Positions 1 to 64,000 of a stretch of 64,000 bases of DNA are shown here, one piece after another. How positions within the stretch are numbered: the first letter of the stretch is position 1; every line of letters begins with the position of its first letter. Location: the NCBI GenBank assembly GCA_020444065.1, contig JAHLLQ010000009.1, forward strand, positions 62,001 through 126,000, read 5' to 3'. The stretch is from a bacterium (GTDB taxonomy: Bacteria; Sumerlaeota; Sumerlaeia; SLMS01; JAHLLQ01). The notes beneath the pieces are model-generated. The model ran no database searches. It saw nothing but the letters and a program-made list of their open reading frames with translations, and was not told the origin of the DNA. A program made the translations under genes and the position numbers.

Positions 1-1
1 C

Positions 2-484
2 ACCTGCTTCATCGTGCCCGGCGCGCTGAACTTGCTCGGCATGCTGTTCTTCGGCAACCTGTTGAAGGAGAGCGGCGTGACGGAACGCCTTGCCAACACC
101 GCTCGCAACGCGCTGATCGATTCCGTGACGATCATCCTTGGTTTCAGTGTCGGTGCCAGCACACAGGCCAGCACGTTCCTGACGACGCAGTCGGTGAAGA
201 TCTTCGCGCTCGGTGCGTTCTCTTTCGCGATTGCGACGGCCAGCGGCGTGTTGTTTGCCAAGTTCATGAACCTGTTCCTGAAGGAAGAGGACAAGATCAA
301 TCCGCTCGTCGGTGCCGCCGGCGTGTCTGCCGTGCCGGACTCCGCGCGCGTTGTGCATACCGTTGGCCAGGAGTACGACAAGTCGAACTTCCTGCTGATG
401 CACGCGATGGGGCCGAACGTCGCAGGCGTGATCGGCTCCGCGATCGCCGCCGGTGTGTTGTGGTCGGTTCTCTCGAAGCTGTAG
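2..484 (+). CDS. Na+-translocating decarboxylase beta subunit (OadB/GcdB type), 5' truncated
   Basis: C-terminal part of the membrane subunit that couples decarboxylation of a carboxybiotin or acyl-CoA to Na+ export. The frame is open from the first bases, so the start lies outside the window; about 160 residues are visible and the stop is TAG. The remaining part is hydrophobic with several membrane segments and keeps family segments such as [35 protein letters not shown] and [14 protein letters not shown]. The alpha and biotin-carrier subunits would be expected upstream and cannot be seen. The substrate (oxaloacetate, glutaconyl-CoA or methylmalonyl-CoA) cannot be told from this subunit. Confidence 0.9.
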
Positions 485-490
485 GGGAGA

Positions 491-512
491 AGTGGCTAGT
501 GACTAGTGGCTA
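491..512. repeat. Short dispersed repeat of the TGGCTAGTGAC type
   Basis: A 22-bp stretch just after the decarboxylase stop is built from overlapping AGTGGCTAG / TAGTGACTAG units. Related runs occur at 21888-21982 and 36797-36836, always between genes. No coding or regulatory role is visible. Confidence 0.6.
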
Positions 513-597
513 GAGGCGGGTTACACTCCATCTCACTTGCAATTCCTCCGGCACCGGGTACTCTCGGTGCCGGTTGCTTTTTGGGAGTTGCCAGCGA

Positions 598-1887
598 ATG
601 ACGATCAAGTTCGAAGCCCCACCGAATGTCCGCTACTCGTGTACGCAGTGCGGCGATTGTTGCCGGACGTGGACGGTGATCCTGATGCCGGGCGAGCAGG
701 AGGCGATCTCTGCGCTGGAGTGGAAGGGGCGCGAGGAACGCCTGGTGGGGGAGAAGACGACGACGCCGGCGCTTGGGCCCGGTACGCCGAAGGGGCGCCA
801 TCGCCTGGTGCGTACCGATGCCGGCGAGTGCGTTTTCCTCGGCGAGAAGCAGCAGTGCCTGATCCACCAGCACTTCGGCGAGATGGCAAAGCCGCTGCTC
901 TGTCGGCTCTATCCGTTCGGCTTCTATCCGATGGGCGACCGCGTGGCCGTGCCGATTTCGTTCTTCTGTAACGCAGTCAGTGGGATGACGGGTCGCACGG
1001 TTGCGTCGCGCACGCCAGAGTGGCTGAAGCTGATTGAGGAATCGCGGCGAGCCGTCGATCGCGGTCGTCATCAGTTGAGCGCGGGCAAGCAGATTTCCGG
1101 CGAGCTCATGTGGGAGTTTGAAAGCTACCTCGTCAACTACCTGATGGATCGCAGCATGACGTTGTTCCAACGCGTGCGCGCGGCGCTGGAGTTTGTTCGT
1201 CTCGCGACGACAGGCAATCCGACGGCGCCGACCTCCGGCGTTTTCCGCGAGGCCATCGCAAAGGGTGTCCCCGACCAGGTGCGCCGCCTAGCCGCGACGG
1301 ACACGATGGATGATTCACAGCGGGCCGTCTTCTATCAGTTGCTGTTCATCTCACTGAATCCGACGCCGCCGAATTTCTTCGAGATGACGCGCGGCGATCA
1401 GGAGCGCGAACGCCAGCGGCGCCTTGAGATCGGTAACAGCTTCCGTGATCGCACCGGCAGGCCTCACGTTGATAATCGCGAACTGAATTCGACCTTCGAA
1501 GAGATCGATCGGGTTGGCGCCTCGATCTTCCTGGACGATCCGCCGCCGGTTATTGAGACGTTCCTGTGTGCCCACATTGTCGGCCAGAAGTTCCTGATCG
1601 CCGGAAACGAAGAGCACCCACTTGTGGAATCGACGAACCGATTCCTGATGATCTTCCCGATGATCGTCTGGACGGCGAAAGCGTTGGCGGCTGACCGCGG
1701 CGCGAGCGACGTCGAACTGCCCGACATTCAGAAGGCGATTCGCTTTCTCGACCGCACACCGGGTTCGATCTCGTTCGAGGGATTGCCGAAGAAGCAGGAA
1801 GAGGCGGTCACCTTCGTTATTCAAGAAACCGGCATCGCCGTGTGTGCGACGAATGAAGTTCTCGGTGCAGAGGAGTCGATCGAATGA
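598..1887 (+). CDS. YkgJ-family cysteine-cluster protein
   Basis: A 429-residue protein with the CxxCxxCC signature (CTQCGDCC, residues 15-22) followed by CVFLGEKQQC and CRLYPFGFYP. This is the arrangement of the YkgJ/zinc-iron-chelating family (the PF03692 type, which includes flagellin N-methylase-like proteins). The cysteines are expected to bind Zn or an Fe-S cluster. Residues after about 150 form a long extension with no family I recognise. The ATG at 598 puts the Cys motif near the N terminus as usual; an in-frame start 24 bp upstream adds nothing recognisable. The stop overlaps the next start (ATGA), so the two genes are translationally coupled. The exact reaction is unknown. Confidence 0.8.
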   Translation: MTIKFEAPPNVRYSCTQCGDCCRTWTVILMPGEQEAISALEWKGREERLVGEKTTTPALGPGTPKGRHRLVRTDAGECVFLGEKQQCLIHQHFGEMAKPLLCRLYPFGFYPMGDRVAVPISFFCNAVSGMTGRTVASRTPEWLKLIEESRRAVDRGRHQLSAGKQISGELMWEFESYLVNYLMDRSMTLFQRVRAALEFVRLATTGNPTAPTSGVFREAIAKGVPDQVRRLAATDTMDDSQRAVFYQLLFISLNPTPPNFFEMTRGDQERERQRRLEIGNSFRDRTGRPHVDNRELNSTFEEIDRVGASIFLDDPPPVIETFLCAHIVGQKFLIAGNEEHPLVESTNRFLMIFPMIVWTAKALAADRGASDVELPDIQKAIRFLDRTPGSISFEGLPKKQEEAVTFVIQETGIAVCATNEVLGAEESIE

Positions 1888-2345
1888 TGGAGCCGATTCG
1901 TTTTCGCCCACACCATTTCCTGTGCATGTTGACGTACAGCGGAGCCGGATACACGCCGGAGTTCGTTGCGAATTTCGACGCGTTGATGCAGCGCATCAAT
2001 GCCGGCCCCGTGGAGATCGAAATTGTCCAGGGTCCCGACGACATTTGCGGGCCGATGATGTCGTGTCGGGATCACCCGGATTTTCATTGCGAGAACGCGA
2101 GCGTCCGTCAGCGCGATGCGCACGCGTTGCGGGAAATCGCGGAGTCGATGGCGCGTTGGCCGGGAGACGTTGTTCCAACCTTTGAATTTGGCAAGCAGGT
2201 GTTGTTGACGGCGGAGTTGATCGCGTTTCTCCGCGAGGAATTCCGCACCGGCCGCATTCGCACCGGATGCAAGGATTGCGAATGGGATCCACGTTGCAGC
2301 GAACGCACCGCGGACGGATTTAAGGGCGCGCGTTTGGGGACGTAG
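1884..2345 (+). CDS. DUF1284-family protein
   Basis: A 153-residue cytoplasmic protein that begins MMEPIRFRPHHFLC, the typical opening of DUF1284 proteins. It has paired cysteines in the middle (CGPMMSC, then HPDFHC) and near the end (CKDCEWDPRC), so it probably binds a metal or Fe-S cluster. It overlaps the preceding YkgJ-type gene by 4 bp; two Cys-rich metalloprotein candidates in one operon suggest they act together. Function is not established for this family. Confidence 0.8.
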   Translation: MMEPIRFRPHHFLCMLTYSGAGYTPEFVANFDALMQRINAGPVEIEIVQGPDDICGPMMSCRDHPDFHCENASVRQRDAHALREIAESMARWPGDVVPTFEFGKQVLLTAELIAFLREEFRTGRIRTGCKDCEWDPRCSERTADGFKGARLGT

Positions 2346-2353
2346 GGGGGGGG

Positions 2354-2640
2354 GTGTGGCACCCCTTCAGGGTGCGTGTTTCATCGATCGGCAACCCAGG
2401 GTGGCGCTCGCCTTGCTCGCTGACCCTGTGCTGAGGATTGTCGAATCCCGTTGGGATTCTACGTCGATGGTGAGTGATGAGTCTCGCTGGGATTCTTTGG
2501 TGCGAACAGAAACGATCATTCCACATCAAGTCCGAAGGACTTGAACATCCGATAGCCCAGGGCAAGCGAAGCGCCGCCCTGGGTTTGCAGGCAATGCAAC
2601 CGCACCCTGTAAGGGTGCAACAGCACACATCAATGAAACG
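2354..2640. repeat. Palindrome-rich, MITE-like non-coding element
   Basis: This interval holds no gene. Two outer arms (about 2357-2420 and 2550-2622) match each other in inverted orientation: each carries a GCACCC...GGGTGC hairpin, then AACCCAGGG followed by a GGCGCT...TGC block. Two further units, AATCCCGTTGGGATT and CTCGCTGGGATTCT, sit between them. The layout resembles a miniature inverted-repeat element or a REP/BIME cluster. It lies between the convergent ends of the DUF1284 gene and ahcY. Confidence 0.65.
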
Positions 2641-2662
2641 AGCCGCCCGGTGTGGGCGGCTC
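2630..2662 (-). terminator. Rho-independent terminator of ahcY
   Basis: A perfect 9-bp stem (GAGCCGCCC / GGGCGGCTC, 2640-2648 and 2654-2662) with a 5-nt loop lies 26 bp past the ahcY stop. On the minus strand it is followed by a short T-rich tract (GTTTCATT). Confidence 0.75.
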
Positions 2663-2687
2663 GTGGTTTCTGCGATTCTGGTTTCGA

Positions 2688-4121
2688 TCAGTAGCGATAG
2701 TGATCGGGCTTGTAGGGACCTTCGACGGGAACGCCGATGTAGTCCGCCTGCTTCTTGCTCATCTCGGTCAACTGGGCGTTGAGCTTCTTGAGGTGAAGAC
2801 GCGCGACCTTCTCGTCCAGCAACTTCGGCAGCACGTAGACCTTGTTCTCGTACTTGCCGTTGTCGCGGTTCTCCCACAGATCGACCTGTGCGATCGTCTG
2901 GTTGGTGAAGCTGGCGCTCATGACGAAGCTGGGATGGCCCGTGGCGCAGCCGAGGTTCACGAGACGGCCCTTGGCGAGCAGGATGATGCGCTTGCCGTCC
3001 GGCCAGATCACGTGATCGACCTGCGGCTTGATCTCGACCCACTCGAGGGGATCGAGCGCGTCGACCTGGATCTCGCTGTCGAAGTGACCGATGTTGCAGA
3101 CGATGGCCTGGTCCTTCATCTGGTCCATGTGCTCGCGTGTGATGACGTCGACGTTGCCGGTGCAGGTCACGAAGATGTCGCCCCACTTGCAGGCCTCGTC
3201 CATCTCGACGATGGGGAAGCCTTCCATGGCGGCTTGCAGCGCGGTGATCGGGTCGATCTCGGTCACGCTGACCTGGGCGCCGAGGCCGGCGAAGGCCTGG
3301 GCGCAGCCCTTGCCGACGTCGCCGTAGCCGAGCACGACGCAGCGCTTGCCGGCGATCATGACGTCGGTGGCGCGCTTAATGCCGTCCATCAGCGACTCGC
3401 GGCAGCCGTACAGGTTGTCGAACTTCGACTTCGTCACGGAGTCGTTCACGTTGATGGCGGGGAAGAGCAGCGTGCCCTTCTTCATCATGTCGTACAGGCG
3501 ATGCACGCCGGTGGTGGTTTCTTCGCTGACGCCGCGAACAGTGGCGGCGACCTTGTGCCAGAGCTGCGGGTCCTCATCGAGGGTGTCGTTCAGCAGCGTG
3601 TCGACAACGGCGACTTCTTTGTTGCTGCGATCGATCTCGGGCTTCTTGCCGGTCTTCGCGAACTCGTCTTCGCGCTCGCAGCCGCGGTGGATCAGCATCG
3701 TGGCATCGCCACCGTCGTCCACGATCAGGTCGGGGCCGCGATCCGGGCCGTGTAGCAGCATCTGCTTCGTGCACCACCAGTATTCTTCGAGGCTCTCGCC
3801 CTTCCAGGCGTAGACGGGAACGCCGGCCTTCGCGATGGCGGCGGCGGCGTGATCCTGGGTCGAGTAGATGTTGCAGGAGGCCCAGCGCACGTCGGCGCCG
3901 AGGGCAACGAGCGTCTCGATCAACACGGCGGTCTGCACGGTCATGTGCAGGGAACCGCTGACCTTTGCGCCGGCCAGCGGCTTGCGCGGGCCATACTCCT
4001 CGCGCATCGCCATCAGCCCGGGCATTTCCGTCTCGGCGATTTCGATTTCCTTGCGGCCGAAGTCGGCCTGGCCGATGTCGGCGACCTTGTAAGGAACGGT
4101 CTGGTTTTCGACAGTAGACAT
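2688..4121 (-). CDS. ahcY: S-adenosylhomocysteinase
   Basis: Hydrolyses S-adenosylhomocysteine to adenosine and homocysteine with bound NAD+, removing the product inhibitor of methyltransferases in the methionine cycle. The 477-residue length is typical. Visible signatures are [31 protein letters not shown], the NAD-binding [23 protein letters not shown] and the C-terminal PDHYRY; the C-terminal Lys-Tyr motif of the family appears here as KPDHYRY. An AAGGAG site lies 7-8 nt before the ATG. It follows the ArsR-methyltransferase gene by 47 bp in the same direction, so the two are likely co-transcribed and feedback-controlled by SAH (inference). No SAH riboswitch fits in the 47-bp gap. Confidence 0.97.
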
Positions 4122-4168
4122 GTCTTCTTACTCCTTGGGGTTAATGGGAAGTCGAGGATTGTCGGTTC

Positions 4169-5140
4169 TTATTCATCTGGCTTTCGTGCCAGCAGCGCGA
4201 AGCCGTCCGGCACTTGGACCTTCTTGTTGTCCGGCGTCGTCCACGGCTTTCCGGGCAGCGCAACCCAGCCGTCGATTTCGAGGCCGCATTCATTCATCCA
4301 GCTGTCCAGTTGCTCACGAGAGAACCCGAGCCACCGATGCTGCATGTGATCGCGCAGCCAGGTTTCCTGGTGTTGCATGAAGTCGGCCAGGTACAGCAGC
4401 CCGCCGGGGGCAAGCGCCTTGGCCGCGCTGCGCACTGCGCGTCCCGGCTCGTCGAGGTGCTGCAACACCATCACGAGCGTCGCGATGTTCACCTCGCCCG
4501 GCTTCAGCGGCGGTTCGTGCGCGTCGCCCTGGCGAAATTCCACGTTGTCCAGGCCCCACGCTTCGACCTTGCGCCGCGCGACCGAGAACATCGCTTCGCT
4601 GTTGTCGATCGCGATGATCTTGCGCGGCCGGTCGGCGAAGAGCTCGATCACGTGCCCGGTGCCGGACCCGATGTCCGCCACGGTCAAGTCGCGTGGGACA
4701 AAAGCGCGCAGCAGAGCCCGGCCGATCGAGTCGCCGAACAGCGCCGAGCGGATCTCGTCCCACTCGTCCGCAATCCGTTCGAAGAAGCGACCGTTGCGCT
4801 TCTCGCGGCGGGCGATCACGCCCTCCATGCGAGCCAGATCCGCCAGGAACAGCTCGTCGCCATCCCAAGCCGCGCGGATGCTCTGCCACAGCGGCGCCAC
4901 GGCTTCAGGCAGCCGGTCGACATCGATCCGGTAATGCCGCCAGGGGCCCTCGCGGCGTTCCTGGACGATGCCTTCTTCACGCAGGACCTTCAGGTGGTTC
5001 GAGACGCGAGACTGGGCGAGCTGTGTGGCTTCGGAGAGCTCCATGACCGACAATTCCCCCGCGTCCAGCAGCCGCGTCAGGCGCAGCCGGGTCGGGTCGC
5101 TGAGGGTTTTGAAGAGTCTTGTGACGTCTTTGACGGCCAT
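4169..5140 (-). CDS. ArsR-family regulator fused to a SAM methyltransferase domain (SahR-like)
   Basis: A 323-residue two-domain protein. Residues 1-100 are an ArsR winged helix (LSDPTRLRLTRLL, then AQSRVSNHLKVLREEG, then the wing). The metal-binding ELCVCDL helix of classical ArsR/SmtB is replaced by GELSVMEL with no cysteine, so it is unlikely to sense metals. Residues 130-320 are a Rossmann methyltransferase fold (VADIGSGTGHVIEL, IAIDNSEAM, LVMVLQHLDEPGR). This matches SahR, known in Proteobacteria as an SAH-responsive regulator of methionine-cycle genes, and here it lies directly upstream of ahcY. It could instead be an active methyltransferase with an HTH domain. Confidence 0.82.
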   Translation of the reverse strand: MAVKDVTRLFKTLSDPTRLRLTRLLDAGELSVMELSEATQLAQSRVSNHLKVLREEGIVQERREGPWRHYRIDVDRLPEAVAPLWQSIRAAWDGDELFLADLARMEGVIARREKRNGRFFERIADEWDEIRSALFGDSIGRALLRAFVPRDLTVADIGSGTGHVIELFADRPRKIIAIDNSEAMFSVARRKVEAWGLDNVEFRQGDAHEPPLKPGEVNIATLVMVLQHLDEPGRAVRSAAKALAPGGLLYLADFMQHQETWLRDHMQHRWLGFSREQLDSWMNECGLEIDGWVALPGKPWTTPDNKKVQVPDGFALLARKPDE

Positions 5141-5183
5141 GGCCTGGAAACCTCATGCGCATTCTCGCTGAGCGCATTTCCAG

Positions 5184-5195
5184 ATATCATGATAT
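5184..5195. promoter_or_regulatory. Perfect 12-bp palindrome, candidate operator
   Basis: ATATCATGATAT is a perfect palindrome 43 bp upstream of the ArsR-methyltransferase start and the only such AT-rich palindrome in this intergenic region. Its place and symmetry fit an autoregulatory operator for a dimeric winged-helix repressor. Binding is inferred. Confidence 0.6.
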
Positions 5196-5235
5196 GATGA
5201 TGCGCGGTCAAGGGGAAAATGCAGAGCCCTGCCCT

Positions 5236-5261
5236 CCCGGGCCCATTCGGCCCGGGATTTT
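5236..5261. terminator. GC-rich hairpin between gh13 and the regulator gene
   Basis: CCCGGGCC - CATTC loop - GGCCCGGG, followed on the plus strand by ATTTT. It lies 27 bp past the stop of the minus-strand amylase. The T-run is on the plus strand, so its use as a minus-strand terminator is uncertain. Confidence 0.45.
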
Positions 5262-5282
5262 CGCTCTCGGTGGCAGAGGGGG

Positions 5283-6878
5283 CTACTGAACGCGCTTGTA
5301 GGGTGTGTACTCCAGCGTCTCAGCGACATGCGGGCGGAAGACGTGGGCCGTGCGCGCGGGGACTTTGACGCGCATTGTGCCGGACATGACCTGCGCTTCG
5401 GCTTTGCTCAACTCGTCCCTCAGTTTGTCCCAGTTCATCAGTTTGCTGTCCCGCAGCGGGATGACTTCCGTGATCGGTTCGACGGTCGGGTTGACGACGA
5501 CGATGGTGGTTTCTTCTACACGGTCCGTGACACGCATGAAGGCAAGTAGTTGTTCGGTCTCCAGCAGTCGGAAGTCGCCGACGCGGAGCGCGCGATTGCT
5601 GTTTCGCATCTCGATCAGGCGACGCATCCATTGCAGGTCTTTGTTCGAATCCTTGACCAGGTCCCAACGCATGGGCGCCCGGTTGGCGGGGTCCTCGCCG
5701 CCTTCCATACCGAGTTCGACGCCGTAGTACACGCACGGCGAGCCGGGCAGCGTGAACTGCAGCACCTGGGCCATGCGCCGCTGCCACTGGTTCTTCATCA
5801 GATTCTTCAGGCGCGGCGTGTCGTGGTTGTCCAGAATGATCCAGGATTTCAGAATCGGATCCAATCCGGTATCGCGGACCATCGTATCGAAGCATCGGCC
5901 GGCATGTTCGCCGCTGATATCGCCGTTCACCATGTAGAGGATCAATTGGCGGGCGTGGAAGTTCATCACCGAGTCGAGTGCCGGCGACCATTCCTCCGGG
6001 TAGTTCCAGATCTCGCCGGTGACGAGCGAGCCGGGCTTCGCGGTGTGCGCGGCGTTCGTAATGCCAGCCAGGATGTCGAAGCCGATGTCGAACGCCACGT
6101 CGAGGCGCCATCCGTCGGCGCCGTCGCGCAGATAGCCCTGGATCGCGGAATCCGGATCGCCGAACAGGCGCTTCTGCACGGTCGGATTCTCCAGGTTCAA
6201 CTCGGGCAGATTGTCGACGTTCGCCCAGGCGCGGTAGCCGCGCTGGTACTGATCGCCGATGTAGAACCACTCGCGCCAGGGGCTTTCGGGGTCGGCCATC
6301 GCTTCCTGGAAGATCGGCGACGTGCGGCCCATGTGGTTGAAGACGCCATCCAGCACGAGGCGCATGTGGCGTTCGTGTACGGAGTCGGCCAGCGCGGACA
6401 AGTCTTCGCGATCGCCGTACTCCGGCGAGATCGTGAAGTAATCCTGCGCGTCGTACTTGTGGTTTGTGTAGGCCTTGTGGATCGGATTCAGGTAGAGCAC
6501 ATCGACCCCGAGATTGTCGATATAGTCAAGGTGCGCCCGGACGCTGTCCAGATCGCCGCCCCAAAAGTCGATCTCGTGACTCCAAACGTTGACTTCTTCC
6601 AGGTACGTGCCTTTGGTGGGAACCTCGCCCCAGTCTCGGAGCGTCTTCGGAGCGGGGTAGAGGTCTTTCTTCGCCTCGAGATCTTCCGGGGGTGCGAAGC
6701 GATCGACGATGACCTGATAGACGATCGCGCCATTGCGCCAGTCGGCCTCGCGCTCGGCGAGGACCTCGGCTTTGTCGCGGTCGTAGGAATTGGCGTAGGA
6801 ATACGTCATGGTGGGTTGCTCAGCCTGAAGTGAAGTCGCCGCCAGGGCGGCCAGGAGCGCAAGGGAAGCAAGTTTCAT
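5283..6878 (-). CDS. Secreted alpha-amylase family enzyme (GH13)
   Basis: A 531-residue exported glycoside hydrolase acting on alpha-1,4-glucans or maltodextrins. The signal peptide is residues 1-19 (MKLASLALLAALAATSLQA). All four GH13 regions are present: DGVFNH near residue 178, GWRLD with nucleophile Asp260, TGEIW with acid/base Glu289, and LDNHDTPR with Asp353. A small beta-sandwich C-terminal domain follows. The architecture is closest to cyclomaltodextrinase/neopullulanase-type enzymes, but specificity cannot be read off. The chosen ATG has a GGAGG site 7 nt upstream and starts the signal peptide; the longer in-frame extension does not. A monocistronic unit is likely. Confidence 0.93.
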   Translation of the reverse strand: MKLASLALLAALAATSLQAEQPTMTYSYANSYDRDKAEVLAEREADWRNGAIVYQVIVDRFAPPEDLEAKKDLYPAPKTLRDWGEVPTKGTYLEEVNVWSHEIDFWGGDLDSVRAHLDYIDNLGVDVLYLNPIHKAYTNHKYDAQDYFTISPEYGDREDLSALADSVHERHMRLVLDGVFNHMGRTSPIFQEAMADPESPWREWFYIGDQYQRGYRAWANVDNLPELNLENPTVQKRLFGDPDSAIQGYLRDGADGWRLDVAFDIGFDILAGITNAAHTAKPGSLVTGEIWNYPEEWSPALDSVMNFHARQLILYMVNGDISGEHAGRCFDTMVRDTGLDPILKSWIILDNHDTPRLKNLMKNQWQRRMAQVLQFTLPGSPCVYYGVELGMEGGEDPANRAPMRWDLVKDSNKDLQWMRRLIEMRNSNRALRVGDFRLLETEQLLAFMRVTDRVEETTIVVVNPTVEPITEVIPLRDSKLMNWDKLRDELSKAEAQVMSGTMRVKVPARTAHVFRPHVAETLEYTPYKRVQ

Positions 6879-7070
6879 GGTGAGACCTCCCGGGCCGTTT
6901 CCATCGATCATGCGGAGCGGCGCGCGAGGGTCAAGTGAAGGCGGAGTGATTCGAATGCAGGGGTTCTCCTGTTGACACACGGATTATGGGTTTGGTGTAT
7001 CGGGTACAAATCAATAAATGCAGTTTCGCCATAACCCAGTTGAGTCGGCAGGGAGAGGAGTGCTTCAGCC

Positions 7071-8138
7071 ATGAACGGATGGGTCGTTGCGATAGGTCTT
7101 CCGGTTCTAATCTTTGTTGTTCTTTCTGCACTGCTGTTCAAGTACTTAGAGCACATCGATGAGTGGCTTTCGAAGGGAGGCGATCGGCGTATTGCCGCAG
7201 GCCTGATTGTTTCACTGATTGTCCCAGGAATTGCATCTGTAGTTCTTGATCTGGCTGACCTTTCAGCGATAATCGATGATGATCAGACTACGGATCCAGA
7301 GTTGTTACTCGTGACTATCGCAGGGATTCTTTGTTCGATATTCCTGGTTGGGCAGATGGCGCTTTGGATTAACGTAGACCGGTGGGAGAAGCGATTGAAC
7401 GGGCTTCGCTCCCAACTCGATCAACTGAAGGACGAATTTCGAATGGCCAAGCAAGATCATGAGGCGACCCTTGGCTTCACGAATATCTTCCTGGGAGTTG
7501 TAAACGAGAAGCACACTCGCCTGAAGCGTCTGCGGAGCGAGGAGAGTGGACAGGGCGTCTTGGACCTGCCCCGGCTAATGAAGGAACTAAACCCTCTAGC
7601 TCAAATCAAGTGCCTCCTGCTCTGTTTATACAAATTCCTAGAGGAGAGACTCCGGAGAGAGGATGGCGGCAAGGAGGAACTGAGGATTGCGTACTTCAAG
7701 CTGGATGAAGAAGGCTACTACCATCCGATTTTCAGCTGGAACGGGCAGGCGGAGGGATGTGTATCGAGCCCGCAGGGAAGTCATCGCGATTGCTTTCGTC
7801 TTGACACTACTGAAGATAGGTCATTAGTCGTGTGGTGTGGGCGTCACAAGAGAATCGCGATAATCGAAGACGCCCAGAAGGCTCATGCGGAAGATCATGT
7901 TTTTCGGTTTTTTGACCAAAGCCAGCAGGATCATATCGGTTCGATTCTCGCTGTCCCCATTTCATTGGGCGATGAGCAGGGCCCAATCAGCCATATACTG
8001 TCCATAGACACAAGTAAACGAAGGTTCTTCCTCGACAATCAGAAGACACAGACACAGTGGAAATGGATCGCGAAGCACTTCGCTCAACGGGCCCTCTACG
8101 AAGAGGAACTTCAAGAAATCACCCAATCGGAAGGGTAG
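7071..8138 (+). CDS. Membrane protein with coiled coil and GAF-like domain, unknown function
   Basis: A 355-residue protein I do not recognise as a named family. Three predicted membrane segments (about residues 4-24, 42-62 and 80-101) are followed by a charged, probably coiled-coil stretch (105-135). A soluble C-terminal region (about 170-350) has the feel of a GAF sensor: RIAYFKLDEEGYYHP, ILAVPISLGDEQGP, then SIDTSKRRFF. Base and codon use are visibly more AT-rich than the flanking genes (many TTG, ATA, AGA and TCT codons), which suggests transfer. A 60-residue gene follows after 5 bp. A role in signalling or defence is possible but not shown. Confidence 0.7.
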   Translation: MNGWVVAIGLPVLIFVVLSALLFKYLEHIDEWLSKGGDRRIAAGLIVSLIVPGIASVVLDLADLSAIIDDDQTTDPELLLVTIAGILCSIFLVGQMALWINVDRWEKRLNGLRSQLDQLKDEFRMAKQDHEATLGFTNIFLGVVNEKHTRLKRLRSEESGQGVLDLPRLMKELNPLAQIKCLLLCLYKFLEERLRREDGGKEELRIAYFKLDEEGYYHPIFSWNGQAEGCVSSPQGSHRDCFRLDTTEDRSLVVWCGRHKRIAIIEDAQKAHAEDHVFRFFDQSQQDHIGSILAVPISLGDEQGPISHILSIDTSKRRFFLDNQKTQTQWKWIAKHFAQRALYEEELQEITQSEG

Positions 8139-8143
8139 TCAAA

Positions 8144-8326
8144 ATGTCTCAGAATACTCGCAAAGAAACAACGTGTTTGGTGCAGACGTCCGCACGGATC
8201 GTCAGTGAAGCAAAGACTCGGGCCCACGAGACGGTGAAGACATATTGCGCAGAGAACAAGCACCAAGCGAATGCCAAGGTCGTCAAGAACGTCAGGCGAG
8301 CTGGGATTGCGGTTCCCAAGCACTAG
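8144..8326 (+). CDS. Small basic protein of unknown function
   Basis: A 60-residue protein with net positive charge (many K, R and H) and two cysteines; no membrane segment or known motif. GAAGGG lies 8 nt upstream of the ATG, and only 5 bp separate it from the stop of the membrane/GAF-like gene, so it is likely the second gene of a two-gene operon. It shares the AT-richer composition of its partner. It could be a regulatory partner or an unrelated passenger. Confidence 0.55.
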   Translation: MSQNTRKETTCLVQTSARIVSEAKTRAHETVKTYCAENKHQANAKVVKNVRRAGIAVPKH

Positions 8327-8476
8327 CATCTTCAAATGGAACTGCCTTGACCTTTGGGAGAAATGAATTGAGACGCTCTCCCAGCTACCGACTGAACGTG
8401 GATGGAAGGAAGCTGCCATCTCACTCGCGCCGAGGCAGTTGCAGCCATCGGATGGCCTTGAGATACTCCCTTTGAA

Positions 8477-10066
8477 TCAGCCGCGAGCGGGCAGTGCGAG
8501 GCGAAGCAGGGCGCCGTGGTCGGAGTCGTCGACGGTCAGGTGCCCCCGATGCAGTTCGACGATCTGGCGCGCGAGGTACAGCCCGAGGCCGGTGCCGCCC
8601 TTGCGACGGGTCAGCGGGTTTTCGATCTGGAAGAATTTCTCGAACACCAGGTCGTGGTACTCCGGAGCGATTCCCTCGCCGTTGTCCTGCACGGTGACTT
8701 CGACGGTCTCGCCGTTGTAATGCGTCGTGATGGTGATCGTTTCCTGGCGGGGAGAGAACTTGATGGCGTTATCGATAATGGCTTCGATTGCCTGGGTCAT
8801 CCGTTCGACATCGACCAGCGTATTCGGCAGCGCCTGCTGATCGACCCAACTGACCATCAATTCCTGTTCGTCCAGGCTGCGTTGGCGTTCCTGCAGGACC
8901 TTCTCGATCAAGGTTTCAATATTTGTGGGCTCGAACTGCAGCTCCAACTTGTGGTTATCGAGCAGCGCGATATCCAGGATCGTGTTCACAACCGTGGCGA
9001 GGCGCTCGATGTTGTTCGTAACGATCTTCAACAAGTTGCGCTGGGTGTCGTCGAAGTTGCCGCTGTAGTGCGTCGCCAGGAGATTCGCGGCGCCCCGGAT
9101 CGATGTGAGGGGTGTGCGCAGCTCGTGCGAGACGACGGCGATGAAGTTGTTCTTCATCTCGTCGATGCGGCGAAGCTCTTCGACTTCGCGCGTCAGCGAC
9201 ATGTCGATCACGATCAACAGGGCCTCGCGCGTGGGGACCTTGTTCTCGGTGATGGGCACGGCGTGGATGCGCAGCGGGCTGTTCATTTCGTTCAGCGGTT
9301 CGAAGTCGCCGCGTTGTTCCGCGGCGCTCTGGATGGCGGCGTCCGCCATTTCCCGCAACTTGACGCCGAGGCTGTTGAGCTCGGGGATTTCCAGGTTCTC
9401 GATCTGAGATTCTTCCGCCAGGCCAAGCAGCCCCCTGGCCCGGCCGTTGGCCATCACGACGTTGCCGCCTTCGGTTGTCAGCACGATCCCCGCGGGGATG
9501 CTCTCGAAGGCCTTTGTCAGCTCCGCATTCACGTGGCGCAACTGGCGGCCCAGGCTGAAGCGGTCTATCGTCACGGAAAGGAATCGCGCGACGGCGCGGA
9601 CGACTTCCAGATCGTCCTTGTCCAGCTTCGATTGATCCGACTTGTTTGTAATATTAATGACTCCGAGGACCTTGCCCTCGGAGTGGATTGGTGCGCTGAT
9701 GTATGTATTCGTGGTGTACCGACGGTCGTTCTCGCGGCGACGGGTTGCGACCGACAGCCGGGGCTCGCCGGATTCCGCCACCTTGCCGGCAATGCCTTCG
9801 CCGACTTTGACTCGGATCGATTTGGTCAGCTCGGGATCGATGCCGGACGCCGCCGCGACGCTGAGTTCCGCGGCCTTGTGGTCCAGCAGGAGGATCGAGC
9901 AGCGCTCGACGCGCAGCAATTGCTGAATCAGCTCGACAGTCGACTTGAGAACGGAACCAAGTTCGCCCCCGGAGGAGACGATCTCGCTGAGGATCGTCAG
10001 CAGTTGGACATAGGAGAACTTCTCGGATTCCGTTATCGAGACAGGCATTTGCTGTGTGTTCGTCAT
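8477..10066 (-). CDS. GAF-PAS sensor histidine kinase
   Basis: A 529-residue cytoplasmic sensor kinase with no membrane segment. A GAF domain (about residues 30-175) is followed by a PAS domain (about 185-295), a dimerisation/phosphoacceptor helix with the H-box SHELRTPLTSIRG, and a HATPase domain with N-box DNAIKFSP, G1 VQDNGEGI and G2 GGTGLGLYL. No receiver domain or response regulator lies beside it, so it is an orphan in this window. The ATG at 10066 is preferred because the longer frame would use TTG and add a non-conserved N-terminal stretch. Confidence 0.92.
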   Translation of the reverse strand: MTNTQQMPVSITESEKFSYVQLLTILSEIVSSGGELGSVLKSTVELIQQLLRVERCSILLLDHKAAELSVAAASGIDPELTKSIRVKVGEGIAGKVAESGEPRLSVATRRRENDRRYTTNTYISAPIHSEGKVLGVINITNKSDQSKLDKDDLEVVRAVARFLSVTIDRFSLGRQLRHVNAELTKAFESIPAGIVLTTEGGNVVMANGRARGLLGLAEESQIENLEIPELNSLGVKLREMADAAIQSAAEQRGDFEPLNEMNSPLRIHAVPITENKVPTREALLIVIDMSLTREVEELRRIDEMKNNFIAVVSHELRTPLTSIRGAANLLATHYSGNFDDTQRNLLKIVTNNIERLATVVNTILDIALLDNHKLELQFEPTNIETLIEKVLQERQRSLDEQELMVSWVDQQALPNTLVDVERMTQAIEAIIDNAIKFSPRQETITITTHYNGETVEVTVQDNGEGIAPEYHDLVFEKFFQIENPLTRRKGGTGLGLYLARQIVELHRGHLTVDDSDHGALLRLALPARG

Positions 10067-10362
10067 CGTCGTGCCAGATTGGCTCCAACCCCAAGAGACG
10101 TCTTTCCTATGTCTGGACAAGAGCGCCGAGGCTGGCAAGGATTTTCATTCCAAACCTCAGGTCCCTCGCGAACTTTCATTCGTTTACCATGCCAGAACCA
10201 TTCCGTTTTAGGGGATGGCGCCGACGGCGTTTCCACGGCTTGTCATGGAAACTATGACGCTGGGCCAATCGATCTCCCTTGATTTTGCGGGGGCTGTTAG
10301 GGTTGGGTTCCCACTCAGCGGCGAAATGCCCTGGAATCAGACATGAAGCAAGGATTTACATT

Positions 10363-11391
10363 ATGTACACTGTAGCTATTTTGGGTGCCTCGGGCGCCGT
10401 CGGTCGCGAGATGTTGCGAGTTCTTGAGCAGCGTCAGTTTCCCACAAAGGAAGTCCGCCTGTTGGCTTCCGCACGTTCCGCGGGGAGTCGTTATCCTTAC
10501 CGCGGCGGGCTGCTGACAGTCGAGGCCGTCACACCCGAGTCCTTCGACGGGGTGGACCTGGCTCTGTTCAGCGCCGGCGCTTCCATCTCGAAGGAATGGG
10601 CTCCCGTGGCTGCAGACCGCGGTGCTATCGTCGTGGATAACACGAGCGCCTTCCGCATGGACGAGGACGTTCCCCTGGTGGTGCCCGAGTGCAACGCGCA
10701 CGCCATCGCCAAGGTCCCTTCCCGTCGCATCATCGCGAACCCGAATTGCTCCACGATTCAGATGGTTCAGGTGCTGAAGCCGTTGCACGAGAAGTTCGGT
10801 CTGAAGCGCATCGTCGTTGCGACCTACCAGTCCGTCAGCGGCAGCGGCACCGAGGCGATGGAGGAACTGCGCGATCAGAGCATCTCGATTCTCGAGGGCG
10901 ATCCGAACTTCGACATCAAGGTCTATCCGCACCAGATCGCGTTCAATTGTTTGCCGCACATCGATGTCTTTCAGGAAAATGGTTATACCAAGGAAGAGAT
11001 GAAGATGGTGAACGAGACGCGCAAGATTCTGGAGGCGCCGGAGATCATGGTTTCCGCCACTTGCGTGCGCGTTCCGGTTTTCCGCGGCCACAGCGAATCC
11101 GTGAACTGCGAATTCGGCAAGCCGGTCACCCCCGCGCAGGTTCGCGAGCTGATCGCACAGATTCCGAACTGCGTTGTCGTCGACGATCCGGCCAACAACC
11201 AGTATCCGTCGCAGATCTACAGCGAAGGGCGCGACGAGACGTACGTCGGCCGCGTTCGCCAGGACATCTCGAAGCCGGAAGGCACGGCGATCGATATGTG
11301 GGTCGTCAGCGACAACCTGCGCAAGGGCGCTGCGCTCAACGCCGTTCAGATCGGCGAGACGCTGGCCAAGACCGGGCTGCTTTCTGCCTGA
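10363..11391 (+). CDS. asd: Aspartate-semialdehyde dehydrogenase
   Basis: Reduces aspartyl phosphate to aspartate semialdehyde with NADPH, feeding lysine/diaminopimelate, threonine and methionine synthesis. The 342-residue length is normal. It shows the nucleotide-binding GASGAVGREML at the N terminus, the active-site cysteine in NPNCST (Cys129), and the catalytic histidine in FRGHSESV. An AAGGA site lies 8 nt upstream of the ATG at 10363. A strong terminator follows the stop. Confidence 0.96.
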   Translation: MYTVAILGASGAVGREMLRVLEQRQFPTKEVRLLASARSAGSRYPYRGGLLTVEAVTPESFDGVDLALFSAGASISKEWAPVAADRGAIVVDNTSAFRMDEDVPLVVPECNAHAIAKVPSRRIIANPNCSTIQMVQVLKPLHEKFGLKRIVVATYQSVSGSGTEAMEELRDQSISILEGDPNFDIKVYPHQIAFNCLPHIDVFQENGYTKEEMKMVNETRKILEAPEIMVSATCVRVPVFRGHSESVNCEFGKPVTPAQVRELIAQIPNCVVVDDPANNQYPSQIYSEGRDETYVGRVRQDISKPEGTAIDMWVVSDNLRKGAALNAVQIGETLAKTGLLSA

Positions 11392-11408
11392 CGGATTGAT
11401 TGCTCACC

Positions 11409-11462
11409 AAAGAAGATCCGCCCCCTGGCAGTGCGCCGGGGGGCGGTTTGTTTTCCGGCTGA
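11409..11462 (+). terminator. asd terminator; copy 1 of a 54-bp direct repeat
   Basis: The stem CCGCCCCCTGGC / GCGCCGGGGGGCGG with a TTTGTTTT tract ends asd. The whole 54-bp segment recurs at 12237-12290 with 52 of 54 positions identical. The two copies bracket the MNT-HEPN pair. Confidence 0.85.
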
Positions 11463-11567
11463 ATGCTCTGAAGTCGTTTCTGGGGCCATGTCAGATGACC
11501 AGGATGGGCTTGCAATCCGGGGACAAACCCAACCAGAATCAATGAGTTGGTTGCCAGGAGCATCGTA

Positions 11568-11852
11568 ATGAAGTCGATCGGCACACTCCCGAACGAAGAG
11601 ATTATCCGCGTAGCTGCGCGCTACGGAGCGAGGAGAGTGCGTGTCTTTGGTTCTCGCGTCCGCGGCGAGGAGCGACCCGACAGTGACCTCGACTTGTTGG
11701 TTGAGTTCGACCAAGATCGAAGCTTGCTCGATGCAATCGGACTTGAGCAGGAACTTGAGGAGCTCCTCGGTTTCCCGGTTCAGGTCCTGACTCCTGCCGG
11801 TCTTTCGCCCATCCTTCGCGACGAAGTCCTCAGCACCGCCTTGCCCTTATGA
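11568..11852 (+). CDS. mntA: MNT-domain nucleotidyltransferase antitoxin (MntA type)
   Basis: A 94-residue minimal nucleotidyltransferase with the GSRVRG motif and the metal-binding DSDLDLLVEF (GSx10DxD pattern). In MntA/HepT modules this protein adenylylates the HEPN toxin on a tyrosine and silences it. CAGGAG lies 7 nt upstream of the ATG. The stop overlaps the HEPN start (ATGA), the usual translational coupling. The gene pair sits between two copies of the asd terminator. Confidence 0.9.
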   Translation: MKSIGTLPNEEIIRVAARYGARRVRVFGSRVRGEERPDSDLDLLVEFDQDRSLLDAIGLEQELEELLGFPVQVLTPAGLSPILRDEVLSTALPL

Positions 11853-12193
11853 AAACGGATCGGGATTTTCTCCTGCACATTCTCGATGCGGTTGTTGATG
11901 CTCTGACCTACGCTTCAGGCGGGGAGGAGGAGTTCTTTGCGGACAAGAAAACCCAGGATGCTATTCTTCGGAAGTTGGAGGTCATCGGTGAGGCCACCAA
12001 GCGTCTTTCCCCTGAACTCAAGGCTGCGAATCCCGACATTCCCTGGCGTCAGATCGCGGGCATGCGAGACAAACTCATCCACGATTACTTTGGTGTTGAT
12101 CTGAAACTTGTCTGGAACGTGGTCAGCCAAGTTCTGCCCGGATTCGAGGAGAACGTCCGCCGAATCCTCAAGGAGCTTTCGCCACGAACCTGA
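11849..12193 (+). CDS. hepT: HEPN-domain toxin (HepT/DUF86 type)
   Basis: A 114-residue all-helical HEPN protein. The diagnostic RX4HXY motif is present as RDKLIHDY: Arg and His form the ribonuclease centre, and the Tyr is the known adenylylation target of MntA. Other family features are ILRKLEVIGEATKRLS and DIPWRQIAGMRD. It is co-transcribed and coupled with the preceding nucleotidyltransferase. Expected role: RNase toxin in growth control or phage defence. The motif is intact, so the toxin is probably active. Confidence 0.92.
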   Translation: MKTDRDFLLHILDAVVDALTYASGGEEEFFADKKTQDAILRKLEVIGEATKRLSPELKAANPDIPWRQIAGMRDKLIHDYFGVDLKLVWNVVSQVLPGFEENVRRILKELSPRT

Positions 12194-12236
12194 GGGGGAT
12201 GGCCAGAATTCCCGACGCAAGACCGGGTTGCTGACT

Positions 12237-12290
12237 AAAGAAGATCCGCCCCCTGGCAATGCGCCGGGGGGCGGTTTGTTTTTCGGCTGA
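12237..12290. repeat. Copy 2 of the asd terminator repeat
   Basis: Identical to 11409-11462 except for two positions, and preceded at 12218-12232 by a 15-bp near-copy of the last codons of asd (AAGACCGGG.TGCT). It acts as a terminator after the HEPN gene and, being palindromic, may also serve the convergent GyrI gene. Confidence 0.85.
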
Positions 12291-12295
12291 GCCAA

Positions 12296-12790
12296 CTACT
12301 TCACCGGCACGCAGATATCCACGATGCAGCGCCCTTCCGGGTGTGTGTCCGGATCGTTCAGGTAGTGCTCGTAACACGGCCGCTCGTCGATCGTGAGCCC
12401 CTGGGCGGGGATCCACTCTTCGATCAGTTGATCCCACGCGGCCTGATATTCCGGCGGGAGCAGTTCGTGGCGTGCGACGGCGTACCTGCCGGCGGGAAGC
12501 ACGCAACGTTCGACTTCGCCTTCGGCCGGCGTTTCCGGCGGGACGGTCAGGCAGATCGCCATGCGCAATGCGTCCTCGCGCGGCACGTCGGGGTCGATCT
12601 CGTAGGTGGCAAGCAGTTGCGTTTCCGGGAAGCGTACCAACCCACGCGGCTCCGCCCATGCGAACATGCGCTGCATCACGCCCATGAAGGCTTCGCCATC
12701 GCCCGCGCGAAACGGACCTTTGTGGCGGACGACTGCCACATCGAACGCGGGCTTTTCTTTCACTTCGATGCTGCTTGCTTTCGGGGTCAT
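12296..12790 (-). CDS. Stand-alone GyrI-like effector-binding protein
   Basis: A 164-residue protein consisting of a single GyrI-like (AraC effector-binding) fold, used elsewhere to bind small hydrophobic or cationic ligands or to inhibit gyrase (SbmC). It has the family end pattern CYEHYLNDPDTHPEGRC and VDICVPVK. It is clearly paralogous to the second domain of the neighbouring AraC protein (shared RHKGPF/RHTGPF, TVPPET, GRYAVAR/GKYAVAR, LLPPE). AGGAG lies 6 nt before the ATG. The AraC gene is 24 bp upstream in the same direction, so they form an operon. Confidence 0.88.
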   Translation of the reverse strand: MTPKASSIEVKEKPAFDVAVVRHKGPFRAGDGEAFMGVMQRMFAWAEPRGLVRFPETQLLATYEIDPDVPREDALRMAICLTVPPETPAEGEVERCVLPAGRYAVARHELLPPEYQAAWDQLIEEWIPAQGLTIDERPCYEHYLNDPDTHPEGRCIVDICVPVK

Positions 12791-12814
12791 CGGTGGCTCC
12801 TTGGAGGAATCGAT

Positions 12815-13792
12815 CTACAGCGCCTTCACGGGCACGCACAGGTCGACAACGCAGCGGCCTTCGGGGTGTTGTTTGGGGTCGTTGTGGTAGAGCTCGTAGC
12901 ACAAGCCGTCGCCGGGCTGGTAGCCGCTCTGCGGAAACCACCCGCCCATCAGGCCGGTCCAGGCGTCTTCGAACTCGGGGGGCAGCAGCTCGAAGCGCGC
13001 GACGGCGTACTTGCCCCCAGCGATCGTCATCTTGCCGATCTCACCGTCGACGACCGTCTCCGGCGGGACGGTGACGCAGACGCTAAGGCGCAGCTTGTCC
13101 TCCTCGGTGATGTTCGGATCGTCGTGATAGGTGGCGAGCATCTGGGTCTTCGGGAACTGCAGCAACCCGCGCGGCCCCGCCCACTGGCACAAGCGCGCAA
13201 AGAGCCCTTCGAACAGCTTTGCGTCGCCCTTGAACGGTCCCGTGTGGCGGATGTACGCGACGCACATCTCGGGCATTTCTTTCACTTCAACTTCCGCGGT
13301 GATTTCCTTGCTCATTGCAATCCTCCATGTCGGTTTGTGGCCGAAGCCGGTCGCAATGTACTCAACGTGGATTGTGAAGTCTTTCCGAGGCTTGCGAATC
13401 GATTGATCGATCTTGCTATTCGATTGGCCGATCTTGCGCCGACGCCATTCGGTGGCGCTCATTCCGGTGGTGGCGCGGAACGCGCGCGCAAACGGTGCCG
13501 AGCCGGAGAAGCCGCAATCGAAGGCGATCTGCGTGACCGAATCGCGGGGATTCGCGATCAACTTCTGCGCGGCACGTTCCACGCGCAGGCGCGCCACGAA
13601 TGCATTCAACGTTTCGCCCGTCATACCGCGAAAGATGCGATGAAAATGGAACGGCGAGAAGTTCGCGACGCGGGCGAGTTTCTCCAGCGGCAACGGCTCG
13701 GCCAGGTGCGCTTCGATGTAATCCATCACGCGATGAATCCGTGCGCGATACTCCTCGCGCACCGCATCGGCGGGGGAGAGCGGTTCAGACAT
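12815..13792 (-). CDS. AraC-family regulator with C-terminal GyrI-like ligand domain
   Basis: A 325-residue transcription factor. Residues 1-120 are an AraC-type double HTH (VANFSPFHFHRIFRGMTGE, then IAFDCGFSGSAPFARAFRA). Residues 160-325 are a GyrI-like effector-binding domain, giving a Rob/SoxS-type ligand-responsive activator. The ATG at 13792 has GAGG 8 nt upstream; an upstream TTG start is weaker. Inside the gene, an in-frame ATG at 13315 has its own strong GGAGGA site, so the ligand domain may also be made alone. Likely targets include the downstream GyrI paralogue. Confidence 0.9.
   Translation of the reverse strand: MSEPLSPADAVREEYRARIHRVMDYIEAHLAEPLPLEKLARVANFSPFHFHRIFRGMTGETLNAFVARLRVERAAQKLIANPRDSVTQIAFDCGFSGSAPFARAFRATTGMSATEWRRRKIGQSNSKIDQSIRKPRKDFTIHVEYIATGFGHKPTWRIAMSKEITAEVEVKEMPEMCVAYIRHTGPFKGDAKLFEGLFARLCQWAGPRGLLQFPKTQMLATYHDDPNITEEDKLRLSVCVTVPPETVVDGEIGKMTIAGGKYAVARFELLPPEFEDAWTGLMGGWFPQSGYQPGDGLCYELYHNDPKQHPEGRCVVDLCVPVKAL
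13313..13326 (-). promoter_or_regulatory. Internal ribosome binding site in the araC-gyrI gene
   Basis: GGAGGATTGCAATG lies exactly at the junction between the HTH region and the GyrI domain, in frame. The Shine-Dalgarno match is better than the one at the gene's own start. It would yield a free ~165-residue GyrI protein. Confidence 0.6.
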
Positions 13793-13915
13793 GCCGAAGA
13801 CCTCGTGAAATCCCAAATCCCGGAAAGATACAGGCAGCTGTACCCGATCGCCCGGGAGAAGGCGACAGGAATTTCGAGTGGAAGCGGAGGATGGGCAGGC
13901 GAGGGAAGCGGTTTC

Positions 13916-13949
13916 GAGTACGAGTTCGAGTGCGAGTACGTGTACGAGT
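13916..13949. repeat. GAGTAC/GAGTTC hexanucleotide repeat
   Basis: A short low-complexity run of hexamers (CGAGTACGAGTTCGAG...GTACGAGT) in the intergenic region upstream of the araC gene. No function is evident. Confidence 0.6.
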
Positions 13950-13964
13950 CAGGGCGAAGGTACT

Positions 13965-13991
13965 TCGTGCTCTTTATGACTTCGTGGTGAT
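13965..13991. repeat. Dispersed repeat TGCTCTT..TGACTTCGTGGTGA, copy 1
   Basis: The segment around GTGCTCTTTATGACTTCGTG immediately follows the stop of the lipoprotein gene at 13992. It matches 14925-14953, where the same unit forms the 3' coding end of the paralogous gene. Confidence 0.6.
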
Positions 13992-14915
13992 TCAATTCTT
14001 TGGCGCAGGGGCAGTTGAGAGCTTCCACCCGACGGCCGGCGGGGGAGTGCTCACACACTCCTCTCGAATCATCGCGAGGCTCTCCGACTCCTCTGCAACA
14101 AGCACGATTGCGTACGAGGTCGTGTAGACATGACTTGCGCGAACGGGCCCCTCGCCCGGAGGATCGACGGGGTACAGGATCATGCCTTCGAAGGCGCCAT
14201 CCTTTGTTCCTGCATCGATCCTCACCGCGGTATCGCGATTCGTACATGTAGACGGGGTTTCCCGGGTAGAGACATCCCCGACATTGATGACCCTTGTTAC
14301 AATCGGCGCATCCAGCAACCACGGAAGATACCTCGCCGGTAATGTGGGTTTCCCCGTTGCCGGCTTCTTCAATCCGCCTTCACGCAGCAGCGCATCGCCA
14401 TTCTCTTTGGTGCGGGGCTCCAGTCCTGCATTCACCCAACTACAGAACGCCGGCATTTGCCGTTCCGGGATTGCGTACACGCGCTCGCCCCACGGGACCA
14501 GGATCAGTTCGGTTGGTAGATTGAGCTTGTTGGATTCCGCAATAGAATCGTCGCCCAGCAGATGCAGACGGCCATCGCTCTCGGTGACTCGTCCCCAGTT
14601 CTGTGCGTCCATGCCTGAGCAGGACCGTTGGCTGAAGACGAATCCGCTCTTCGGGGCGACCAGCAGAGTCCAATGCGCGCTAAGCGACACGCCCGCATCG
14701 TATTTGCCCGCCCACGGATGATCGGCAAGCCCTTCCAATTCGCGCGCGATTTCCTCTGCCTTTTGTTCGGCGGCCTCGCTCCAGGCCGGCCGGGGGGGAA
14801 TGGTGGGCAAATCATCAACCGTGACAGACGACTTCCCGCCTCCAGAAGACACACATCCCGCAAGAACCAGCAGAGTAATCAAGACGCCAACCCCAGCGGG
14901 TATTCTCATCCTCAC
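13992..14915 (-). CDS. Lipoprotein of unknown function, paralogue of the next gene
   Basis: A 307-residue lipoprotein: signal sequence with lipobox LVLAGC and the lipidated Cys near residue 21. I do not recognise the family. It shares a layout with the neighbouring 302-residue exported protein: HPWAGKY..., VAPKSGF, WGERVYAIPERQM, CSWVNAGLEPR, and near the end RIDAGTKDGAFEGM. The two arose by duplication. Its start overlaps the stop of the upstream paralogue by 4 bp, so they are coupled. The IDAG..DG.FEGM segment suggests a small beta-barrel near the C terminus. Confidence 0.75.
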   Translation of the reverse strand: MRMRIPAGVGVLITLLVLAGCVSSGGGKSSVTVDDLPTIPPRPAWSEAAEQKAEEIARELEGLADHPWAGKYDAGVSLSAHWTLLVAPKSGFVFSQRSCSGMDAQNWGRVTESDGRLHLLGDDSIAESNKLNLPTELILVPWGERVYAIPERQMPAFCSWVNAGLEPRTKENGDALLREGGLKKPATGKPTLPARYLPWLLDAPIVTRVINVGDVSTRETPSTCTNRDTAVRIDAGTKDGAFEGMILYPVDPPGEGPVRASHVYTTSYAIVLVAEESESLAMIREECVSTPPPAVGWKLSTAPAPKN

Positions 14916-15820
14916 GATCCCTCTCCGTGCTCTTCGTGACTTCGTGGTGAATCCCCCTGTGCTTCTTCTGCGGCCGCGCGCATTCTCTTCCCACGTGGAG
15001 AGCGCGATGTGACGGAGGCCCCCAAAGTCGGCACGCGGTCAGATGCCCCCGTGGAGATCCATCCATTCGAGGTGTTTTCATCCACCGATGAAATCCAAAA
15101 CGACCCGCCTGCACTTGGCTCCATCACCCACAATCTCATACCCTCGAAAACGCCGTCGCTTGATCCGGCATCGATCTTGAACCAAACGCCCGTGTCTTCG
15201 CCGTATTTCGTCTCCTTCGTCACCAGGTCCCCGACTTCCAGGATGGTGGCTTCCAGAGGTTCTTCCAGCAGCCACTTCCGATACTCTTCCGGGACTTGGG
15301 GCAGGCCGGGGGCGGGCTTTGCTTCATCGCCTTCGCGCAGGTAGCAGAACCCGTACATCGAGTTGCGCGGCTCCTCCCCCGAATTCACATAGTTGCAGAA
15401 TCCCTTCATTTGTCCCGGAGGAGAAAGATAGAATCGTTCCCCCCAGCGAATGGGGATCATGTCCGCATAGATTTCGCTCGGATACCAGCTTATAACCGGG
15501 CATTCCAGAGAGAGGTAAAGTTGGTCGTCAAACTCTGCTACGGAGCCATGAAGTCGAAAGAACGGCGGGCAACATCCGTATGATTCATACAGAAATCCGT
15601 AATGCGGGGCGACGGCCACCCAACAATTTTCCTGCAGATATAGGCCGGCCCAATGATCGTCGGGCAGCTTCGCGGCCTCGGCTTCGATCTTGGCTCGAAG
15701 TTCTTCCATCTCCTGCTGCGGTTCATCCGGAATGAACGCGGACTTGCATTGGTTGTCTTCGGCAAGCGCCGAGACCCCCAGCGCGAGCGCCAGGGACAGA
15801 ACAAGCGGGATCGCTTTCAT
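14912..15820 (-). CDS. Exported protein of unknown function, first of a paralogous pair
   Basis: A 302-residue protein with a Sec signal peptide (MKAIPLVLSLALALGVSALA) but no lipobox. It has several cysteines (CKSAF, ENC, YGCCPPF, FCNYVN, FCYLREG), which probably form disulfides. It shares DDHWAGLY, VAPHYGF, WGERFYLSPPGQM, CNYVNSGEEPR and FKIDAGSSDGVFEGM with the lipoprotein downstream. The last ~13 codons are written by a dispersed intergenic repeat, so this C-terminal tail is probably a recent acquisition. Function unknown. Confidence 0.75.
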   Translation of the reverse strand: MKAIPLVLSLALALGVSALAEDNQCKSAFIPDEPQQEMEELRAKIEAEAAKLPDDHWAGLYLQENCWVAVAPHYGFLYESYGCCPPFFRLHGSVAEFDDQLYLSLECPVISWYPSEIYADMIPIRWGERFYLSPPGQMKGFCNYVNSGEEPRNSMYGFCYLREGDEAKPAPGLPQVPEEYRKWLLEEPLEATILEVGDLVTKETKYGEDTGVWFKIDAGSSDGVFEGMRLWVMEPSAGGSFWISSVDENTSNGWISTGASDRVPTLGASVTSRSPRGKRMRAAAEEAQGDSPRSHEEHGEGS

Positions 15821-15892
15821 CGTCTCACCTCGATGAGAAATTCTGGCCCTGATGAGAACTGGACTGTGGGGACGGAGGGTGGGTTTGTTTCC

Positions 15893-16852
15893 TCAGAGCT
15901 CCGCGTAACGCGTTGCGAAGTCTCGCGCTCTTTCGACCTGGTAGTTCCTCGCGATGAACTCCAGCACCGGTTCGATCGCGGCGCGCTTTTGTTCGGCGGA
16001 CTGGTTGAAGCCACCGGTGCGCGGGCGTCGTCGGCGGAAGATGATCGGCGTCGTGCAGTCAGTCAGGTCGATGGCGTGCAGCAGCAGCAGCACGGGGCGT
16101 CGACGCGTCGCGAGGCGCTGCAGGGCCGCGATGGTGCGCTCTGGCCCGAGCGCGACGATCGCCGCGCCTGTCAGCGGCAGGCCGAACGGCGGCAGTGTCG
16201 TGACCGGAAACTCCATCAGGCGGGAATCGGCAAACGACGCAGCTTTCTTGCGCAGGCGATGCGGCTGCGGGAAGTAGGGCGCTCGCGGCGCACGCACGTA
16301 GGCCAGGCGGCCGAACTGGCGCTTGCCCGGTTGGATACGGCGCGCCAGCCACGCATCGGCCGCGCGCAGCACCGGCCCCAGCGCCGTCGGCAGAACCGAG
16401 GCATCGTACACGTAATCCAGTCGCCGCAGGACTCGCAGAACGCGCGCATCGACATCGTAGCCCGGTGAACGAAATCCGATTGGTGCGGGCAGTCCCGCGG
16501 CGCGGATGATACGGTCGGTGCGGGTGATCTGCTCCAGGATCGCGCCGACGGGCAGACGCGTCAGGCCGATGCGGTGCGTGTAGCTGTGGTTTGCGATCTC
16601 GTGACCGGCGCCGGCGATCTGGCGAGCCAGCGCGCGTTTCGCAGGCAATTGCAGATCGCGTCCGACGAGGAAGAAGCTGGCCGGCACGCCGTGGTCCGCG
16701 AACAGATCGAGGAGATTGGGAATCCCCTGCTGCCAGGCGGGATCGCGCTCAAAGGAATCGCCTTCCTTCTGTCCATAGCACCGCCGCACGGCCCACAGGC
16801 CATCGACGTCGACCTGGACGAATGCGGGAGGCTGGAAGGACTTGGAGGGCAT
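15893..16852 (-). CDS. Polysaccharide deacetylase-like protein (NodB/CE4 fold)
   Basis: A 319-residue member of the CE4/NodB superfamily. Visible motifs are VDVDGLW (motif 1 region), VPASFFLVG, HEIANHSYTHRIG (motif 2, with the two metal-binding His) and GFRSPGYDVD (motif 3). The later DASVLPTALGP and LLLHAIDLTD (motif 5-like His) follow in order. It likely removes acetyl groups from a cell-envelope or exported polysaccharide. No signal peptide is visible, so action may be cytoplasmic; the closest relatives may be the PIG-L-like/PuuE-type subgroup. The ATG at 16852 is chosen over a TTG 30 bp upstream. Confidence 0.85.
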   Translation of the reverse strand: MPSKSFQPPAFVQVDVDGLWAVRRCYGQKEGDSFERDPAWQQGIPNLLDLFADHGVPASFFLVGRDLQLPAKRALARQIAGAGHEIANHSYTHRIGLTRLPVGAILEQITRTDRIIRAAGLPAPIGFRSPGYDVDARVLRVLRRLDYVYDASVLPTALGPVLRAADAWLARRIQPGKRQFGRLAYVRAPRAPYFPQPHRLRKKAASFADSRLMEFPVTTLPPFGLPLTGAAIVALGPERTIAALQRLATRRRPVLLLLHAIDLTDCTTPIIFRRRRPRTGGFNQSAEQKRAAIEPVLEFIARNYQVERARDFATRYAEL

Positions 16853-16931
16853 AGCGCGCGTTTCCCTGAATGGAGCCAACAAGATACGTTCACTACTTGT
16901 CGCCCCGACCGCGAGTCAATTCGTGCCCGTT

Positions 16932-16971
16932 TCAAAAAACGTCCGGGCCCCTGCGGTGTGCAGGGGCCCGG
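16932..16971 (-). terminator. Rho-independent terminator of the LamG-like gene
   Basis: A perfect 12-bp stem (CCGGGCCCCTGC / GCAGGGGCCCGG) with a GGTGT loop. On the minus strand it is followed by ACGTTTTTT. It lies about 48 bp past the stop of the gene at 17019. Confidence 0.88.
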
Positions 16972-17018
16972 TGAATTTCAGGCGGCGCAGGTACCACCTG
17001 ACAGGAGTTGGAGGCTGA

Positions 17019-18494
17019 TTAGTGTTCGAGCAAGTACCAGTCGTTCACGTTGGTGAACTGGGTCTGCTTCGAGACGCGAAGGTTATCCAGCACGATCGTG
17101 CCGCGGCCCCAGTCGATGTTCTGAATTGCGAAGTGGCCGTGGGCCTGGCCGTACTCGGAGAAGTCGGCCGCGTGCGTGCCGGACGCTTCGAGCGAGTCGT
17201 TGATGTAGACGTCGAAGGTCGACTCGCCGACCTGGATCTCGAAGCCGAAGGGTGTGCTGGGCAGGGTGATGACGCTGTTTGCCAGCTGCGGGCCGTTGTC
17301 GCCGTAGTTGTTCGGGCTCTTGGCAAAGACCTGCAGCGTGCCGGTCGTGTTGCCATCCTGGACCGCCAGATGTGCGACCACGTCTGCCTGGCCGCCATCG
17401 TAGCTATCCCAGACCCAGAGGGCGCTGTAGGCGCCGATTTCGACGCGCATCGGGCCGGTGATCGCGGAGATATCGTTGACGTCGGTGGAGATGTAGATGC
17501 TGCCGCCGTCAAAGGCCATCGCCTCGCGGGCGTCGACGCTGGTAGGTGCCCATGCGAAATTGCCGGGCGTCACCGCCAGCGCGCCGGAGCCCTGGGCAAT
17601 CGTGCCCTGTCCAGGATCGGCACCGAGCGTTTCCCACTTCGTTTCGTCGATGCCGCCATCATAGGTGGCGTTCGCGAAATCATCTTCCACCGTGGTCGGA
17701 CGATTGAGCGTGCCGGTGTCCACATCGCCGACGGAGACGGCGGAGATTTGGACGCTGCCATGGCCCCAGTCCTGCTGCCCGAAGTTCAGCATGAACGAGG
17801 GGGTTTCGCTCAGTTCGCTGATATTGATGTTCGTCGGGCCTTCCAGAACCAACTGGCCATCGAGAGCCAACTGGTACGTGAAGTCGTTGACGACCAGGTC
17901 GACATCCAGCGGATAGGAAAGGCCGAACAGCTCGATTACGGCGTTGGTCTTGCCAGTACCGGACGTGGTCTCGCCGGCATTCTTCTCCCAGACTTCGACC
18001 TTCAGCTTGTCGGGCACGTCCACATCATAGACGAAGAACACGCCGAACATTGCGCCCGCGTAGGAGTACATGTCGTGGGCGCCCGGGCCGACAGTCGTCG
18101 CCGTGTCGTCCAACTGGACCTTCAGGTTCACGTCGACATTATCACCCCATCCTGTAGTGCGATTAACGTCAACATTCCACTCATTAATCGTGAAGGAGAT
18201 CGGCGTGCCGAGGTTGTCCGCACTGTTGGTGATGTCGATCTTGTTGTTGGCGAACAGGGTCGTCTGGTTCCAACCGGCGTAAGAAGTGGTCAGAGTCAGG
18301 ACCTGGGTCGTGGAGTTCTGAACGGCGGCGCCGGCCACGGCGTCCGTGTTCACCTGCCAGACGGTGTTATCGAAGCTGCCGTCATAGGTCGGGTTGTCAA
18401 AATTGTCGGTGAGTTGTTGGGCGAACGCGCTGGACCCGACGAGCAGGACCATGGCCACGAACGCGCAGATACGGCTAACAGAACGCTGGTGCAT
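17019..18494 (-). CDS. Secreted protein with two LamG/concanavalin-like domains
   Basis: A 491-residue exported protein: signal peptide ending in SSAFA, then two tandem ~220-residue beta-sandwich repeats. Each opens with the same pattern (DNFDNPTYDGSFDNTVW and DDFANATYDGGIDETKW) and closes with a GxGxxxxDNxxVS-type strand (WGHGSVQISAVSVGD; WGRGTIVLDNLRVS). This resembles the laminin-G/lectin-like jelly rolls that bind sugars. There is no catalytic motif and no membrane or sorting anchor, so it is a free secreted binding protein. The ATG at 18494 starts the signal peptide, with GGAG upstream. Confidence 0.8.
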   Translation of the reverse strand: MHQRSVSRICAFVAMVLLVGSSAFAQQLTDNFDNPTYDGSFDNTVWQVNTDAVAGAAVQNSTTQVLTLTTSYAGWNQTTLFANNKIDITNSADNLGTPISFTINEWNVDVNRTTGWGDNVDVNLKVQLDDTATTVGPGAHDMYSYAGAMFGVFFVYDVDVPDKLKVEVWEKNAGETTSGTGKTNAVIELFGLSYPLDVDLVVNDFTYQLALDGQLVLEGPTNINISELSETPSFMLNFGQQDWGHGSVQISAVSVGDVDTGTLNRPTTVEDDFANATYDGGIDETKWETLGADPGQGTIAQGSGALAVTPGNFAWAPTSVDAREAMAFDGGSIYISTDVNDISAITGPMRVEIGAYSALWVWDSYDGGQADVVAHLAVQDGNTTGTLQVFAKSPNNYGDNGPQLANSVITLPSTPFGFEIQVGESTFDVYINDSLEASGTHAADFSEYGQAHGHFAIQNIDWGRGTIVLDNLRVSKQTQFTNVNDWYLLEH

Positions 18495-18970
18495 GGGGAG
18501 GATCTCCTTGGGGAGGAAGTTGTGTGCAATGCGCCCGCGGTTTACGGTGGTGGTTGATGGGGCCTGCTGGGGGCGGTGCGGGGCGCTTGGCACGGCTAGT
18601 GTTCCTCAAATTCTAACTCGCGTAGAGTTATCGATAACAAATCCAAGCGGGGGCTCCCCGTCAACCCCTTTTTGGACCGGTCTGCAATTAAATCGGCAGA
18701 TTCGGACCTGGTAGGGCGCGTGACCACCTGTCTGGTCCAATAACGCTCAATTGGTATCGTGAACGGTATGGCGGCGGTCGGAAAGGGTTGCGAACGGGAG
18801 TGCAACCCCCCGCAGTTGTCCCGTGCAGTGCCCCGTCGCCGCTGGCGCGCGTCCAATATGTTGGCGTTGACAGTTAAGCCGCGCGGGGGGCCCATCCATC
18901 ATTCGGTGCAAGTTCACCAGAAGGGCGCGATACGGACGAGGGGAGCATTTCAAGCTCCAGGAGAGCCAAG
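18495..18970. other. Intergenic region between divergent genes
   Basis: 476 bp separating the minus-strand LamG-like gene from the plus-strand monooxygenase-like gene. It should hold both promoters. I see AT-richer patches around 18610-18650 and 18680-18700 but no convincing -35/-10 pair, no operator-like palindrome and no repeat. Confidence 0.4.
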
Positions 18971-19279
18971 ATGGCGATCATGTTGTTCGTGCGTATCAAG
19001 TCGGAATTGGAGTCGGAAGAGCTCGTGCGGCGGGCGACCGAACGACGGCCGCAGTTTCTTGAAGTTCCAGGGCTTATCCAGAAAATCTACGGCCTCGATC
19101 CGAAGACCGGCGATGCATGCGGCGTGTACTTCTTCGAGGATCAGGCATCGCTCGATGCGTTCCGTGCGACGGAATTGGCGAAGAGCATCCCGATCGCCTA
19201 CGAGGCAGTCGACGTGCGACCGGAAGCTTATGAAGTGCTCTTTCCCCTGCGTCCGGATCGTGGGCCGATCGCCGAGTAG
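18971..19279 (+). CDS. Small dimeric alpha+beta-barrel protein (YdhR/ABM-like)
   Basis: A 102-residue protein with the feel of the ferredoxin-like dimeric alpha-beta barrel (antibiotic biosynthesis monooxygenase or YdhR type): an N-terminal strand IMLFVRIKS, a helix, VPGLIQKIYGLDPKTG, then GVYFFEDQASLDAFRATEL. These proteins oxidise or bind small aromatic or polyketide compounds. AGGAG lies 7 nt upstream of the ATG. It is convergent with the AtuA-C/hydratase gene. The family is assigned by pattern only. Confidence 0.7.
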   Translation: MAIMLFVRIKSELESEELVRRATERRPQFLEVPGLIQKIYGLDPKTGDACGVYFFEDQASLDAFRATELAKSIPIAYEAVDVRPEAYEVLFPLRPDRGPIAE

Positions 19280-19291
19280 GTTTGCGGCGGG

Positions 19292-20494
19292 CTACGCGTC
19301 GCTCCAGTCCAGTGGCTTCTTTGCGAAGAAGCATTCCAGGCCGTGGCGGAAGGTCTCTTCCTGCGAGTACGACGCGAAGAGTTCGACGACGTTCGCCATG
19401 TCGGCGAGAATGCCGGGAATCTCCGGCGCGTTAACGAGTTGCTTGGAACGCCGCATCGCGCCGTCACTGTTTGTGCGCACCATCTCGTCGGCATAGGCAC
19501 GTGCATCGTCGATGACGTGGCGCGGATCATCGCCGGCGCCGAGATGATGCACCCAGCCGCGCGCGTAGGCTTCGGGGGCTTTGACGCGGCGTCCGCTCAG
19601 CATCAGTTCGCGGGCCGCGGACGCGTGCAGGCGCCGCATCGCAATTGTCGAAACGAGGCCGGGGACAAAGCCGATTTTCACTTCAGGAAAACCGAACAGC
19701 GCGCTCTCGTGCGCCCAGATGCAATCGGAGACGATGGTCAGCGCGGTGCCGCCGCCGAGCGCCGGTCCGTGAATCGCGGAAACGAGCGGTTGCGGCAGTT
19801 GCAGCATGTCGCCGAAGCACGCCGCAAGTTCCTTGGCCAGCAGTTTGACGCTCGCGAACGTGAAGTCGTCGTGTAGTTCGCGCAGATCGAGCCCGGCGCA
19901 GAATCCGGCACCTTCGCCGCTGAGGAGCACGACCTTCGCGGCGGGATCGTTGGCCGCGCGGCGGATCTCGTCGCGCAGATGACGGACCATGTCGAGCGTC
20001 AGTGCGTTGCGGCGCTCCGGGCGATTCAGGCGAATGTGAAAGACGCGGCCGTCGCGCTCGGCCAGCACTTCGTCGCTGCGACCGGGCGCACCGTTCTTGT
20101 CGACCTCGACGAACTGGAAGCACTCCGGTGGCAACTCCGGCCCCCAGTGCAGGCGAGCTTGCTCGTACATCTCGGCGGGCACGCGAACCGGCATGCGCAG
20201 CAAGGCGTGGGAGTACGTCTTTCCCTGCGCGTCGATCTGAAGCGAAACGGACCCGCCACCGCCGAGTGCGCCGTGCACGAGGAAGTTCAGTGCGTCGAGG
20301 TTCGGCATTTCGAAACGCTCGACCGGGCCGGTGGCCATCGAGCCAAGAAACGCTGCGACGCGTTCGGCGGTGAGCTCGCGCGCCAGGAAGTCGTACCACT
20401 CTGGGCGGCGGGCGATCACGCCAACGTTGACTGCGTCCCCTTTATCGCCGGAACGGCCGTGAGCAAGCATGTAGAGAGCAACGGTGACGCTCAT
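19292..20494 (-). CDS. Fusion: AtuA C-terminal domain + enoyl-CoA hydratase
   Basis: A 400-residue protein with two parts. Residues 1-110 match the C-terminal domain of AtuA proteins (AHGRSGDKGDAVNVGVIA, RPEWYDFL, MPNLDALNFLVHGALGGG). Residues 135-395 are a crotonase fold (HIRLNRPERRNALTLDM, GAGFCAGLDL, HGPALGGGTALTI, FPEVKIGFVPG). One of the two hydratase glutamates (E in GGGxE) is replaced by Ala, while the second (FPEV) is kept, as in isomerase or methylglutaconyl-CoA-type hydratases. The AtuA N-terminal part is the adjacent upstream gene, overlapping by 4 bp. AAGGAG lies 8 nt before the ATG. This joining of AtuA-C to a hydratase is unusual. Confidence 0.88.
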   Translation of the reverse strand: MSVTVALYMLAHGRSGDKGDAVNVGVIARRPEWYDFLARELTAERVAAFLGSMATGPVERFEMPNLDALNFLVHGALGGGGSVSLQIDAQGKTYSHALLRMPVRVPAEMYEQARLHWGPELPPECFQFVEVDKNGAPGRSDEVLAERDGRVFHIRLNRPERRNALTLDMVRHLRDEIRRAANDPAAKVVLLSGEGAGFCAGLDLRELHDDFTFASVKLLAKELAACFGDMLQLPQPLVSAIHGPALGGGTALTIVSDCIWAHESALFGFPEVKIGFVPGLVSTIAMRRLHASAARELMLSGRRVKAPEAYARGWVHHLGAGDDPRHVIDDARAYADEMVRTNSDGAMRRSKQLVNAPEIPGILADMANVVELFASYSQEETFRHGLECFFAKKPLDWSDA

Positions 20495-21867
20495 CGGGCG
20501 GTCTCCTTTGCATCGTCAAGCGTGAGGATATCGAGCTTTGGTTCGGCTGCGGACTTATCGACCAGCCCGGGCCAGTACGCAAGCACGTCTGTTGGACGAG
20601 GGCGGCCCCCGGCGAAACCCGTTGCGCCAGGAGGGCCGGTCAGGACGAGCGGCACAATGTCCTGGCCGAAGCGCGCGAGTTGCTCTTTGTCGTGTCCGCG
20701 CACCGCGATACGCAGTTGCACTTCGTTGACTTGCGTTTCGTCCACGGCCGCGCGCGAAATTGCGCCATGGCATCCATCGTAGCCGACGGTTTCGGTGCTC
20801 ACGGCATCGAATGAGATACCCAGCTTCTCTGCGCGCTTCAGGACGAGTTCGCCCGCGCGGCGCGCTTTGCCGACGGCGTCCGGCCACGAATAGACCATCG
20901 TCCCGGACAGCATATATCCGTCGGCGTAGGAACACGAGACCTTATAGGAATCGGTGGTGGGATTGCCCCTCACGCCGGTGATGCGCACTCGATTCGGCGC
21001 TTCCTGCTCGACGCGAATCGAAGAGAAGTCCACGACAACATCCGGCGTGATGTAATCCTTCGGGTCGCCGATTTCGTACAACAACTGTTCCTTCACGGTG
21101 CCGGTGGAAACTTCGCCGCCGAGGGAATCGTGCTTCGTGATCACGAGACCGTCGCGCCCGTCAAACTCCGCGATTGGGAAGCCGAGCTCAACCAGCTCCT
21201 CCGTCCCCAGTTTTCGACCAAGGAAGTTGCCGCCGCTCGACTGGGCGCCGCATTCCAGGATGTGTCCGGCGACGATCCCGAGCGCAAGAGCGTCCCAATC
21301 GTCCCACGCGACACCGTAGCGATGCACCAGCGGCGCCAGAGTCAGGCCGGTATCGGTGACGCGACCGGTCACGATGATCTGACAGCCTGCTTCGAGCGCC
21401 TGAACCATCGGACGCGCGCCGAAGTACACGTTGGCACTCAGGAGCGAGTCCTTGATCGCCGCCAGTTCCGGTGCGTGCGGATCAAGGCCCTTAAGTGGCA
21501 GATCGTCCAGGCGATCGAGAATGTCGTCGCCGTGCACGACACCGATCTTGATTTTGCTCTTCGAGTCGTGGGCCTTGATTCGTTCGAGCAGCGCCTGCGC
21601 ACAACCAATCGGATTCGCGCCGCCGGCGTTGCTGATCACCGTGATGTTGTTCTCGATCAAATCCGGTAGCAGTTCGTCGATCACGCCGACAAAATCGCGC
21701 GCATAGCCCATCGCCGGATCCCGGCGGCGCTGCTTTTGCATGATGCTCATGGTGACTTCGGCCAGGTAATCGAAAACCAGGTAATCGATCTGGCCGGAAC
21801 GAACTTGAAGCAACGGTGCTTTTGGCCAGTCGCCCCAGTAGCCTTGTGCGGATGCAACGCGGATCAT
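20491..21867 (-). CDS. AtuA-like N-terminal protein (DUF1446)
   Basis: A 458-residue protein of the AtuA family (acyclic terpene utilisation; formerly DUF1446), lacking the short C-terminal domain, which is carried by the next gene. Family segments: AQGYWGD, DYLAEVTMSIMQKQRRRDP, VISNAGGANPIGCA, ARPMVQALEAGCQIIVTGRVTD, GIVAGHILECGAQSSGGNF and GYDGCHGAI. In Pseudomonas atuA belongs to the citronellol/geraniol pathway, but its exact reaction is unclear. Here it lies in a cluster with an acyl-CoA dehydrogenase and a B12-dependent mutase, which suggests branched-chain acyl-CoA work. Confidence 0.9.
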   Translation of the reverse strand: MIRVASAQGYWGDWPKAPLLQVRSGQIDYLVFDYLAEVTMSIMQKQRRRDPAMGYARDFVGVIDELLPDLIENNITVISNAGGANPIGCAQALLERIKAHDSKSKIKIGVVHGDDILDRLDDLPLKGLDPHAPELAAIKDSLLSANVYFGARPMVQALEAGCQIIVTGRVTDTGLTLAPLVHRYGVAWDDWDALALGIVAGHILECGAQSSGGNFLGRKLGTEELVELGFPIAEFDGRDGLVITKHDSLGGEVSTGTVKEQLLYEIGDPKDYITPDVVVDFSSIRVEQEAPNRVRITGVRGNPTTDSYKVSCSYADGYMLSGTMVYSWPDAVGKARRAGELVLKRAEKLGISFDAVSTETVGYDGCHGAISRAAVDETQVNEVQLRIAVRGHDKEQLARFGQDIVPLVLTGPPGATGFAGGRPRPTDVLAYWPGLVDKSAAEPKLDILTLDDAKETAR

Positions 21868-21887
21868 GGTGTGTCCTTGTCCAAGAG

Positions 21888-21982
21888 CGGAGTGGCGAGT
21901 GATGAGTGACGAGTGGCGAGTAGGCCGCCGGAATCCCTGAGAGATTCACTAGCCACTCGTCACTAGCCACTAGCCACTGCTC
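21888..21982. repeat. Inverted arrangement of GAGTGGCGAGT/ACTAGCCACTC repeats
   Basis: Between the mutase stop and the AtuA start. The left half carries GAGTGGCGAGTGATGAGTG repeats, the right half the opposite-strand form (CACTAGCCACTCGTCACTAG), with GGCCGCCGGAATCCCTGAG between. The halves can pair into a long hairpin. Related units are at 491-512 and 36797-36836. Confidence 0.65.
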
Positions 21983-21984
21983 TC

Positions 21985-23829
21985 CTAAATCATCGGCCGG
22001 AATCTTCCCCAGCAGTCTTGCAGTGCTTCGACCATTTGGCCGTTTGTTGCGTGTTCGGCGGCGTCGAGGAGTGTTTCAAAGACATTCACTTCGCTTTCGC
22101 CGCAAAGGGCTGTTTCGCGCAGGCGAGCGAGCGCTTCCTTGGCGCCGGCTTCGTGGCGGTGCTTGAAGTCGCGTACGCGTTCCGCCTGCATTTCGCGCTT
22201 CTCGCGTGGCGTGCGTGAGAGATTGACTTCCGGCCGAGCCGTCTTGTCGTCGCGATAGCAATTCACGCCCACGATGCGGCGCGTTCCTTCGCCGACCTGC
22301 TCGTGCATGCGGTAGAAGCTATCCTGAATGCGCGCGCGCGTGTAGCGTTGCTCGACCGCCGCCAGGACTCCGCCAAGATGATCGATCTCGTCCCAGATGT
22401 CGAGCACGGCGGCTTCAACGCGATCGGTCAGCACCTCCATGCCTGGGCTGTTGCTGAACACGCCCATCATATGGCGAAACAGGCCGGATTCCTCGAGCAG
22501 AATTGCCTGCGTGTCACTTGCGATCTGAGCGGCTTCGGCGGTCGGCGTTGTGATTGCTTCATCGTACGAGTTCGAATGTGCCGAGTTCGTGTGGTTGATC
22601 AAGCCCAGGAACAACTGCACCGCGGTGCGCGTGATGTTGTTCAGGTAGCGCTGTTCGATCAGGCTGCGGCCGCTCGTCTGCGTGTGGAACTTCAGCTTCG
22701 CCTTCGCCGGATCGACGCCGAAGTGATCGCGTAATGCAATCGACCACAAGCGCCGCGCAACGCGGCCCGTGACGGCCGATTCCAGGTCGTGATCGAACTG
22801 GAAGAAGAACGACAAGCGCGGGACCACGGCGTTCAGATCCATGCCGCGCCTCCGGAACTCGTGCGCGTAGAAGAGGCCATTCCCGACGGTGAACGCGAGT
22901 TGCTCGATCGGGTTCGCGCCGGCTTCGGCGATGTGATAGCCGCTGATCGAAATCGGATACCAGCGCGGCATCACGCGCGTTGTGTAGTCCACCATGTCGC
23001 CGAGCAGACGAAGACTGGGCTCCAGCGGGAACAGAGTCTCGTTCTGCGCCTGGATTTCCTTCAGGATGTCTGCCTGGACGGTACCCCGCAGTGCGGCCGC
23101 CGTTTCGCGCCGCATGCGCAGGTACTCCTCGCGATCCGGCTCGCGACCATTCTCTGCACGGAACTTTTCGGCCTGCTGGTGCGTGGCGGCGACGATGAAC
23201 TGCGCCATCAACATTGGTCCCGGACCGTTGATCGTCATGGAGACACTGACGTTGCGCGCTGTCAGATCGAAGCCTGCAAACAGGCGCTGCATATCGTCGA
23301 TCGTCGAGACGGCCACGCCGCCTTCGCCGACTTTGCCGAGCAGGCCTTCTCCATCCGAATCCATCCCGTACAGAGTCGGCCCATCGAAGGCGGTGGAGAG
23401 GCGAATCGTGCGCTGGTTCTGCGCGAGGAAGTGAAAGCGCTCGTTCGTATCTTCCGCCAGGCCGAGGCCGGCAAACATTCGCGTGGGCTCCTCGTGCTCT
23501 TCGCCTTCCTTGATCAGGTACATCCGCGGATAGGCGGAGTGCGTGTATGGAAACTCGCCGGGCAGGCCTTCCCTCAAAAGATAGCGAGTCACCGCGCCGG
23601 GTTCGTCGTAATTCGGAAGCGCGACTTCCGGGACGTTGAGGCCGTTCAGCGTGTGCGTTTCTGGAATTGCGCCGAGCGCTTTGCGCCAGCGCTCCATCGC
23701 CGCAGCACCGGCGGATTCGTCCGTGCGAGCGCGTTGGACTTCGCCAGGAACGCGATCATGGTAAGCGCGCACCGCGGCGGCGCTGGCGGCGAGAACGCCT
23801 GCAGATTGAGCCGGCATTGTGGCGGTCAT
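21985..23829 (-). CDS. Acyl-CoA mutase large subunit, isobutyryl-CoA mutase (IcmF-like) type
   Basis: A 614-residue TIM-barrel subunit of a B12-dependent acyl-CoA mutase. It lacks the B12-binding domain, which is in a separate gene. Its closest pattern match is the mutase part of fused isobutyryl-CoA mutase IcmF: RLSTAFDGPTLYG, GKVGEGGVAVSTIDDM, SVSMTINGPGPM, GTVQADILKE, ISGYHIAEAGANP, HTQTSGRSL, YDEAITTPT. At the two specificity positions it has Phe119 (TRMFAG) and Gln262 (QAQNE). These are the isobutyryl-CoA mutase residues; methylmalonyl-CoA mutase has Tyr and Arg. GGAG lies 7 nt before the ATG. Expected reaction: isobutyryl-CoA to n-butyryl-CoA, or a close analogue. Confidence 0.88.
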   Translation of the reverse strand: MTATMPAQSAGVLAASAAAVRAYHDRVPGEVQRARTDESAGAAAMERWRKALGAIPETHTLNGLNVPEVALPNYDEPGAVTRYLLREGLPGEFPYTHSAYPRMYLIKEGEEHEEPTRMFAGLGLAEDTNERFHFLAQNQRTIRLSTAFDGPTLYGMDSDGEGLLGKVGEGGVAVSTIDDMQRLFAGFDLTARNVSVSMTINGPGPMLMAQFIVAATHQQAEKFRAENGREPDREEYLRMRRETAAALRGTVQADILKEIQAQNETLFPLEPSLRLLGDMVDYTTRVMPRWYPISISGYHIAEAGANPIEQLAFTVGNGLFYAHEFRRRGMDLNAVVPRLSFFFQFDHDLESAVTGRVARRLWSIALRDHFGVDPAKAKLKFHTQTSGRSLIEQRYLNNITRTAVQLFLGLINHTNSAHSNSYDEAITTPTAEAAQIASDTQAILLEESGLFRHMMGVFSNSPGMEVLTDRVEAAVLDIWDEIDHLGGVLAAVEQRYTRARIQDSFYRMHEQVGEGTRRIVGVNCYRDDKTARPEVNLSRTPREKREMQAERVRDFKHRHEAGAKEALARLRETALCGESEVNVFETLLDAAEHATNGQMVEALQDCWGRFRPMI

Positions 23830-23869
23830 GAGGTGACTCCGATCTTCCTTCGTTCGGTTGTTTCCGGGC

Positions 23870-24112
23870 CGGAGTGTTGTTGTGCCCCATCAGGGCACGG
23901 TTTCCTTTTCAGCCCGATCCCCAGCCCGATGGGCTGGGCTAAGGAATGGTGCGCCTTCAGCGCATTCCCATTTCGACGTCTCACCGTCTCCCTTTATGGC
24001 ATTCGGGCCGCCATTCAGACAAGGCCCAACGGGTCGGCAAGTCCTTAGCCCAGGCCGCAGGCCTGGGAAAGCCCGGCGCCAATCAGGGCGGCCTGAAGGG
24101 CCGCGATAGAAA
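23870..24112. repeat. Palindrome-rich spacer inside the mutase cluster
   Basis: 288 bp between the mutase and the B12/G-protein gene hold no gene. They contain several small hairpins: GTGCCCCATCAGGGCAC, CAGCCCGATGGGCTGGGCT, GAATGGTGCG...GCGCATTCC, CCCAGGCCGCAGGCCTGGG and GGCGGCCTGAAGGGCCGC. The style is that of the elements at 2354-2640 and 40634-40845. Confidence 0.6.
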
Positions 24113-24117
24113 CGTCG

Positions 24118-25260
24118 TCACCTCCCGATTCGTTCCTCCAGCAATTCGTGCAACTTGTCCACGCCTTCGTCGCGATGCCGGACGGCCGTGACGCCGAGGA
24201 GCTCGAACGGGCGACCTTCCGCGCGCAGGCGGGCGCGAATTGTCTTCAGTGCAGCGGCGGATGCCGGTTGATCGCACTTGTTCAGCACAACAATGTCCGC
24301 CTGCTCCAGCATGACGGTTTTTTCCAACTGCAGCGCCGAGCCGAATTCGCTCGTCATCACGTACACGTTCAGATCAACGAGGCCATCGAACGGATTGTCC
24401 GCCTGGCCGATGCCGGCGCTTTCCAGAACGATCACATCGAACGGCGCCGCAGACAGGACCTTCACCGCGCGGCCGAGAGCGCCGCTCACGCCGCCGGGAT
24501 TATTGCGTGTGGCGAGGCTGCGGATGTAGACGCCGCCTTTGTCCGCGGCCAGCATGCGAATGCGATCGCCAAGGAGCGCTCCGCCGCCATTTCGTGACGT
24601 TGTTGGATCGCAGCAGACAACGGCGACGCGGTGTTTGCCGGCGGCGCTGAAACGCAGCAGCAACTCGTCGATCAAGGTGCTTTTGCCCGCGCCTCCGTTT
24701 CCAGAAACGCCGATCACGAAGGGGCGTTTCGTCGCCCCTTCGAAATCCTGTGCAGTGTCTTCGACGATGGAGAGTGCACGGGCGATGGCGTTGGGTTTTC
24801 CGGCCGCCAGATCATCTACCAAGGCATCAAGCTGTCGATCGTCGGCGCGATTGGCGGCGCAGATGGCGCGGACCTGCTTTGCGATATCCCACAACGCCAT
24901 GCCGGGCGCGAAGACTTCGGCGATGCCCATTTCTTTGAGTTGTTCCGTGTCGCGGCCGGTGATGGTTCCGCCGCCCCCGGCAACTACCGGGATCGACACA
25001 CCGGCCGCGCGCAGATCGTTCAAAACGTCTTCCAGAAACTCCATGTGCCCGCCGTTGTAAGAGCTGATACCGATCGCGTCGACATCCTCCTCGATCGCGG
25101 CGCGAACGATTTGTGCGGGGCTCTTATTAAAGCCAAGATAGATGACTTCGAGTCCTTCGTGCCGCAGCGCACGACTGACGCCGACGATCGCGGCGTCGTG
25201 GCCATCGCAAAGCGCGACGGCGGTTAGTACGCGGAACGGGGCACTGGGAGTTTCAGGCAT
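24118..25260 (-). CDS. B12-binding domain fused to MeaB-like G-protein chaperone (N-terminal half of IcmF)
   Basis: A 380-residue protein. Residues 10-140 are a cobalamin-binding Rossmann domain: the DxH motif in CDGHDAAIVG (the His is the lower axial ligand), ISSYNGGHMEF and VAGGGGTI. Residues 180-378 are a SIMIBI-class GTPase: P-loop GNGGAGKST, GGGALLGDRIRM, IRSLATRNNPGG, ESAGIGQADNP and NKCD for guanine. This is the domain order of the first half of IcmF; the mutase half is the next gene. The G-domain should gate cofactor loading and repair. It is 6 bp from the CoA-binding gene upstream. Confidence 0.9.
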   Translation of the reverse strand: MPETPSAPFRVLTAVALCDGHDAAIVGVSRALRHEGLEVIYLGFNKSPAQIVRAAIEEDVDAIGISSYNGGHMEFLEDVLNDLRAAGVSIPVVAGGGGTITGRDTEQLKEMGIAEVFAPGMALWDIAKQVRAICAANRADDRQLDALVDDLAAGKPNAIARALSIVEDTAQDFEGATKRPFVIGVSGNGGAGKSTLIDELLLRFSAAGKHRVAVVCCDPTTSRNGGGALLGDRIRMLAADKGGVYIRSLATRNNPGGVSGALGRAVKVLSAAPFDVIVLESAGIGQADNPFDGLVDLNVYVMTSEFGSALQLEKTVMLEQADIVVLNKCDQPASAAALKTIRARLRAEGRPFELLGVTAVRHRDEGVDKLHELLEERIGR

Positions 25261-25266
25261 GGCGGG

Positions 25267-25683
25267 CTACTCCATCAATCGGCGGTGTTCGATTTTTAGG
25301 CAACGATCCATGACGACCTTCATTCCGGCCGCCTGTGCGATTTCGGCGGCTTCATCGTTCGCGATCGTCAACTGCAACCAGAAGACCTTGGCGCCGACGT
25401 CGGCGGCTTCTTTGGCGACTTCCGGTGTGTGTTCGCTACGGCGATAGACATTCACCATATCGATCGGCCCGGGTACTTCGGCCAGTGTCTTGTAGACCTC
25501 CTGGCCGAGCCACTCTCCGCCGCGAGGGTGCACCGGTAATATCTCGTAGCCGGCATCTTTCATTTCTTCCGAAACCTGATAGCTTGCGCGGTGTGGCTTC
25601 GGCGACAGACCAACCACGGCGATGCGCTTCGTGGTCTTCAGTATCTCGCGGACTTCTTCATCGGTTGGTTCGGTGTATGGCAT
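25267..25683 (-). CDS. CoA-binding domain protein (YccU type)
   Basis: A 138-residue Rossmann-fold protein of the CoA_binding_2 family: RIAVVGLSPKPHRASYQV, ILPVHPRGGEWLGQ, DMVNVYRRSEHTPEV and VFWLQLTIANDEAAEIAQAAG. Members bind CoA or acyl-CoA without a catalytic domain. AGGAGGAG lies directly upstream of the ATG at 25683; the longer frame has no such site. Its place between the acyl-CoA dehydrogenase and the B12/G-protein gene suggests a role in handling acyl-CoA in this pathway. Confidence 0.9.
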   Translation of the reverse strand: MPYTEPTDEEVREILKTTKRIAVVGLSPKPHRASYQVSEEMKDAGYEILPVHPRGGEWLGQEVYKTLAEVPGPIDMVNVYRRSEHTPEVAKEAADVGAKVFWLQLTIANDEAAEIAQAAGMKVVMDRCLKIEHRRLME

Positions 25684-25781
25684 GATCTCCTCCTGGATCG
25701 TTTGGACGGAATTTCGAGGAATTCCGTCGACCGCTCTCACCTAACCTGTCCGGCGAAGCTTGTCAAAGCGAAGGCGGATCG

Positions 25782-27551
25782 TCATTCCTCCGGCGCTGGC
25801 GCAAGCTCCGGCCACTCGCCTTCCAATTCGATAAGTGCGGCAGCCAGTGCGCGCTCGTGCTCGACGCGATTGATGGAGAGTACAAACAGCCGGCCGGCCG
25901 AGGCGATTTGCTCGGCAGCGGCTTCGGGCTCCATCACGGCGGCGAAGAGCGATTCGCTCTGGTTGCGCGTTTCGCGACCGGCATTGGCGACGGCCAGCAT
26001 CGCGGCGTGGTGGGCGAAGTCCTTCCAGCGCTGGTCGACGTCGTCGCGGGCGGCCATCTTCGCCGAGCGCATCGCGGCGCTGTCGGCCACGTATATCTGA
26101 ATCGCCATCTCGGCCAGCGCCGCCAGCAGTTCCTGCTCGTCGCGCAGCTTCTTCGGGTCGCCGAGCTTCGCCAGCACGGCTTCGACGGCGCGGGCGAAGA
26201 CCTGGCGCAGTTCCTCGACGACGGCCGCCAGGCGATCGCCGCTCTCGACCTTACGGGCGCGGATCTGGTCGACGACCGATTCCTTTACGCTTCGCCGCAT
26301 GATGCTGTTCACGACCACCATGCGGTTGATCTCGTTGGTTCCCTCATACAGGCGGGACACGCGAACATCGCGATAGTTCCGCGCCACGGGGTACTCCTCG
26401 CAGAAGCCGTAGCCGCCGAGCATCTGGACGGCGTGATCGGCGACTCGGGTGGCGCCTTCGGTCAGGAAGATCTTCGCGATGGCGCACTCGACGTTGAATT
26501 CTTCGCTGGCGTGGCGCTTGGCGGCTTGCTTGCCCTCGGCCGGCGCCAGGATCTCGACCGTGTCTTCGATCAGGCGCGACGTGCGGTAGGCGATCGCCTC
26601 TCCGGCGAAGATCAGCGCGGCGCAGTCGGCGATCTTCTGGCGGATCATCCCGAAGCTGACCAGCGGTTGGCCGAACTGCTTTCGTTCCATGCCGTAGCGG
26701 ATTGCCTCGCGGAGGGCCCGCTTGTTCGCGCCGAGCATCGTAGCGCCCAGCTTCAGCCGGCCCAGATTCAGCATATTGAGAGCGATCTTGTGCCCGCGGC
26801 CGATGTCGCCCAGGCGGGCGCTGTCGGGGACTCGGACGTTTTCGAGCTTCAGTCCGCACGTTGAGGAGCCCTTGATGCCCATCTTGTCTTCTTCATCAAG
26901 GACGCTGAAGCCCTCCGCTTCGCGTGGAACCAGGAAGGCCGTCAGCTTGTTGCCGTCGACCTGGGCAAAGACCGTGTAGAGACCGGCCCAGGCGGCGTTG
27001 GTGATGAACTGCTTCGTGCCGTTCAGGATCCAATGGTCCCCATCGCGGACGGCGGTCGTCTTAGCGGACAGGGCGTCGGAGCCGCTTGAAGGCTCGGTCA
27101 GCGCGTAGGCGCCGATGACCGAGGCGTCGGCCAGCCCGGGCAGGTGCGCGGCGCGCTGCTCCTCCGTGCCGTACGTCATCGTGGGCTGCATGCCGATGCC
27201 CTGCTGGACCATGGCGGCGACCCCAAAGGACCCGGCACGGCCGAGTTCCTCGATCATGGCGATGGCCGAGAAGATCCCAAGCCCCAGTCCGCCGAATTCC
27301 TCCTCGACTTCGGCCATGAAGAGGCCGATTTCGCCAAACTGGCGAAGGAGGTCCGGCGCGTGTGCGTCACGATCCTCGTCCAGCTCGTGCAGGCGAGGGA
27401 CGACTTCGCCTTCCAGAAAGGCACGGACGGCTTCCTGGAGTTCCCTCTGTTCACTGGACTTATCTTCGGGAAATCCCGCGTCCTGGGGGGAGATGACGTG
27501 GGTCAGGAAGCTGATGCCGGGCTGTTGTGTCTTCTTATCCATCACGGACAT
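25782..27551 (-). CDS. Acyl-CoA dehydrogenase with C-terminal extension
   Basis: An FAD-dependent acyl-CoA dehydrogenase of 589 residues, longer than the usual ~380 and closer to the VLCAD/ACAD9 layout. Core motifs: YALTEPSSGSDALS (FAD/substrate loop), WILNGTKQFITNA, MLGGYGFCEEYPVARNYRD and the catalytic-base region RLYEGTNEINR. Residues 430-589 form an extra helical domain. It begins the minus-strand acyl-CoA cluster. The first ATG is only 1 nt from AGGAG, so the ATG at 27551 is preferred. Confidence 0.92.
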   Translation of the reverse strand: MSVMDKKTQQPGISFLTHVISPQDAGFPEDKSSEQRELQEAVRAFLEGEVVPRLHELDEDRDAHAPDLLRQFGEIGLFMAEVEEEFGGLGLGIFSAIAMIEELGRAGSFGVAAMVQQGIGMQPTMTYGTEEQRAAHLPGLADASVIGAYALTEPSSGSDALSAKTTAVRDGDHWILNGTKQFITNAAWAGLYTVFAQVDGNKLTAFLVPREAEGFSVLDEEDKMGIKGSSTCGLKLENVRVPDSARLGDIGRGHKIALNMLNLGRLKLGATMLGANKRALREAIRYGMERKQFGQPLVSFGMIRQKIADCAALIFAGEAIAYRTSRLIEDTVEILAPAEGKQAAKRHASEEFNVECAIAKIFLTEGATRVADHAVQMLGGYGFCEEYPVARNYRDVRVSRLYEGTNEINRMVVVNSIMRRSVKESVVDQIRARKVESGDRLAAVVEELRQVFARAVEAVLAKLGDPKKLRDEQELLAALAEMAIQIYVADSAAMRSAKMAARDDVDQRWKDFAHHAAMLAVANAGRETRNQSESLFAAVMEPEAAAEQIASAGRLFVLSINRVEHERALAAALIELEGEWPELAPAPEE

Positions 27552-27907
27552 GGCGACCATACTCCTGGGGTGGGGTCACGGTAGTGTCATAAGCGAATAA
27601 GAGGAAGACGCAAGACCCGGTCCCATCGTGGATCGGTCCAAAACCGGGATTCTGGGCACATTTTCGAGCCGAGAGGTGCCGAAATCGTGGCGGAAATGCC
27701 GGTGGGGGAGCGCGGCCGAATCGCCACCCACGATAAGGTCGAGAGGCCCGGCTCTTTTTCCCTTGGTCCCCGGGTGTCATAGGTGCCAAAGTGCCCGCCC
27801 CCAGCACTTTTTCGTTGCGATTCCGGGACGAAGAGGGCTTGGGAAGAGAATTGCCCCGCGGCTTGGTTAGCCGCAGGGAGACTTTTGCCCCCGGAGAGGA
27901 ACGCTTA
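27552..27907. other. Intergenic region between divergent operons
   Basis: 356 bp between the acyl-CoA dehydrogenase (minus) and the Yej-like transporter operon (plus). It must hold promoters for both. A G+C-rich block at 27690-27790 includes a CCCGGGTGTCATAGG segment, but I see no clear operator or terminator. Confidence 0.4.
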
Positions 27908-28966
27908 GTGAAGTCCCGTTCGGCAGCGCTCAGAACTTACATTCTCCGGCGCATCATGCTTATGGTTCCGACCTTTATCGGAATCACTCTTTTTACCTTC
28001 GTGCTTTGTCAGTTTGTGCCCGGTGGCCCCATCGACCAGATGCGGATGCGCATGGCCGGTGCCACCGAACAGGGCGAAGTCGGCGGCGGTGGCCAGCACG
28101 GCAACCAGTCTGGCGGAGTGATGTCCCTGCCTCCGGAGCAGTTGAAGATTCTGGAGAAATACTACGGCTTCGACAAACCGATTCCGATGCGGTACCTGAC
28201 CTGGCTGTGGAACATCGTCAAACTCGACCTCGGCACGTCTTACCGCTATACCCAACCGGTCATCAAGATCATCGGCGATCGGCTGCCAGTCTCGATCTAT
28301 TACGGTTTCATTACAACGGTCTTTGTCTACCTGATCTGTATACCACTCGGCATTGTGAAGGCGATCAAACACCGCACGGTGGTCGATAACACGACCTCGC
28401 TGCTGATCTTCGCCGGCTATGCTGTTCCAGGGTATGCCCTTGGGGCCGTGCTGATTGTGCTGTTTGCGGTTAAGAAGGAGTGGTTCCCGCTCGGTGGATT
28501 CCACAGCGAGGGGTTCGCCGATTTCAGCATGGGTAAGAAGATTATCGACACCATTCATCACTCCATCCTGCCGCTGATCTGTTACCTGATTGGCTCGTTC
28601 GCCGTGATGACGATGTTGATGAAGAATTCGCTGATGGAGAACATGGGTGCCGACTACGTGAAGACCGCGTTGGCAAAGGGACTGACTTGGCCGCGCGCCG
28701 TGTTCGGACATGCCGTGCGCAACTCGTTGATTCCGCTGGCGACCAGTTTCGGCAACAATATCAGTATCATCCTGGTCGGGTCCGTTCTGATCGAGACGGT
28801 CTTCAATATCCCCGGCATCGGCAAGTTGCTCATCACTGCCATCGAGGCGCGCGACTACCCGATCGTTCTCGGCATGACCGTGATCAGTTCGATCCTGATG
28901 CTGCTGGGCAACCTGCTGTCCGATATCTGTGTGGCATTCGTTGATCCCCGGGTGAGGTTTGAATAA
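27908..28966 (+). CDS. Peptide ABC transporter permease (YejB-like)
   Basis: A 352-residue inner-membrane permease, first gene of a five-gene importer. It opens TYILRRIMLMVPTFIGITL and carries FVPGGPIDQM near residue 37, as in YejB. Then come a long loop with a Gly/Gln-rich insert and KYYGFDKP, and the permease EAA-type loop (YVKTALAKGLTWPRAVFGH). The GTG at 27908 is chosen: AGGA sits 7 nt upstream and the protein then has the normal YejB N terminus; the longer frame has none. Confidence 0.92.
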   Translation: MKSRSAALRTYILRRIMLMVPTFIGITLFTFVLCQFVPGGPIDQMRMRMAGATEQGEVGGGGQHGNQSGGVMSLPPEQLKILEKYYGFDKPIPMRYLTWLWNIVKLDLGTSYRYTQPVIKIIGDRLPVSIYYGFITTVFVYLICIPLGIVKAIKHRTVVDNTTSLLIFAGYAVPGYALGAVLIVLFAVKKEWFPLGGFHSEGFADFSMGKKIIDTIHHSILPLICYLIGSFAVMTMLMKNSLMENMGADYVKTALAKGLTWPRAVFGHAVRNSLIPLATSFGNNISIILVGSVLIETVFNIPGIGKLLITAIEARDYPIVLGMTVISSILMLLGNLLSDICVAFVDPRVRFE

Positions 28967-28969
28967 GGG

Positions 28970-30061
28970 ATGAGGAAGCTCTTTCGACTGAACCCGATCA
29001 CGCAGCGCCGTATCCAGCGTTTCCGGCGCATCAAGCGTGGATATTACTCGCTGATTATTCTCCTGATCGCCGTTTTCATCTCGCTGTTCTCGGAGATGAT
29101 CGCCAATAGCCGAGCCATCGTTATTTCCCACGAAGGGAAGATCGCCTTCCCCGGCATGATGCACGTGTTGCAGAATGGGAAGATCCTCCCCATGTATCAG
29201 TTCGGCCAGACCGACGAATGGGGATTCGACGATCAGGGCGAAACGGACTACCGCCGCCTTCAACAGCAATGGAAGGAGGAGGGCTCCGACAGTTGGATGA
29301 TCATGCCGCCGGTCCCCTGGAATCCCTACGAGTCGGATTTCGGTTACGATGCCCCTCCGCCAAACGCTCCGGATTCCAAGCACTTGCTCGGCACGGATTC
29401 TCAGGGCCGCGATGTGTTCGCGCGCCTGCTGTACGGATTCCGCGTGTCGATCTTCTTTGCGCTGGCGCTGGTTGCATGCGGCCAGTTCGTCGGCACAGTG
29501 ATCGGGTGTCTCCAGGGATATATTGGACATTGGTTTGATATTTTTTCGCAGCGCATCATCGAAATCTGGTCGACCATCCCGTTCCTGTACGTCGTGATCA
29601 TCATGGCGGCGATCTTCCGGCCGTCGTTCTGGTCGCTTATCCTGATCATGGGCATTTTCCAGTGGATCACGATCACGTTCTACATGCGTACAGAAATGTA
29701 CCGTGAGAAGACCAAAGAATATTGCCTGGCTGCTAAGTCTTATGGTGCCAGCCATGCGCGCATTATCTTCAAGCACCTGCTGCCGAACTGCCTGACGCCG
29801 CTCGTGACGTTCACGCCGTTTGCCATCGTGGGCGCGATCGGCGCGTTGACAGGCCTTGATTATCTCGGCTACGGCCTGCCGCCTCCGACGGCCAGTTGGG
29901 GTGAAATGATCCAGCAGGCCCTTCGTCCAGAGAATCGCGATGCGATCTGGCTGACGCTTTCGCCGTTCTTTGCTATCGCATTCACGCTCATTCTGGTCAC
30001 TTTAATCGGCGAAGCTGTTCGAGAAGCCTTCGACCCCAAACAATACGCGAAGTACAAATAA
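28970..30061 (+). CDS. Peptide ABC transporter permease (YejE-like)
   Basis: A 363-residue second permease with one N-terminal membrane helix, a large periplasmic loop (residues 50-140) and a five-helix core. Diagnostic segments: HLLGTDSQGRDVFARLLYGFRVSI (family loop, shown in part), the EAA loop (YCLAAKSYGASHARIIFKH) and DYLGYGLPPPTASWGEM. It starts 3 bp after the YejB-like stop. YejE proteins have the same long periplasmic insert, which separates this transporter from OppC/DppC. Confidence 0.92.
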   Translation: MRKLFRLNPITQRRIQRFRRIKRGYYSLIILLIAVFISLFSEMIANSRAIVISHEGKIAFPGMMHVLQNGKILPMYQFGQTDEWGFDDQGETDYRRLQQQWKEEGSDSWMIMPPVPWNPYESDFGYDAPPPNAPDSKHLLGTDSQGRDVFARLLYGFRVSIFFALALVACGQFVGTVIGCLQGYIGHWFDIFSQRIIEIWSTIPFLYVVIIMAAIFRPSFWSLILIMGIFQWITITFYMRTEMYREKTKEYCLAAKSYGASHARIIFKHLLPNCLTPLVTFTPFAIVGAIGALTGLDYLGYGLPPPTASWGEMIQQALRPENRDAIWLTLSPFFAIAFTLILVTLIGEAVREAFDPKQYAKYK

Positions 30062-30079
30062 CTCGCGAGGAGAGGTTTT

Positions 30080-31978
30080 ATGCTCAAAATCCGCCATTTG
30101 TTGACATTCGCGACGCTGCTCGCCCTGTTCGTGGTTCCAGCGTACGCGCAGGACGAAGAGGCTGCTTCGACCGATGAGACGTCGGCCGAGGAAGCCCAGC
30201 CCGCCCAGGAAACCTTCCCGCTCAGCCCTGAAATGGCCCCCGAGGACATCGACTGGCAAACGAACTACGACGATCCGCCGATCGGCGATCCGGCTGCTCT
30301 CAAGGGCGGCACGTTCTTCACCTACATGGACGACTATCCGCTGACGTTCCGTCTGATGGGGCCGAACTCCAACGACTCGTTTGCCGGTTGGAACCGCTCC
30401 TTCACGATGGACTTTGCGCTCGTTGCCCGTCACCCCGAGACGGACAACTACATTCCCTGGCTGGCCACCCATTGGGCCGTCATGGATGACAACCGCACAG
30501 TGTACTACAAGCTGGATTCCGACGCGAAGTGGAGCGATGGCGTCCCGGTGACGGCGAAGGATGTGGTCTTCGCCTGGGAGATGTTCAAGAGCCCGTACAT
30601 CGTCGACCCCTTCTACAATCAGTACGCGAACGACTACTATGAGGAAGTGAAGGCGATCGATGATCATGTCGTGAAGATCGTCGGCCGGCGTCCGAGTTGG
30701 CGCCCCCTGGCGGACTACAATCTGTTCGCCATGCCCGCCCACTTCTACACACTCGACGACAATTACGTGAACGATTACAACAACAAGTACCCGATCGTCG
30801 TCGGTCCCTACCATATCACGGCCGCGGAGTCGGGCAAGAAGGTCGTCTTCAGCCGCATCAAGGATTGGTGGGGCAAGGACAAGCACTACTGGAAAGGTAT
30901 GTGGAACGCGGATGAGATCGTCATCAAGGTCATCCCGGTGGAGCGTGCGCTGGATTACTTCCAGAAGGGCGAGCTATCCTTCTACACGGTGACGACGGCT
31001 GCGATCTGGGCCGAGAAGCTGGAGAAGGACAACTTCCCGCCATTCGGCGACGGCTGGGTTCACAAGAAGCGTGAGTTCGTCGAGGTTCCCTCGGGCATCT
31101 ACGGCCTGAACATGAACCTCTCCGTCCCCATCTTCCAGAATAAGCACTTCCGCAAAGCGCTGCAGTATCTCTTCAACTTCGACGAGTTGAATCAGAAGTT
31201 GATGTACAACGCCTACTACCGTCAGGTTTCTGCGTTCGAGGGCACGGAGTACGAGAACAAGGACCTGAAGCCTTACGGCTTCGATCCCAAGAAGGCCCGC
31301 GAGGAACTGATCAAGGCCGGATATGTAAAGCGCGGCCAGGACGGTATCTTCATCAACAAGGACACGGGACAACGCGCCAGCTTCGAGCTGATTTACGGCT
31401 CGAAGTCGATGGAACGCCACATGACGGTCATCAAGGAAGGTTACAAGAAGTTCGGCATCGAAGTGAACCTCAAGGTTCTTTCGCCCGCGACGGCCTTCGA
31501 GTACGGCCTGGAGCGCAAGTTCGAGATGATCATGACGGGCCGCACCGCCGGCTTCTATCCGAGCCCGTACCAGTACTTCAGCAGCGAATTCGTCAAGACG
31601 ACCAACAACAACAACATCTGGGGCTTCGGCAGCCCGGAGACGGATAAGCTGATCGATGTCTACCGCTTCGACATGGACAAGCAGAAGCGCATGGACGCGA
31701 TGCACAAGCTCGATGAGATTATCCAGGACGAGGCGTTCTACATTCCCTTCTGGGATGCGCCGTATATCCGTTTCATGTACTGGGATAACCTGTGCTTCCC
31801 GGAAGGCTACTTCCCGCGCCGCACGGAGCAGTACACCGACTGGGCAGTCTACTGGATCGACCCGGACAAAGAAGCTCGCCTGAAGGAAGCGATGCAGGCG
31901 GGAACGAAGCTTCCGTTCGACAGCGTCATCGACGTGGATCCTTACGGATTGCAGGCGCAGTATTCCACGAAGGAATAA
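30080..31978 (+). CDS. Extracellular peptide-binding protein, family 5 (YejA-like)
   Basis: A 632-residue periplasmic solute-binding protein. The signal peptide (LLALFVVPAYA) is followed by an acidic, Ala-rich linker. The SBP_5 core includes ADYNLFAMPAH, WSDGVPVTAKDVVFAWE, IVVGPYHI, the GIYGLNMNL strand and HFRKALQYLFNFDELNQKL. It delivers oligopeptides or peptide-like compounds to the YejBE-type permease. AGGAGAGG lies upstream of the ATG. Confidence 0.93.
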   Translation: MLKIRHLLTFATLLALFVVPAYAQDEEAASTDETSAEEAQPAQETFPLSPEMAPEDIDWQTNYDDPPIGDPAALKGGTFFTYMDDYPLTFRLMGPNSNDSFAGWNRSFTMDFALVARHPETDNYIPWLATHWAVMDDNRTVYYKLDSDAKWSDGVPVTAKDVVFAWEMFKSPYIVDPFYNQYANDYYEEVKAIDDHVVKIVGRRPSWRPLADYNLFAMPAHFYTLDDNYVNDYNNKYPIVVGPYHITAAESGKKVVFSRIKDWWGKDKHYWKGMWNADEIVIKVIPVERALDYFQKGELSFYTVTTAAIWAEKLEKDNFPPFGDGWVHKKREFVEVPSGIYGLNMNLSVPIFQNKHFRKALQYLFNFDELNQKLMYNAYYRQVSAFEGTEYENKDLKPYGFDPKKAREELIKAGYVKRGQDGIFINKDTGQRASFELIYGSKSMERHMTVIKEGYKKFGIEVNLKVLSPATAFEYGLERKFEMIMTGRTAGFYPSPYQYFSSEFVKTTNNNNIWGFGSPETDKLIDVYRFDMDKQKRMDAMHKLDEIIQDEAFYIPFWDAPYIRFMYWDNLCFPEGYFPRRTEQYTDWAVYWIDPDKEARLKEAMQAGTKLPFDSVIDVDPYGLQAQYSTKE

Positions 31979-31990
31979 CGAGGAACCGAA

Positions 31991-33003
31991 TTGGCACTGC
32001 TTGAGATCAATGACCTGCAGGTCGCATTCACGACCGAAGCGGGAACGCTGAAGGCCGTCGACGGGGTGACGTTGTCGGTGGATTCGCGCCGCACCTTGGG
32101 TGTCGTGGGCGAGTCCGGCTGTGGCAAGAGCGTGACAGCCATGTCGATCCTTCGGCTGATTCCGAATCCGCCGGGAGAAATCGTCGGCGGTCAGATCCTG
32201 TGGAAGGGCGACGACATCCTGTCGCTCGAGCAGAGCCAGATGCCGTCCATTCGCGGCAAAGAGATCTCGATGATCTTCCAGGATCCGATGGCTTCTCTGA
32301 ACCCGGTCTACACGGTGGAGAAGCAGCTCGGCGAAGTGCTGAAGCTGCGTTTCGGCCTGAAGAAAAAAGAAGCTCGCGAGCGCTCGATCAAGATGCTCGA
32401 AACGGTTGGCCTGTCCGAACCTGAGAAGCGCGTGACGCAATACCCGCACGAACTCAGCGGCGGTATGAAGCAGCGCATCATGATCGCGATGGCATTGCTT
32501 TGCGAACCGGATCTGTTGATCGCCGACGAACCGACGACGGCGCTCGACGTGACGATCCAGGCGCAGATTCTTCACCTGATGAAGGAACTGCAGAAGGAAT
32601 TCGGCACGGCCATTATCCTGATTACGCACGACATGGCGGTCGTGGCGGAAACCTGCGACGACGTTGTCGTGATGTATGCTGGCCGGGTTGTGGAGTCTGC
32701 TCCGGTCGCGGAGTTGTTCGAGGCCAATCGCCATCCCTACACACGCGGTCTGCTGGAGAGCATCCCCGGCACCGGCCACACACGCGATGGCGGACTGCCG
32801 ACGATCGAAGGCACGGTACCATCATTACTTCGGCCGCCGAAGGGTTGCCGCTTCGCGGAACGTTGCACCCGCTGCAAGGCGTTGCCCGAAGCCGATCAGA
32901 AGCGCTGCGTCGAGGAAGACCCGCGGTTGCGCGAGCTTTCCGGGAATCACAGCGTGGCGTGTCACTTCCCGCTTGAAGTCAATGAGCCCGCGGAGGTGGC
33001 ACA

Positions 33004-33007
<4 letters not shown>
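31991..33007 (+). CDS. Peptide ABC transporter ATPase (OppD/DppD type)
   Basis: A 338-residue ATP-binding subunit: Walker [10 protein letters not shown]-loop MIFQDPMASLNP, signature LSGGMKQR, Walker B LLIADEPTTALD and H-loop THDM. The C-terminal OppD/F extension carries a four-Cys pattern (GCRFAERCTRCKALP, later C), which in related DppD proteins holds an Fe-S cluster. It starts with TTG 12 bp after the binding-protein stop, with GAGGA upstream. E. coli YejF joins both ATPases; here they are separate. Confidence 0.93.
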
Positions 33008-34011
<1,004 letters not shown>

Positions 34012-34020
34012 TAACAAATA

Positions 34021-34044
34021 CCGGCCCCAAACGGGGCCGGTTTT
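34021..34044 (+). terminator. Rho-independent terminator of the Yej-like operon
   Basis: CCGGCCCC - AAA C - GGGGCCGG stem with a TTTT tract, 9 bp after the last ATPase stop. Confidence 0.9.
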
Positions 34045-34067
34045 CATTTAGAGTTTGTGGTAGAGAG

Positions 34068-36692
34068 CTACTCGTCACACGGTTCGACGTCGCCCGTGAT
34101 CTGGAAGTATTCGGCTGTGTCTACATCGAGATTCTGTGAGCGCGGTTCGGGCGCCTGGGCCTTCAATTCACCACCGGGCTCTGGACCATAGACTCCCAAG
34201 GCGACGAACAGTGGCTGGCTGCGGCTGACACCGGCCGCGCGGATCGTGCCTTCGAAGAAGGTCGAGTACCCATCGCGCGCCGACATGAAACGCGTCGGAT
34301 CGTCGGCCACGGCGTTCTCTTCCAGATTGTCGGTGATAGGGTACCAGCCGACGAATTCGTTATCCCCTTCGCGGGCGAGGAAGTACTGGAAGTCGGCGAC
34401 GTAGCCGGACTTCTGCCAGGGCGATTCACGCCGACGGACGGTGTTGCCGCTGATCATGATGAACGCATCGCAGTTCAGTTCTTCGCCATAGTCCAACGGC
34501 GCGTCGGCTGCCACGTAGAGCCAGCCCTCGCGCATGCCAATCCACATGCGCGGACTCTTGGCCGAGCCCACGATGCAGGCGCCAGGATCGAGCTTGCCGT
34601 CCATCACGAAGGGCGACCGCGGCGGCGGCGGATCCGCGAAGCGCGAAAACGTCTGCAGGTGCCAGTCGCGGTCAAAATTGTTCGCCCACGTTGCTTCGCC
34701 GTTGTGGAATGCGAAGTCGATCTGCTCGGTGCCGAGTTCGATCGTGAAGAGCACTTCCCAGACGTTGTCCTCGACGCGTTCCATCTGCTGATCCGGCGAA
34801 ACGATATCCGCCCACGCGTTTCGTCCGCGGTGAATGAAGACCTCTTCGGCGTTCTCCAGCGGTGTGCCGGTTGTGCGGAATCGGATCTGAAACTCCTCGC
34901 CGCGCATCGGCGGATAGGGATTCACAAACACATTGCCCAACTGCATGCCGACCGGTGCGCGCGGTTCCGGTGTGGGCTCGGGCTTCTTCATCGGGGCCGG
35001 AGCAGGAGTCGGCGCGGGAGTTGGTTGCACGACGGCGATGGGCGTTTCCTCCGGCGGGGGAGCGGGTTGCTCCTCGTCGCCACCGCGTCCACGGAACAGA
35101 AGGACTGCCGCGACGATCAACACCGCCGCCCACAATGCCAGGCCACCCACTTCGACCCAGGAGCGTGTTCCGCTCTTCTTGCGGCGTTCGGGCAGTTTGC
35201 GAAGTGACTCCGCAAGGTCGCGCGCGTTCGGGCGCTGTGCCGGATTGGTTGCGATCAGATCGGAGACATCGCCGCGCAACACATCGTCGGCGATCACGGT
35301 TTCCAGGTTGATCGGCTGGGCATTTAAGTCGCCGGCGAGGATCTGGAAGAACAACACGCCCAGCGAATACATGTCCGTCTTTGGGTTGGCCGGGTGGCCG
35401 TGTTCGAGCTCCGGCGCGCGATAGAGAGCCGCCTCGCGAAGGGCCTCCGGCGTATCGTCCAGGAACTGATCAATTGCCGAGCCGATATCTGCAATGCCGC
35501 CCGATTCCAACTCGCGATCGATGATTGTTCCGAGCCCGAAGTCCGTCAGGAGCACCTGAGGTGGGTGTCCGTTATCGATGGCGATAATATTCATCGGCTT
35601 CAGATTGCGATGCAGGATCCCGGCGCCGTGGACGGCCGCCAGCGTCTCAGCGATGCGCGCGATGAGCTCGACGCGCTCTTCGATCGGGATTGCTTCCAGA
35701 CCGCCGCGTCGTTGGGCCCACTCGCGCAAGTTGCAGCCTTCGTAGTAATCGGTTTCGAGGAAGTATGGCGGCTCGGTCAGGTGCCAGCCGCGCACGCTCA
35801 AAACATCGGTTCGATTGCCCAGGCGTTCTTTCAGAAGCCGGAAGAGCTTGGCCTGGCTGCGCAATGCCCGAAGGCGCGTCTGGCCGAAGCAGAATCGGAA
35901 CACGCGGCGGGCACCCTTCTCGTGGCGCGCCAACCAGGCTTCGTCGAAGCCGCCCGTACCCAGTTCGCGCTCCAGAGTCCAGCCCTCGCGAGCCGGGACC
36001 GATTCGCCCGCGGTTGGGCGCCAGCCCGGCAGCGTCTCATTGAACCCGTCGGGCAACTGCTCGGCGTCGGGAGACTCGGGAGCCTCGAGCGGTGCCATGC
36101 CTTCCGCGCCGACCTCGTACACGCCGAGCGGCTTCTCGTGATCGGGGAACTGATAGAGCCCGTGATACATCCAGCGCGTTTCGCGACTGACGGCATCCTC
36201 GCCGACGGCCGCGGCGCGAGCTTCTTCGAAAGCCTCTTCGCTCAGCAGCGTCTGGTTACGCTCGGCGAGCTTCAGCATGCGAGCCGTGGCGCGTCGTCCT
36301 TCCCCCTCGATTTCGCGCAGCCGGCCGGTACGCTCCGCCATGTCGGGCGGATTCTCGCGTACGATCGCTTCGCCCGTGTGAATGCCAACGCGCGCCGACA
36401 GCGTCACGTCCATTTCCTCGGACATCGCATCGACGGACTCGTGGTACCGCAGCGCGTAGCGCACGGCATCGATGGGGCGCTCGAACAGGAAGAGGAAGCC
36501 GCGCGACTTGTTGATCTCGCGCCCGAGATAGATGCCGATCAGCGCCCGGGCGGTGCGATCGTGATGCTCGAAGATCTCGTTTGCGCGCTCTTCGCCCAGA
36601 ATCATCATCAGGTCGTCGCGATTGACCAGATCGGTCATCAGCAGCGTGACGCGGGAAACGACCTCGGGCTGTTTGATCTCGGCGGAACTCAA
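34068..36692 (-). CDS. Degenerate cyclase - pseudokinase - TM - CBM25 signalling protein
   Basis: An 874-residue multidomain membrane protein. Residues 13-195: class III nucleotidyl-cyclase fold with one metal Asp kept (MTDLV, Asp21), but the second metal position is KSRGF where GDGF is expected. Residues 237-500: protein-kinase fold in which the VAIK lysine is Arg266 (VFRFCF) and the catalytic HRD Asp is Asn363 (HRNLKPMN), while DFG (TDFGLG) and APE (RAPEL) remain. A TM helix at 514-533 and a Pro-rich linker come next. Residues 585-680: CBM25-like starch-binding domain (FAFHNGEATWANN). Residues ~696-865: a second sandwich, CBM9-like. Start is TTG, with a weak site. Catalysis looks doubtful; a sensor or scaffold role is inferred. 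Confidence 0.85.
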   Translation of the reverse strand: MSSAEIKQPEVVSRVTLLMTDLVNRDDLMMILGEERANEIFEHHDRTARALIGIYLGREINKSRGFLFLFERPIDAVRYALRYHESVDAMSEEMDVTLSARVGIHTGEAIVRENPPDMAERTGRLREIEGEGRRATARMLKLAERNQTLLSEEAFEEARAAAVGEDAVSRETRWMYHGLYQFPDHEKPLGVYEVGAEGMAPLEAPESPDAEQLPDGFNETLPGWRPTAGESVPAREGWTLERELGTGGFDEAWLARHEKGARRVFRFCFGQTRLRALRSQAKLFRLLKERLGNRTDVLSVRGWHLTEPPYFLETDYYEGCNLREWAQRRGGLEAIPIEERVELIARIAETLAAVHGAGILHRNLKPMNIIAIDNGHPPQVLLTDFGLGTIIDRELESGGIADIGSAIDQFLDDTPEALREAALYRAPELEHGHPANPKTDMYSLGVLFFQILAGDLNAQPINLETVIADDVLRGDVSDLIATNPAQRPNARDLAESLRKLPERRKKSGTRSWVEVGGLALWAAVLIVAAVLLFRGRGGDEEQPAPPPEETPIAVVQPTPAPTPAPAPMKKPEPTPEPRAPVGMQLGNVFVNPYPPMRGEEFQIRFRTTGTPLENAEEVFIHRGRNAWADIVSPDQQMERVEDNVWEVLFTIELGTEQIDFAFHNGEATWANNFDRDWHLQTFSRFADPPPPRSPFVMDGKLDPGACIVGSAKSPRMWIGMREGWLYVAADAPLDYGEELNCDAFIMISGNTVRRRESPWQKSGYVADFQYFLAREGDNEFVGWYPITDNLEENAVADDPTRFMSARDGYSTFFEGTIRAAGVSRSQPLFVALGVYGPEPGGELKAQAPEPRSQNLDVDTAEYFQITGDVEPCDE

Positions 36693-36796
36693 CGGCGGCG
36701 CTCGGCGACTTGGATTCTCAGGACTGGGCCTTCCTGATTTCGAAGAGAATCATTTTGCAGCGGCCGGTCCACAAGGACAAGTGGGAGATTTAGTGG

Positions 36797-36836
36797 CGAA
36801 GGGCGAGTGATGAGTGGCGAGCGGGTGGGCCGCCAG
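36797..36836. repeat. Short dispersed repeat of the GCGAGTGATGAGTGGCGAG type
   Basis: GGGCGAGTGATGAGTGGCGAG followed by GGGCCGCCAGGGAG, upstream of the pseudokinase gene and just past the metallophosphoesterase stop. It matches the left half and centre of the element at 21888-21982. Confidence 0.6.
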
Positions 36837-36853
36837 GGAGATAGCTGCCTGGC

Positions 36854-38011
36854 TCAGCCCTCCGCCGGCACGAGATCCACCACGATGATCTCCGGGGGGC
36901 AGAGGAATCGCAGGGGGAAGAAGGACCCCTGTCCGTGGCTGGTCAGGGTCAACATGTCGCCCCAGCGGCCGGGGCCTTCGGCGGCGATGGGTCCGGCTGC
37001 GGTGCTGCTGACCGTGGTGCCGAACAGGGGCAAGCGTACCTGGCCGCCGTGAGTGTGGCCGGCAAGAGCCACCACGCAGCCAAGCGCCGCGGCATCCGCG
37101 TAGCCCTCCGGGGCATGCACCAGACCGATCCGGGGCCTGGGCAATTGAGCCAGCGCATCGCGATCGGTCCCGGTCATCGGGATGTAAGGGGACTCGACGC
37201 CGATCAGGGTCAGTGCCGCCGCGCCACGCCGGAGAACGACGGCCTGGTTGCTCAGAAGCTTCATGCCGCATTGTTCTGCAAGACGGGCGATGCGTTGTGG
37301 AGCTTTCCAGAAGTCGTGATTGCCGCGAACGTAGTAAACCCCATCGGGGGCGCCCAGGCGGCTCATGATCCCCGGGATACGTGGAATCTGGGGATGCTTC
37401 GAGATGAAGTCCCCGCCGTACAGCAGCAGATCCGGCTTCCAAGCATGGGCTTCATCGATCACGCCGTCGTACCATTGCGGCGTAAGCGTCTTGTGGATGT
37501 GCATGTCGGTCAGGTGGACAATGCGATAGCCATCGAACTCCGGCGGAAGATCGCGGACCTCGACGACGCGGCGATGAATCCGCAAATCGCCGACGCAGTT
37601 CACGGGTTGAAGCATCCAGAGAAACGGTTTCCAGTGCGGACGCAGGCCGGTCCAGTCGATTGCCGACGGCACCGGAAGACGGGGACGCTCGAATCGCGAG
37701 CCACGCGCGTATTGGCGCTTGAACAGACTGACGCGAGTGTACCGCAGCACGAGGCCAATCCCGGCCGCCAGGCCGACCAGCCAGACCCAGCGTTCGGCAC
37801 CGGCCGGTGTGCTCAACACCATGCGACAGCCGCCCACCAGCCCCGCGAGACAGCCGAGCGGCAGGGTTGCCAATGCGACGACTTTCTTCGTGACGGACTC
37901 GTGCATTCTCGACAGCATGCGGTTGTAGAACCAAACGAATGTCCCACACGCCGCGACGGCGATCAGCAAGCCGACGATGCAGATTCCAAGGATGTTCGCC
38001 AGGACACTCAT
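36854..38011 (-). CDS. Membrane-anchored metallophosphoesterase (YkuE/calcineurin type)
   Basis: A 385-residue phosphoesterase. Two N-terminal membrane helices (residues 4-30 and about 60-90) anchor it. The catalytic domain has the ordered metal motifs HLTDMHIH, LYGGDF, YVRGNHDFW, LVHAPE and ALAGHTHGGQV. It belongs to the group that includes YkuE and LpxG-like enzymes, so it may act on phosphorylated lipids; the substrate is unknown. The ATG at 38011 gives the membrane segment at the N terminus. The gene is divergent from the DUF2961 lipoprotein. Confidence 0.9.
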   Translation of the reverse strand: MSVLANILGICIVGLLIAVAACGTFVWFYNRMLSRMHESVTKKVVALATLPLGCLAGLVGGCRMVLSTPAGAERWVWLVGLAAGIGLVLRYTRVSLFKRQYARGSRFERPRLPVPSAIDWTGLRPHWKPFLWMLQPVNCVGDLRIHRRVVEVRDLPPEFDGYRIVHLTDMHIHKTLTPQWYDGVIDEAHAWKPDLLLYGGDFISKHPQIPRIPGIMSRLGAPDGVYYVRGNHDFWKAPQRIARLAEQCGMKLLSNQAVVLRRGAAALTLIGVESPYIPMTGTDRDALAQLPRPRIGLVHAPEGYADAAALGCVVALAGHTHGGQVRLPLFGTTVSSTAAGPIAAEGPGRWGDMLTLTSHGQGSFFPLRFLCPPEIIVVDLVPAEG

Positions 38012-38143
38012 CGTTCCGCCAGTAAGCGGATGTAGCGGGTCGACGGAAAGCGAAAAGCTCCATTCCGGGATTCGACGCTGACCCCGATGAAACACTTCAT
38101 CGGGCAAAATCCGCTCGCGTTTTCGTCCCGCGGTGCCACTAGA

Positions 38144-40126
38144 ATGCAAACCATGATGCGAATCGTATTCTTCTCACTGCTTTGCGTCGCAACGTTGCTG
38201 GCGGGGTGCGCGCGCGGGCCCGAAGCTCGGCCCATGGGGCCGGGTGCGGGGCTGGTACCATTCGCTGGGGGAGAGGCTCATCAGATCTCCTCGCACGCGC
38301 CCATGGGCGAGACGGCAGGATGGCTGCCGATCGACTGGCCGACGGAGTTGGCAACGATCGAAGGCCCCGGCGTGATCACTCGCATGTGGTTTCAGTTCAC
38401 GCCGATCGAGCCTACCAGTGTACCGCGCGACATTCTGTTGCGCATCTACTGGGACGGCGAGGAAGAGCCCTCCGTCGAGGTTCCGGTGGGCGACTTCTTC
38501 GGCTCGCCCTTCCAGTTCAACATGGACGCCGACGGCAATCTGTTCTCGTCGACAAACAATGCCTACTCCTGCAACTGGCCGATGCCATTCGAGCGCTCTG
38601 CTCGCATTGAGCTCTGGAACCAGGGCTTCCGCGCGGTTGCACTCGGGTATGAGATCGATTACCTGGCCGACGTGGAATTGCCGTCCGATGTCGCGACCTT
38701 CCATTCACAGTGGCGGCGGGAGAATCCCGTGCCGCAGGGCGAGAACTTCGTGGCACTCCAGGCGGAAGGCCGCGGACTCTTCGCGGGCGCGATGCTCGTC
38801 GCCCAAGGGCTCTGGCGTCAGCGCGACACGTTTCTTCGTGCGCCGGTCGCACTCTCAATCGATGGCGAGCGCTCGCTCTTCAGCGTCGCCACCCCGTCGT
38901 ACTTCAACATGGGCTGGTTCAACGGTGGAACCACGCCGGTTCTGCCAAATGCGTCGTTGATCGAAGCCGATTGGGATGCTTCGCGGTTCATCGCGTCTCG
39001 TCTGCATCTATCAGACCCAGTTCCATTCGGGCGCTCCCTCGGAATGACGTTCGGTCATGGCGTGGCGTACAACTCGCAGGCGGTGGACTATGCGGTGACG
39101 ACGTTCTGGTACCAGCAGGAGCCCCACGCGCCGTTTCCGCCAATGCCGGCCGTGGACGAGCGTCTGGCGAGCGAGCCGGCCGCGCTCTACACGATCTCCG
39201 GTGCGATTGAAGCCGAAGACTTCATGCCCGGCGCGCTTTGGGAGACGCAGAACTACGACCCGCAGGTCTCTCGATTCCAGGCGATGCTCGGAAAGCCGCT
39301 GGAGACGCTCTTTCCGCAGGGCGTGACGGTCCAGGTGGATGCGCTGGTGGATGGCGAGTATCAACTCGGCGCGTCGTTCATCAAGTGCGCGTCCGGCGGG
39401 AAGTTTGCCCTAGAAATCGACGGCCAGCGAATCGGCGAGCCCTACAACACCTACGACGAGATGCCTCTGACCGGTCCGCTGGATTGCGTGAATCCGGCGT
39501 CCGGCCCGGTGATCTTCGGCTCGGCATTCCTTCGCCGAGGGCGGCATGACCTGACCATTGTTCCGATTCTCGAGGACTTCGACTCGACGACCAGTTGGAT
39601 CAAGCACGGCGACATTTACGACGAGATCGTGATGCCGCGCGTGCTGGTGTTGGACTGTGTGATCTTCCGCGGGCCGGATCCGGGGATGATTGCGGAGGCC
39701 GAGCTGCTTCCGATCGCGGAACTGACCGGCGGCGTGACCGAGAACCAGTACTCGCCGATCTGGAGCAACGACTACCAGGTCTTCTGGCACGACACGGAAG
39801 ACGGCAATGTGCTGGAGTTCGAGGTCGATATCCCGCAGACGTGGGTCTACGATCTGGCCGGGCAGTTCACCCGCGCGAAGGATTACGGAATCGTGCAGGT
39901 GGAGATCGACGGCGTCCCCGTCGGGCGGCCGATCGACCTCTACACCGCGAAACCCTACCACACGACTGGGCCCCTGACGATTGGGAACGTGCCGATCACC
40001 TACGGCAACCATCGGATCGGGTTGCGTATCGTGGGCAAGAACCCGGCCGCCGAGGACACGTGGGCGGGAGTGGACTACTTCCTGTTCCATCCGACGACGC
40101 GGTATTACTATCACCGGGGGCAGTAA
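38144..40126 (+). CDS. DUF2961 (GH172-like) lipoprotein
   Basis: A 660-residue lipoprotein (lipobox LLAGC). Residues ~45-340 match DUF2961: PGVITRMWFQF, DGEEEPSVEVPVGDFFGSPF, SYFNMGWFNGG and TFGHGVAYNSQAVDYAVTTFWYQ (shown in part). Members are now known as GH172 enzymes acting on alpha-fructofuranosides or D-arabinofuranosides. A C-terminal beta-sandwich region (~360-660), probably two copies, resembles CBM-like repeats (EIDGQRIGEPYNTYD; EIDGVPVGRPIDLYT). It likely works on exported or periplasmic glycans. The exact start among three nearby ATGs is uncertain. Confidence 0.82.
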   Translation: MQTMMRIVFFSLLCVATLLAGCARGPEARPMGPGAGLVPFAGGEAHQISSHAPMGETAGWLPIDWPTELATIEGPGVITRMWFQFTPIEPTSVPRDILLRIYWDGEEEPSVEVPVGDFFGSPFQFNMDADGNLFSSTNNAYSCNWPMPFERSARIELWNQGFRAVALGYEIDYLADVELPSDVATFHSQWRRENPVPQGENFVALQAEGRGLFAGAMLVAQGLWRQRDTFLRAPVALSIDGERSLFSVATPSYFNMGWFNGGTTPVLPNASLIEADWDASRFIASRLHLSDPVPFGRSLGMTFGHGVAYNSQAVDYAVTTFWYQQEPHAPFPPMPAVDERLASEPAALYTISGAIEAEDFMPGALWETQNYDPQVSRFQAMLGKPLETLFPQGVTVQVDALVDGEYQLGASFIKCASGGKFALEIDGQRIGEPYNTYDEMPLTGPLDCVNPASGPVIFGSAFLRRGRHDLTIVPILEDFDSTTSWIKHGDIYDEIVMPRVLVLDCVIFRGPDPGMIAEAELLPIAELTGGVTENQYSPIWSNDYQVFWHDTEDGNVLEFEVDIPQTWVYDLAGQFTRAKDYGIVQVEIDGVPVGRPIDLYTAKPYHTTGPLTIGNVPITYGNHRIGLRIVGKNPAAEDTWAGVDYFLFHPTTRYYYHRGQ

Positions 40127-40197
40127 GGCGCGCTGCTCGGGCCTTCTTGGCCCCCTTCGGGGACCGGGCCGTTGACGATGCTTACCCCGGGCTCCCC

Positions 40198-40633
40198 TTC
40201 GGTCGCCCGGGGCCATTCAACTGATCCTCCTTCGGAGGAAGGGGAGATCTGAGTAGCTGTTTGCGGGGCGTCAGGCGCTTCGACGTTGATCCTCTTCCGG
40301 AGGATTCCTTCTGATCCGCCGTTCGTGAAGAACGAATCGCTTGGCCCCGGCTGCGTCGGGAAGTCGATCTCGCCCTTCCTTTAGTGACCCTGTGACGTTC
40401 GAGCAAGGCTTCGGTCGCCCGGGGCCATTCAACTGATCCTCCTCCGGAGGAAGGGGAGATCTGAGTAGCTGTCTGCGGGGCGTCAGGCGTTCCGACGTTG
40501 ATCCCCTTCCGTAGGATTCCTTCTGACCCGCCGTTCGTGAAGAACGAATCGCTTGGCCCCGGCTGCGTCCGAAAGTCGATCTCGCCCCTCTTCCAGTGAC
40601 CCTGTGACGTTCGAGCAAGGCTTCGGTCGCGCG
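40198..40633. repeat. 212-bp tandem repeat, two copies plus a partial third
   Basis: The segment beginning TTCGGTCGCCCGGGGCC recurs at 40410 with exactly 212-bp spacing, and its first bases again at 40622. The two full copies differ at about 13-14 positions (roughly 93-94% identity). Each unit carries a CCTCC..CGGAGG hairpin and a GTTCGTGAAGAACG inverted repeat. The frames open on the minus strand are products of the repeat and look non-coding. Confidence 0.85.
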
Positions 40634-40845
40634 GTACCCGAAGGGTGCCAAGTTGAATGGCCCTGAGCGACCGGAGGAGCTCAGGGTCAGTGATTGAAAG
40701 TAGACTCGTCCCCGAAGGGGGCGAAGGAGTTCCCCCATCCCACCTGTCGCACCATGCGATGACACACCCGGGGCAGGCTGGCGCTTCCGGTGTGTCTCCT
40801 TGAAACACCACGGGGGCCGATGCCCCCTGTGGCGCATATGTAACC
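40634..40845. repeat. Cluster of short GC-rich hairpins
   Basis: Successive palindromes: GGTACCCGAAGGGTGCC, CCCTGAGC...GCTCAGGG, GTCCCCGAAGGGGGC, ACACACCCGGGG...CCGGTGTGT and CCACGGGGGCC..GCCCCCTGTGG. The block lies between the DUF2961 lipoprotein and the groESL promoter region. No gene is visible. Confidence 0.65.
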
Positions 40846-40953
40846 CAAGAAATTTCAGCCGTTAATCATCTGGGTCGGATGGTGGCATTCGGATTGCACA
40901 TCTCTGCGCCCGGAAAACAAACCTACCCTGACTCATAGAAGGAGAGTCGAAAC

Positions 40954-41244
40954 ATGAACCTCAGACCATTGCATGACCGTGTTGTGATCGAGCGTCTCGA
41001 TGAAGAAGAGACGAAGACATCGGGCGGGATCATCATCCCGGACACTGCGAAGGAAAAGCCCCAGCGGGGCAAGGTCGTCGCCGTTGGCGAGGGCACCTAT
41101 AACGACAAGGGAGAGCGCAACAAGCTCGACGTCAAGGTCGGCGACAGCGTGCTCTTCGGCAAGTATTCCGGCAACGATGTGAAGATCGATGGCAAGGAAT
41201 ACCTGATCATGCGCGAGAACGAGATCCTGGCCGTCGTCGGCTAA
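40954..41244 (+). CDS. groES: Co-chaperonin GroES
   Basis: A 96-residue cap of the GroEL folding chamber. It has the mobile loop [19 protein letters not shown] and the family pattern [28 protein letters not shown] lies 7 nt upstream of the ATG. GroEL follows after 75 bp. No CIRCE element (TTAGCACTC-N9-GAGTGCTAA) is present upstream, so HrcA control is not supported. Confidence 0.98.
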
Positions 41245-41301
41245 AAGATCCCCCGCGTACGCACCAAATCTTTAGGATACACACGCAAAGTTTCGGATTG
41301 A

Positions 41302-42969
<1,668 letters not shown>

Positions 42970-43002
42970 GCCGCTCAGCGCACAACGTACAAAGACACTA
43001 AC

Positions 43003-43036
43003 AAGCCCCCGGGTCCTCGCGATCCGGGGGCTTTTC
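43003..43036 (+). terminator. Terminator of groESL
   Basis: AAGCCCCCGG - short loop - CCGGGGGCTT stem followed by TTCTT, past the groEL stop. Confidence 0.9.
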
Positions 43037-43254
43037 TTCATATCTGCAGACTTATCTTAAACTGCTTGCCCCTATGCGACATGAGGGCCTACGACTCAGA
43101 TAGAGTGAAATTCCCAGATCGTTAAGAACGAATGGAGCGCCGGGATTGCACCTGGCCCAGGCGTGGCATGCTCATTCTGGCAGAAAACCGAATGTTCATT
43201 CCTCTTTGAAGCGCTCTAAAAACAGTTGGCAATGGAGCGATCGCCCTCTAGGCT

Positions 43255-44427
43255 ATGAGTAGTAGGAAAGGAGACGCACAGGACATGCATGGGGAGGATT
43301 TGCTGGCTCAGGTGGATAGCAACCGTGTGCTGAACGCGCTCGCGGACGGAGTCTATGTGACTGACCGCGACCGGCGCATCATCTTCTGGAGCAAGGGCGC
43401 CGAGCGTATTACTGGCTGGACCCCCGAGGAAGTCGTGGGCCGCGCGTGCCACGAGAACATCCTGGTTCACAAGGACAAGGACGATCACTGCCTTTGCGGA
43501 CAGGAGTTCTGTCCGTTGTATCGCGCCATGGAATCCGGCTGCTTCAGCGACGTTCCCATCATCCTTTTTGCGCGGACGAAAGCCGGCTACCGCATTCCTC
43601 TGCAAGTCACTGTCGCACCCATCCATGACGACGCCGGAGAGGTCATCGGCGGCGTTGAGGTCTTCCGCGAGGCGGGGACTTTCCTGCGCGATCTGCAACA
43701 GGCTCGCCTGATTCAAGACAACGCCATGCGGTCGCAACTGCCGGTGGACGAGCGCGTCCGCTTTCTGATTCACCATGTTCCAATGGAATACGTCGGCGGC
43801 GATTTTTATCGGATCGAGCAGATCGACGAAGATCGCTACGGGATGATCCTTGCCGATGTGATGGGCCACGGCGTGGCGGCTTCGCTTTACACGATGCACC
43901 TGCGTGCTTTGTGGGAACAGCATCGCGACTTGATGCCCGACCCGCGGACGTTCTTCCAGCGGCTGAACTTTGGACTCAAGGAGCTGGTGGGTGAGGATCA
44001 CTATTTCGCGACGGCCTTCTATGGCGTCCTGAACGTGGCGACCGGCGAACTGAAGTATGTCGGCGCAGGCCACCCGGCTCCCTTCCTATGGCGCGCGGCG
44101 GAAGATGGACACATCGAGCCATTACGTACTGACGGTTTGCCGATCGGTCTGTTGCGCGAGTTCCAGTATGAGAACCACGAGATGCAGTTGGAGCACGGGG
44201 ATTCGTTGCTGCTGTACAGCGATGGCGCTGCCGAAGTTTCCAATCGCGACGGCGTTCCGTTGGGCGAGGATGGCTTGATGGAGATCGCGCGTTGGATGAA
44301 TCTCAAGCCGCGTAGCGACGCGCTGGAGAAGCTGGAAGCCGAGTTGCTGCACTACTCGAATTTCGTTCGCTTGCCGGACGATCTGACGCTGATGCTTGTC
44401 CACTGGAACGGAAGCGCCGCCGAGTAG
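43255..44427 (+). CDS. PAS domain - SpoIIE-type serine phosphatase
   Basis: A 390-residue cytoplasmic protein. Residues 20-140 are a PAS domain with a Cys-rich insert (GRACHENIL, then CLCGQEFCPLY), a pattern seen in PAS domains that may hold a cofactor or sense redox state. Residues 160-385 are a PP2C/SpoIIE (RsbU-type) phosphatase: YVGGDFYRIEQI, ILADVMGHGVAASL, AGHPAPFLW, LLLYSDGAAEV and LPDDLTLMLV, with the metal-binding Asp residues kept. It should dephosphorylate an anti-sigma-factor antagonist (STAS protein). No partner gene lies nearby. The start is uncertain: the ATG at 43285 is an alternative. Confidence 0.9.
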   Translation: MSSRKGDAQDMHGEDLLAQVDSNRVLNALADGVYVTDRDRRIIFWSKGAERITGWTPEEVVGRACHENILVHKDKDDHCLCGQEFCPLYRAMESGCFSDVPIILFARTKAGYRIPLQVTVAPIHDDAGEVIGGVEVFREAGTFLRDLQQARLIQDNAMRSQLPVDERVRFLIHHVPMEYVGGDFYRIEQIDEDRYGMILADVMGHGVAASLYTMHLRALWEQHRDLMPDPRTFFQRLNFGLKELVGEDHYFATAFYGVLNVATGELKYVGAGHPAPFLWRAAEDGHIEPLRTDGLPIGLLREFQYENHEMQLEHGDSLLLYSDGAAEVSNRDGVPLGEDGLMEIARWMNLKPRSDALEKLEAELLHYSNFVRLPDDLTLMLVHWNGSAAE

Positions 44428-44442
44428 CGACTCCGTCCCCTT

Positions 44443-45369
44443 TTATCCCGCCATCAAGTTCTTTACCCAGTCGGCGTTTGCGTCGCGCTCGATCGCATCT
44501 TCCATTGGGTCATCCAGTTCCCACAGGAAGTCGAGTCCGGTGCGTTGCTCGATCTCGTCGATTGTTGTGACATGATCGCTCAGTGGGCTGTTGCGCGGGG
44601 TCTCCTGATCGAAGAAGAACGCTGCTCCCTGCTGCGGCATGCCTTTGTCGTTCGCGACGCAGACGATCTTCCAGTAGCCGCTGGGGACGCGGTGGGGTTC
44701 GTCCGCACCAGGCATGCTGGGCATTTCGCGCTCAAACACGGGGCCGGTCATGATGTAGACGGTGTTGCTCAGGGCGAGATCGCGCACATAACCTTCGAGC
44801 TCAACCCACACGCCTTGGTTCAGATCGCTGCGCTGCGGGGTGATGTTCGAGAGGTAGTTCGTCTCCTCCCAGTAGGGCGTGCCCTTGAAGGCGGCCAGCG
44901 GCGCCTGGTGGCCGCGATCGGTATGTAACTCCGCAAATGCACCACGATAGTCGTCCGGTTCCAATGTCTCGTCCGGATCCAGCCAGGGATCCGGCTTCCA
45001 GTTTCGTTGCGTCTTGACATTGCCATAGACAGTTGCTCGGTCGAGCCGATACGCGACCCAGTCGGCGAACTTCGTATCGTCGTTGGTCGACATCGCGTAG
45101 ATGTCGCGGATGATCAGATCGTTCGTCGCCGGGGTGCCGGCGGGGTAGCCGTGGAAGAAGTGCTTGCAGTGAATCTCCGGGCGGGCGGGGGCAATTTCGC
45201 GAACGATGGTCTCGCCGGAGGAAACGACCGTGTCCGTCGTGGCGCGAACCGCCGGCGACCAGGGCGTATCGGCGAAGTAGCCCGTGCCGGAGAAGATCGC
45301 GATAGTGAGGAAGATGGTTAGGGCGACCGTGCGCTTGATTCTCCGACGCAGGTTTCGTCGTCTGGCCAT
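44443..45369 (-). CDS. Membrane-anchored DNA/RNA non-specific endonuclease (NUC1 type)
   Basis: A 308-residue protein with a basic N terminus and one membrane helix (residues 14-34), placing the nuclease domain outside the cytoplasm. The beta-beta-alpha-metal motif is intact: TDRGHQAPLAAFKG (DRGH general base) and NITPQRSDLNQGVW (the Asn/Gln metal region). Further family points: WKIV, TGPVFE. It degrades external DNA/RNA for nutrition or defence. GGAGG lies 7 nt before the ATG. Confidence 0.9.
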   Translation of the reverse strand: MARRRNLRRRIKRTVALTIFLTIAIFSGTGYFADTPWSPAVRATTDTVVSSGETIVREIAPARPEIHCKHFFHGYPAGTPATNDLIIRDIYAMSTNDDTKFADWVAYRLDRATVYGNVKTQRNWKPDPWLDPDETLEPDDYRGAFAELHTDRGHQAPLAAFKGTPYWEETNYLSNITPQRSDLNQGVWVELEGYVRDLALSNTVYIMTGPVFEREMPSMPGADEPHRVPSGYWKIVCVANDKGMPQQGAAFFFDQETPRNSPLSDHVTTIDEIEQRTGLDFLWELDDPMEDAIERDANADWVKNLMAG

Positions 45370-45557
45370 GGTGAGACCTCCGGATGATGGTACTGGTACT
45401 TATGCGCGCGGAATTCCAACAGCGGCAACAAGAGAGTGGTCCGGATCCATTCAGCAGGAATTCCTGCTGTCGGACATTTCGGTTGCACGGGGGCTATGCC
45501 CCGCGCGTTTTTAATGGTGCCACTCAGCGACGAAATTAGGAATCCGGATCCTCATAG

Positions 45558-46949
45558 ATGAAGCGAGAGTTTCTCACCCTCTGGTCAAGTTTGCTCTTTG
45601 TCCTCCTCCTGGCGGTCAGTGCATCTGCGCAGGAAGTCGTTCATGCGCCGACATTGCTGGATCATCCGGCATACGGCTTTGCAGATCGTTCGACGAGTTT
45701 CACGGCGCAGGGCGCCTTCAGCAGTCTCGGCCATGAACTTGAGTATCGATTCGATTGGGGGGACGGCAGCGAGTACTCCAACTGGACCGGCGCGGACAAG
45801 ACGCACAAGTACAAGGCTGTGACGGTTCCGCTCTTCTCGTCGATCAAACTGACCGAGTACGACGTCCGTACGCAGGCGCGTTGCATCCAGCATACCGACA
45901 TCGTCTCCGGCTGGGTTGATTCGGTCATCACGATTGAATCGAATCGATGCGACACCGAAGATGAGATGCCCGAGGAGTGCAACGACGTCGATTTGCCGAC
46001 TCTTCGACAAGTCTGCGTCGGCGATATTCATCGCCTGATTAACGAGGGGCGTGCCAACGAGGGCATTACGTCAGACGACGAGTACATCTACACGTCGCGA
46101 GGGTTCAGTGAAATCCTCGACCAGCAGGAACTCGTGATCTCCAAGATTTGGCCAGATGATTCGGATGCCTGGGTTGCTATCGATGATGTCACAATCGACT
46201 ACGACAGCGATCTGAAACACATCGGAGATATTGGTGTCAGCGATGACTATGTTTATGCACCCGTAACGGATTTTGTTGTTGGTTTGTTCCGCACAGACCG
46301 AAGCGTCAAGCGCGCCCGTGCCGGTGCGACGATACTCAATATCGCGAACTTCGATAAGCGGACGCTTGAGTTCAAAGGGTTCGTCGACTTCTCTGACAAG
46401 ATCGACGTCGGCGACGACGGCGACATTGCCGGCGTCGATGTCACCGACAATACGACAATCTGGATGGTTGAATATCAGCCGGATGAGGACAGTCCCGACC
46501 CGCGCATCTTCACCTATGATGTCGACAAGCCGTTCGAGACACTGACGTCATATCCGATCAAGACCTACGACGCGAACGGCATCCTTCTGCATGGTGCGTA
46601 CGCGTATGTTGCCAGCGGGCGCGACAAGTTGCTGGAGGTCGACGGGGCTGTCGGTTCGATCGACGTCTACGATGCAGATGCGCTGAGCACCGATACGATG
46701 AATGTGCCGGCGGCGACATACAGCTTCTGCACGCCCGAGATTCACGCCGAGGGAATCGCGATGCATCGTGGCGAGCTTTGGCACGCGCAAGTTCAGGAAT
46801 TGCACCAGATCGAGCGCCCTGAGATGTCTCCGGACATTACTGGAATCATTCTCAGGCTGCTCGGAGTCGAGCCTGTTGAAGGTGCGGATCCGAATGCGGA
46901 TGGCGAGCTTGACGCGGCGGATGTTCTCTTCGAGATTCTGACGCTGTAG
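45558..46949 (+). CDS. Secreted PKD-like protein with dockerin-like C terminus
   Basis: A 463-residue exported protein with signal peptide (LLFVLLLAVSASA). Residues 35-125 resemble a PKD domain (YRFDWGDGSEYSNW). The middle part (150-410) is a beta-rich, possibly propeller-like region with repeated DDYVYAP / TIWMVEYQ / AYAYVAS strands. The last 35 residues contain DPNADGELDAADVLFEIL, one calcium-binding dockerin-type loop. It has no catalytic motif I know; it may bind a surface partner. It ends 5 bp from the convergent truA stop. Confidence 0.7.
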   Translation: MKREFLTLWSSLLFVLLLAVSASAQEVVHAPTLLDHPAYGFADRSTSFTAQGAFSSLGHELEYRFDWGDGSEYSNWTGADKTHKYKAVTVPLFSSIKLTEYDVRTQARCIQHTDIVSGWVDSVITIESNRCDTEDEMPEECNDVDLPTLRQVCVGDIHRLINEGRANEGITSDDEYIYTSRGFSEILDQQELVISKIWPDDSDAWVAIDDVTIDYDSDLKHIGDIGVSDDYVYAPVTDFVVGLFRTDRSVKRARAGATILNIANFDKRTLEFKGFVDFSDKIDVGDDGDIAGVDVTDNTTIWMVEYQPDEDSPDPRIFTYDVDKPFETLTSYPIKTYDANGILLHGAYAYVASGRDKLLEVDGAVGSIDVYDADALSTDTMNVPAATYSFCTPEIHAEGIAMHRGELWHAQVQELHQIERPEMSPDITGIILRLLGVEPVEGADPNADGELDAADVLFEILTL

Positions 46950-46954
46950 CAGAC

Positions 46955-47746
46955 CTATTCAGGAAACACAGGCGATTTGTACTCGACGCTTTCGAGCACC
47001 AGGCCCCACGGGTCTGCGGGCGCGACGCGCGGCGGGAGAGTGCCCGCTTCGACGTGCGTGGCCAGATCTTCGACGCTGAGTTGACCAGCGCCGACGCGTA
47101 CGATGCCTCCAACCAGGTACCGCACCATTTTGTGCAGAAACGAGCGGCACGAGAACCAGATCTCAAAACACTGGTCATCCATTCCGTGCGCGGCGGCAGC
47201 CGACCACGGAAGGACATCGATGCGCTTCAGATCGAGCACGGTACGTTTGGCTTGGCATTGTGAGGAGCGCCATTCACGGAAGTCGTGCTTGCCGCGCAGA
47301 ACGTCCGCCGCGGCCCTCATGAGTTCAATGTCGAGGTGGGCCTTCACGCGTCCCATGCGATTGCGCATCAAGGGCGGAACGGGTTGGCCCGCGCACAGGA
47401 AGTAATGATACGTGCGCAGGCGCGCGTCGCGGCGCGGATCGAATCCCTCGGGGGCTTCGATGGCCTTTCGTACGCGAATCGAAAGGGGAAGATGCCAGTT
47501 TAGCGCGCTGATTGGATTGCCGCATGCAACACGTTCCGGCAGGTTGATGGTGATGACCTGGCCGCGGGCATGCACGCCGGAATCGGTACGGCCGGACGCG
47601 CGAAACTTCGGATCCTCCACGCCGAGCGCCATCGCGGCGCTCTCCACCTCCCCTTGAATCGAGCGCCCATTCTTCTGTCGCTGCAGGCCGGCGAAATCCG
47701 TCCCGTCGTACTCGATGATCAAGGCGAGGCGAACGGTCGCACTCAT
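46955..47746 (-). CDS. truA: tRNA pseudouridine(38-40) synthase
   Basis: A 263-residue enzyme that makes pseudouridine at tRNA positions 38-40. Catalytic Asp in ASGRTDSGVHARGQV; also EYDGTDFAGLQRQ and the C-terminal FLHKMVRYLVGGIVRVG. The ATG overlaps the kdsA stop by 4 bp, so it is translated in the kdsA operon. A longer frame would overlap kdsA and is unlikely. Confidence 0.97.
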   Translation of the reverse strand: MSATVRLALIIEYDGTDFAGLQRQKNGRSIQGEVESAAMALGVEDPKFRASGRTDSGVHARGQVITINLPERVACGNPISALNWHLPLSIRVRKAIEAPEGFDPRRDARLRTYHYFLCAGQPVPPLMRNRMGRVKAHLDIELMRAAADVLRGKHDFREWRSSQCQAKRTVLDLKRIDVLPWSAAAAHGMDDQCFEIWFSCRSFLHKMVRYLVGGIVRVGAGQLSVEDLATHVEAGTLPPRVAPADPWGLVLESVEYKSPVFPE

Positions 47747-48615
47747 TGCGCGTTCATCCAATCGCGCAAGGCATGATCGATCGCAAGGCAACCGCGCAGC
47801 ATCGTTTCGAGCTCGGACAGCGGCAGCATGTTCGGTCCATCGCTCAGGGCCTTTTCCGGGTTGTCATGCACTTCGACGAAGAGCGCATTGATGCCGGTCG
47901 CACACGCGGCGCGCGCGAGCAGAGGAACGAATTCGCGCTTTCCGCCGGTCGCGTTGCCGAGTCCACCAGGCTGTTGGACGCTGTGGGTTGCATCGAAACA
48001 GACAGGAAGCCGCGTCAGGTGCTGCATGGTTGCAAGGGCGCGAAAATCCGAGACAAGATTGTGGTAACCGAAGCTCGCACCGCGCTCCGTAATCAGGATA
48101 TCTTCGCATCCGATGCGCTGCAATTTCTGGACAACATTGACGATGTCTTCCGGCGCAAGGAACTGGCCTTTCTTCACGGCGACGGGCTTGCCGGCTCGAC
48201 CGACGGCTTGCACGAAGTCCGTTTGGCGGCAAAGGAACGCAGGCACCTGTAGGCAGTCGCACACTTCGCCGGCGGGCTGCGCTTCCTCCTCCTTGTGGAC
48301 GTCGGTCAGGACGGGAAGCCCCGTGGCCTGCTTGATCTCATCGAGAATCTCCAAGCCATCTTCCAGGCCTGGCCCGCGATAGGATTCCACGGAGCTGCGG
48401 TTGGCCTTGTCGTAGGACGCCTTGAAGACAAATGGGACACCGAGCTTCGTCGTGATCTTCGCGACTTCCGCGGCCATCATCATCGCATGGTCGCGGCTTT
48501 CGATCACGCACGGTCCGGCGATCAGGACGAGCGGACTGGCACCGCCGACGGCGACGTTTCCGATCTTGAATTCGCGACAAGTCGTCAGTTGAGTCGGTTG
48601 GCTGAACGATGTCAT
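47743..48615 (-). CDS. kdsA: 3-deoxy-8-phosphooctulonate synthase (metal-dependent type)
   Basis: A 290-residue enzyme that condenses PEP and arabinose-5-phosphate to KDO-8-phosphate for LPS. Motifs: IAGPCVIESRDHAM, YDKANRSSVESYRGPG, FDATHSVQQPGG and EVHDNPEKALSDGPN. A Cys (Cys36 in AGPC) occupies the place of the Asn found in E. coli, so it belongs to the metal-requiring class, with His, Glu and Asp ligands present later. It overlaps truA (downstream) and the transglutaminase gene (upstream) by 4 bp each. Confidence 0.97.
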   Translation of the reverse strand: MTSFSQPTQLTTCREFKIGNVAVGGASPLVLIAGPCVIESRDHAMMMAAEVAKITTKLGVPFVFKASYDKANRSSVESYRGPGLEDGLEILDEIKQATGLPVLTDVHKEEEAQPAGEVCDCLQVPAFLCRQTDFVQAVGRAGKPVAVKKGQFLAPEDIVNVVQKLQRIGCEDILITERGASFGYHNLVSDFRALATMQHLTRLPVCFDATHSVQQPGGLGNATGGKREFVPLLARAACATGINALFVEVHDNPEKALSDGPNMLPLSELETMLRGCLAIDHALRDWMNAQ

Positions 48616-50981
48616 GGTGTCTTCCTCGATTCGGTCGATTGCTCGGCGGTTGTGTTTTCACGCAGGCGCAGCCGCAACTCCGCGGCGCGGCTTTCCAATT
48701 CCTCGGTCCACGGCGCCCCGCGGTAGCGCGCGTGATAGTATTGCTGTGTGAGAGGAAGGAAATCTTGGAGCGGCGCATGGCCGGCTGCAACGGTTTGTGC
48801 GTACGCCAGAGGCGTTTGTCCCGGCGACCGCGGGAAGTGCTTTTGCAGATCGGCGATCAGATCCAGATACGCGCGGATGACGACACTGGGTTCGCGCGCG
48901 ACCTCTTCCTTTGGGGCCTTCTTTGTTGTGCGACGCTTGCGCCGAGTCAGGCTCCAGATCAGGAACGCGCCGACGCCCATCGCCGCGAGCAACAGCAAGG
49001 CACCGAGCCATTGGCGGCCATTCATACGGCGATTGTGCCCCTCGCCGCGCCACCATTGTGCCATGTCATTCACACTGCGATCCGTCAGGCGCTCGGTCCA
49101 CCGCATTGCGTGCAGCAGAGCGATGAATCCGGAGCGCTGATCGTGCGCGCTGTAGTCGACAACCATCTGGTACCACTTAAGTTTCAAGGCATCCAAGATG
49201 CTCGAGAAGCGATGGTAGAAGGAGCGCCCAATGCGGTTGGAGCCAATGCCCTGCGCCGGTGTGGGATCGAACGTCACCCAGACGGGCCCATTGTCGACGC
49301 GCGCTTCAACCCAGGAGTGTGCGTGTTCCTGGCGGACGACGAAGTACCCGCCGGTTCGCGACCACTCATCGGTCAGGTATCCATTTACAATGCGCGCCGG
49401 AACGCCGACCGAACGCAACATCATCGTCATGGCAGTCGCGAAGTACTCGCAGTGTCCACTGCGGGCCACGCGGAGGAAGTAGCTGAGGTGATTCGGTTGA
49501 TTCGAGTAGTCGTTATCGAGCGAGTACCCGTACTCGGTGCGGAAGCGCCGTTCGATCTCGCGCGCCATATCGATCTTCGAATTCATGCCCTCCGTCCATT
49601 CACGAGCCGTCTCGGTGATGACTCGCATGTCGGCGGTGGTGGGCATCTGCAGGTTGTTCTCGTCTGCAATGTCCTCGCGCGAGCCAACAAACGTCTCGCC
49701 GGCAAACTCGCGCACGGCGGTCGGCAATCGCTGAATCACATCCCTGGAGGCCTGCAGGAAGATTGGCAGATTACTGTCGCCCTCTTGCCGAGGCGGGCTG
49801 CGATCAAAACCCGAAGCGAGCCGCATGCTTGACTGCAGGCGCCCTTCGACGACGTAAGAGATCGGAACTTGCCGATTGGACGCCATCTTCAAACTGCGTC
49901 CTTTTCGGTCGACCTCCATCTCCCTGCCGCTCTCCAACTCGACCAATTGCGGTTGATTCAGCGTGAATATGTAGTTCGAGCGATCCGGCTCCACCGTTAT
50001 GCGCACTTCGAACAGATCGCCGTAGAGGTTTGCCACATCGGGATCCATCAGCACGAAGTTCGAGCGCGAATCCCGGTAGATTGCATCCTTGACCACATCG
50101 GATTTCACCCACTTTACGCCGGTGAACTCATCGAGCGACGTTCCGCGAATGCGAAGGTACTCGGGGCGGGCCTCGACGAATCGCGCCGTTGGTTCTGCGC
50201 GCATAATGATCGTGGGATCGGTCTGGATCTGGCCGACGCCGCCGAATTCGACGTTCTCTGCGAAGCCGCTCTTGCGGACTGTCAATGGCGATGTCCCAAG
50301 GCCCGGGATGAAGTTCTGCTGTCGCGCGCGTGGAACGATCCAGAAGATCACCGCCCCGACAATGAAGACGATCAGAGACGTTCCCGCCCATCGCAGCACC
50401 TGGCGGCGGTTCAGGAATGCCAGCGAGGCGACCGAGGACAGGGCGCGCCGATCGGAAGCGGTCAGACGGAATGGGGAATCCGGCTTGGGGCGGCGGCGCG
50501 AAGATCGCTGGTGCGCAAACGTCATCTCGGCATCGCGCTTGATCGTGAACGTAATCATGGTCCCGATCATGATGAACAGATAAACAAGCAGCATCGGCGC
50601 GAAGCCGATCGATGTCGTGGCGACAGACGCCGCCAACACCTGGAAGAACGTCAGGCCGTAGAGCTGCAGATAGTCGCGGTTCTTTTCCGCGGTCAGCATC
50701 TTGTTGATTTCGAGATACAAGAGCAGATACGTGACGGCGTACATGCGCTCGTTGACGACGAACATCACGTAGGCCGTCGCCACGATGGCCAGAAAGCTGA
50801 AAATCCCCCACACTATCCCGGACAGCCGAAAGCCGATCCGATGGCGGAAGATCGCGAGGACATAGAAGGCGACGAAGATGACGATGGCAGGCCAATGCAA
50901 TTGGCCGGTCAGCGCGAGCGTCAGAAACGCCCACATGACCGCCAACATCGTCAGGACTCGAAATGCCTTCGTGAATGCCAT
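48612..50981 (-). CDS. Membrane transglutaminase-like protein (DUF3488 + TGase)
   Basis: A 789-residue protein. Several N-terminal membrane helices (residues 10-170 and about 198-216) form the DUF3488 part. A periplasmic transglutaminase-like domain follows with the Cys-His-Asp triad in SGHCEYFATAMTMML, EHAHSWVEA and WVTFDPTP. A helix at about 676-694 leads to a cytoplasmic C-terminal tail. Such TgpA-type proteins occur with a DUF58 protein, as here, and take part in envelope maturation. It overlaps kdsA by 4 bp. Confidence 0.93.
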   Translation of the reverse strand: MAFTKAFRVLTMLAVMWAFLTLALTGQLHWPAIVIFVAFYVLAIFRHRIGFRLSGIVWGIFSFLAIVATAYVMFVVNERMYAVTYLLLYLEINKMLTAEKNRDYLQLYGLTFFQVLAASVATTSIGFAPMLLVYLFIMIGTMITFTIKRDAEMTFAHQRSSRRRPKPDSPFRLTASDRRALSSVASLAFLNRRQVLRWAGTSLIVFIVGAVIFWIVPRARQQNFIPGLGTSPLTVRKSGFAENVEFGGVGQIQTDPTIIMRAEPTARFVEARPEYLRIRGTSLDEFTGVKWVKSDVVKDAIYRDSRSNFVLMDPDVANLYGDLFEVRITVEPDRSNYIFTLNQPQLVELESGREMEVDRKGRSLKMASNRQVPISYVVEGRLQSSMRLASGFDRSPPRQEGDSNLPIFLQASRDVIQRLPTAVREFAGETFVGSREDIADENNLQMPTTADMRVITETAREWTEGMNSKIDMAREIERRFRTEYGYSLDNDYSNQPNHLSYFLRVARSGHCEYFATAMTMMLRSVGVPARIVNGYLTDEWSRTGGYFVVRQEHAHSWVEARVDNGPVWVTFDPTPAQGIGSNRIGRSFYHRFSSILDALKLKWYQMVVDYSAHDQRSGFIALLHAMRWTERLTDRSVNDMAQWWRGEGHNRRMNGRQWLGALLLLAAMGVGAFLIWSLTRRKRRTTKKAPKEEVAREPSVVIRAYLDLIADLQKHFPRSPGQTPLAYAQTVAAGHAPLQDFLPLTQQYYHARYRGAPWTEELESRAAELRLRLRENTTAEQSTESRKTP

Positions 50982-51009
50982 TGTCTCGCCGTCCGGTGCC
51001 TTCGAGAGG

Positions 51010-52209
51010 TTATACGCTCTCGATGGACAGGTCCTTTCCTGCAGGCTGCCCGATCTTTGCGTCTTCGAGCGCCTGGAGTTCTTCTTCGAAATCCTGCGTC
51101 CGCAGCTCGATCGCGTCGCCCGCGGCCTCCTGGCCTACGCGATAGAGGACGGCGAACTGAACGCTGTCGGCTTCGGGCACGTGCGCGTGGGGCGGGGCTG
51201 CATCGAGCGGCTCGGGCTGCAGCAGGGCGAGTGCGCGTCGGCAGCGCAGCAGGTGTTGCGGGCCCTGACCGAACGCCACCTTGCCCGTCGCCGTCAGTAA
51301 TTCCACCTGGTGGCCGCGCTCGATCAAGTAGCCGAGCAGCGAACTCGTCACAATGATCGCGCGTTCCAGCTCCTCAAGATCCTCCGGGCGCGCGTTCCGC
51401 GGCAGGCGATTGTCGAACAGCACGCTCGCCTTGCGCTTCTCTTCGCTTTCGTACTCGCGCACCATCACGCGGCCCTGGCGGGCGGTGACTTTCCAGTGAA
51501 TGTCTCGCGCCGAATCGCCCGGAGCGATTTCGCGAATGCCGTACAACCCCGTGCCGCGGCCTTTCTGGTGACTCTCGTAATCACCCAAGTCGACGCGGGC
51601 GGCGCGCATGAAGCCCTCCATTCGAATCTCCGCAGGCAAGACCAGGACTTCGTGGGGCTCGTCGTAGGTGACAACGCGCTCAATCAGGCCGAATGGAAAG
51701 CGCGTCGCGACTGTGACGTTGATGAACTTGAACAATCCGCGGCGCGGGAAGACGCATTCGTAATCCTCGATTTGGCGCGAGCGGGCTGGAATACGCGCAA
51801 AGAAGGCGGCGCCGATGGGCACGTTGCCTTCCAGGCGATCCGTCACGCGAAGCGAGAAACTCGTGAGGAAGCGTTTGCGATTAGCCAGGCGGATTTGAAT
51901 GCGGACGTTCCGGCGGGCCGCCACGATCCGCGGCGCCATTCGTGTGACGCCGATCTTGGAGCGGCTGGCCGTGGCCATCACCGCCGACAGCATCCAGAAC
52001 GAGCACATCATCGCGAAGACGAGGAAGAGCAATTGGGCGGCGGTGTTCATTGCCGCCAGGCCGATCATCAGCGTCACGATGATGAAGACGAGGCCCTCGG
52101 CGGGGAAGCGGTACGAGTGGCGGGTATGCAACAGCGTCTGGAAGCGCTGGCGCATGGCGCGCCCCAACGCCCGCATCGGATGCCGGGAAAGCTTCGCGAT
52201 CTTGGCCAC
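51010..52209 (-). CDS. DUF58-family protein
   Basis: A 399-residue protein with two membrane helices near the N terminus (about residues 40-80) and the DUF58 core: GIREIAPGDSARDIHWKVTAR and VREYESEEKRKASVLFDN. The fold is related to vWA domains. The usual partner genes are a MoxR ATPase and a transglutaminase-like protein; the latter follows after 28 bp, MoxR is not in the window. GTG at 52209 is chosen: GGAG lies 7 nt upstream, whereas the longer frame would use TTG. Confidence 0.92.
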   Translation of the reverse strand: MAKIAKLSRHPMRALGRAMRQRFQTLLHTRHSYRFPAEGLVFIIVTLMIGLAAMNTAAQLLFLVFAMMCSFWMLSAVMATASRSKIGVTRMAPRIVAARRNVRIQIRLANRKRFLTSFSLRVTDRLEGNVPIGAAFFARIPARSRQIEDYECVFPRRGLFKFINVTVATRFPFGLIERVVTYDEPHEVLVLPAEIRMEGFMRAARVDLGDYESHQKGRGTGLYGIREIAPGDSARDIHWKVTARQGRVMVREYESEEKRKASVLFDNRLPRNARPEDLEELERAIIVTSSLLGYLIERGHQVELLTATGKVAFGQGPQHLLRCRRALALLQPEPLDAAPPHAHVPEADSVQFAVLYRVGQEAAGDAIELRTQDFEEELQALEDAKIGQPAGKDLSIESV

Positions 52210-52396
52210 TCGTGGGCTCCGTCGAAAGATAGCGCCGGCCCGTCGCCGGCGGGTCCCACCCCTGTGCAACCCTCGGGCCAATGTCCGTCAAGAGGCGGGG
52301 AACCGTCAATGCGGGTGTGGCGCCGAGAGCCCAAACCCTTGACGTTCCCGCGCTCTCGCCCTCGTGATGGCCCCATTCTGTCGGAGGCATTATCCC

Positions 52397-52858
52397 ATGA
52401 GGTTGGTTATTCAGCGGGTTTCGGAGGCGAGTGTTACGATTGGGGGCGAGGTGAAGGGACGGATCGGGCAGGGCGTCGTCGTGCTGGTCGGCCTCGGTGC
52501 CGAGGATCACGAAGGGATGTTGCCGAAAGTCATCGACAAGATGGTGGGGCTGCGGATCTTCGCCGATGAGAACGGCAACACGAACCTCTCGCTGTCGGAC
52601 GTGAAGGGCGGCATTCTGCTGATTTCGCAGTTTACGCTCTATGCGGACATTCGAAAGGGACGCCGCCCGTCCTTCACCGATGCGCTGGCGCCCGGGGCGG
52701 CCGAGGCGCTCTACGACAAGTTCGTCGACGCCGTTCGGGCGCGCTACTCCGACGGTCCGATCGAAACGGGCGAGTTCGGCGCCATGATGGATGTGGCGCT
52801 TGTGAACGAGGGCCCGGTGACTATCTGGCTCGATTCCCGCTACCTGAATATATCCTGA
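52397..52858 (+). CDS. dtd: D-aminoacyl-tRNA deacylase
   Basis: A 153-residue enzyme that removes D-amino acids (and glycine) wrongly attached to tRNA. Signature motifs SQFTLY and NEGPVT are both present, as is [13 protein letters not shown] at the N terminus. GGAGG lies 9 nt upstream of the ATG at 52397, so the 33-bp longer frame is not used. Divergent from the DUF58 operon. Confidence 0.97.
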
Positions 52859-52912
52859 TTCCGAACAAATTGGGGACGGAGTTTCAATCCAACCAAGGAG
52901 AGTGAGTGAATC

Positions 52913-53509
52913 ATGGCTAAGAAGTCAGCAAAGAAGGCTGCAAAGAAGTCTACTCGCAAGAGTGCCGCACGCAAACGTACAGCGCGCAAGCCGCGTACGC
53001 CGCGCGTTGCCGTTCTGATCGAGAATATTTTCGAGGATATGGAAGCGCTGTATCCGATCTATCGCCTGCGCGAAGCGGGTGTGCGCGTCGATGTGGTGGG
53101 GCCGAAGAAGAACACGGTCTACACCAGCAAGCACGGCTATCCGCTGAAGGCGGACACAGCGCCGACGTCGCTAAAGGCCGCAAACTACGACGGCGTGATC
53201 GTGCCCGGCGGGTATGCTCCGGACAAGGTACGCCGCAACGCCAAAATGGTGAAGTTCGTCAGCGACATGAACAAGGCCGGCAAGCTGATGGCGGCAATCT
53301 GTCACGGTGGCTGGGTTTTTTGTGAAGCCGATGTCATGCGCGGCAAGACCTTTACCAGCGTCGGCGCGATCAAGACCGACTGTGTGAATGCTGGCGGGAA
53401 GTTCGTAAATCGCGAAGTCGTCGTGTATGAGAACCTTGTGACCTCGCGCGTCCCGGACGATCTTCCGGCCTTCATGCGCGAGATTCTGAAGAAGCTGGGC
53501 GTCTCGTAG
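52913..53509 (+). CDS. DJ-1/PfpI-family protein with histone H1-like N-terminal tail
   Basis: A 198-residue protein. Residues 1-30 are a Lys/Ala/Arg tail (AKKSAKKAAKKSTRKSAARK) like the C-terminal tails of bacterial histone-H1 proteins. Residues 31-198 are a DJ-1/PfpI fold: ENIFEDMEALYP, GVIVPGGYAPDK and the nucleophile elbow AICHGGW with Cys130-His131. PfpI relatives act as glyoxalase/deglycase or stress proteins. The tail should bind nucleic acid. It follows dtd by 54 bp, with AAGGAGAG upstream. Confidence 0.88.
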   Translation: MAKKSAKKAAKKSTRKSAARKRTARKPRTPRVAVLIENIFEDMEALYPIYRLREAGVRVDVVGPKKNTVYTSKHGYPLKADTAPTSLKAANYDGVIVPGGYAPDKVRRNAKMVKFVSDMNKAGKLMAAICHGGWVFCEADVMRGKTFTSVGAIKTDCVNAGGKFVNREVVVYENLVTSRVPDDLPAFMREILKKLGVS

Positions 53510-53608
53510 AGCGACCGGGCGACGGCCCCCGTCGTTCTCTGTCAGCGGGCACATTGCCTCTTGCCAATGTGCCCGCGGGGCTGCTCCCCTTTCGCATCTT
53601 AATTCGGA

Positions 53609-54535
53609 TTGGGTCAGTTCTTGTCGCCAGAGAAACCTAATCGCTTTGCCCAGGAGTTAGAGCTGCTTCATTCGCGTATTGAAGCGCTGAAGGCAGATAA
53701 TGCCAAGTTGCGCCAGCAGGCCGAACAGGCCGCCGCCCAACTGAACAACGGTAACAGCCACCAGGACATGAAGCACCTGCTCGATGCCAGTCGTCGGCAG
53801 ATGCACGAGATTTCCCGCGTCCATTCGCGGTTCCTGCCCATGCGGTTTCCGATGATGGGCGGGTTGGAGTTCGCCGCCCACTGTCGGCCTTGCGCCGACG
53901 TCGGCGGCGATTTCTATGATGTGATCAATCTGCCCGATGGTCGCATCGCCGTGGCAATGGCGGACGTTTCCGGCCATGGTGCCTCGGCCGCGGTGGCGAT
54001 GGCGACAGCGCGGGCGCTGCTGCGTGCCGCCCTCGCCGACGCATTTGGCGACACCGGTCCAGCGGAAATCCTCATGATGCTGTCCCGCTGGATGCAGGGC
54101 CAGCTTGAGATTGAGCAGTTCGTGACCATGTGGCTCGGCGTCTGGGATCCGGCCTCCGAGGAACTCCAGTACGCCAGCGCCGCCCATCCCCCGGCCGTCA
54201 TCTGGAACAATGAGGATCGGGACCCCACGTACCTCCGAGTTTCCTCCACCACGCCACTTGGTTTGACCGGGGTGGAGCCTCTGCCGGCGGAGGAGGGCAG
54301 CGTGAGCCTGGAAATCGGCGACCGCGTATTCCTGTACACGGACGGCTGGAACGAATCGCCATCTGTCAGCGGTAAGTTCCTTGAGGGCGACGCGTTCCTG
54401 GAACTGCTGGCCAATTCCGAGGGCCAGCCGGCCTCGCAGGTTCCGCTCATGCTCTTCACGGAATTCGAGCGTCACGCCGCCAACTCGCGCATTCGCGACG
54501 ACATCAGTTTGTTGGTTTTCGATCGTTTACACTGA
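53609..54535 (+). CDS. SpoIIE-type serine phosphatase with N-terminal coiled coil
   Basis: A 308-residue cytoplasmic PP2C/SpoIIE phosphatase. Residues 15-70 are a predicted coiled coil (LHSRIEALKADNAKLRQQAE); residues 85-305 are the phosphatase with ADVGGDFYDVINL, MADVSGHGASAAV, ASAAHPPAVIW, VFLYTDGWNES and RDDISLLV. No input domain other than the coiled coil. Start is taken as TTG at 53609, with no strong site nearby. It is the second orphan phosphatase of this class in the window; its STAS substrate is not visible here. Confidence 0.87.
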   Translation: MGQFLSPEKPNRFAQELELLHSRIEALKADNAKLRQQAEQAAAQLNNGNSHQDMKHLLDASRRQMHEISRVHSRFLPMRFPMMGGLEFAAHCRPCADVGGDFYDVINLPDGRIAVAMADVSGHGASAAVAMATARALLRAALADAFGDTGPAEILMMLSRWMQGQLEIEQFVTMWLGVWDPASEELQYASAAHPPAVIWNNEDRDPTYLRVSSTTPLGLTGVEPLPAEEGSVSLEIGDRVFLYTDGWNESPSVSGKFLEGDAFLELLANSEGQPASQVPLMLFTEFERHAANSRIRDDISLLVFDRLH

Positions 54536-54555
54536 GAGAAGTTGGGGAAACGGCC

Positions 54556-55215
54556 TTACTCTTCCCGCTGGGTCTCGTGCTGGCGGGAGGAGGCGTTTCG
54601 TTCCTGCTCGATAGTGGCGCGCAGTTGGACGTTGACGAGCTGCAGCCGGCGGAGGACCCGGCGTTCCTCCAGGATGCTTTGCCGATCGTAGGCATCCTTG
54701 ATCAGGACCGAGGCCACTTGGTCGGCGATGATGCCGGGGTGAAGGTGGGTATTCTCCAGATTCGTCAGCGAGTGCCGCAAGTTGGGGCGCAGGGCAGCGA
54801 GCCGTTCGGCGTTGCGAACGAGATGCGCGGTGGCCTCGTCGATGCCGGTCCGGTCGGCCTCCGGCATCAAGTCAACCAGCGAGACCACCTTGGCGCGGCG
54901 ATAGGGGCGGCCTTTCAGCTCCTGGACGACCGCGGCGCGCTCGATGCCCTCGAGCAAGACGTCGAAGCCGCCATCGTCGGGTTCTTCTTCGAACAAGATA
55001 CGGGCGATCGTGACGGTGCGGAATACGGGCGGCCGGCCGAAGTAGTTCTGCTCCCAGCCTCGGCGCAGTTGAGCGGTGGCTACGCGGCGCTCGCCGGCGA
55101 TGGCATCCTGGATCATCTTCACGTAGCGGGGCTCGAAGAAGTGCAGCGGGATCGTCGTGCGCGGGAACAGGACGAGCCCTGGGAGCGGGAATAGTGGAAC
55201 TATCTGGTGATTCAC
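54556..55215 (-). CDS. LON substrate-binding domain protein
   Basis: A 219-residue protein that matches the N-terminal (LAN/PF02190) domain of Lon but has no ATPase or protease part. Motifs: VPLFPLPGLVLFPRTTIPLHFFEPRY (shown in part), GIERAAVVQELKGRPYRRAKV and a C-terminal helix bundle. Such stand-alone proteins occur widely; their role is unclear, perhaps substrate handling for a protease. GTG at 55215 gives the usual family length; an ATG at 55302 is an alternative with a poor site. Confidence 0.85.
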   Translation of the reverse strand: MNHQIVPLFPLPGLVLFPRTTIPLHFFEPRYVKMIQDAIAGERRVATAQLRRGWEQNYFGRPPVFRTVTIARILFEEEPDDGGFDVLLEGIERAAVVQELKGRPYRRAKVVSLVDLMPEADRTGIDEATAHLVRNAERLAALRPNLRHSLTNLENTHLHPGIIADQVASVLIKDAYDRQSILEERRVLRRLQLVNVQLRATIEQERNASSRQHETQREE

Positions 55216-55609
55216 AGCCGCAACCGCCTCTCTGTGTTGTCGATCGTTTGCCCTTCCCGGGTGTTGGTCGCAGCCGGGGCGATGGCCGCACATCAGAAGC
55301 ATAGGCCCATAGGGGCCTTCTTCGTCAAGCCGCCAAGGGGAGAAAAACTCACCGAAGCTCACGTCAGGGAATGTTGCATATGTGCATCCTTGATTTGCGA
55401 CTCGCATTGTCGCCTTGCATCGGGGACTCGCGTCCCAGAGCCAACTCGGCCTCGTATGACAACTGATCTCATTGGGCTTAGGGCTGTTTTTGAATTTTGG
55501 GTGAAATTCCCGTGAGCTGGTACGAGCGTTGATAACTCTAATATTGGCAAGTGAATGAGGACAGGGGTTCGAGAACGAACGGAAGCAAGCAAAAGGGGGA
55601 ATATCAAAA
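55216..55609. other. Intergenic region
   Basis: 394 bp between the LON-domain gene and the small membrane protein. It includes a short GACTCGCGTCCCAGAG near-palindrome near 55425 and AT-rich patches at 55460-55560. I see no gene, repeat family or definite promoter. Confidence 0.4.
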
Positions 55610-55756
55610 ATGTCTGAGAAAATCGATCGATGTGCCGATTGGTGGCTGGAAAATCGCTTACAAGTGATGTCGGGTGTGAAATGGGGGGTGCTACTGCTGG
55701 CTGGATGCGGCTTTATCTACTTTCTCACCCAGTTTGACTGGTCTACCCTGACCTGA
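55610..55756 (+). CDS. Small single-pass membrane protein
   Basis: A 48-residue open frame: a polar N terminus (MSEKIDRCADWWLENRLQ), one hydrophobic segment (GVLLLAGCGFIYFL, about residues 26-39) and a short end QFDWSTLT. AGGGGG lies 9 nt upstream of the ATG, and a strong terminator follows 44 bp after the stop, which supports a real transcription unit. It resembles no family I know. It could be a tiny membrane regulator. Confidence 0.6.
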   Translation: MSEKIDRCADWWLENRLQVMSGVKWGVLLLAGCGFIYFLTQFDWSTLT

Positions 55757-55799
55757 AGCGCGCGCAAGGACAGTTTGGAATCTCTAATCGAGTGGGTTC

Positions 55800-55837
55800 G
55801 ATTCCCCCGGCCATGGCGGCCGGGGGAATCTGTTTTT
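55800..55837 (+). terminator. Strong rho-independent terminator
   Basis: A perfect 13-bp stem GATTCCCCCGGCC / GGCCGGGGGAATC with a 5-nt loop, then TGTTTTT. It ends the unit of the 48-residue protein. The upstream GGGTTCGATTCCC looks like a tRNA T-arm, but no tRNA is present. Confidence 0.93.
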
Positions 55838-55967
55838 ACTGCTCCTCCGGCTGTTAGACCTTGCAGCTTTCCCTCGACAATGTGCGGGCGCAGCCCACAA
55901 TCGGCCCATCAGTAACATCATATTCCTGCCCGCTCCATCGCGGTGACGGGTCCTTCAGGAGCCTGCC

Positions 55968-58418
55968 TTGAAACAAAAGCTGATCAACTGTCTTCCTCTT
56001 TTCCTGGGAGCCCTGATTCTCGCGCCGACGGCTCGCGCGGCGAATGTTGATTTCCAGGCGGCCATCAACGGCGCCGCCGGTGGGGTGCTGAACCTGGATG
56101 CGGGGAACCTGTATGTCGGTCCCGCCTATCTGGGATCGGACCTCGTGATTAATGGCAATGGGGCCACCGTCGATTTGGAGATCGGGGCGGATCCGGGAGA
56201 GTCGCTTTGGCTGATGGCCGGCGAGGGGGTTACGCTGACGATCAACGATCTGACGTTCATCAATGGCGAAGTGGGGGTCCTTTTTGGCGGGGGGGCTGTT
56301 GGCACTCTGACCAACGTAACCTTCGAACAGATTAAGACCGGCGGCCAGGGCGTCAGCGCCGCCGGGGGCGGGGCGCTGGATCTGACGAATTGCACGTTCG
56401 ACGGGATGGATCATGCCGGTATGTATGTGGGCTGGAACATGGCTGCGTTTGGCGGAATCGCCATGACCGTGGATCAGTGCAATTTTACGAACGTTGGCAG
56501 CGGCATTATCGGAAATGGCGGGAGCCTGACGCTGACATCGACGGATTTCCAGGTGAGCGACGTCGGTGTTGCAATGGGCGGCAACACGATAACGGCCTCG
56601 GGATGCACCATTCAGGGGACGCCGGACTACGGGTTTCATCTTTACGTTTTCGACAGCACAAACCCGACCCTGACGTTGGAACAAACCACGATCTCGAATG
56701 CTGCGACTGCGGTTCAGATCGCAAATGGCGATCTGACAATTCGGAATTGCCAATTCTCGAACGGCGTACAGGGCATCTCGGCCATCAGTGGTTTGGGATC
56801 ACCCGGAAAACACGCGGTGATTGAGAATGTCGACATCACCGGCGCCAGCCTTGTTGCTTTCAACGTTCCGAATGGAGGCTATGTCGATATTACCGGCGGT
56901 GCCTGGAATCAGTGTCAGGGAACGATGTTTCTCGACAACGGTGTGCACGCAACTGTGGCGAATTTCTCCGCCAATGTGGAGCCCGTTCACACGCCTGGAG
57001 ACAGCATCCGCTTCCAGAATGGCTCGACGATGACGATCACAAACTCGGTTCTGACGGGTGGGGTGAATAACCTGAAGTTCGTCAGCGATTCGACTTTAGT
57101 CGCTCGAAATGTTCAATTCATTCGTCCGTATTTCTCCGGCATTATCTGTGAAGACAATTCCAATGCCGATGTCGAGAATTGCGAGTTTATCGACAATGGA
57201 ATGGACGGCTTCTATACCGGGCTGGCCGTCCTGAATCGGCCGAGCAATGGACGAGTCGTGAATAACCGAATTACAAGGGCTGGCGCGGGCGAGCCGGATG
57301 AATCCATCGGTCGCCCTGTTCAGGCCGGCTCCGGGATTGCATTGGCTGGCGAAGGCAACTGGACGGTGACGGATAATGACATTGTCGGCTCTTACGATGT
57401 GGGAATCAGCCTTGGCAATAATACCACTTCCATCGTCCGGAGAAATAGCATTGTAGACAATCGTCTGAGCGGAATTACAATTCACAATATTGCATACACT
57501 GCGATCGAAGACAATTTGATCGTCGGGCATACCGGCGATGGGCAGTCGGGGATTGTTCTTCTGAATGCAACCTCCGGTGGGATAAACATTCAGCGAAACC
57601 TGGTGGCGGAGAATCGGTTTGGCATTTCGGCGTCCCAGGTGGGTGATTCAATTACGATCAGCGATTGCTTGATTCCTTACCAGGATGTTCAAGGCATCGT
57701 AATGAACGCTGGGACGGCCTCTGCGTATCGGTGCGGTCTTGTCAATGCGACGGACTTCCTCGTTGTCTTTGCCGGTCCCGCGGCGGGCGTGATTCATGAC
57801 TCCTCGCTGATGTCTACCGCAAATCTGGGTGTGTACCAGGGAACCGGCGGACCCGCCGATGCAACGAGTAACTACTGGGGGCCGAATGGAGCAACATCCG
57901 GTCGCGCAAAGACCGTTTACCACAATGCGAACGTGAATCCGACTCGTTCATCGTCGCCGGTGGAACTGTATTATAGCGGCGACACTTTCTCCGGTCGCGC
58001 ACCAGTCACTGTAACGAACTCTGGCAGCACGTGGGCGAATGTCTCGAGTCCCGCCGCGACCGAGTCGCGAACGGTGATGGGAATGATGCGCCGGATTTCG
58101 GACTTGGCAGACACCCCGCCGACCGGAGTTTCGGATGCACGCGCGATCTCTCTTTGGACGTCAGAGAACTGGCGAAAGCGAACGGATCTCGTGACGATCG
58201 ATGTGCAGACAAGCGCCGATCGCGATGGGCTGGTTCTGGCGCTCTACGATCGGGATGCGGGTGAGTTGATTCCCGTTGCTCTGACAACGCCGAAGGGCGG
58301 GACGACGGATCATGTGGAGTTTTCTATTCGCGCATCCGATATGAAATGCGGCACGTACTATCTGGCCGACATTCCCCTCACAGTGGGGGCAACGGGATTC
58401 ATGATGACCGGTCCGTAA
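55968..58418 (+). CDS. Secreted right-handed parallel beta-helix protein
   Basis: An 816-residue exported protein. The signal peptide (residues 1-24, ending PTARA) is followed by about 600 residues of beta-helix rungs: repeated LTLTSTDFQVSD, LTIRNCQFSNGVQGIS, VENCEFIDNGMDG, IVRRNSIVDNRLSGI and similar NxIxxN patterns. The last 130 residues form a separate beta-sandwich. Beta-helix proteins of this kind bind or cleave polysaccharides; I see no clear catalytic set. Start is TTG with AGGAG 6 nt upstream, giving an intact signal peptide. Confidence 0.85.
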   Translation: MKQKLINCLPLFLGALILAPTARAANVDFQAAINGAAGGVLNLDAGNLYVGPAYLGSDLVINGNGATVDLEIGADPGESLWLMAGEGVTLTINDLTFINGEVGVLFGGGAVGTLTNVTFEQIKTGGQGVSAAGGGALDLTNCTFDGMDHAGMYVGWNMAAFGGIAMTVDQCNFTNVGSGIIGNGGSLTLTSTDFQVSDVGVAMGGNTITASGCTIQGTPDYGFHLYVFDSTNPTLTLEQTTISNAATAVQIANGDLTIRNCQFSNGVQGISAISGLGSPGKHAVIENVDITGASLVAFNVPNGGYVDITGGAWNQCQGTMFLDNGVHATVANFSANVEPVHTPGDSIRFQNGSTMTITNSVLTGGVNNLKFVSDSTLVARNVQFIRPYFSGIICEDNSNADVENCEFIDNGMDGFYTGLAVLNRPSNGRVVNNRITRAGAGEPDESIGRPVQAGSGIALAGEGNWTVTDNDIVGSYDVGISLGNNTTSIVRRNSIVDNRLSGITIHNIAYTAIEDNLIVGHTGDGQSGIVLLNATSGGINIQRNLVAENRFGISASQVGDSITISDCLIPYQDVQGIVMNAGTASAYRCGLVNATDFLVVFAGPAAGVIHDSSLMSTANLGVYQGTGGPADATSNYWGPNGATSGRAKTVYHNANVNPTRSSSPVELYYSGDTFSGRAPVTVTNSGSTWANVSSPAATESRTVMGMMRRISDLADTPPTGVSDARAISLWTSENWRKRTDLVTIDVQTSADRDGLVLALYDRDAGELIPVALTTPKGGTTDHVEFSIRASDMKCGTYYLADIPLTVGATGFMMTGP

Positions 58419-58425
58419 GTCTCGC

Positions 58426-60969
58426 TCAGTCGTCGAGTCGGAAGCGTTTCAGGAGCAGCGAATTGCTGACGACGCTGACGCTTGAGAGGGCCATGGCGGC
58501 GGCGGCGAACATCGGCTGCAGCACGCCGGACACGGCGACCGGAATCAGAATGATATTATAGATGAATGCCCAGAAGAGATTCTGCACAATCTTGCGCATC
58601 GTCGCACGAGACAGGCGAATCGCGCGGTCCACGCCGAGCAGATCGTCGCCGATCAGCGTAATGGAAGCGGACTCGATCGCGACGTCAGTTCCGCTGCCCA
58701 GCGCGATGCCGATGTCGCTTTGCGCCAGCGCCGGGGCATCGTTGATTCCATCGCCAACCATCGCAACGAGACCATCGGTCTCTTTCTGCAACTGGCGAAT
58801 CTTATCTGCCTTGTCGCCCGGCAATACTTGCGCGAGGACGTGCTCTTCAGAAATCCCCGCCTCGCGCGCGACGGCTTTTGCCGTTCGTTCATTATCGCCG
58901 GTGATCATCCAAACCTGCATGCCGGAGGCGGAAAGGCGCTCCACCGCTCGATGGCTGGATGCCTTGATTCGATCGCCGATTGCAAGGAAGGCAAGGAGCG
59001 AGCGTTCTTCCAGGTCAGTCAGGCACACTGTTGTCTTGCCTTCGCCTTCAAGTTCCGCCTTGCGCTGGGTTTGTTCATCCGAAAGAGCGATTTCATATTT
59101 CTCCAACAGGCGTGTTGTTCCGATTGCGTAGCGCCGGCCGGCGACATCGGCGATGACTCCCGCGCCGGTTTCGGACTGGAAGTTCTGCGCTTCTTCCAGC
59201 TCAACCTCTTCATCGGACGCGGCATTGACGATTGCCTGCCCCAGTGGATGTTCGCTCGACTGCTCGATGCTGGCAGCGATTTTCAGCAGTGACTGGCGAT
59301 CATCGCCGTAGACTTCGATGTCGGTCAGCTTTGGTTTGCCTTGCGTGATTGTGCCTGTCTTGTCGAGCACGACAACACCGAGACGTTTTGCACGTTCGAG
59401 AGATTGTGCGTCGCGAATGAGGATTCCGTGCTGTGCACCGAGACCCGTGCCGACCATAATCGCCGTCGGTGTCGCGAGCCCCAATGCACACGGACAGGCA
59501 ACGATTAGCACGGCCACGGCGTAAATCAGTGCGGCCGTCCAGGACGAACCCAAAACGCCCCAGCCGAGAAATGCCAGCGTTGCAATCGCGATTACGGTTG
59601 GAACGAAGACGCTTGAGACTTTGTCGGCAATGCGCTGGATATTGGCTTTGCTGGCTTGCGCTTCTTCGACCAGTTTCACGACCTGCGCCAGCATTGTGTC
59701 GCTTCCAACGCGTGTGGCGCGTAATTTGAGTTGTCCGCTTCCGTTGATGGTCGCGCCGATCACCTCGTCGCCATCGGACTTGTCGACGGGCATCGGTTCG
59801 CCGCTGATCATCGATTCGTCGACGGACGAGGAACCGGAAACAACCTTGCCGTCGGTCGGGATCTTCTCGCCTGGACGCACGAGCAGCACATCGCCCTGCT
59901 GGACGTCTTCGATGGCAACTTCCACGTACTCGCCATTGCGTTCCACGCGCGCCGTCTTCGCGCCGAGTTCGAGCAACTTCTCGATCGCATCGCCAGCCTT
60001 GCCTTTCGAGCGCGCTTCGAGCCACTTGCCGATGCTGATAAACGTGAGAATCATCGCGGCGCCATCGAAGTACACTGCCCCGCCGCCGATCTTCGTTCCC
60101 AGCCAGAGCGCAATCAGGACGGCAACCGAATACAGGTAGGCCGCGCTGGAACCCATCGCGATCAGTGTGTCCATGTTGGTGCTGCCATGGCGCAGCGATT
60201 TGAGTGCGCTGACGATAAACGGCCAGCCGACGAACACCATCGCGGCCGTCGCCAGTGCGAGAATGATCACCATTCGCCCGAGGAAATCGAAACCGCTTCC
60301 AAACCAATGAGGCCCCATCTGCAGAACTGCCAGCGGGATGGAGACGGCGATTCCGATCAGCATCCGCCGTCGCCATTGCATGGCATCGCGGTGCCGGCGT
60401 TGGGCACGCTCTGATCGAAGTTGCATCGATTCGGCATGGGTGCTGTGCGACTCATCCGCGATCGATTCGACGGAGTAACCCGCGTCGCTCACGCACTGGC
60501 GCAGATGGGGCTTGATGTCGTCCGGATCGGCTCCTTCGGCCAGGGACACCGTTGCCTGCTCCGTGGCGAAGTTGACTCGCGCGGCAGTCACACCGTCCTG
60601 GCCGGCCAAGGCCTTCTCCACGCGGGCCACGCACGAGGCGCAGTGCATCCCGCCGATGTCCAGCGTCAGTGTCGCGGCGCCTTCGGGCAATTCCGGCACC
60701 TCCCGCTCGGTTGGGGGGACCGGGCATTCGGCCGGGGCCTCTTCCTCATCCCACGGCCTGGCCGAGTAATCCTCCTCGGCCAGCACCGCGTTGATTGCTT
60801 CGATTTCGGGGCTGGCACCCTCGGCATTTACGATCGCGCGGGGCGGTTCGAGCGTAACCTCGGCGGACTCCACGCCGTCCATGGCCTCCAAGGCCTGCTT
60901 CACGGCGCGCACGCAGTGCTCGCACGTCATTCCGTCGATGCGATAGCGGCGTTCTGTGAGCTCCGGCAT
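58426..60969 (-). CDS. copA: Copper-translocating P1B-type ATPase
   Basis: An 847-residue Cu+ export pump. Two N-terminal metal-binding domains with GMTCEHC and GMHCASC; eight membrane helices; the CPC ion site in [12 protein letters not shown]; phosphorylation site DKTGT; HP motif SEHPLG; and GDGINDAP. The linker between the two HMA domains is long and acidic. The ATG at 60969 is preferred, with GAGGA 7 nt upstream. No CueR/CopY regulator or chaperone gene is next to it. Confidence 0.96.
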
Positions 60970-61073
60970 GGGGGAATCCTCGGGGCGCGGGAGTGGTAAA
61001 GGTGCGCCGGTAATGTATCGGTGCAAATTCCGCGCCGTCGTCTTGCGGCTTGCCGCCGCGAGGCGATCCTGTC

Positions 61074-62318
61074 ATGATTCCGCAAGTTCCGCAATGGGAG
61101 CAATCCGTGCGCATTCTCCACGCACTCAATTCCTACGAAGAGGACGGTCCAGGACACCTGCTGTTCCGGCTGTGCCAGCGCTGGCGCCCGATGGAAGGGT
61201 TGCAGATTGGCACAGTGGCGCTCAGCCGCGGCGGGCCGCTGGAGGATCGATTCCGCGAGTTGGGCATCTCGACGGAATTGGTCGAATCGCGCGGTACGGC
61301 CGGGCTACTGCATTTGAAGGAGTGGGCCCGCGGCCTATCCAAGCGCCTGGATTCCCCGGACGTCATCCACAGCCATCTCTTGTGGCCGGACCTTTCGTTG
61401 CGGCTCGTGCACAAGGAACTTGGCAGGATCCCACTCGTGTCAACATGCCACGGGCTGCACGCGCTGGACGAGAAGGGAATCGTCAAGGGTCTCGCGTACC
61501 GCGTGATGGAGCGCTCGACCCGGAAGCACTGCTCGGCGTGGATCGCGATTTCCGAATTCGTGCGCGAGCAGATGCTGGCCGCGGACTATCCAAAGGAGCG
61601 CGTTCACCTGGTTCGCAATGGCGTGGATTGCGTGCAGACGTACCCGATTGCCTCGCACAGGAAGCAGCAACTGAGGCGCATGTTGAACTTGCCGCTGGAG
61701 GTCCCTCTGATCGGTGCCGTCGGTACGATGCGCGCGTTGAAAGGGCACGACTATCTGCTGCGTGCGATGCCGGCGATTCTGGAGAAGCATCCGGAAACGC
61801 ACCTGCTTTTGATCGGTGCGGGACCGGCAAGGGACGAAATCGAGAGCGAAGTCAGTCGGCTCAATCTAGACGACCGCGTGACGATCATTGGTCCGCTGTC
61901 GACGATGCTGCCGCAGATTATGTCATTGTTGGATATATTGGTACATCCCAGTTTGATTGAGGCGTTCGGTCTCGTTGTCGCCGAAGCGCAGGCCTGCGGC
62001 ACGCCCGTGATCGGCAGTCGCGTCGGCGGTATTCCGGAGAATATCGTCGATGGGGAAACGGGCTTCCTTGTCGATCCGGCCAGCCCGGATCAGATCGCCG
62101 AGAAGGTCATCCTGCTGCTGGACGATCCGATGCTCCGGGCGCAATTGGGGGCACAGGGACGCGCTTTCATCAATGAAGAGAGGGAGTTGGGCACCACCGC
62201 TGAGGGCTACGTGGAGTTGTGGCGCCAGATCGTCGGCTGGACCGAATCGTCTCTCTTTCCCGAAGATGACGAAGAACAAGAGCAGGCCTTCGATACGCGC
62301 GAGTTCAAGCTGGACTGA
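61074..62318 (+). CDS. Family 4 glycosyltransferase
   Basis: A 414-residue GT-B fold sugar transferase. Residues 12-180 are the acceptor side (ILHALNSYEEDGPGHLL, then HSHLLWPDL); residues 185-390 carry the donor side with GAVGTMRALKGHDYLLRAM, LLIGAGPARDEIE, HPSLIEAFGLVVAEAQACG (the EX7E motif) and GGIPENIVDGETGFLV. Likely adds a hexose in LPS, exopolysaccharide or capsule synthesis. The start ATG has GAGG upstream; the 24-bp longer frame overlaps nothing recognisable. Divergent from copA. Confidence 0.93.
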   Translation: MIPQVPQWEQSVRILHALNSYEEDGPGHLLFRLCQRWRPMEGLQIGTVALSRGGPLEDRFRELGISTELVESRGTAGLLHLKEWARGLSKRLDSPDVIHSHLLWPDLSLRLVHKELGRIPLVSTCHGLHALDEKGIVKGLAYRVMERSTRKHCSAWIAISEFVREQMLAADYPKERVHLVRNGVDCVQTYPIASHRKQQLRRMLNLPLEVPLIGAVGTMRALKGHDYLLRAMPAILEKHPETHLLLIGAGPARDEIESEVSRLNLDDRVTIIGPLSTMLPQIMSLLDILVHPSLIEAFGLVVAEAQACGTPVIGSRVGGIPENIVDGETGFLVDPASPDQIAEKVILLLDDPMLRAQLGAQGRAFINEERELGTTAEGYVELWRQIVGWTESSLFPEDDEEQEQAFDTREFKLD

Positions 62319-62445
62319 TTCCAGAACAAATGACCGAAATTCTGTCGGGTTTCGTTGCGCGGGCGCGCGAGCCGTTATAACGTTAATGTCAATGCGTCGC
62401 GCCGTCGGGGGGCGCGTGCCATTCGATTCAGGAGATTCGCGCGAT

Positions 62446-64000
62446 ATGAAGAGACGATTCAGTACGGGGACTTTGCTGGCCTGCGGGCTGGCCGCGATGT
62501 TGACGGCGACCAGCGCGCCGGCCGGCGAAGTGATTCTGCAGTACTTCGAAGGCAAGTGGGAAACCATCGAGCGCCGCGCGCCGGATATCTTCATGGCCGG
62601 TTACGATGCGGTGTGGGTTCCGCCTCCGGGCAAGGCCGACAGCGGCGGTTATTCCGTCGGCTATGATGTCTTCGACCGATTCAACCTCGGCACGCCCGGC
62701 GATCGAACGCTCTACGGCACGGAGCAGGGCTTCCACCGTATGTCGGAGGAGCTCGATCGCGCTGGTATGAGTCTGTTCATCGACACCGTGCTGAATCACA
62801 ACGGATTCCGCGATGCCTCGACAACGGACTTCGAAGCATATGGCGGCTATCCCGGCTTTGTAACGACGTTGCCGGAAGACATCGATGGCGACTTCCACAG
62901 TTCCTACGCCGGTGGTGATATCGAAGGTCGACTCGCCGGGTTGATCGATATCGCGCAGGAAAAGAACCATCGCTTTATTCGCAACCCGGTTCCGGGTTTC
63001 TCGAATCTGATTCCGAATGAAACGCCGCGTGAATCGAATCGCGCGTTGTATCCCGATCTCGATCTGCCGGAGGAATACGGCCGGCATCCGTTCAATTTGG
63101 CGAGTCCATTGGCGGGCGATCCCGTGGAGGAAAACGCGACGGGACTGCTGCAGCGCTACTGCCAGTGGATTTCGGAAGTTCACGGCGTGGATGGCTATCG
63201 ACTCGACGCCGTGAAACACGTTCCGACGTGGTTCTGGAATGGCTACTTCGACCCCGCCGTTTACAACGTCGGGCGCAATCCAATCGATGGGTTGGCGCGT
63301 ACGCCGTTCAGCTTTGGGGAGAACTTCACCGGCGACTTCGGTTTGCTCGCGGCGTATTGCCGCAAGGACGGCTATGGCAATCGCGACACGCTGGACTTCC
63401 CTTTGTTCTTTGCGATGAAGGGTGTTTTCGATGCAGGCGGCTTCGGCGACATGCGCAATCTGGAGTACGCCAGCTTCGACGGCGTGGACGGCAATGCGAA
63501 CGATGGAACGTTCGGCGTTCTGTTTGCCGCCAGTCACGATGAGTTCGGCCCCGGCAAGTTCAATGGCTTTGACAATATCCCGCACGCGCACATTCTGACG
63601 CGAACGGGTTATCCCGCGGTCTACTACAATGCCCATGAGTTCGGCACCAATCGCGACTTCCCGAAAGACGGTCGCGGCGATGCGATCGGCAACTACGGCG
63701 TGACTCTTCTGCCGACGCTTGTGCGAATCAACGATGTGTATTCGCGCTCCGGCCACAACACGCGCTGGATCGACGAGGACATCTATATCTACGAGCGCTG
63801 GAATTCAATGCTGGTCGGTCTCTCCGATCGCGGCGACGATGGCTACGATGAGCGCACTGTCCAGACGGCGTTCGGCGCAGGCACGGTCCTGACTGAGTTG
63901 ACTGGCAATGCGACCGATGCCACCGTTGATCCGGGTGACGATCTTTTTGACACCGTGACGGTAAATGGCGACGGAACGGTGACCATTCGTGTTCCGCGCA
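62446..64000 (+). CDS. Secreted GH13 alpha-amylase-like enzyme, 3' truncated
   Basis: The frame is open to the window end (518 codons seen). A signal peptide (LTATSAPA) is followed by a family-13 barrel: TVLNHNG (region I), GYRLDAVKH with the nucleophile Asp (II), FSFGENF with the acid/base Glu (III) and ASHDEF with the third Asp (IV, where most members have NHD). The last visible part (TVNGDGTVTIRVP) is the start of a C-terminal beta domain. It is the second exported GH13 enzyme here. GGAG lies 11 nt before the ATG. Confidence 0.88.
   Translation, partial: MKRRFSTGTLLACGLAAMLTATSAPAGEVILQYFEGKWETIERRAPDIFMAGYDAVWVPPPGKADSGGYSVGYDVFDRFNLGTPGDRTLYGTEQGFHRMSEELDRAGMSLFIDTVLNHNGFRDASTTDFEAYGGYPGFVTTLPEDIDGDFHSSYAGGDIEGRLAGLIDIAQEKNHRFIRNPVPGFSNLIPNETPRESNRALYPDLDLPEEYGRHPFNLASPLAGDPVEENATGLLQRYCQWISEVHGVDGYRLDAVKHVPTWFWNGYFDPAVYNVGRNPIDGLARTPFSFGENFTGDFGLLAAYCRKDGYGNRDTLDFPLFFAMKGVFDAGGFGDMRNLEYASFDGVDGNANDGTFGVLFAASHDEFGPGKFNGFDNIPHAHILTRTGYPAVYYNAHEFGTNRDFPKDGRGDAIGNYGVTLLPTLVRINDVYSRSGHNTRWIDEDIYIYERWNSMLVGLSDRGDDGYDERTVQTAFGAGTVLTELTGNATDATVDPGDDLFDTVTVNGDGTVTIRVPR

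Follow-up and report, generated by a model that had tools for sequence, protein, structure and literature searches.

IcmF, the fused isobutyryl-CoA mutase, carries a B12-binding domain, a MeaB-like G protein and an acyl-CoA mutase barrel on one chain, with a linker connecting the G domain to the mutase (PMC9974510). In structures of MeaB and IcmF, a dimer of the G protein acts as a wedge that opens the mutase so that cofactor can be transferred; for fused IcmF, making this dimer requires oligomerization (PMC10481361, PMC9974510). What benefit, if any, the fusion of chaperone and mutase brings is an open question in this literature (PMC9974510). A classical isobutyryl-CoA mutase, with large and small subunits and a separate MeaB, is encoded in a gene cluster of the syntrophic strain TGB-C1 (PMC5017805). 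Here we describe a pair of genes in a 64,000-nucleotide stretch of a Sumerlaeota genome (the window) that is a rare natural variant of the known enzyme IcmF, split into two chains. The variant is new; no description of a split IcmF was found in the literature searched, which was mainly open-access.

The first of the two genes (P0002; positions 24118–25260, minus strand) has an intact frame with its own start and encodes 380 amino acids corresponding to the N-terminal part of IcmF. Pfam places a B12-binding domain (PF02310) at residues 10–120, followed by a MeaB GTPase domain (PF03308) at 177–375, so that the B12-binding plus MeaB-like GTPase content in IcmF order, as read by the first-pass annotation from the sequence, was borne out. 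The NCBIfam IcmF model (NF045497, 1076 positions) matches the protein over profile positions 3–395. The top PDB match is C. metallidurans IcmF (4xc6, residues 43–432, E 1e-65), which scores 225 bits over the whole B12–G region versus 109 bits for the best free MeaB in the PDB; identity to the same region of characterized IcmFs is 37–40%. A P-loop (GNGGAGKST) and an NKCD motif were found, and in the PDB alignment Gln311 and Lys314 of switch III align with IcmF Gln341 and Lys344, substitution of which impairs GTPase activity (PMC10481361).

The second gene (P0001; 21985–23829, minus strand), likewise intact with its own start, encodes a 614-amino acid mutase barrel (MM_CoA_mutase, PF01642, E 1e-119) corresponding to the C-terminal part of IcmF. 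It matches the IcmF model at positions 523–1073, and the two proteins jointly span the profile save for about 125 linker positions. Open reading frames, Pfam domains and profile coverage thus agree on the proposed division of IcmF into two genes at these coordinates on this strand. Neither half reaches the equivalog cut-off of the model (at least 1500 bits), the halves scoring 566 and 299 bits; because that cut-off was chosen with the full-length fusion in mind, split pairs would probably go unnoticed in automatic annotation. C. metallidurans IcmF is again the top PDB match, at 456 bits, followed by 2-hydroxyisobutyryl-CoA mutase (HCM, 296 bits) and human methylmalonyl-CoA mutase (MCM, 279 bits), and identity to characterized IcmF mutase domains is about 45%. 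The protein carries Phe119, Gln262 and Tyr298–His299. Phe119 and Gln262, singled out in the first-pass annotation, align with positions 618 and 762 of the 4xc6 chain, which correspond to native IcmF Phe598 and Gln742 after a 20-residue tag, and are the conserved Phe/Gln of the IcmF class; in the alignment with PDB anchors, MCM has Tyr/Arg and HCM Ile/Gln at these positions. AlphaFold models of the two chains, with pLDDT values of 45 and 39, were too poor to judge fold or interface.

Class membership was examined by phylogeny of each domain. In the mutase tree, the window protein and its counterpart from G010 (below), a genome belonging to the same order, fall inside the IcmF superclade (SH-aLRT 100/bootstrap 100) on a stem of 1.9 changes per column, a placement that was unchanged when C. 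metallidurans IcmF, HcmA and human MCM were added as PDB anchors. The G domain falls among the IcmFs and is separated from 17 free MeaBs (SH-aLRT 100), and the B12 domain groups with IcmF, away from free B12 subunits and the C termini of MCMs (SH-aLRT 100). The mutase thus does not belong with MCM or HCM, nor does the B12–G gene lie outside IcmF, and the assignment of both halves to the IcmF class is supported by the sequences of all three domains. Within the superclade, the split mutase lies outside the main and type-2 clades of fused IcmFs, which are held together at 100/98, and it is also outside the group of standalone Phe/Gln mutases. The standalone mutase nearest to the superclade (97/86) is that of G045 (L007, contig C307), where MeaB, a Phe/Gln mutase and a B12 subunit are encoded by three separate genes in a row. 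The trees also contain a second clade, with good support, made up of fused IcmF-like proteins (L129–L133, e.g. G513:C62:84696–86384, G494, G516, G556 and G745) of about 1050 amino acids, with a short linker and Phe/Gln; several of these genomes have an ordinary IcmF as well.

A fused gene interrupted by an assembly or sequencing error could give a similar picture, the genomes being drafts and real frame breaks occurring in the draft IcmFs of G445, G506 and G842. In the window, two intact frames with their own starts are kept apart by 288 bp that contain stops and a copy of a genomic repeat, and the split recurs independently in G010, which carries both halves intact (mutase 67% and B12–G 53% identical to those of the window). 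A sequencing slip is ruled out by this second species, which already contradicts the artefact explanation and leaves it a negligible probability. The G010 halves lie on two different contigs, each gene clear of the contig ends. The mutase (L034, 510–2324) is followed after 28 bp by an AtuA gene (L034, 2352–3725; 63% identical to the AtuA gene of the window), and the B12–G gene (L035, 3031–4239) begins 27 bp after the end of an acyl-CoA dehydrogenase gene (48% identical). Each half has therefore retained its own neighbor while the halves themselves are unlinked, and co-transcription of the two genes is not general.

To gauge how rare the split is, the mutase was used as query against about 935 distinct genomes, counting matches with E at most 1e-106 as IcmF class; sampling was uneven, one part of the collection being dominated by relatives of one genome. 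An IcmF-class mutase was found in about 201 genomes, and it was split only in the window genome and G010, in keeping with the rare arrangement suspected at first reading. Sixteen short frames considered as further splits (G445, G488, G402, G656, G649, G506, G646, G635, G783, G791, G798, G827, G842, G857, G864 and G880) proved on inspection to be due to contig ends or frame breaks; three more (G413, G884 and G901) were judged by coordinates alone, and two of these touch contig ends. The genes at L134 (G445:C4:36000–41000) and L139 (G506:C214) are mid-contig IcmF genes in overlapping frames, reflecting either frameshift mutation or sequencing error. G021 was also rejected as a split, being a fused IcmF gene cut by contig ends. 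The end of its locus L037 (3274) and the start of L043 overlap in the same G-domain stretch and are not identical, as if they came from two strains or two copies. G022 likewise does not qualify as a second split IcmF. Its locus L038 (G022:C326:45000–51295) holds a B12 plus MeaB-type fusion (3793–4938, a frame of 382 amino acids) that lies directly before, and overlaps, an MCM-type mutase gene (4847–6295) truncated where the contig stops. Its G domain clusters with free MeaB, while the mutase has Tyr/Arg, marking an independent fusion.

The order of the genes in the window, B12–G then mutase, is the domain order of IcmF. The spacer between them (23830–24117, minus strand) is exactly 288 bp long and folds better than shuffled sequences (z −3.2), so its length and richness in hairpins stand as first described. 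Its bases 11–98 and 155–206 recur, as partial matches of 78–87% identity, at 19 further sites in the genome in three arrays, and the hairpins are thus a property of a dispersed palindromic repeat and irrelevant to IcmF. With this identification a regulatory role for the spacer was dropped. No sigma-70-like promoter was found within the 288 bp, terminator-like sites occur on the opposite strand with none on the coding strand, and the spacer has no match in Rfam. The repeat arrays (L157, C9:168500–170600; L158, C6:277800–280300, with tandem periods of 297 and 376 bp; L159, C2:445400–446800) adjoin genes resembling formylglycine-generating/SUMF-type proteins.

Six co-directional genes on the minus strand, with small gaps of which the spacer is the largest, make up the neighborhood. 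Upstream of the B12–G gene by 6 bp lies a gene for a CoA-binding domain protein (25267–25740, PF13380), preceded by a FadE-like acyl-CoA dehydrogenase (25782–27560) whose homologue is the G010 dehydrogenase described above. Downstream of the mutase are an AtuA-family gene (20491–21867, PF07287), the linkage of which is kept in G010, and, overlapping it by 4 bp, a fusion of an AtuA ferredoxin-like domain with an enoyl-CoA hydratase (19292–20494, PF23544 and PF00378). The genome also has an adenosyltransferase gene, a complete MCM of its own on C2 and a match at C3:511628–512356 consistent with a free MeaB. With its own MCM and a putative free MeaB, the genome needs neither half of the split pair for MCM.

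How the two-gene form arose was addressed with a rooted concatenated tree, in which the split pair forms a weak clade (85/36) with G021, a fused, fast-evolving IcmF on a very long branch from the same class as the window genome. The ordinary fused IcmFs are the sister group of this clade (99/97). This topology slightly favors fission, as far as sequences can tell: the ancestor of the whole superclade would have been a fused IcmF, and the gene would have broken in this order, at a point after the G domain and before the first linker helix. We rate this history a little better than even. The G021 locus L043 runs in one frame from the end of the G domain into the mutase, and the window genes remain in IcmF order. 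Further in its favor, residues 14–44 of the mutase chain (23698–23790, minus strand) form a helix-like stretch resembling the first helix of the IcmF linker, which a linker HMM matches at 11.1 bits (best of 400 shuffles, 4.6 bits). The G010 mutase scores 7.5 bits, and the N termini of 15 standalone mutases all score below 11.1 bits, one at 7.7 bits matching a different part of the linker. These low scores hint faintly that the break may sit between the G domain and the linker. Loss of the MeaB C-terminal dimerization region was set aside as proof of fission, the independent G022 fusion being equally short.

Against fission, a single clade of all fused forms costs 2.9 log units and is not rejected (AU p 0.22 in the concatenated tree, 0.37 in the mutase tree), the branch of G021 is very long, and a linker score of 11 bits is small. 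Placing G021 outermost costs 0.15 log units (AU p 0.49, concatenated), and p values span 0.22–0.53 across the orders of split pair, G021 and ordinary IcmFs. The alternative history starts with a fusion of the B12 domain to the G protein, to which the mutase was joined at a later step, the split lineage being a surviving intermediate. It fits the exclusion of the pair from the ordinary fused IcmFs, both main and type 2 (98–100 support), and the three separate genes of the nearest standalone mutase, from which a stage with a B12–G chain and a mutase would be a natural intermediate; if G021 belongs with the remaining fused forms, no more than one fusion need be assumed. It requires the slightly less likely topology, and the known split genomes are two only, both of one order; we consider this history less likely than fission. 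Were it true, this order would preserve the missing step from a three-gene isobutyryl-CoA mutase to one-gene IcmF.

Taken as an IcmF-class enzyme, the two genes would together encode one AdoCbl-dependent acyl-CoA mutase as two chains that most likely associate into an IcmF-like complex, a reading to which we assign a probability of roughly 0.8. By analogy with fused IcmF and MeaB, from which complex formation, delivery mechanism and substrate are carried over, the B12–G chain and the mutase chain would assemble. With the B12 domain tethered to it, the G domain would rely on GTP and on its switch III residues to keep the B12 domain clear of the barrel during loading or removal of cofactor by the adenosyltransferase. 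A B12–G chain free of the mutase could also form G-protein dimers without bringing two mutases together. The adenosyltransferase and complete MCM of the genome make a dedicated role for the split pair plausible. Judging from the active-site residues, the substrate is probably isobutyryl- or n-butyryl-CoA or a near homologue, although it may differ because the lineage is far from characterized IcmF in both halves. Another branched acyl-CoA, such as isovaleryl- or pivalyl-CoA or an intermediate of the AtuA pathway, is conceivable, if on balance doubtful: isovaleryl- and pivalyl-CoA are also converted by IcmF (PMC10481361), the AtuA and AtuA/enoyl-CoA hydratase genes adjoin the pair (AtuA lying beside the mutase in G010 too), the lineage is deeply divergent, and the substrate-side loop of the mutase (AYPRMYLIKEG) differs from that of C. 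metallidurans IcmF, whereas Phe/Gln at the two discriminating positions is that of the isobutyryl-CoA class.

The split pair offers a natural B12–G chain free of the mutase, on which the benefit of fusion could be tested directly, without engineering, by comparing oligomeric state, cofactor loading and repair with those of fused IcmF. Within the IcmF superclade, the split lineage is also one of the deepest-branching and so bears on the origin or loss of the fusion.

Compared with known systems, the pair is closest to fused IcmF (C. metallidurans, 4xc6; NF045497), with which it shares the content and order of B12 domain, G protein and mutase, the active-site Phe/Gln and switch III, and with which it is monophyletic in all three domains. 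Fused IcmF is a single chain, whereas the pair is two genes with the roughly 125 linker positions lacking profile coverage, on a deep separate branch with about 45% mutase identity. Classical isobutyryl-CoA mutase resembles the pair in having Phe/Gln and a mutase chain apart from the B12 chain, but its B12 subunit and MeaB are separate where the pair has one B12–G chain, and the split mutase lies outside that clade. MCM with free MeaB has the same reaction type and domains; its B12 domain, however, is C-terminal on the mutase chain and its active site has Tyr/Arg, neither of which is found in the pair. The 2-hydroxyisobutyryl-CoA mutase HcmA/HcmB (4r3u) also has a separate large chain, but with Ile in place of Phe, a small separate B12 subunit and a position in a different clade.
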